DNA from: a virus
DNA length: 23,061 nucleotides
Virus record (IMG/VR): IMGVR_UViG_3300015374_000064
Span: 1 to 23,061 of that record
Direction: 5' to 3' (one strand)
The translations under genes and the position numbers were made by a program. Shown one piece after another: positions 1 through 23,061 of the stretch. Each line of letters opens with the position of its first letter. Position 1 is the stretch's first letter. The notes under the pieces were generated by a model, which made no database searches, was not told where the DNA came from, and saw only the letters and a list, made by a program, of their open reading frames with translations.

Positions 1-445
1 CCTTGTCTGCCGCTACTTCCTCGCGCAGCGCCTTTTCTTTGTTGACGCCGAGCTTCTCGAGGGCCTTGTTCTTGTACTCCTCGAACTGGCTCTCAGTAAC
101 AGCATAAGCAGCAGCCAATGCTGCGGCTCTTTTGGCCGAAATACGATTCGCCATGATGACTGCGGCAATCGTACCTCCTCCCACTACAGTCGGAGGGATG
201 AACATCGGCCAAACAAGAATGGCCTTGGCCCTCTTGTCCAGCTTGATCATCTTCTCCGGATCGTCCTCAAGCGTCTTCTCGTTCTCTGAACGCTCGAAGT
301 CAGCGATGACGTCCGCCGCCTTGAATGCGGCGCGTCCGGTTAGTACTGCTGTGCCGACGGTTCCAACGACACCCGTCGCTGTGAGGATGGCGGACGCGTT
401 CTGATTGACCAGCGCCTGCCCTTTTGAAACTAGATCAGCGATCAA
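1..445 (-). CDS. DUF6353-like membrane protein, 3' part off the window
   Basis: The reading frame is open from 445 to the window edge, giving 148 residues. The only start that fits the ribosome binding site is TTG at 445, directly after the TAG of the preceding gene, with AAAGGA about six bases upstream. Visible order: a short polar N-terminus, a Gly/Val/Thr-rich hydrophobic segment (about residues 20-38, ATGVVGTVGTAVLTG), a charged amphipathic stretch (40-75), a second hydrophobic segment (about 76-99, with WPMFIPP) and a charged Ala/Lys-rich helical tail (100-148). This two-segment layout, with the GxxGxxGTAVLTG pattern, resembles the DUF6353 family found in tailed phages, whose function is unknown. 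Membrane location is inferred from the hydrophobic segments. The family name rests on recognition of the pattern, not on a search. Confidence 0.72.
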   Translation of the reverse strand, partial: MIADLVSKGQALVNQNASAILTATGVVGTVGTAVLTGRAAFKAADVIADFERSENEKTLEDDPEKMIKLDKRAKAILVWPMFIPPTVVGGGTIAAVIMANRISAKRAAALAAAYAVTESQFEEYKNKALEKLGVNKEKALREEVAADK

Positions 446-679
446 CTAAATTCCTTTCAGAGCCTTTTGGGCTTCCAGCAGCTCCTTGTACTCGGCCACG
501 ACAGGCTCGAGCTCCTGCTTGCGGAACTCGATCAGCGCAAGGATACCGCGTCCCGTAAGACGAGGCTTTGGCTTCTGACGCCCATGAATACGAGCAGGCT
601 TCTCTTCGGCACGACCGATCACATGACGGACCGGATCGCCCTTGTAGAAGTCCAACAGTTCAGGCGTTGACGTTGCCAT
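446..679 (-). CDS. Small basic hypothetical protein, 77 aa
   Basis: I do not recognise a function. The ATG at 679 has an ideal ribosome binding site (AGGAGG, about three bases upstream) and lies seven bases after the stop of the preceding gene. The protein has an N-terminal polar part, a basic middle (residues 25-45, with GRQKPKPRLTGRG) and a C-terminal charged helix (46-77) rich in Glu, Lys and Leu that could form a coiled coil. It has no signal peptide or membrane segment. The basic middle could contact nucleic acid, but nothing specific shows this. The next gene starts immediately after its TAG, so the two are probably translated from one message. Confidence 0.75.
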   Translation of the reverse strand: MATSTPELLDFYKGDPVRHVIGRAEEKPARIHGRQKPKPRLTGRGILALIEFRKQELEPVVAEYKELLEAQKALKGI

Positions 680-686
680 GTTCCTC

Positions 687-890
687 CTAGTCGAGGGTAA
701 TCGAGAGATGCACGTGAGCGCCTTCCTCAGTCAGAGGAAGAACATCCCACGTCTCCGGGCCACCGCGAAGCCGGTTCATATGCGGCATCGCTTGGTTTTT
801 GGCAGCCTCCCGATCCGATGCAAACACCAATACATAGGACGGGTTGCTGTCGAACTCGGTTCCCGGAGCACGAATCAGAAACAACTTCAT
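687..890 (-). CDS. Hypothetical protein, 67 aa
   Basis: I do not recognise a function. The protein is soluble, with a beta-alpha-beta look: a hydrophobic first strand (MKLFLIRAPG), a second strand near residues 18-24 (SYVLVFASD), a helix beginning DREAAKNQAM and a final strand pair (WDVLPLT, HVHLSITLD). This resembles compact phage proteins that rewrite a single alpha/beta domain. The ATG overlaps the stop of the upstream 51-residue gene in an ATGA junction, which suggests translational coupling. It belongs to a run of very short overlapping genes between 1275 and 1. Confidence 0.72.
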   Translation of the reverse strand: MKLFLIRAPGTEFDSNPSYVLVFASDREAAKNQAMPHMNRLRGGPETWDVLPLTEEGAHVHLSITLD

Positions 891-1042
891 CGGCGCATCT
901 CCCTTACGAATACCCAGATCAGCCAGAAGCCGCAGGTAAGTATGGTCATGCCAACGTCGAATATGAACTTGAACAGTCCATAGTTTCTGGTCTCGACCTT
1001 GACAATCAGGACATCGGGGTCTCTGCAGATAGTCCTAGGCAC
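887..1042 (-). CDS. Single-pass membrane microprotein, 51 aa
   Basis: This frame starts at GTG (1042), eight bases inside the preceding gene, and ends in a TGA that overlaps the next ATG (ATGA). A GGGAG motif lies about nine bases before the GTG. The product begins with a short charged N-terminus (VPRTICRDPD), then a strand-like stretch, and then a long hydrophobic segment, about residues 24-47, containing FKFIFDVGMTILTCGF and WLIWVFV. It ends with basic residues (REMRR), as expected for a single transmembrane helix with a cytoplasmic C-terminus. The interlocked start and stop on both sides are good evidence that it is translated. Its function is unknown. Confidence 0.68.
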   Translation of the reverse strand: MPRTICRDPDVLIVKVETRNYGLFKFIFDVGMTILTCGFWLIWVFVREMRR

Positions 1043-1193
1043 GGCGCGCCACTCCCAAAGCTGAGGGATTGCGCTTGAGTGCCCGAGCTTCTGCTACCTC
1101 TCGCGACGAGGCCTTGACCTGAATCGTTCTGGTCATAGGCCCCGGAAACTCGAGGGCGATCTTGAACAGCTGCTGCTTCTTAGGAGTTCTCAC
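1035..1193 (-). CDS. Basic microprotein, 52 aa
   Basis: The frame opens with GTG at 1193, preceded by GGAG at a six-base spacing, and overlaps the 3' end of the 31-residue cysteine peptide by 14 bases. It ends at TAG (1035), inside the start of the next microgene. The product is soluble and basic: a lysine/glutamine N-terminus (RTPKKQQLFK), a strand (IALEFPG), another strand (TRTIQVKAS) and an alanine/arginine-rich helix (SSREVAEARALKRN). The pattern of a beta hairpin followed by a helix containing AxxxAxALKRNP is seen in small phage proteins of unknown role. No function is assigned. Confidence 0.65.
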   Translation of the reverse strand: MRTPKKQQLFKIALEFPGPMTRTIQVKASSREVAEARALKRNPSALGVARRA

Positions 1194-1275
1194 GATCGGC
1201 TCCGTACTCGCAGCACCTCACTCCGGAACCGCCGCAGTTCCAGCAACGGCGTAGCATGTTGAGAATGCCCTTCAT
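1180..1275 (-). CDS. Cysteine-rich 31-aa peptide with a DnaJ-like zinc knuckle
   Basis: The ATG at 1275 has a perfect ribosome binding site (TGGAGG, six bases upstream) within the leader shared with neighbouring units. The 31-residue product is MKGILNMLRRCWNCGGSG followed by VRCCEYGADRENS. CWNCGGSG matches the CxxCxGxG repeat of DnaJ zinc fingers, and a further CC pair follows, so it could bind one zinc ion. A free-standing single knuckle is short, so metal binding is inference. The next gene overlaps its end by 14 bases. It is the first gene downstream of structured RNA element A, so that RNA or its terminator would control it. Confidence 0.62.
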   Translation of the reverse strand: MKGILNMLRRCWNCGGSGVRCCEYGADRENS

Positions 1276-1297
1276 GTAATTCCTCCAGTTTAGGTGG

Positions 1298-1439
1298 ACA
1301 AAAAGGAGAGTGACTTGGACGACGCAATGAAGTCCAAGTCAACGCCAGGACAACACAATGAAGTCCTGACTCTCTCAAAACGAGATGGCTCATCCAGCTC
1401 CAAAGAACTGGCGGCTCCAAAGAACCGATACCATCTCAC
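1298..1439 (-). ncRNA. Structured RNA element A: four hairpins in two branched modules
   Basis: On the minus strand, module 1 is closed by GAGATGG/CCATCTC (1431-1437 with 1382-1388). It encloses two adjacent hairpins, 1412-1427 and 1394-1411, that share the upper stem and loop TTCTTTGGAG but have different complementary lower stems (CGG/CCG versus CCAG/CTGG). Module 2 is closed by GAGAGT/ACTCTC (1369-1374 with 1306-1311). It encloses hairpins 1346-1368 and 1312-1340, both with GGAC/GTCC cores and 11-base loops of the form TTCATTGYGTY. The flanking pairs again differ but stay paired. The last stem is a perfect 9 bp. A U-tract follows module 2, as in an intrinsic terminator. Repeated loops with compensating stem changes are strong evidence for a selected RNA fold. 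Whether it is a free small RNA or a cis-acting leader is open. Confidence 0.68.
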
Positions 1440-1456
1440 TATAGGTCGTGGAAAAC
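1432..1456 (-). promoter_or_regulatory. Promoter-like repeat, copy A
   Basis: The minus strand reads TTTTCCAC, six bases, TAGTGAGA. It is one of four copies with the same spacing (WYTTMCAC-N6-TAGTGAGA). It lies between the 3' end of the membrane NUMOD1-like gene and structured RNA A. If transcription began at the G of TATAG, the RNA would start GUGAGAUGG and keep the whole 5' arm of its first closing stem. No sigma-70 -35 box is evident at 17 bases. Promoter function is inferred from conservation and position. Confidence 0.55.
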
Positions 1457-1462
1457 TCGCGA

Positions 1463-1837
1463 CTAAGCCGCTAGACACAACCTTTCGAAATGGTTCCCGG
1501 CAACATCAGGACGACGTCCATTGAGATGTTCCGAGAGGAGATTTTGAGGAAGCTCCATGTTCAACGCCGCTGAACGCTGTGACGTAAACACATCTCCCGT
1601 CTCCTTACAACGAACCACCCAGCTCGGCGGCCCTTGGCGATCAGCAGTGATGTAGTTGACCTTGTACATCATTACGTTCTTCCCTGCAGCGATGCTTTGA
1701 GAACCACTGGCCGTAGCTGTAATGGACACTCGCAAATTACTACGCGTGTACCACACGAACCCAGCAACTGCGGCAAGGGACCCTACGATGTAGAGACGCT
1801 TGTGCTTTCGTAGATGAATCAGAACTCTGTCCAGCAT
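1463..1837 (-). CDS. Membrane-anchored NUMOD1-like DNA-binding protein
   Basis: The 124-residue product has a basic N-terminus (LIHLRKHKRL), one transmembrane segment (about residues 15-29, LYIVGSLAAVAGFVWY), a variable middle, and a C-terminal domain (about 72-121) reading WVVRCKETGDVF, SQRSAALNMELP, LLSEHLNGRRPDV and GNHFERLC. That order (C-x-ETG-x-F-x-S, a helix-turn-helix, NGR, HFER) is the signature of NUMOD1-like modules, which are sequence-specific DNA-binding accessories best known from homing endonucleases. There is no nuclease domain here. A membrane tether on such a module is odd. It could place phage DNA at the membrane or be a cell-entry or exclusion factor, but both are speculation. 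The start is ATG with GGAG upstream, in the leader of RNA element B. The gene is flanked by two copies of the promoter-like repeat. Confidence 0.75.
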   Translation of the reverse strand: MLDRVLIHLRKHKRLYIVGSLAAVAGFVWYTRSNLRVSITATASGSQSIAAGKNVMMYKVNYITADRQGPPSWVVRCKETGDVFTSQRSAALNMELPQNLLSEHLNGRRPDVAGNHFERLCLAA

Positions 1838-1863
1838 AGTAATTGCTCCAATTTGGGGTGGAC

Positions 1864-1939
1864 AAAAAAGGTAAGAGGTGGGTTGCCTGGACGTGGATGT
1901 CTAGGTCCCGTGACACCAAAGGGTGCCTCCTCTCACTAT
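1864..1939 (-). ncRNA. Structured RNA element B: three-way junction with a terminator U-tract
   Basis: On the minus strand GTGAGAGG (1929-1936) pairs with CCTCTTAC (1871-1878), 8 bp with one G-U. It encloses hairpin 1912-1927 (6-bp stem, CTTT loop) and hairpin 1886-1905 (CCTxGAC/GTCxAGG, 6 bp around one mismatch), which competes with a GGAC/GTCC alternative (1905-1908 with 1889-1892). A run of six U follows the closing stem. The parts match those of element A: a CTTTGG-loop hairpin, a GGAC/GTCC hairpin, a closing stem beginning at the conserved GAGA, a U-tract, then TTTTTGTCCACC. B therefore looks like the single-copy version of a design that is doubled in A. Its role is unknown. A leader attenuator and an independent small RNA are both possible. 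Confidence 0.6.
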
Positions 1940-1954
1940 TAGGTGTGGAAAACC
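1930..1954 (-). promoter_or_regulatory. Promoter-like repeat, copy B
   Basis: The minus strand reads TTTTCCAC, six bases, TAGTGAGA. It has TAATAG where the other copies have TATAG, but the distance between the two conserved halves is unchanged. It sits just after the terminator of the 89-residue gene and just before RNA element B. The closing stem of that RNA begins at the G expected as +1. Confidence 0.55.
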
Positions 1955-1955
1955 T

Positions 1956-1984
1956 GCGAAAAGCTAGAGCCCTTGTGGGGCTCT
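1956..1984 (-). terminator. Intrinsic terminator after the 89-aa gene
   Basis: The minus strand has AGAGCCC, loop CACAA, GGGCTCT: a perfect 7-bp G+C-rich stem (1978-1984 with 1966-1972). It is followed by AGCTTTTCG, a short U-tract, eight bases after the stop codon. It insulates the gene from the promoter-like repeat directly behind it. Confidence 0.65.
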
Positions 1985-1991
1985 AACTCTG

Positions 1992-2261
1992 TTACTCCGA
2001 CTCGATGGTCTTCTCGGCCTTACGAATCTTGCGAGCGTTCCAGCGATCTGCGACACGGTCCACTGCCTTATCCGTACGCGACTTCAGAGCGAGGGCCATG
2101 GTGGCGCCGATCAACTGACTCGTAGCGCGAGGAGGATGAATCTCCTCGGTACGGTCGGTGGCGACGTCCATCACGGTCTCCGTTGCAAAGACGGTACTGG
2201 AATAGACAAGGGCACTCATGCCGAGCTTCGCGAGTTCACGCTTAAAGGTTGTTTCGGGCAT
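1992..2261 (-). CDS. Hypothetical protein, 89 aa, possibly membrane-associated
   Basis: I do not recognise a function. I place the start at ATG 2261 because AAAGGA lies about six bases upstream in a leader shared with other units. The in-frame ATG at 2288 has no such site and lies in the promoter repeat. Residues 8-30 (ELAKLGMSALVYSSTVFATETV) and 48-57 (SQLIGATMALAL) are moderately hydrophobic helices. The C-terminus is a strongly basic and acidic helix (KSRTDKAVDRVADRWNARK). The gene has its own promoter-like repeat directly upstream and an intrinsic terminator directly downstream, so it looks like a single-gene transcription unit. Confidence 0.72.
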   Translation of the reverse strand: MPETTFKRELAKLGMSALVYSSTVFATETVMDVATDRTEEIHPPRATSQLIGATMALALKSRTDKAVDRVADRWNARKIRKAEKTIESE

Positions 2262-2279
2262 AGTAATTCCTTTCGATTG

Positions 2280-2305
2280 GGGTCTCACTATAGCCCGTGT
2301 AAATT
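2280..2305 (-). promoter_or_regulatory. Promoter-like repeat, copy C
   Basis: The minus strand reads ATTTACAC, six bases, TAGTGAGA, then CCC. It lies about 20 bases upstream of the ATG at 2261, so a transcript starting at the conserved G would have a leader of about 30 bases containing the ribosome binding site and no room for a structured element. It directly follows a terminator. Confidence 0.55.
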
Positions 2306-2315
2306 TTGCGATTTG

Positions 2316-2350
2316 CGAAAAAGAGAGGCCGTGTAAAACGACCCCTCTCT
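2316..2350 (-). terminator. Intrinsic terminator after the 93-aa gene
   Basis: On the minus strand AGAGAGG pairs with CCTCTCT (2344-2350 with 2322-2328). The inner GGTCG/CGGCC can extend the stem with a small bulge, and TTTTTCGC follows. It lies 25 bases after the stop of the 93-residue gene and just before promoter-like copy C. Confidence 0.7.
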
Positions 2351-2374
2351 CTTCCCTGTCTTTGGGTTGAACTG

Positions 2375-2656
2375 TTATCTGGCTCGAAGCAAGAATCCCA
2401 CCGCCTTCGTAGATATGACGTTGAGCTCTTCGTGCTTGAGGATCATGACGATGCCAGTGAGGTTGGCAATCACAATCGCCAGAGTGTCAGCGCTCAGAGG
2501 CTTTCGCTTCGTTTCGAAGTTCAGCTTCTGAAGACTGACAATCCGGTCAAGTGTTTGCTTGTACTCATCTGATTCCGGCTCATAACCCTTGAGCTTGAAG
2601 AACAGCAGGTCGATCTCTTTGTCGACGGGGCTCTTACTCTCAAGAAATTTGAACAT
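2375..2656 (-). CDS. Conserved-looking hypothetical membrane protein, 93 aa
   Basis: The start is ATG at 2656 with GAAGGAG about five bases upstream, about 20 bases after promoter-like copy D. Layout: a basic start (MFKFLESKSPVDKEID), an amphipathic helical region with heptad spacing (15-50, including DEYKQTLDRIVSLQKL), then a hydrophobic C-terminal part (58-90) with LAIVIANLTGIVMILKHEEL and a final VGFLLRAR. The LTGIVMILKHEELNVIS pattern recalls a family of small proteins common in actinobacterial siphophages, whose function is unknown. It may be a peripheral or single-pass membrane protein. It forms its own transcription unit, with a terminator downstream. Confidence 0.75.
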   Translation of the reverse strand: MFKFLESKSPVDKEIDLLFFKLKGYEPESDEYKQTLDRIVSLQKLNFETKRKPLSADTLAIVIANLTGIVMILKHEELNVISTKAVGFLLRAR

Positions 2657-2672
2657 TCAGCTCCTTCAAATA

Positions 2673-2698
2673 GGGTCTCACTATAGGCGGTGTAAGAA
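2673..2698 (-). promoter_or_regulatory. Promoter-like repeat, copy D, in an inverted repeat
   Basis: The minus strand reads TCTTACAC, six bases, TAGTGAGA, then CCC. The initiation side GAGACCC (2673-2679) is the exact complement of GGGTCTC (2704-2710). Inside this, GCGGT pairs with ACCGC. The fold could be a terminator for the upstream lysis operon, since it begins right after the stop at 2715, or it could mask the RNA start. The 93-aa gene follows after a leader of about 25 bases. Confidence 0.52.
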
Positions 2699-2714
2699 CC
2701 GCGGAGACCCGGAA

Positions 2715-2801
2715 CTAAATGTGATCGATCAGCTGCAGAAGCAGTACGAACGCGGCGATGAAGAGCAGAAAGTAGAAGAGAAGCGTGAGTGGTCTCTCCA
2801 T
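2715..2801 (-). CDS. 28-aa single-pass membrane peptide next to the holin
   Basis: The ATG at 2801 overlaps the TGA of the holin by one base (TGATG), and translation is probably coupled because there is no clear ribosome binding site. The product begins MERPLTLLFYFLLFIAAF, followed by VLLLQLIDHI. It is one transmembrane helix with almost no soluble part. A tiny hydrophobic protein directly after a holin could be a second holin subunit or an antiholin, by analogy with two-component holin systems. That role is inferred from position only. It is the last gene of the coupled late run: promoter-like copy D and a possible terminator follow. Confidence 0.6.
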   Translation of the reverse strand: MERPLTLLFYFLLFIAAFVLLLQLIDHI

Positions 2802-3133
2802 CAGGAGTTCTTCTTTACTTCGAAGATGGCCTTCTTCGCACCGGCGATCTCCTCACGGGGATCTCCGTCGAAGTTCAGGCTGAACTTGCGTCCGTCCTCG
2901 GTCTCGTTCACTTCGATGACGCCCTTGGCAACGTCCTTGTTGAACGAATTCGAAGAGATCTGCAGTACGACGCCGAGGAAGGTATCCACGGCAACAATGG
3001 TTCCGACGACCTGCTCCGCTGAAGGAAGACCCCAGATGCCAGCCAGAGCAAAGTACAGAGTACCTGCCGCTGGGAGAACGATCTGAGTGAGGAACTTCAG
3101 CTGGTCGTACGTCTTACCGGTTATAGGGGTCAG
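2801..3133 (-). CDS. Holin (actinophage / r1t-like type) with a probable CTG start
   Basis: The protein should permeabilise the inner membrane at the end of infection. From the proposed start it reads TPITGKTYDQLKFLTQIVLP, followed by AAGTLYFALAGIWGLP, SAEQVVGTIVAVDTFLGVVL, then a charged beta-rich C-terminus (EVNETEDGRKFSLNFDGDP). The two hydrophobic segments (about residues 12-30 and 40-57) joined by a short GLP turn, and the TFLGVVL ending, match holins of actinobacterial siphophages (r1t-like holin family). The frame has no ATG, GTG or TTG before the GTG at about 2989, which would remove the first membrane segment. A CTG at 3133 overlaps the preceding stop (CTGA) and has GCGAGG eight bases upstream. 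About 110 residues is the normal length. The start remains uncertain; a -1 frameshift from the upstream gene is the alternative. Confidence 0.78.
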   Translation of the reverse strand: MTPITGKTYDQLKFLTQIVLPAAGTLYFALAGIWGLPSAEQVVGTIVAVDTFLGVVLQISSNSFNKDVAKGVIEVNETEDGRKFSLNFDGDPREEIAGAKKAIFEVKKNS

Positions 3134-3480
3134 GGTACTAACCTCGCTTTCGGAAATGCTGCAGAACAGTTGATCTTGGACCGCTTGGTCAAGCTCCCCG
3201 ACGTTCTCTTGAACGTCCTTCGAGCTTTGCGAGCTGCCCGCTTCACATCCTCTTTGACCGAAGCTGCTTCGGTAACTGAGAATATGTACTGGGAGTGGGC
3301 CCTCTGGAACGCGGCGTTGTCAATGCGGTCGAGCTTCCCTCGCTCGCAGTCAGCTTTCTGTGCGGCGACCAGATCTTTACGACCTTCGTAGCTGGTCCAG
3401 AACACGTAGCCAACCAACCCGAGCTGAACCGCAAATATAGCGATCAGGATCCACTTGATGGACTTGAGTAGCTCATCCAT
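3130..3480 (-). CDS. Membrane protein with basic coiled tail, lysis-cassette neighbour
   Basis: I choose the ATG at 3480 because it overlaps the TGA of the preceding gene (TGATG). An upstream in-frame start would run back into that gene. The 116-residue product has one transmembrane helix (about residues 8-27, IKWILIAIFAVQLGLVGYVF) and then a predicted helical stretch beginning YEGRKDLVAAQKADCERGKL. That stretch contains DRIDNA, is strongly basic at 75-100, and leads to a C-terminus INCSAAFPKARLVP. This layout (membrane anchor, cysteine after about 50 residues, DRIDNA, xxCxxAFPxxxL near the end) is common in actinophage proteins beside holins. Such proteins are sometimes suspected of a spanin-like or lysis-regulating role, which is unproven. 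The two cysteines, C50 and the one near the end, could form a disulphide. Confidence 0.78.
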   Translation of the reverse strand: MDELLKSIKWILIAIFAVQLGLVGYVFWTSYEGRKDLVAAQKADCERGKLDRIDNAAFQRAHSQYIFSVTEAASVKEDVKRAARKARRTFKRTSGSLTKRSKINCSAAFPKARLVP

Positions 3481-4196
3481 CAGCAGACCAATACGATGGG
3501 TGCTACGGAACACACCCCGTCGACGATCTTGGGCACTACGCCTCCTGGATCTGGGGTTTCAGGTACAGACGGTGTGGGAGGAATCGGAGCTGGAGTCGAG
3601 CTTGGGCCTTGAGGTCCCTGTGGACCTGGCGGGCCTGTTGGTCCTTGTGGACCCTGATTTGGAGTAGGACTCGGGCTCGGATTCGAACGTGGTGCCGGGT
3701 TTGACGGTGTCGGCTGGGACGGGTTCTCGCCTCTTTGTCTGGCGATGCGCCCCGCTCGACGTGCCAATTCCCGTTCTCTCGTGGCAGGAATATGGCCTCT
3801 CGGCCTCTTAGGGTTTACCTGCCCCTTTTGCTTTGGGCTCCCCGAGTCGTTCAGGGGCTGAAGCACTGCTTCCGGTGTGGACGAATCGCAGTTAAGACCT
3901 TGGAGCGCAGTGATCGTGCGTTGCTGGTTGGTGATCTGGTCTACTATCGTCTTAGTTGGCACACCTGCAAGTCCTTCGGGGTGCTCTCTAAGGAATAAGA
4001 TGGATCCAACAACTCGCGTTTCAAGGTCCGAACGAAACGTGCACAGCGTGTCCGTCGTGTGCTGGTTATCGATGTACACCTTGATACCAGCGGCGAACAG
4101 TATGACATACAACACGACCGTGGCTGCGGCCAACCATCTGAGCGCTCGTCGGAGAGCCCCAGCAGTCGTCTGCTCCTCCCGTTGGGGATCTGTCAT
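3480..4196 (-). CDS. Membrane protein with collagen-like segment
   Basis: The 238-residue product has a cytoplasmic N-terminus, one transmembrane helix (about residues 21-38), an extracytoplasmic helical part (45-110) with two cysteines, and a basic stretch (119-156). A Pro/Ser/Asn-rich linker follows, then a short collagen-like run of Gly-X-Y triplets (about 182-198, GPQGPTGPPGPQGPQGP). It ends with a proline-rich tail and VDGVCSVAPIVLVC. A membrane anchor and a collagen-like spacer are unusual together. Collagen repeats in phages normally occur in trimeric fibres. It starts in an ATGA junction with the upstream gene and ends in TGATG with the downstream one, so the block is coupled. Function unknown; an envelope or lysis-associated role is suggested by position only. 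Confidence 0.75.
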   Translation of the reverse strand: MTDPQREEQTTAGALRRALRWLAAATVVLYVILFAAGIKVYIDNQHTTDTLCTFRSDLETRVVGSILFLREHPEGLAGVPTKTIVDQITNQQRTITALQGLNCDSSTPEAVLQPLNDSGSPKQKGQVNPKRPRGHIPATRERELARRAGRIARQRGENPSQPTPSNPAPRSNPSPSPTPNQGPQGPTGPPGPQGPQGPSSTPAPIPPTPSVPETPDPGGVVPKIVDGVCSVAPIVLVC

Positions 4197-4486
4197 TCTC
4201 TCTCCTTGAGGTGATGGTTCTCCTGTTTTAGTAGCCGATTCTCCTCCATCAGTTCGCGATTAGATCTTTCGAGCTCGGCGACACGAGCCTCCAGCTGGTC
4301 GATATGCTCGTTCAGCTCTTTGTTACGAGCTGTGGCCCATTCACGAATCGATCGAGATTCCTCCCAGAGCTCAGATGCATCTGAGTTTTTGATCTTGCCG
4401 GACAGCTGACGAACAGCAACCAGATACGCGCCCACAGGGCCTATGCAGGCAATAACCAATGCAATCAGTGCAGGGCTAGCCTCCAT
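4193..4486 (-). CDS. Membrane-anchored coiled-coil protein, 97 aa
   Basis: The 97-residue product has an N-terminal transmembrane helix (about residues 5-24, PALIALVIACIGPVGAYLVA), a polar linker, and a long coiled coil (about 48-97) with clear heptads (LNEHIDQLEARVAELERSN, then LMEENRLLKQENHHLKE). AAAGGGGGT precedes the ATG at 4486, which overlaps the end of the 68-residue gene by 11 bases. The membrane-plus-coiled-coil design recalls i-spanins and small phage membrane proteins near lysis genes. No o-spanin partner is expected in hosts with mycolic acids or a single membrane, so I do not assign that role. Confidence 0.78.
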   Translation of the reverse strand: MEASPALIALVIACIGPVGAYLVAVRQLSGKIKNSDASELWEESRSIREWATARNKELNEHIDQLEARVAELERSNRELMEENRLLKQENHHLKERE

Positions 4487-4682
4487 AGACCCCCTTTCTT
4501 GGTAGATATCTTGTTGGGACGGTTAGGCTTGGAACTTCTCTGCCATCCTTGCGCTCGATGTTGACAACCACGCGACCTCGAGGATCAACGTGGATGCCAA
4601 CATCATTGCCTTCTTTGAGCGCACGATATGTGTACTTCTCGATGAGCTTGAACATCAGTGGATGGAGCAGAAGCCGGGTCAT
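4476..4682 (-). CDS. Hypothetical protein, 68 aa, after the Tal-like gene
   Basis: I do not recognise a function. The ATG at 4682 overlaps the TGA of the large tail gene (ATGA). The N-terminus is amphipathic (MTRLLLHPLMFKLIEKYTY). The middle forms short beta strands (DVGIHVDPRGRVVVNIER), followed by a basic end (TRYLPRKGVYGG). Its position directly after the tail-tip genes and before the membrane-protein block gives no firm hint. It could be a small tail component or the first gene of the lysis-adjacent block. Confidence 0.7.
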   Translation of the reverse strand: MTRLLLHPLMFKLIEKYTYRALKEGNDVGIHVDPRGRVVVNIERKDGREVPSLTVPTRYLPRKGVYGG

Positions 4683-6586
4683 GCCAACCGGTACAGTCGG
4701 ATGGCCACGCTTCCGTTATGAATCATGTGGTCCGGTAGATCATCGGGGTCGTAGTCCGGAGGCAGCTCTGCCCAGTCGAAGGTCACGCCTCCGTACTTGA
4801 GTTCCCATGAACCCATCCCATGATTGGGTGGGTAATAGCCACCTCGGGTACTCCAACCACCAGTAAGAAGCGTTGGTGAAGCTCCGTCACCACCCTCGGG
4901 CGAGACTACAGTCTTATGCCCGAGTTCAGGAGTCCATCCGTATGCTCCCGTTACCCCGATTATGCCCTTCTCAGCACCGTAGGAATCGTCTCCTCGATAG
5001 ATGCTGACACCACCGCCACCAGATCCGGGATAGAACCCACCCGCAGGAGACTCTACGAATAGAGTCATTATCGCAGTGAAGAAGTAGTTTGTATCCAACG
5101 GGATATCAAACGTTCCTACTGTATGACCGGGTGAGAACATGGCGAAATCATCGAACGTACCTGGGTCAGTGCTTTCACTCCAAGCGAAGCGTTGCTCACT
5201 AACCAGAATGTACGTCCCCTCATCCGGATGTGGCCAGTTGTCCTCATCATCTGGATCAGGAGGAGGCCCTGGTGGGTCATACGGGTCGGGTGGTGGATCA
5301 GGCTCTCCGTCTGGGTCAACCGGCGGATACGGCTTGGGCTTCTTGGGCCGCTTCTTTGGATATGGATGCGGCTTGGGATCTCTTGGGTCTGGCGGATCAG
5401 GCGGATCCGGGTCGTCCCAGTCGTCATCGGGATCAGGATCCCAAGGATCACCGGGGTCGTCCGTCGGAGGCCAGTTCCCGCTGTCCAAGGGGTCTATGAC
5501 CGAGACTGTCGGGTACTCGTGATCTCCCGTCTCATCCTCTGCACGGATGTACTCCGTGACTCGGGCCTTGGCGAGATTGCCGGTAATACCCTCGAGCTCG
5601 ATGATGTCACCCAAGCGGTAGTCCACTTGGTATCTGTAGTCGCTGGGGATGGATGCCTGGCCGTCAATAGCCCGGATATAGTTGTTGTTGGCAAAGGCAT
5701 CTGCAGCATGCTGAGCCAAGTACTCCGCCAGCAGCCCCACCGGAGGATCTCCCGTGGCTTCACGAACCATCACCCGTCGATCCAGTCCTTCGGGGATCGG
5801 TAGATCCGGCTCTGCGTAATACGTGTACACCGTACCGTCGAAATACACGTACGCCACGTTTTTGTACTCGGAGATCGACAGAACTTCCTTTGTGTCCAAC
5901 AAAGAGTTCAGGTTCGGACTCAGCCGGACCAACGGGAAGTCATCCTGTCTACTGGTTAGGTCTCGGCCAAACCAAGCGCTGAAGACCAGACTGTAGTCAG
6001 TGTCGTCTGCCGAATCCAAATATATGCGGAAGCCCATACCTTGAGCCGTCGCAAAGGATCGGAGTCCATCCGAGAGTGGACCAATCGGGAAGGTACGAGG
6101 ACGCTCCAACCCACCCTCAGATATGAAGCCAAGCGTAAGGTTGTCGATCTTGTCTCGATCCCAATCCAGATTGGAAGAGGCATAACCTCCGGTCCAATCC
6201 GCCGGACTGATAACCATGTCAGTCAACACCACAGCAAGCATCTCGCCAGGAAATGACGTCAGCTTGAACTCAGAGGTTGGTGGATCAGTACCGTCGGGGT
6301 TCTTGAACCAGGCCATGCGGTTCTTCAAGAGCGCCTCGTCCAGCATCGGACCAGTGACCTTGAGCATGCCTTCTTCGATCTCGTGGTTCTCGATCACTGC
6401 GACTTCTCGCGATGAACCATGACCAACCATCGTGCCCGGGCTTAGAAGCTCTACGAACTTCTTCTCCAACGGGCAGAGGAGCTCGATGTCACCGCTTTGA
6501 AAGAACCGCTCAGTCCAGATGGCCGAGTTGTAGCCATCAATGAGCTGATCCCTACGGAACCCTTCCGTCATGGTATAGAGCAGCAT
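4679..6586 (-). CDS. Tail tip protein: Gp37-like domain, proline-rich linker, C-terminal beta domain
   Basis: This 635-residue protein follows the distal tail protein and should form the tail tip hub or its adsorption extension. Residues 1-365 resemble the Siphovirus ReqiPepy6 Gp37-like family (GYNSAIWTERFFQSGDIEL near the start, then GHGSSREVAVIENHEI, later QVDYRLGDIIELEG), the Tal/gp18-like hub of many actinophages. Residues 371-455 are an extreme Pro/Asp/Lys linker. Residues 456-635 form a separate glycine- and tyrosine-rich beta domain (GGGGVSIYRGDDSYG, TGGWSTRGGYYPP, WELKYGGVTFDW) that could bind the cell surface. No peptidase motif is evident. The ATG overlaps the stop of the upstream gene (TAATG). 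The linker DNA is repetitive and leaves other frames open by chance. Receptor binding is inference from layout. Confidence 0.85.
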   Translation of the reverse strand: MLLYTMTEGFRRDQLIDGYNSAIWTERFFQSGDIELLCPLEKKFVELLSPGTMVGHGSSREVAVIENHEIEEGMLKVTGPMLDEALLKNRMAWFKNPDGTDPPTSEFKLTSFPGEMLAVVLTDMVISPADWTGGYASSNLDWDRDKIDNLTLGFISEGGLERPRTFPIGPLSDGLRSFATAQGMGFRIYLDSADDTDYSLVFSAWFGRDLTSRQDDFPLVRLSPNLNSLLDTKEVLSISEYKNVAYVYFDGTVYTYYAEPDLPIPEGLDRRVMVREATGDPPVGLLAEYLAQHAADAFANNNYIRAIDGQASIPSDYRYQVDYRLGDIIELEGITGNLAKARVTEYIRAEDETGDHEYPTVSVIDPLDSGNWPPTDDPGDPWDPDPDDDWDDPDPPDPPDPRDPKPHPYPKKRPKKPKPYPPVDPDGEPDPPPDPYDPPGPPPDPDDEDNWPHPDEGTYILVSEQRFAWSESTDPGTFDDFAMFSPGHTVGTFDIPLDTNYFFTAIMTLFVESPAGGFYPGSGGGGVSIYRGDDSYGAEKGIIGVTGAYGWTPELGHKTVVSPEGGDGASPTLLTGGWSTRGGYYPPNHGMGSWELKYGGVTFDWAELPPDYDPDDLPDHMIHNGSVAIRLYRLA

Positions 6587-7443
6587 TAGATGCCCCCATA
6601 CCTGTCGAAATATACGACCTCGAACTCAAGGCCGTTCTCCTCTGCAGAGACGGCGAAGAAGTTCGAACCGGGCATGATCTTGAGCCACTTGGATCCAGAC
6701 TCGACCTGCTTGAGAATGGATGTGGCCGCATCGGGATCACCGGTATCGAACTCGACGATCTTGCGATCGTTATCCAGGGTCCCAAATATGAGATGGTGGC
6801 CAGGAGCCACATGAGCCTCGGTCAACTTGAAGGATTCCAGCGTGTCTGAAGTCTCAAGCACGAACCACAGTGGACCGGTGTAGTCCAAACTTGCCGACGG
6901 CTTGACCGTTACTTGAAAACCGGTTGGGGCTGAACCTGCGTAGTCGTACTCGTACTCGGTTGGTTCCCCATCGGTAATCGCGTTGGTAACCGCACCAACG
7001 AAAGATGTGCTCTCTATTGAGAGGAAGTCAGGTTGATGATTGATGACCGAGACTTGGATCTCAGGGTCTTGTGCGAATATGCTCGGCTCAACCGATTCAC
7101 AGATGCCCTCGATCTCGAGATCGGGGTACTCATCGGTGAACATGCGAAGTTTGCAGGGCTGCTCCGGCATGAAATATCCGTAGAGCAGCTGGCGAAGGCT
7201 TGCGATCGTCTGGTCTGTCCAGTTAGGATTCAGACCAAGAGTCAGGACGATGTTTCGTTCCGGGATGCTGCCACCCTGGAAATATGATCCACGTCCCGTG
7301 GCGTAGGCTGTGGATGAAAGCGCGGCCTTGACCGGGCCCAGCCCGTCGATGTTACGGATCTGAATCGGATCGTCGCCCGCACCTGTCCCGATCGGAAGAG
7401 GTAGCGCCGGGGCATAGCTTTCAACTTCAACTCGTTGCAGCAC
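6586..7443 (-). CDS. Distal tail protein (Dit-like)
   Basis: The 285-residue protein lies between tape measure and tail tip, the position of Dit, which forms the ring joining tail tube to tip. The N-terminal half shows typical Dit features: a strand-rich start (MLQRVEVESYAP), IQIRNIDGLGPVKAALSST, GGSIPERNIVLTLGLNPNW and LYGYFMPEQPCKLRMF, where a hydrophobic ring-forming domain is expected. The C-terminal half (about 150-285) is a beta-sandwich-like region ending FEVVYFDRYGGI. The start is GTG at 7443, with AAAGGAGG four bases upstream. A strong inverted repeat lies in the 75-base gap that separates it from the tape measure gene. Confidence 0.85.
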   Translation of the reverse strand: MLQRVEVESYAPALPLPIGTGAGDDPIQIRNIDGLGPVKAALSSTAYATGRGSYFQGGSIPERNIVLTLGLNPNWTDQTIASLRQLLYGYFMPEQPCKLRMFTDEYPDLEIEGICESVEPSIFAQDPEIQVSVINHQPDFLSIESTSFVGAVTNAITDGEPTEYEYDYAGSAPTGFQVTVKPSASLDYTGPLWFVLETSDTLESFKLTEAHVAPGHHLIFGTLDNDRKIVEFDTGDPDAATSILKQVESGSKWLKIMPGSNFFAVSAEENGLEFEVVYFDRYGGI

Positions 7444-7461
7444 TTCGCCTCCTTTCGGGAT

Positions 7462-7514
7462 GCTGAGTCCCCGAGGAATCCTTTCTAGGAAAAGACCCCC
7501 CGGGGATTTTCAGC
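7462..7514 (+). terminator. Large inverted repeat before the Dit gene; terminator-like on the plus strand
   Basis: The arms GCTGA-x-TCCCCG (7462-7473) and CGGGGA-TTT-TCAGC (7501-7514) form 11 bp interrupted by a small internal loop. On the plus strand GTTTTTAA follows the second arm, which fits an intrinsic terminator facing antisense to the tape measure gene. On the coding strand there is no U-tract after the stem. There it would instead be a 5' structure that leaves the AAAGGAGG of the Dit gene free. Function is inferred. Confidence 0.5.
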
Positions 7515-7518
7515 GTTT

Positions 7519-10500
7519 TTAACCGGTAGCCATCCCAAGGGCGCCCTTTACCTGCGAGAGCTGGTTCTTGGTCTGGCGGTAAATCTCGAGCGTCGACAAC
7601 GCCTTCGGTGAGTTGTTGTTCTGCTCGAACTTGAAGTTGATCATCCCAGCGCCTCCAGCATGGGGCGTTTCGGCATCGCTCTGTTGCTGGGTACCCTGCG
7701 ATATCGAAGCTCCCGCGTAAAGCAGGGGCCGTATCGGGATAACGTTGGGGTTGACCAACTTGTTGAACTCTCCCGCGTTCTTCTTCAACAACGTCAAATC
7801 CAAGACCGGTGTGATCTTCGGATTGGCGTCGATATCGCCCAACAGCTTGGGCAACACGGAGAGCGACTTCTTGGTGGCCTCTACGGCTTGGTCCGCGGTG
7901 GATGCTGCAGCCTTCTCGACCGTGTTTCCCCGATCTTGTAGGCCCTTCACCAAACCAAGCACAGCGAACTCGCCCAGATCCTGAGTAACCTTCGACGGTG
8001 ACCCGATACCGAGTACGTCGATGATCTTGCCCGGGATCTTCTTGGCTAGATCGGCGGCCGATTGAGCAACCTTCCAGGCCAGCTGGGCCATACCCTTGAC
8101 TAGGCCCTCGACGATTGCACTCGCGAGGTTATAGCCAGCGTTGACCATCTGCTGACGGTTCTGACGGATAGCTCGCGCTAGACCATTCATGAACCGAATA
8201 ACGGCCTTGAAGCCCGCATCGGCAATGCGAGGCGCCTGCTGAGATATACCTCGTATCCACGAGATAACCAGGTTGGCACCCGACCGAATAATGCGCGGGA
8301 GCTGGTTCGCAATACCGTTAATGAACTTAACGATAATGTTTGCACCTGCCCGGACAATACTCGGAATCCGATTTGCGACGGCATTCAGGAACTTGGTGAT
8401 CAGCTTGCCAGCCTGAACGACGACGCCACCGATCTTGTCGGCCATTGCCCCGAGGAATCGAACGATTACTCGAGCTCCGGCTGCGACAATGCCCGGCATC
8501 CGCTTGGCAATTCCGCTGAGGAAATTGACTATGAGCTTTGCGCCACCGGCCACGATCTGCGGTGCTTGGGTAGCCAAGGCACCTAGGAACCCGGCAACGA
8601 TTCTGCCGACTTGTTCCGTAACCGGACCGATGTTGTCTGCCAGACCCTTAAGGAATGCCAAGAACAGGTGGTAGCCCGCCTTGATCATGGGTTCGGCATG
8701 GCGCTCGATCAAGGAGACAATCGTCCCCAGCACAGCACCGATGAACTCGGAAGCCTTCGGTAACAACTGGATCAGACCATCCAAGAATATGCCGACGATC
8801 TTCACCATGTTGGTGACGATCTGGGGCATCAACTTGACCATTTGCTCGCCGATGTCGGCTAGGCCCTTGAGGAACTCGATGACCATCTTCGGGATAAGCG
8901 CGATCAGGGCTGTGATAGCCGTGATCATTACCGCCGCACCCTTCTGACCTTGGTCGCCGAGTAGCGCAAACGCCTTCGCTAGGACGTAGATACCGGTCGA
9001 GACCAGCAGGACACTGGCACCGATGACAACGAGGGCTACGCCCAGTGCAGTCAACGGTCCAGCAGCGAGAGCACCAACCGCCGCCAAGACACCCATTGTC
9101 GCTGCAATAGCAGCAAGGCCCTTGATGATGGTGCTCCACTTGAGGGAGCCCAGCACCACGAGTGAGGGTGTCAGGATGGCAAATCCCGCGGCAGCTGCCA
9201 GCAAGGCCACTGAACCTGGAATGGTTCCAGCCATAGCTGTGAGACCGGCAGCAAATACGATAAGGGTGGCTCCCATGGCGGCGAGACCCTTGATAATCGT
9301 GCCGATGTTCAGCGACCCAAATATCCCCATAGCCACCGCGATACCGTTGAGCGCGACAGCGAGGATAACTAGGCCAGCAGCTTGCAGCGCAATCGTCGGA
9401 GGAATGGCACTGACGGCCACGCCGATGACGACCAATGCTCCAGCAACAGCGATCAGGCTCTTGGCGATCTCGAATAGGCTCATGCCCCCAAAGGCCTTCA
9501 TCGCTCCGGAGAGGAGAATGAGTCCTGTAGAGACAAGGATCAATCCTGGACCCGTAAGCAACAACTGAGGGCCGAGGCCCTTCGTTGCCACGCCTACGGC
9601 AACCAGAGCCGCCGTCATACCGATGAAGCCCTTGATGATCGTGCCCCAGTCCATGTTGCCGAATACAGCCATGGACACTGCGAGCAGATTCATTGCGATG
9701 GCGACAGCAATAAGACCGGGTCCGACCAACACGAGGCTGGGACCCATAAGTTTGGTGGCTGTACCAATCGCTACCAGAGCGCCGGTAATACCGAGAAGAC
9801 CTCTTGCGAGCTCCTCCCAGTCGAGCTTGGCAAACGCGAACACAGCGATAGCAAGCACGTCGACTGCCGCGGCCAGAAGCAACATGCTGGTGGCCATGAA
9901 CGGCAGAAGTAGGATGCCTGCTTTTCCGACTCGAGTCAGCAAGAACATGGCGCCCACCAGCTGGCCAATGCCAACCGAGACAGCCGCCATAGCCTTACCG
10001 AGCTTCTTCGCGTCAATGTTGGCGAACACGACGCAGGCAGCAGCCAGTGCAAGCACGGCTCCCGCGATAAGAAGCATGGTTCTCGCGTTGATGTTCTTCT
10101 GAATCGCTCCAAGCGTAGTACTGAGCTGGTCAGTGACTTCCTTGAAGCTCTTGATTGCTCCACCAGAGAAATCGATACCGATTCCCTTAAGGAGCTTCTT
10201 GACACCAACTGCGATACCACCCAAGAAGGTGGTCTGGATGAACGTCATCACATCGTCGTAACTGACGCTCTTGAGGCCGTTGACGATCGCGTGTCCGATT
10301 GATGCAAATATGTCGTGCACCTTGACGACAACCGGACGTACGACGTCCACGACTTCCTCAAGCGTGTCCTTGAAGCTCTCCCAGGCTCGAGTAACCCCGT
10401 CAAGGATTCGGCCTAGAGGACCAAGCGACTTCTTGAGTGAATCCAGATCGTTTGCTGCGCCTTCAGCGTCACCGGAGAACAGACCACTGAGGAGATTCGA

Positions 10501-12339
10501 GAGGTTCTTCAGGGCCTTTGCCGGGCCATCAAGACTGCCTGCCAGTTCGTCAAAGACGTCCTGGAACCCCTTACCGCGACCTATTGCCTTATCGAGCGCA
10601 ACGATAAAGTCGCCGACAGATCCTGTGAATGCCAGGAATCCACCGGAGCCATTACCCACTATGCCAAGAAGGTGCGCGATGTTCGAGGCAATTGTCTTGG
10701 TGATCGTAAAGCCAAGATGCATCGTCGCGAACAACCCAGCGAAAGTTCGCCGGAGGTTATCCGCGGTTTCCGGACCGAGCTTGAGGCCCTCCATGAACTC
10801 ACGGAACCGAACTGTGAGCTCGAAGAGATCCTGACCCGTCTTACGCGGGAATATGTCGCGGAATGCATCCTTGATCGGCTTGAGTACCGACAGAAGCGAC
10901 TCAAAGGCTGCCTTGATCCCCTTAATAAGTTCTTCACGTCCGCCGAGCTTCTTCCACTCGGTAAGGATCTCGTTGCGCGTCTTTGCCGCATTGCCAATCA
11001 TGTTCTGAATGGCATTGGACAAATCGGTGAACGTCTTCTTGGCTTCCTTGAAGTTACCGAATATGATCTGGAAGGTTGCTGCCCAACCAGACCCCATCGC
11101 TTCCTTCGCCACGTCGAAGACGCCACTGAGGGTCTTGACCTCGGTAGCTGCCTTCTTGGCGGTGGTCGCCGTCTGCTGAATGGCCTTGATCTGCTGATCG
11201 TTGAAGCCCTGAGCCTTGAGCTGAGCCTTTGTCAGGTCGCCCGTGAATTGCGAAAGAGTGTTTGTCAGGACGTCAGACGTCAGCCAGGACTTCTCGCCTG
11301 GGCGAGCAGTGATCGACTCTCGGAAAGACTGACCGTTGATGGTCGCCTTACCAGTGGCCTTATCGATCTTGACTGCGCCCTCGGCAACCGTACCCATGGC
11401 TTGGGCCGTGTTGACAAGAGCTCTCTGGAAGGTGGCGCCACCCATACCGGCGTTGACGACCGAGTTCCAGTCCTGCAGGGAGACACGACCAGATGCAATG
11501 GCCTGAGACAGCTGATACATCGCGCCGGAGGCTTGCTCGGCACTTGAACCAGACAATGCTGCCAGGTTGGCAATACCCTTGATCGACTGGACCGCAGGCT
11601 CCAACTGAACACCGGCAGCCGTGAAGGTACCGATGTTCTTGGCCATCTGACCGAAGTTGTAGATCGTCTGGTCTGAATAATGGTTCAGCTGGTTGAGTGC
11701 CTTGTTTACATCTTGAAGGTTGGCACCCTCGAACTGAGTATTTGCCAGAATCGTCTGAATCGACTGCAGGTTGGTCGCGTACTCTTGAAGGCCACCAGTA
11801 ATGGGGCCGAGAGTCAGCGACTTGGTGATCTCCTGCGCCTTCATGGTCGCAGTAGAGACCATCGTCCCCAATGCGGCAGTGAAGGCCACTGTCATGCCAC
11901 TGAATTTGGCGGTGACATGATCCAGAGCCGAAGTCAAAGGCGCAAGCGTAACCTTGGCCGATGCTCGCTCGATTTCACCGAATGCTTCAGGAGCTCCACG
12001 ACTTGCTCCGAACAAACGTGTCCGAAGTTTGTCTAGTGCACCGAGAACTCCGCTGAGACTGACCTTGCTAGAAGCTCGGTCAATTTCGCTGAAGCCTTCT
12101 GCTGCACCGTGTCCTACATTGCCCAAACGCGCCCGGAGCTTGTCCAGCGCCGACATGGCGGGAGTGAGGGTGACCTTAGAAGCAGCCTTCTCGATATCAG
12201 AGAAGCCAGTGGTGTTCTTACCGAGATTGTTGATCGCGGTATTGAGCTTCGTCAGCGTCGCCATCGTCTGCGCGACTCGCTGCTCGAACACTTGGTTCTC
12301 GAAGCTCATTGCTACTACTCGTTCGTCGATACTGGCCAC
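7519..12339 (-). CDS. Tape measure protein, 1606 aa
   Basis: It sets tail length and guides tube assembly; at about 0.15 nm per residue it predicts a tail near 240 nm. The N-terminus (1-45) is helical. Three 37-residue repeats follow (45-148, each with EIxxASxKVxL and ALDKLRxRL), then a conserved tape measure core (about 185-330, with LQSIQTILANTQFEG, GTFTAAGVQLEPA and LSGSSAEQASGAMYQLSQAI). The middle is helical, followed by a hydrophobic 57-residue repeat block (8960-9850) and eight 22-residue repeats (8167-8694). Near the C-terminus LGIGSPSKVTQDLGEFAV is a motif shared by many tape measures. No peptidase or lysozyme domain is seen. GTG at 12339 overlaps the upstream TAG, with AAGGAGG ten bases before it. 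Confidence 0.95.
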   Translation of the reverse strand: MASIDERVVAMSFENQVFEQRVAQTMATLTKLNTAINNLGKNTTGFSDIEKAASKVTLTPAMSALDKLRARLGNVGHGAAEGFSEIDRASSKVSLSGVLGALDKLRTRLFGASRGAPEAFGEIERASAKVTLAPLTSALDHVTAKFSGMTVAFTAALGTMVSTATMKAQEITKSLTLGPITGGLQEYATNLQSIQTILANTQFEGANLQDVNKALNQLNHYSDQTIYNFGQMAKNIGTFTAAGVQLEPAVQSIKGIANLAALSGSSAEQASGAMYQLSQAIASGRVSLQDWNSVVNAGMGGATFQRALVNTAQAMGTVAEGAVKIDKATGKATINGQSFRESITARPGEKSWLTSDVLTNTLSQFTGDLTKAQLKAQGFNDQQIKAIQQTATTAKKAATEVKTLSGVFDVAKEAMGSGWAATFQIIFGNFKEAKKTFTDLSNAIQNMIGNAAKTRNEILTEWKKLGGREELIKGIKAAFESLLSVLKPIKDAFRDIFPRKTGQDLFELTVRFREFMEGLKLGPETADNLRRTFAGLFATMHLGFTITKTIASNIAHLLGIVGNGSGGFLAFTGSVGDFIVALDKAIGRGKGFQDVFDELAGSLDGPAKALKNLSNLLSGLFSGDAEGAANDLDSLKKSLGPLGRILDGVTRAWESFKDTLEEVVDVVRPVVVKVHDIFASIGHAIVNGLKSVSYDDVMTFIQTTFLGGIAVGVKKLLKGIGIDFSGGAIKSFKEVTDQLSTTLGAIQKNINARTMLLIAGAVLALAAACVVFANIDAKKLGKAMAAVSVGIGQLVGAMFLLTRVGKAGILLLPFMATSMLLLAAAVDVLAIAVFAFAKLDWEELARGLLGITGALVAIGTATKLMGPSLVLVGPGLIAVAIAMNLLAVSMAVFGNMDWGTIIKGFIGMTAALVAVGVATKGLGPQLLLTGPGLILVSTGLILLSGAMKAFGGMSLFEIAKSLIAVAGALVVIGVAVSAIPPTIALQAAGLVILAVALNGIAVAMGIFGSLNIGTIIKGLAAMGATLIVFAAGLTAMAGTIPGSVALLAAAAGFAILTPSLVVLGSLKWSTIIKGLAAIAATMGVLAAVGALAAGPLTALGVALVVIGASVLLVSTGIYVLAKAFALLGDQGQKGAAVMITAITALIALIPKMVIEFLKGLADIGEQMVKLMPQIVTNMVKIVGIFLDGLIQLLPKASEFIGAVLGTIVSLIERHAEPMIKAGYHLFLAFLKGLADNIGPVTEQVGRIVAGFLGALATQAPQIVAGGAKLIVNFLSGIAKRMPGIVAAGARVIVRFLGAMADKIGGVVVQAGKLITKFLNAVANRIPSIVRAGANIIVKFINGIANQLPRIIRSGANLVISWIRGISQQAPRIADAGFKAVIRFMNGLARAIRQNRQQMVNAGYNLASAIVEGLVKGMAQLAWKVAQSAADLAKKIPGKIIDVLGIGSPSKVTQDLGEFAVLGLVKGLQDRGNTVEKAAASTADQAVEATKKSLSVLPKLLGDIDANPKITPVLDLTLLKKNAGEFNKLVNPNVIPIRPLLYAGASISQGTQQQSDAETPHAGGAGMINFKFEQNNNSPKALSTLEIYRQTKNQLSQVKGALGMATG
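8167..8694 (-). repeat. Eight tandem 66-base (22-residue) repeats in the tape measure gene
   Basis: Eight back-to-back units of exactly 22 codons follow the pattern P-x-I-V-x-A-G-A-x-x-I-V-x-F-L-x-G-I-A-x-x-I, for example PSIVRAGANIIVKFINGIA and PRIIRSGANLVISWIRGIS. The spacing is twice the 11-residue periodicity known in tape measure helices. Unit identity is higher at the hydrophobic positions than elsewhere. Confidence 0.85.
8960..9850 (-). repeat. Tandem 57-residue (171-base) hydrophobic repeats in the tape measure gene
   Basis: Each unit has an amphipathic start (WGTIIKG, FEIAKSL, GTIIKGL, STIIKGL; ELARGLL in the first), a hydrophobic stretch, a GP turn and a second hydrophobic stretch. 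The marker Lys/Arg recurs at 57, 57, 57 and 56 residues (from 9804 to 9121). The block resembles paired membrane helices and could serve DNA delivery through the host membrane. Confidence 0.75.
11896..12207 (-). repeat. Three 111-base (37-residue) repeats near the tape measure N-terminus
   Basis: Three units, the third slightly shorter, share [GA]F-x-EI-x-[RK]AS-x-KV-x-L and ALDKLRxRL (residues 45-81, 82-118 and 119-148). They are diverged at the DNA level, which suggests an old duplication. Confidence 0.8.
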
Positions 12340-12713
12340 TACTTAGTCACCTCCTTCCACATGTCTTGCGCGATCTGGTCAAATATCGGCCGCATCGCAG
12401 GGTTGATGTAGTCCCGGCCCTCGATGAAGACACCCTGCTTGGTGCCGTGGCCGTACTGCAGGATCGCGGCGATGGAAATGCCGGACTCCATATGGGAGTT
12501 CGCCCACTGGATGCTGAAATATCCAGGACGATTGATGGTGAAGTAGTACCAAGCACGAGCAGTCTCACCAGACTCCACCGGAGTGGCTGCGGCAAGAGCG
12601 GCCACGCCTTGTGGTCCGTACTTCTCCAGCGCGGTCAAATATGTACGCTGCTTCATACGAGCAGCGAAGGCCTCAAAGTTCTTGAACGAACCTCGATTGG
12701 TGACCCTGATCAT
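12339..12713 (-). CDS. HK97 gp10-like tail completion protein
   Basis: This 124-residue protein matches the HK97 gp10-like family in its order of motifs: an N-terminal helix region (FEAFAARMKQRTYLTALEKYG), TPVESGETARAWYY, IQWANSHMESG, AAILQYGHGT, GRDYINPAMRPIFD and a final amphipathic helix. In the family these proteins act at the head-tail connector or in tail completion. It normally lies between the stopper and the tail terminator. Here it sits directly before the tape measure gene, downstream of the second tail-tube paralogue, which suggests a tail-side role in this phage. Its ATG overlaps the upstream TGA (ATGA), and its TAG overlaps the tape measure GTG. Confidence 0.82.
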   Translation of the reverse strand: MIRVTNRGSFKNFEAFAARMKQRTYLTALEKYGPQGVAALAAATPVESGETARAWYYFTINRPGYFSIQWANSHMESGISIAAILQYGHGTKQGVFIEGRDYINPAMRPIFDQIAQDMWKEVTK

Positions 12714-13351
12714 CCGGCATAGTACGATTCGATAAAGGTGAGTAGGTCAGGAAGCGCTTGCAAATATGGCGCGTTGCTCTCATCGCCATACAGCTGCAAC
12801 TCAAGCTGAGCCAGAAGTGCTGAATCGATCGAACGACTATGCAGCGTGATGTGACTTGTAGGACGAATGCCGTCTGCCGTTGGCGGAGTACCGTTGAGGG
12901 TCCACTCCATTGGCGTCAGATCGGTCTTGTCGGACTTCGTGAGGAAGTCAGCGTTGCTCGGAGTGGCCAAGACGTTGTAGACGAGGTGAAGCTTGTAGTC
13001 ACCTGATCCCAGATCGTCTTCTTCCATGGTCCGATACGCAATGCTGAATGCTCGTGACTTTTGATCGTGGAGATAGACCCCCGGAGCAAATAGCGCCGTT
13101 CCGATCAGATCGTTGAGCTCATCGGGGTATGTGAAAGCCTTCAGCGTGGCTTGATAATCCCCAATGACCTGGTAGTCGAGGTACTTGACGCCATCGATGT
13201 AGTAGGACTTGACCTCTCGACCAAGATTCTCGGTAAGTGAGACCAACCCGTTCCATGCAATGGCGACGTTGTCGGGGTGATACAGGACGCCACGGTCGAC
13301 ACCGGTCTCGTACCGACGTTCTCCTACTGCGTCCCAAACTAGTCCGGCCAT
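12710..13351 (-). CDS. Second major-tail-protein paralogue, without the Ig domain
   Basis: The 213 residues align along their whole length with residues 1-217 of the major tail protein (13931-14812). Shared blocks are WDxVGERxYETGVDxGVLY, VAWNGL, TESLG-like, IKYLxxL, TxxAFTYPDE, APGV, SxAYRTxxxDD and GxYKLHLVYxxxASPS. It ends shortly after the block LxxLExxLYGxES and lacks the Ig-like C-terminal domain. Its own ribosome binding site (AAAGGAGG) is strong. It could be a low-copy tube component, such as the ring contacting the distal tail protein, or a tube initiator. A redundant variant tube protein is also possible. Position between chaperone and tape measure supports a tail function. Confidence 0.85.
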   Translation of the reverse strand: MAGLVWDAVGERRYETGVDRGVLYHPDNVAIAWNGLVSLTENLGREVKSYYIDGVKYLDYQVIGDYQATLKAFTYPDELNDLIGTALFAPGVYLHDQKSRAFSIAYRTMEEDDLGSGDYKLHLVYNVLATPSNADFLTKSDKTDLTPMEWTLNGTPPTADGIRPTSHITLHSRSIDSALLAQLELQLYGDESNAPYLQALPDLLTFIESYYAG

Positions 13352-13363
13352 GCGTCCTCCTTT

Positions 13364-13906
13364 CTATCCCCGTGTGCCCAGCTGCGCTTTGCGCTGAGCG
13401 TTAAGATCGCGTTGCCTCTGAGCCTGTTCTTGACGGCTCATCTTCTTCGGCTTAGCTGCCTTGATGTTGCAGATCCGAATCAGGTTGAACAACCGGTTGA
13501 GGTTCCATGTTTCCGTCTCAAACGGAATGTTGAAGACCGTCATCCAGTAGTAGATCAGCTCGGAAGTGATAACCTCCGAACTCTTGGGCGCGCCAGGAGC
13601 CTCACTGAACCACGTTGCCGACTGCTTGGACTCGATGTAGCGATTGATCTCTATGAAGTTGTCCTCAGAGAGTTGTGTGAAAATCTCCGCGGGGACATTT
13701 GGCGTCAACGTCATCGCTTTTATGTACGAGATGACCTCTTCCTCAGTCTTCTCTTCTTTACCCAAGAACGGCTTTTCGTGTTCTGACTCCCATTTTGAAA
13801 GGCTGACCAGAGAATGCTCTAGTACCAGAGCCGTCCCACCCTTCGAAACGAATTCCTGCGTCGTATCGTCGAATGATTCGACTGCTGAGACCACAATAGT
13901 GAGCAT
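13364..13906 (-). CDS. Putative tail assembly chaperone, 180 aa
   Basis: The protein lies downstream of the major tail protein and upstream of the tape measure gene, the place of tail assembly chaperones. It begins with a beta-rich segment (LTIVVSAVESFDDTTQEFV), then ALVLEHSLVSLSKWESEHEKPFL, a helical middle (EEVISYIKAMT) and WMTVFNIPFETETWNLNRLF. It ends with a basic, Gln-rich tail (RQEQAQRQRDLNAQRKAQL). The HSLVSLSKWEsxxEKPFL block is shared by chaperones of several siphophages. I looked for the usual -1 slippery site near the stop (TAG at 13364) and found none; the -1 frame adds only about ten residues. So a single-frame chaperone is likely, with lower certainty on the family name. Confidence 0.72.
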   Translation of the reverse strand: MLTIVVSAVESFDDTTQEFVSKGGTALVLEHSLVSLSKWESEHEKPFLGKEEKTEEEVISYIKAMTLTPNVPAEIFTQLSEDNFIEINRYIESKQSATWFSEAPGAPKSSEVITSELIYYWMTVFNIPFETETWNLNRLFNLIRICNIKAAKPKKMSRQEQAQRQRDLNAQRKAQLGTRG

Positions 13907-13930
13907 TCCCTGGCCCTCCTTCCAGAATTA

Positions 13931-14812
13931 CTAGTAGTCGAAGTCCCAGTCGTCGGAGCCCTCGAGGTTGTAGCCGCTTGCGGCCTTCGCCTTGACGTGC
14001 GCCGACTGACCGACGGTGAGCGCGGGCTGCGCCCCCGACGAGACTTCCTCCCCATTGATCTCCCAGACCACACCGGTGACGGCGGGCAGGGTGACCACGT
14101 GGGTACCTGCGTTGTACGACGGCTGGTTGGCCGGGGTACCGAGGTCGACGTCGGTGACCTCACCGCCCAGGATCGAGATGACCTCGTCCGGCAGAGGCAG
14201 ACGGGCGTCGTCCGACTCCGTTCCGAACAGGATCTCCTCGAGATCGGCCAGCGCCGCCCCATCGACCTTGGTCGAATCGACGACGATCAGCGAGGTGGGG
14301 TTCAGACCGGTCACGTTGACCGGAGTGGTGGCCACCTCCCACGAGAACGCGATCGCCTCCGGCGAGTCGTTGATCGTGGCGTACGCCTTCTCGGACGGTG
14401 ACGCCTGAGCGCCGTAGACGAGATGCAGCTTGTAGCCTGCATCCGTGCCCGAGATGTCATCGCCGACCTTGGTGCGATATGCCAGACCGAAGACCTTGCG
14501 GCCCTGCTGTCCGACAACCACGCCCGGAGCCGGTGATGCGGATCCGTCGCACTCCGCGAACTCATCCGGGTACGTGAACGCCTCGATCGTCGCGCCGAAC
14601 TCCTCGGCCGACAGAAGGTTCAGGTACTTGATGTTGTCCGCGAACTGCGGGTTGGACTCTGCGCCCGAAGGCGACTCGGTGACGGTCGTCAGACCGTTCC
14701 AAGCGACTCCGAGGTCGTACTCCCCGTCGGGGTTGATGAGGTACAGGACCCCATGGTCGACGCCAGTCTCGTAGAGACGCTCGCCAACCTTGTCCCATTC
14801 CAGGACTGTCAT
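13931..14812 (-). CDS. Major tail protein with C-terminal Ig-like domain
   Basis: This 293-residue protein forms the tail tube. Residues 1-217 are the tube domain, starting VLEWDKVGERLYETGVDHG and passing through VAWNGLTTVTE, AFTYPDEFAE, GLAYRTKVGDD and GYKLHLVYGA. Residues about 223-293 form a separate beta domain with VTGVVWEINGEEV, ALTVGQSAHVKAKA, ASGYNLEGSDDWDFDY, similar to the end of the capsid fusion. Codon choice is more biased to C-ending codons than in neighbouring genes, as expected for a very abundant product. The ribosome binding site is GAAAGGAA about nine bases upstream of the ATG at 14812. A truncated paralogue lies at 12710-13351. Confidence 0.88.
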   Translation of the reverse strand: MTVLEWDKVGERLYETGVDHGVLYLINPDGEYDLGVAWNGLTTVTESPSGAESNPQFADNIKYLNLLSAEEFGATIEAFTYPDEFAECDGSASPAPGVVVGQQGRKVFGLAYRTKVGDDISGTDAGYKLHLVYGAQASPSEKAYATINDSPEAIAFSWEVATTPVNVTGLNPTSLIVVDSTKVDGAALADLEEILFGTESDDARLPLPDEVISILGGEVTDVDLGTPANQPSYNAGTHVVTLPAVTGVVWEINGEEVSSGAQPALTVGQSAHVKAKAASGYNLEGSDDWDFDY

Positions 14813-14830
14813 GTTGTGTTCAGTTCCTTT

Positions 14831-15133
14831 CTAGAAGAAAAGGTTGTAGACCCAGTGATTGAGCCCTTCTGCCGTAAAGAATCGGTCGAACTGACACGTT
14901 GGCAGCTCAAACACTCGATCTGGCAGCTCACTATCGGGATTTCGGTCGATGACCGTCACTTGGTACCGCTTGTGGGAGTCGTACTTGCCGTTGTCTGCGT
15001 AGTCCGCACGATGATCATCTAGCCTGTAGACGATGCAGGGATAGTCGATTTGACTATTAGTAGGCGGTTGGAAATAAACGGCCTCAGCAATAGTCTCCAG
15101 TATGACTTGGAGATCAGTTCGCAACCGGGCCAT
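14831..15133 (-). CDS. Tail terminator-like protein, 100 aa
   Basis: The 100-residue product sits just before the major tail protein, where the tail terminator (neck) protein normally is. It has an N-terminal helix (LRTDLQVILETIAEAV), FQPPTNSQIDYPCIVYRLDD, a beta strand pair (KRYQVTVIDRNPD) and FELPTCQFDRFFTAEGLNHW, ending VYNLFF. The helix, then YPCIVY, then YQVTVIDxxPDS order is typical of this family in actinophages. The start overlaps the preceding gene by 20 bases and has GGGGAGG about six bases upstream. It would cap the tail and join it to the connector. Confidence 0.78.
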   Translation of the reverse strand: MARLRTDLQVILETIAEAVYFQPPTNSQIDYPCIVYRLDDHRADYADNGKYDSHKRYQVTVIDRNPDSELPDRVFELPTCQFDRFFTAEGLNHWVYNLFF

Positions 15134-15440
15134 GGTACACCTCCCCGAGACGCAGAATTAGGCGGGGACGCTGGACCTCCACATCGGAGACTGTCCAACG
15201 TTCACCCGCCCATTCCACGTACCGAATGGCGAAGAAATGCTCATTTGCATAAGCATCGGCCACGATTGAGATAGAGTTTTGGACTGAGAGATCTTTGCTG
15301 AGATTCTCCCCTTCAGAGAGGGTACGAGAATTACGAATTACGTCGCCGTAGTATTCCCTCTCCTCGATGGTGTCTTCCCATACTCCGGAAGCACCTTCGG
15401 TACTAGTGCCGTACCCGACCTTACCGTGGAACCTCGCCAT
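15114..15440 (-). CDS. Head-tail connector (stopper-like) protein, 108 aa
   Basis: The 108-residue protein is the only gene between the capsid fusion and the tail terminator. Features: MARFHGKVGYGTSTEGASGVW, ERYYGD-like EEREYYGDVIRNS, NLSKDLSVQNSISIVADAYA, then FAIRYVEWAGERWTVSDVEV and a final RPRLILRLGEVYHG. The beta-rich pattern with VxWAGxRWxVxxVEVxRPRLxLxxG is characteristic of head-completion or stopper proteins in actinophages. A separate adaptor gene is not visible between capsid and this gene. There is no strong ribosome binding site before the ATG at 15440, and it lies 14 bases after the capsid stop, so translation may depend on reinitiation. Confidence 0.75.
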   Translation of the reverse strand: MARFHGKVGYGTSTEGASGVWEDTIEEREYYGDVIRNSRTLSEGENLSKDLSVQNSISIVADAYANEHFFAIRYVEWAGERWTVSDVEVQRPRLILRLGEVYHGPVAN

Positions 15441-15454
15441 TAAGTGCTACTTGA

Positions 15455-17584
15455 CTATGACGTGGGGTTCTCGAAGGTCCACTCGTCGTCGACGTTGTTG
15501 GCAAAGTACTTGCCAGACGCCGGAGTGGCCTCGATGGTGAGGGACTCGCCCTCGTCCACGGTGTACGGGCTGCCCGCGGCGTTGACCGTCGCGTTCGTGT
15601 CCGTCCTCTTGTAGACGACACCGGTGGTGTCGACGATCGTGACCTCACCCGTCTCCGGGTCGTAGGTCGGTGCCGCCGGGGTGACCAGTGCGTCGGAGCC
15701 CGCGACCTTCTTGACGATGATCGCCGACCGGATCTTGGTGAGGGCGCCCGACAGACGCGTCTCGATCAGGTACTTGTACTGGTTGTAGTCGATGTCGAAA
15801 TCGTCGAACATCGCCACGTCGCCACCGCGGTCCGCTCCGAGGGTGTAGTCCCGGAGGTTCACGATGATGCCGACCAGGTCGTCCTCCTGCTCCAGAACCT
15901 CGACGGTCTGGATGGAAGCGACCTGCAGCTCCGAAGCGAGGTCCGAGGCCGTCCGGTACAGGCGACGTCCCAGGGTGTCCTTCGCGAGGAGCATCTTGGT
16001 GAGCATCGGCAGCGTGGTGAAGAACGTCGGGCTGCCGGAGCCCTTGTAGAGGCCCATGTTGAGCAGGACCGCGTCCACGATCTCGCTCGGGCTGGAGGAG
16101 GCGTCGTCGATGTTCACGTTGACGGTCGCCGCGTACAGATCGTCGTCGTGGAGGATCGAACGGATGCCAGCGCCCTCGTTGGAGCCCGCCGGGTCCTTGA
16201 TCTTGTCCTCGTCGTCGACCTCACGTCCGTCACCGATGAGGACTGCGCGAGCCAGCTCCTCGTCGAGCATCAGACGCATCTCGCCCTTGAGCCACGCCAC
16301 CACGTCGAAATCCGTGATGTCGATGATGTCGTCCCGATCCAGACGCTGCTTCTTGTAGATCGTGGACGGCGTCGTGACCCTCTTGACGAGTCCGAACCAC
16401 TCCTCCTTCTTCAGGTTGCCCTTGATGTAGCCGCGCGCGCGAGCTTCCTCGTGCGTGATGTCGGCCACCAGGGACTTGATCCTGGAGAACGGCGAGTGGT
16501 TGGTCCCGTTGATCACCGCGGAGACCCACTCGGTCCGACGCTTGTCGAACTCCGGGGTCGAGGTGACGTTCCGGGCGTCCGGGAAGAGAATGTCGATGTT
16601 CTCGATCCCGTGCTTGATCGCGTACTCCTCGACCGCTTCCTTCAGCGAGCCGAGCCGGTTGGCATCGGCGACGATGCCCTTGATTGCGTCGTGAGAGAGC
16701 TCGTGCTTGGCGCCGTCACCCTCCTTGCCTCCGTTTTCCTGCTCGAAGACGTTCCTCTTCATGGTTCTCTGGTCCTTTTCCTCGTTGTTTGGGTCGTCGC
16801 CGTGCTGTACGACTTCCTCGTTTTCCGTGGCGGAACCGTCGAGCGCCGCGCCCACCATGTAGTGGACGACTTCCTTCTGCTCGTCGGACATCGAGTCGTA
16901 GACGTCCTGAACCGTCGGACCGTCTTCGCCCTCGCCTTCCTCGGCGCTTTCCTCCTCGCCGCCTTCCTCGGAGCCTTCCTGCTGCTCCTCTTCTCCGCCT
17001 TCTCCCTCGTTCGGAGTCTCCTCCGGCGGGGAACCCGGCTCGCCGATCTCTTCCTCGCTCTCGGCGTGGAGAAGCTCACCGGTGTAGATGACGGCCTCGT
17101 CGTCGATCACAACGAGATCCCCATCACCATGCTGGAGCTCGATGTTGTCGATGAGTGCGCCAGGGTTGGCTCCCGCAAGGACCAGAGACACTTCACGAAT
17201 GATGCCGTGCGAGACCTTCTTGGCCTTCTCGACGAGTTGATTCGCGAAGATCGACAAAGCGCTGATGTCTTTGTGGGTCACCAGCTTCTTTGCGTTCTCC
17301 GCCTGCTCGGTGTCGTTGAAATAGCCGTAGCAGTAGACACCCTCGTCACGGTTCTCCAGGATGGTGTGGCCGAGAATGTTGCTCGGCTCGGAGTGACCGT
17401 GCTGCCAGACGAGCGGGACCTGTACCTTGTCCTGGTGCGCGAACGCACCCTTGAGGATGATCCGTCCGTCTGAGCACTTCAGATCGGCCTTGGTGGCCCA
17501 GCCGCTGAAGTCCGGCTTCCTTTCGTGCATCAGGCTGTTCTCCGACGAGACGTCGCCGAAGTCCACCTCTGCAGACTTTCGCAT
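15455..17584 (-). CDS. Prohead protease fused to HK97-fold major capsid protein
   Basis: This 709-residue polyprotein contains a maturation protease (about residues 20-175), an acidic linker and a capsid protein. The protease shows VPLVWQHGHS (likely catalytic His 62 or 64), DISALSIFAN (likely catalytic Ser near 108-111) and REVSLVLAGANPGA, as in the HK97 prohead protease family. The linker (about 176-222) is almost all Glu and Gly. The segment VQDVYDSMSDEQKEVVHYM (225-243) is often found at the end of such proteases. A capsid part starts near M275 with a helical scaffold-like delta region (298-365), then the HK97 fold (about 366-632). An Ig-like domain (633-709) ends the protein. ATG 275 (16762) has AAGGA ten bases upstream and could give free capsid protein. 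Codon use is strongly C-biased. Confidence 0.9.
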   Translation of the reverse strand: MRKSAEVDFGDVSSENSLMHERKPDFSGWATKADLKCSDGRIILKGAFAHQDKVQVPLVWQHGHSEPSNILGHTILENRDEGVYCYGYFNDTEQAENAKKLVTHKDISALSIFANQLVEKAKKVSHGIIREVSLVLAGANPGALIDNIELQHGDGDLVVIDDEAVIYTGELLHAESEEEIGEPGSPPEETPNEGEGGEEEQQEGSEEGGEEESAEEGEGEDGPTVQDVYDSMSDEQKEVVHYMVGAALDGSATENEEVVQHGDDPNNEEKDQRTMKRNVFEQENGGKEGDGAKHELSHDAIKGIVADANRLGSLKEAVEEYAIKHGIENIDILFPDARNVTSTPEFDKRRTEWVSAVINGTNHSPFSRIKSLVADITHEEARARGYIKGNLKKEEWFGLVKRVTTPSTIYKKQRLDRDDIIDITDFDVVAWLKGEMRLMLDEELARAVLIGDGREVDDEDKIKDPAGSNEGAGIRSILHDDDLYAATVNVNIDDASSSPSEIVDAVLLNMGLYKGSGSPTFFTTLPMLTKMLLAKDTLGRRLYRTASDLASELQVASIQTVEVLEQEDDLVGIIVNLRDYTLGADRGGDVAMFDDFDIDYNQYKYLIETRLSGALTKIRSAIIVKKVAGSDALVTPAAPTYDPETGEVTIVDTTGVVYKRTDTNATVNAAGSPYTVDEGESLTIEATPASGKYFANNVDDEWTFENPTS

Positions 17585-17616
17585 TGGAGTTCCTTTCGAA
17601 TTGGATCTTCGGCGTT

Positions 17617-18144
17617 CTAGCCGAGAGCGCGTTGTCGTGCGACAGCGGCTGCGAGGTCCGTTCGCACCCGATCAATCGTCCGCTTCAGATCTTCGACCGA
17701 ATTACCGCCCTTAGACGAAGATTTCGAAGCCGAAGCTCCTCCACCACCGCCGCTGGACTTAGCAGCAGCCTTCTTGGCTGCGGCCTTGACCTTCTGCTGA
17801 TTCTTGTCGCGGTACTTCTTTGCATCTTTTGCTGCTTGGCGCTTCTCGGCTGCCGTGGCCGGTTTCTTGGCCTCTGCATCCGCCTTTCGAGCTTCGGCCA
17901 TCCGCTTCTTCAACTCCGTTTGGAGTTGCGCAAGCTTTGACCTTAGGCGGGCAACCTGCTCTGCCGCAGCGATCTTCCTCTGCTGATTATCTGCGGCTCG
18001 AGGCGGCGCGATACCACCACCAGGCCTACCTGCTCCTGGTTTACGGCCTTTGAGTTGCCGTGTTCGGATGTAGTACTCGTGCGCCTTGACGGGATCGTAC
18101 GGACTCCCGGCATGCATTAGAACTTCACCATTTGGGAGCTTCAA
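17617..18144 (-). CDS. Basic scaffold-like or head protein, 175 aa
   Basis: The product lies between portal and protease-capsid. It starts with TTG (18144), overlapping the portal TGA, and has no clear ribosome binding site, so coupling is likely. The N-terminus has the conserved-looking block LMHAGSPYDPVKAHEYYIRT, followed by RQLKGRKPG. This resembles a motif in short actinophage head proteins placed before the protease. The rest is Ala/Lys/Arg-rich (about 55-130), with long helical repeats (EKRQAAKDAKKYRDKNQQK). A Gly/Ser linker (131-147) leads to a final helix (VEDLKRTIDRVRTDLAAAV). It may be an internal scaffold or a DNA-contacting head protein; neither is proven. Confidence 0.72.
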   Translation of the reverse strand: MKLPNGEVLMHAGSPYDPVKAHEYYIRTRQLKGRKPGAGRPGGGIAPPRAADNQQRKIAAAEQVARLRSKLAQLQTELKKRMAEARKADAEAKKPATAAEKRQAAKDAKKYRDKNQQKVKAAAKKAAAKSSGGGGGASASKSSSKGGNSVEDLKRTIDRVRTDLAAAVARQRALG

Positions 18145-19460
18145 TTCGAGCTCGCCCCCAATCCGAACGTCGACAGAGCCTTGTCGATCTCCTGCTCGAC
18201 CTCGTCAAGAGGCCCAGCGCCGTTCCCGTTGGTTGACGGGTCTGGCAAATCGACTCCCGTATCTCCCACAGGCATGTTGGAGTTCACCAACTGGTCTGCC
18301 TTGGGCTCGGGACGAGGCTTCATTCCGATGGCTTGCCGGATCTCATTCGAAGAAGTGATCTCATTACGCGCGAACTTGTCCGCGATGTCGGCGATTCCAC
18401 CTTCACCGCCGATCGGAACGAACTTGAACGGATCCCGGAAGTACATGATCGTCTGACCTTGAGTGCGCGCGGTCTTCGTGAGGAAGACGCGTCGCATACC
18501 TTCGACGATCGCATCGAGTAGAGGCTCGATTGTCCTGGCGAAGTAGTTCTTCATCGCCATTTCGTCAGCTGTACCGTTCATGATTTCGGGAGTCAGACCC
18601 AACTGGCCATACAGCATGTTGACCAGGAACTCGATCTGACCCATCAAGTTGTTTTCGGCAGGACGGTTCAACTGCGTGATCTTCTCTGTGGCGTCGGTAT
18701 ATCCGATGCCGTACTTGCTTCCCTTGAGCTGGAACTCGAGGTCAGCACGTCTCTGCATGGCCTGTTCTCTACGAGCTTCCGACTTGATCGTGTACGGAAG
18801 CTGAATGATGAGGTCCAGTTTGCCTGACGCAGAGGCCTCGTCGACGGTGTCGAGGAGGTTGAGCTTGCGAATCAGTCGCTGAAGCGTCGAGTTCGGCTCA
18901 TTCATCACTGAATAAAGCGGGTTCTCGATGATCGCGACTGCTTTCTTGGGAAGAGTGATCTCCTCCCGCATGCCTGTGGCTTCGTTATAGATACGCACGC
19001 GCACGTGCGAGGGATGCCACATCATGATCTCGCCGACCCGCATCGTCAGGATGTCGAATCCACCCGACTTCTCCGGACTGATGCTGGTGTCGACCGGAAC
19101 AATCGCCGCAGTACCCTTGTCGATCAGGGTCATGACGATGTCCTGCCGGAAATGGCGAGCTGCTTGATCGAGGTTGGCTTCCAAAGTCAGACAGTTGTTG
19201 AGACCGCTGTCAATGTCTTCCAAATATCGATGCTGATCGTCGGTGCGCACATGGCGCATGCCGATACCAGCCGTATCAACCCCGATGCGGGTGTAGATCG
19301 AGGAGATGATCGATCTCTCGTTGGAGAAGATCATCCGCTGGCGATCTGGACGCCCGCCATACGCCGACCCGTACTCCCCCGTGTTCGAGAGAGACATCAA
19401 CGGATCCTCGTTGTTGTTAAACGCGTTCCACGCGTGTCTCAGTCTCTCGCCAACCGACAT
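18141..19460 (-). CDS. Portal protein (HK97-like)
   Basis: The 439-residue protein forms the dodecameric portal through which DNA is packaged. It has an N-terminal clip/stem region with RSIISSIYTRIGVDTAGIGM, then ALKKAV-like ITLPKKAVAIIENPLYSVMN. In the middle are NSTLQRLIRKLNLLDTVDEA and MGQIEFLVNMLYGQLGLTPE. NGTADEMAMKNYFARTIEPL follows, which is the typical Phage_portal block with EMNFxxTIxPLLxAI-like spacing. The end (about 370-439) is Pro/Asn/Gly-rich and probably disordered. The start is ATG at 19460 with AAAGGAGGTG upstream. It precedes scaffold and protease-capsid, the usual order. Confidence 0.92.
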   Translation of the reverse strand: MSVGERLRHAWNAFNNNEDPLMSLSNTGEYGSAYGGRPDRQRMIFSNERSIISSIYTRIGVDTAGIGMRHVRTDDQHRYLEDIDSGLNNCLTLEANLDQAARHFRQDIVMTLIDKGTAAIVPVDTSISPEKSGGFDILTMRVGEIMMWHPSHVRVRIYNEATGMREEITLPKKAVAIIENPLYSVMNEPNSTLQRLIRKLNLLDTVDEASASGKLDLIIQLPYTIKSEARREQAMQRRADLEFQLKGSKYGIGYTDATEKITQLNRPAENNLMGQIEFLVNMLYGQLGLTPEIMNGTADEMAMKNYFARTIEPLLDAIVEGMRRVFLTKTARTQGQTIMYFRDPFKFVPIGGEGGIADIADKFARNEITSSNEIRQAIGMKPRPEPKADQLVNSNMPVGDTGVDLPDPSTNGNGAGPLDEVEQEIDKALSTFGLGASSN

Positions 19461-19475
19461 CGATCACCTCCTTTC

Positions 19476-20375
19476 TTAGCCGTTTGCGAACAGGACCCAC
19501 GGGTTGTCGGCTGGCGCAGGCGTAAGCGTCAGACCGGAACTGAGCACGACGGTACCCACGACCTGACCTGCGTCATGGTTCGATGCGTCGCCAGGATCCT
19601 GGAACAACTGGATGTACCAGTCCCCCACGGCGTCGAAGTCGAATCCGATCGAGTTGTCGCTCTGCCCCGTCCCTTGTAGGCTCATGTTCGAGCCTTTGAT
19701 GAGGTAGTAACCGACATAGTGATCGTCGAACGTGTCGAGTGCGATCTGCATGTGTCCCGTATGAGTCACCGGGACATACAGAACCGTGGAGTAGACATCC
19801 GGCGCCCACGGGTCATCCGACGCGCCTACCGTACTGCCGGTCGACGTATCGAAGATCACCTCTCCAGCTTCGGCCCAGACAGTGGAGAACAGATCATCAG
19901 GAGTAAGCGGTGCCCCGGTGACGCCAGGCACATCATCCTCCGTCGTATCCGTCGAAGCCCACCACGCCCCGTTGTCGTACAGAACCGTCGAACCCGCCGG
20001 GTAATCCCCAGCCACCCACGGTCCTTGCGGACTGAACGCAGGAGGAGCGGGTTCCTGCGGGAACGTGTCCTGGTACCAGTAACCCATCGTGTCCAGAATG
20101 GTCTGGGCAGGAGGATCGACGTTGGTCTCCTCGTCGAGGTCATCACGGGCCAGATAGATGATGTCATCCGGACCCTGGACTCGTGTTCCCTTTGCGTAGG
20201 CCTGCCCAGTTGACCATACCTCGATCTCTTCGGGACCTGACCCAGCTCCTCCACCAAGATCGATTGCCGATCCGTCTGGGAGAAACAGCTGAATCGTGTC
20301 GACACTCCGACCCTCTTGGATCTCGCCGGTGCCGACAATGAACTTGTGAACTCTTCCTGATTTCTTGGGTGGCAT
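19476..20375 (-). CDS. Putative virion surface protein with CBM5/12-like module, paralogue 2
   Basis: The 299-residue protein is entirely beta-rich. The N-terminus GEIQEGRSVDTIQLFLPDGS aligns with the next gene upstream (GPLQEGFTPDTIAFYNPDGS). Residues about 54-80 read WSTGQAYAKGTRVQGPDDIIYLARD, and a second unit near 118-138 reads PWVAGDYPAGSTVLYDNGAWWAS. Both follow the pattern W-x-x-G-x-x-Y-x-x-G-x-x-V of chitin/cellulose-binding type 5/12 modules. The C-terminal part (about 165-299) is a jelly-roll-like domain ending in NPWVLFANG. Such proteins bind cell-wall polysaccharide or decorate virions. Position between terminase and portal is odd for a tail fibre. Carbohydrate binding is inferred from the tryptophan pattern. 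Confidence 0.7.
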   Translation of the reverse strand: MPPKKSGRVHKFIVGTGEIQEGRSVDTIQLFLPDGSAIDLGGGAGSGPEEIEVWSTGQAYAKGTRVQGPDDIIYLARDDLDEETNVDPPAQTILDTMGYWYQDTFPQEPAPPAFSPQGPWVAGDYPAGSTVLYDNGAWWASTDTTEDDVPGVTGAPLTPDDLFSTVWAEAGEVIFDTSTGSTVGASDDPWAPDVYSTVLYVPVTHTGHMQIALDTFDDHYVGYYLIKGSNMSLQGTGQSDNSIGFDFDAVGDWYIQLFQDPGDASNHDAGQVVGTVVLSSGLTLTPAPADNPWVLFANG

Positions 20376-20395
20376 TCAACCACGTCCTTTCAGTG

Positions 20396-21079
20396 TTAGG
20401 GGGCAACGCCCTGGAGCATGAACACCCACGGCTGTACATCTCCAGTAACTTCCGCTCCGCCAGAGAGCGTAAAGGTCATGTCGCCATCCCCATCGCCACC
20501 AAAGGCGTTCTGGATGTCCGCGAAATATCGACCTGTGACTGATGTGAAGATCTCCAAAGGAGATCCCAAACCACCAGCGGTTCCGACACTCGTACCGGTG
20601 TCGTCGTAGAGCTCACCGAACTGATTCCCCGCCCCGATGTCGTAATCGATAGACAGGTTTCCTCCGGCGATGAGATCGAAGAACACCAGCGCGTGACCAT
20701 CGACGTAAGGCACATCCGGTGTCACACCCGGAGCCAAACGCGAATATGTACCCGCGTGCGCGGAACCTCCGGGAGAATCTGCGGTGTCTTCCACCTCAGT
20801 ACCCGGCTCGACATTGGGAGCCGCGCCAAACGACGCGATGTAGAGCGCATCCTCATGCCGCACAATTGACTGCGTGGCATACGGAGTGTCTACATCCCAC
20901 GACCCTTGAAACGTGGGTACATCCGGAATCTCCGGAAGACCAACATCGATCTCAGAGAAATCGAATGGTGATCCATCAGGGTTGTAGAACGCAATCGTGT
21001 CCGGCGTGAACCCCTCCTGAAGCGGGCCCGCCTCGACAACGATGACTTGTCGAATTCTGGTCGCAGTGACCCGTGCCAT
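20396..21079 (-). CDS. Putative virion surface protein, paralogue 1
   Basis: The 227-residue protein resembles its downstream neighbour at both ends: the N-terminal GPLQEG-x-TPDTI-x-FYNPDGSP block and the C-terminal beta domain, which ends QPWVFMLQGVAP here and NPWVLFANG there. Between them lies a shorter linker with a single FQGSWDVDTPYATQSIVRHE unit, which fits the W-x-x-x-x-x-Y-x-x-x-x-x-V pattern of a carbohydrate-binding module. The C-terminal part (about 105-227) has alternating strands (HALVFFDLIAGGNLSIDYDI, RYFADIQNAFGGDGDG). The ATG overlaps the terminase stop (TAATG), so the gene is coupled to it. I consider a virion decoration or adsorption role likely, though not shown. Confidence 0.68.
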   Translation of the reverse strand: MARVTATRIRQVIVVEAGPLQEGFTPDTIAFYNPDGSPFDFSEIDVGLPEIPDVPTFQGSWDVDTPYATQSIVRHEDALYIASFGAAPNVEPGTEVEDTADSPGGSAHAGTYSRLAPGVTPDVPYVDGHALVFFDLIAGGNLSIDYDIGAGNQFGELYDDTGTSVGTAGGLGSPLEIFTSVTGRYFADIQNAFGGDGDGDMTFTLSGGAEVTGDVQPWVFMLQGVAP

Positions 21080-22824
21080 TACTCAAACGCCTCCTTGTGG
21101 TGCTTGAACGCAATGTACGCGTCCATCAGGGCCGCCACGTTGTCGATTTTCTCCTCTTGGCGCTTCTTGAGGAGCTTACGATTGCCGTTCGTGTCTTCGA
21201 GCGTGATGGCATTACCCATCGCGAACTGCATCAGCAGCTCATCGAAGATCAAGTGCCGATCCTCAGAGAGCTTCTTCAACTCTCCAAGAGGAACCGACTC
21301 CGTCTTCGCGCCCTGGAGGACCTTCTCGATCCCAAAGGGGCCGTTCTCCGCTTCCCACCGGGCCACGAACTCCTTGGCGTTATACGGGTCGAAGCCGAGA
21401 GCACGTACGTCGTAGTCGGAGTCAATGATGAACTTGTCCAGATCATCGTAGACCTCCATCATGTCTAGAACGGTTCCTGGCATGACATGCAGGCTGCCTT
21501 CTCGTATGAACTCTTCATACTTGGCGCGCATAGAAGCTTGGAGTAGCATCAGGGTTCGTTCTGTGATGTAGCTGCGAGTCTTGACTCCGTACAACTCCTC
21601 TCCTAATGGGAAGAGGAAAGTGAAAGCGCAGAAGTCATCGCCTTGCGAGAGATCCGCGCCCAGAGCACACACCATCCCCCAGAAGTTGCGAGCCCGGTGG
21701 GGCAACGTCTCTTCGTAAGTGAAGAAGTAGGTGTAGCCCTCCATCGGGATTCCAAAGCGTTTGGCTAGGATGTCGTTGCGAGAGGCCGGAGCTTTTTCGG
21801 CCCGTTCAACGTCCAGATGGTAAGTTTCGTAGGTGACTGTCTGTCCGAGATTCGGGTTAGCCTTCAACCACGTCGCCGGATCGCTGACTTCCTCAAGATC
21901 GTCCAGCTTGTAGTGCCAGATCGAAACGTGCGGCGCGGTGTACTCGCCCTTAAGTATGTCCATAAGTTCCATTTTGATTGTGTCACCGGAACCGTTACGG
22001 ACTGTTCCTTCTGAGGACGTGGCGATGATCAAGTAGTCGTCCAGCTTGGACGCTCCCTGCTCCACAGCACCGATGACATCCTCTCGGAGATCACCAGACA
22101 GCCATTCGTCGATGTTGGCAACTTTAGTCCGCAATCCCTGGAGCTTGTTGATCGCCATAGGACGAATCTCCAGTAGCGAACCAGTCAAGAAGTTCTCGAT
22201 CCCCTTCTTGGTCGACGCCAACTTCTGCCGCATGAACCTAGACCCTGTGGTGTTCTGCAGCGAGCCCTCTGTTAGGAACTTAAACAGAGGACCTCTGGCC
22301 CGAGTGATTGCAGTACGGATTGGAGACATGGTCTCCTCAGCCTGCTTCATCGTTGGGGCCGTCGAGATCTGATGAGTCGTCGAGGTGTCGACTGTCATGA
22401 AGTAGGCCTGGATCAATGCGGCATACATTGACTTGGCTGCGCCTCTGGCTACGATCAGATACTGCTTGACTATCAGCCTCTTCTTGATTGTCCGCTTCTC
22501 GTAGTGGCCACCTCGGCCTTCCTTGGAAGGGACGTAGACCGACCGCTCGACGAAGTAGTACCAGCCGAAGATCTGCTCGGCCCAGAGCTTGAAGGTGAAC
22601 AGGAGGTGGAGGTCGCCGCCGTCAGTAAGGGTCATCTCTCCTTCGGAGAACCTGACGAAACCCTCCACCGCCTGATCGTCGTAGTAGATGTTGGGGTTGG
22701 CGATGAGCGCATCGATGCGATTCATCTCCATAGAGATCTCGTAGTTGACTGGGATCTCTCCTGCTAGAACAGCATCACGGAACTGCCCGTAATAGATTGG
22801 TACAGCAGTATTGGACAGTCCCAT
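21079..22824 (-). CDS. terL: Terminase large subunit
   Basis: The 581-residue protein is the packaging ATPase-nuclease. The ATPase part has an atypical Walker A, RGAAKS (about residues 127-132), preceded by KQYLIVA. It also has Walker B VANIDEW (236-241, acidic D239/E240) and a coupling motif LIIATS (265-270). The nuclease part has GADLSQGDDF (389-398), LGFDP (476-480) and a late acidic DNVAALMDAYIA (561-572), the usual three-aspartate RNase H-like arrangement. This fits the Terminase_1 family of HK97-like phages. Walker A has Ala-Ala in place of the usual Gly residues before Lys; such deviation is tolerated in the family. AAAGGGGGT lies four to five bases before the ATG at 22824. Confidence 0.95.
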   Translation of the reverse strand: MGLSNTAVPIYYGQFRDAVLAGEIPVNYEISMEMNRIDALIANPNIYYDDQAVEGFVRFSEGEMTLTDGGDLHLLFTFKLWAEQIFGWYYFVERSVYVPSKEGRGGHYEKRTIKKRLIVKQYLIVARGAAKSMYAALIQAYFMTVDTSTTHQISTAPTMKQAEETMSPIRTAITRARGPLFKFLTEGSLQNTTGSRFMRQKLASTKKGIENFLTGSLLEIRPMAINKLQGLRTKVANIDEWLSGDLREDVIGAVEQGASKLDDYLIIATSSEGTVRNGSGDTIKMELMDILKGEYTAPHVSIWHYKLDDLEEVSDPATWLKANPNLGQTVTYETYHLDVERAEKAPASRNDILAKRFGIPMEGYTYFFTYEETLPHRARNFWGMVCALGADLSQGDDFCAFTFLFPLGEELYGVKTRSYITERTLMLLQASMRAKYEEFIREGSLHVMPGTVLDMMEVYDDLDKFIIDSDYDVRALGFDPYNAKEFVARWEAENGPFGIEKVLQGAKTESVPLGELKKLSEDRHLIFDELLMQFAMGNAITLEDTNGNRKLLKKRQEEKIDNVAALMDAYIAFKHHKEAFE

Positions 22825-22838
22825 GCCACCCCCTTTCT

Positions 22839-23061
22839 CTACGCTGCAGCGAGACCAGTCTTTGCGACCTTCTTTGCAACCTGCGCATTGAAGACCCGGC
22901 GCGACTGCTGCTGCCCGGTGTCCTTGAGCGTGTCCTTAACGAACTTCTTACCGCTCGACTTCGACTGAGCGTTGAGCACCTTGACCTGCTGCTCGAGCTG
23001 CATTCGAGTCGCCAGATCGCGAAGCTCGTTGTTGGAGAGAGCCGCAGGGCCGCTCTTCTGA
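22839..23061 (-). CDS. C-terminal part of a small protein upstream of terminase
   Basis: The frame is open from the window edge to TAG at 22839, giving 74 residues. It reads SNNELRDLATRMQLEQQVKV, then LNAQSKSSGKKFVKDTL and ends AKKVAKTGLAAA. The pattern LSNNELRxLxxRMxLEQQ followed by KKFVxDxL resembles the C-terminal tail of a family of phage proteins that carry a YGVKGMKWG-type motif at the N-terminus. That N-terminus is outside the window. The role is unknown; a head or packaging function would fit its place before the terminase. It ends 14 bases before the terminase start. Confidence 0.7.
   Translation of the reverse strand, partial: QKSGPAALSNNELRDLATRMQLEQQVKVLNAQSKSSGKKFVKDTLKDTGQQQSRRVFNAQVAKKVAKTGLAAA

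Follow-up and report, generated by a model that had tools for sequence, protein, structure and literature searches.

A candidate non-coding RNA with paired hairpin modules behind a phage-type promoter motif in an actinophage-related viral contig

Background

The sponge RNAs of the CsrB/RsmZ type carry repeated identical hairpin tops on different stems and sequester a dimeric protein. CsrA is, to our knowledge, absent from most Actinobacteria. The put RNA of phage HK022, a pair of hairpins right at the 5' end of the phage transcript, causes RNA polymerase (RNAP) to read through terminators.

Mycobacteriophages L5, D29, and StarStuff produce an abundant and stable non-coding RNA from an early promoter; its function is unknown, and the region proves toxic to the host when cloned (PMC5712189). 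A single-chain RNAP of the two-barrel type with a DFDGD motif, YonO, is encoded by phage SPbeta. The YonO start site adjoins a non-coding RNA, and its promoter sequence was left open (PMC5467207). The RNAPs of phage P23-45 recognize short phage-specific promoter motifs (PMC10770324).

Non-coding RNAs of phages are known as a kind, and they are rarely recognized because they contain no ORF and diverge fast. Here, element A of an environmental viral contig is proposed to be a non-coding RNA unit of about 140 nt that acts in trans and is made from a promoter of a phage polymerase, a reading to which we give a probability of roughly one half. Literature searches yielded no description of the promoter motif or of the clamped RNAs, and neither the class nor its clamp or promoter appears to have been described in the literature and RNA families searched.

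Results and discussion

Genomic context of element A

The window, i.e., the whole stretch of 23,061 nucleotides that was analysed, is a 23-kb IMG/VR viral contig, a fragment without a polymerase gene. Its minus strand carries a siphovirus structural cluster, and a run of small genes follows downstream of the tail genes. The large terminase showed 81-82% identity to the terminases of Gordonia, Rhodococcus, and Streptomyces phages, and the virus apparently infects soil-type bacteria. Element A was located on the minus strand at 1437-1300, flanked by a 124-aa gene and a 31-aa ORF (Table 1). The product of the ORF directly behind element A (CWNCGGSG...CC) resembles a tiny zinc-ribbon protein. Homologues of the 124-aa gene matched a NUMOD-like DNA-binding domain, and a Pfam search with the window's own copy gave no match. 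DNA similarity search of the element A region against annotated phages gave nothing useful.

Table 1. Positions of elements A and B, their promoter-like motifs, and neighbouring genes in the window
Feature	Position	Strand	Remark
Promoter-like motif of element A, TCGCGAGTTTTCCACGACCTATAGTGAGA	1434..1462	-	repeat family D1; weight-matrix (PWM) score 37.4
Module 1	1382..1437	-	two hairpins enclosed by the closing stem (clamp) GAGAUGGU/GCCAUCUC; z -5.0
Hairpin 1a, CGGUUCUUUGGAGCCG	1412..1427	-	
Hairpin 1b, CCAGUUCUUUGGAGCUGG	1394..1411	-	top as in 1a, base differs
First U-tract, GUUUU	1377..1381	-	behind module 1; from sequence
Module 2	1306..1376	-	closing stem GAGAG/CUCUC around two hairpins; z -5.5
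Hairpin 2a, GUCAGGAC-UUCAUUGUGUU-GUCCUGGC	1344..1370	-	from fold
Hairpin 2b, GACUUGGAC-UUCAUUGCGUC-GUCCAAGUC	1311..1341	-	from fold; one extra closing pair
Second U-tract, terminator-like	1300..1304	-	from sequence
31-aa ORF, MKGILNMLRRCWNCGGSG...	1180..1275	-	GGAGG ribosome site soon after the U-tract; without own promoter
124-aa gene between elements A and B	1463..1837	-	membrane segment, and a region with homology to a NUMOD-like domain
Element B, second clamped RNA	1872..1936	-	clamp GUGAGAGG/CCUCUUAC, two arms, one UUUG loop; z -2.75
U-tract of element B	1864..1869	-	from sequence
Promoter-like motif of element B	1931..1959	-	repeat family D1, weight-matrix scan
Promoter-like motif directly before 98-aa gene	2283..2311	-	repeat family D1, weight-matrix scan
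Promoter-like motif directly before 93-aa gene	2676..2704	-	repeat family D1, weight-matrix scan

Fold and repeated hairpins

The minus strand at 1450-1285 folded with a minimum free energy of -64.3 kcal/mol (z -4.6), and none of 200 shuffles was as good. The original prediction had described two closed modules with two hairpins each on this strand, and these stems were recovered in the thermodynamic fold, with the module z-scores given in Table 1. Its closing stems of 7 bp and 6 bp need correction, i.e., to 8-9 bp in module 1 and 5 contiguous bp in module 2. The U-tract that it placed at the end is present after module 2 (UUUUU), and another one behind module 1 had been missed. The promoter motif and the clamp formed from the promoter's own GAGA had also been overlooked; the motif is the most informative feature and lies mostly outside the interval first considered. 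The tract of module 1 contains four U only. The closing stem of module 2 is followed by C-UUUUU, and since this stem is branched, it was not listed by a simple terminator scan.

Identical hairpin tops on different, complementary lower stems, as first noticed, were found in both modules. The hairpins of module 1 share GUUCUUUGGAGC, and below it one hairpin has a G-C pair where the other has A-U; a 12-nt internal repeat recorded at hairpin 1b was seen in 0 of 200 shuffles. The hairpins of module 2 share GGAC-UUCAUUGYGUY-GUCC, outside which A-U/U-A, C-G/U-A, and U-G/C-G changes occur. When the repeated cores were fixed and the other bases shuffled, z was -5.9 (0/1000); the repeats by themselves therefore do not account for the complementary bases around them. 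Raw folding energy was unexceptional in this GC-rich window, where a number of coding stretches were equally low. The case for element A is built on the z-score, on the compensated repeats, and on its sister loci.

Inverted repeats are present at the DNA level, and the region could be a cruciform, or a packaging or replication site, rather than an RNA. This is very improbable. The G-U pairs of the minus strand, e.g., U-G in hairpins 1a and 1b, turn into mismatches in the plus strand, and the latter folds more weakly (-50.4 vs -64.3); the promoter and the U-tracts lie on the minus strand, and many independent copies are found per phage.

Promoter-like motif

The 29-bp motif is present in four copies in the window, with the consensus TCGCA-N5-TTACACGnCC-TATA(A/G)TGAGA, and in the copy upstream of element A the GAGA supplies the 5' strand of the clamp. 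In a scan of viral contigs, the motif was found in 41 stretches; about eight came from contigs with a single chance-like match, and the rest had one to five per stretch. The motif was carried by Gordonia, Rhodococcus, Streptomyces, and Arthrobacter phages at up to 28 copies per genome. Weight-matrix sites numbered 12 in OhMyWard, 15 in ReqiPepy6, 12 in Rima, 4 in RosaAsantewaa, and 28 in a 50-kb part of Qui, and 0 in shuffled sequence. The sites in isolate phages mostly lie about 20-45 nt upstream of a start codon, mostly of small genes. In Qui (L051, 12649-19735), more than 20 consecutive small genes nearly all have their own promoter copy.

The long form of the motif had one match in 84,980 bacterial and archaeal genomes, compared with 33 distinct sites in 19 phage loci, and a sigma-70 scan of the window showed no consensus at the motif sites and no -35 box. 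These results suggest that the motif is not a host promoter. The sole bacterial match (L173, Streptomyces sp. NRRL F-5122, 3424-3452) lies within GTTTCTATGCCCTGCGGGC-type repeats, and no polymerase match was obtained in that genome.

TATA(A/G)T does resemble a -10 box, and the motif might be read by host RNAP together with a phage activator, with TATAAT as the -10 element and the RNA otherwise understood in the same way. We regard this as unlikely because the -35 box is missing and hardly any bacterial genome contains the motif. Moreover, a sigma-70 start about 7 nt past TATAAT would omit GAGA, whereas the clamps include GAGA and often the preceding base. An A stands opposite the T before GAGA in 23 of 41 clamps, which would place the RNA start at or upstream of that base. 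A start inside TATARTGAGA, i.e., between TATA and RTGAGA, would fit better than a sigma-70 start.

Two-barrel RNA polymerase of related phages

Phages OhMyWard, ReqiPepy6, Rima, and RosaAsantewaa encode a protein of about 900 aa at the right genome end, annotated as 'RNA-dependent RNA polymerase' or as an HTH protein. ADFDGD is invariant in all aligned members, and HTH-like segments are found near both ends. The best PDB matches of the predicted fold in Foldseek were QDE-1 and the P23-45/P74-26 phage RNAPs, at E of about 1e-6 to 1e-5 (QDE-1, 3e-6; 8f72, 4e-6), with low global TM and moderate model confidence. By its DFDGD motif and its predicted double-psi beta-barrel fold, the protein is a two-barrel polymerase of the YonO/QDE-1 type. 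YonO is the nearest characterized relative, and both are single-chain two-barrel DFDGD enzymes (PMC5467207). The actinophage enzyme differs from YonO and the P23-45 RNAPs in the HTH-like segments at both ends.

In one scan, 519 polymerase loci were obtained. Of 18 motif-bearing contigs with a length of 40 kb or more, 16 had the polymerase, compared with none of seven contigs with a chance motif match. Conversely, all 15 contigs chosen only for the polymerase had motif sites (one to nine, all on one strand), and the reversed-pattern control found 0 in the same contigs. Both features occur in a single broad lineage of phages, and part of this co-occurrence could stem from shared descent. The motif is probably the promoter of the two-barrel phage polymerase, and a family of such enzymes thereby gains a concrete candidate promoter. 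Two contigs, G011 and G018 (loci L015 and L026), had 15 and 3 motifs and no polymerase match, which suggests that the contigs are fragments, or else that the polymerase was lost or replaced in these lineages.

The clamped RNA class

The class was defined by an upstream TCGCA..TTACAC..TATARTGAGA motif and a 5' GAGA that pairs with a UCUC directly preceding a U-tract. Element A has both, and it also has the duplicated top on different complementary bases that marks the twin-hairpin subset. By these features, elements A and B are members of the class, and the favoured reading for both is a small RNA with protected ends that acts in trans. Among 314 promoters with enough downstream sequence, 247 had a ribosome site and an ORF within 60 nt and 67 had none. 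Many of the 67 had the GAGA/UCUC clamp with a U-tract directly behind it and 40-160 nt of hairpins inside. From the sequence, about one promoter in six would drive a structured non-coding RNA instead of a gene.

A helix test (at least 7) gave 65 units, some of them coding units with ordinary terminators. Because this test also catches coding units, a curated list of 48 was used for the repeat test. Duplicated hairpins were found in 12 of these at p<=0.01, against 0.5 expected. Three copies of a hairpin top occur in Qui (L051+21567) and in L006, and two in L004, L024, L045, L044, and L055; L044+4853 presents two 11-nt loops on different stems. It is possible that the clamped units have no partner at all and are only end-protecting terminators or insulators, which tidy the transcripts between dense one-gene units. 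In these phages, an ordinary hairpin terminator stands at the end of many protein-coding units, and many clamped RNAs are without a repeated hairpin. We nevertheless hold this to be quite improbable, as ordinary terminators need no insert of 60-140 nt and the identical tops on different bases, repeated in a quarter of the curated units, would be left unexplained.

Compensated change was also seen between phages. In the F2 family, five homologues retain the loop, and their stems differ by compensated changes, i.e., ACUUA/UAAGU, ACAUA/UAUGU, and AUACUA/UAGUAU around GCAA, and one has a GAGA loop. Element A is a double version of this design. Selection on RNA shape, which had been argued from element A itself, is supported by such sister RNAs, since they repeat the architecture with compensated changes.

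Searches for known families and homologues

No tRNA or tmRNA with an ARAGORN-detectable cloverleaf was found in the window, and no Rfam 15 family (riboswitches, pRNA, GOLLD, ROOL, and others) reached the gathering score. The first view that element A is no tRNA, tmRNA, known riboswitch, or prohead RNA agrees with these searches. Rfam at E<=5 gave nothing over elements A and B themselves. With lax thresholds, the sister loci gave one sub-threshold match to the S15 leader (26.2 bits vs 39.5).

Exact hairpin searches, the form in which the proposed search for element A in actinophages was made, gave zero actinophage homologues at the sequence level. In viral contigs, the module 1 pattern had 13 matches, which lay in AT-richer contigs or in collagen-like coding repeats and were never accompanied by the promoter, and the module 2 pattern had none. 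As judged from these comparisons, the RNA class is common to related phages and the sequence of element A is not.

Further candidates were rejected. A NUUR tetraloop common to the class was not convincing, with 5 observed vs 1.6 expected, mostly duplicates within units. Complementarity between the loop and phage genes (CAAUGAA) was judged weak, i.e., four one-mismatch matches on the sense strand, all in coding regions. Element A shares repeated identical tops with the CsrB/RsmZ sponge RNAs; however, the GGA loop is missing in module 2 and in most sister RNAs, and membership was not accepted. Like element A, the HK022 put RNA has a 5' hairpin pair, but it is without the closing clamp and U-tract. 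The L5/D29/StarStuff RNA is the nearest documented phenomenon, being a stable phage non-coding RNA as proposed for element A. It differs in its region of about 500 bp at the right genome end and its promoter Pleft, no twin-hairpin or clamp design was reported for it, and the likeness is one of description (PMC5712189).

Action in trans or in cis

As no sequence homologue of element A was found, action in trans is argued from the sister RNAs. The F1 family is a conserved RNA of about 120 nt (GACACGAAUG ... GUUUUCGUUGG) in nine phages (L003-8945, L006+1815, L010-771, L015-4828, L034+9596, L038-14578, L048+13297, L051+22987, and L069-3271), where it lies upstream of nine mutually unrelated proteins. 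Its consensus fold (A5, automatic MAFFT alignment) contained only two covarying hairpins, and no Rfam match at the gathering score was obtained where F1 was searched. In several clamped units, the next feature is another promoter and no gene. Both the F1 placement and these units favour action in trans.

The main rival is that the modules are the 5' leader of an operon starting with the 31-aa gene. The clamp and U-tract would then be an attenuator, and a phage or host factor on the paired hairpins would control read-through. A ribosome site and ORF stand close behind the U-tract of element A with no promoter before the gene, and in most clamped units the layout is the same, with an ORF 19-60 nt behind the U-tract and no promoter between. 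The F3 RNAs are located upstream of the same gene in five phages. Against this stand the several clamped units followed by another promoter, the unrelated genes behind F1, and the fold of element A, in which no alternative antiterminator pairing was seen. We consider the leader somewhat unlikely, the nearest competitor to a trans-acting RNA.

Proposed mechanism

The structure, compensation, promoter motif, U-tracts, and class of element A are observed in silico, and from them we infer its transcription, start site, polymerase use, termination, and stability. With good support, transcription would start at or just before GUGAGA of the 1462-1434 motif, by the phage two-barrel polymerase. The transcript is predicted to fold into the two modules. 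Module 1 would pair the extreme 5' end, i.e., the promoter GAGA, with UCUC before the U-tract, and module 2 repeats the design. The clamp with the U-tract would act as an intrinsic terminator that holds both RNA ends in stems, and some transcription would presumably continue into the 31-aa gene and those behind it. As the weakest step, each module might show the same hairpin twice to a dimeric or multi-copy protein or RNA. By such a paired display, the RNA may act in trans, whether as decoy, as scaffold, or as an antisense display.

More tentatively, these units may be a new class of phage accessory genes whose product is RNA and not protein. They would be small and clamped, made by a dedicated two-barrel polymerase from one-gene promoters, and would carry two or three interchangeable hairpins as decoys or inhibitors of host proteins, e.g., defence or RNA-cleaving proteins. 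The shared promoter and clamp make such RNAs findable in this phage group. Gordonia phage OhMyWard and Rhodococcus phage ReqiPepy6 are cultured and carry both the motif and the polymerase, so the idea is testable.

Embedded copies and tRNA cassettes

In loci L043, L044, L045, and L055, the homologue of the 124-aa gene holds the promoter and a clamped RNA in frame (L043:5074-5210, L044:5050-5190, L045:5050-5185, and L055:4071-4160). Translated in this frame, the embedded promoter gives the last part of the membrane helix (AGITCVIMRG), and the U-tract, in some of the loci, gives SFFS. One DNA stretch appears to serve as protein gene, promoter, and RNA. The embedded RNAs of L043, L044, and L045 had fold z of -4 to -5, and the apical motif of L045, UUCCAUUGGAG, resembles UUCUUUGGAG of module 1 in the window. 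The 124-aa gene of the window is without an inner promoter, and element A lies directly behind it.

The same clamp cassette was found around tRNA-Ala in ReqiPepy6 (L048, 13199-13290) and around a tRNA-like fold in OhMyWard (L047, 9005-9090). In these cassettes, the acceptor stem is lengthened by the GAGA-type clamp.
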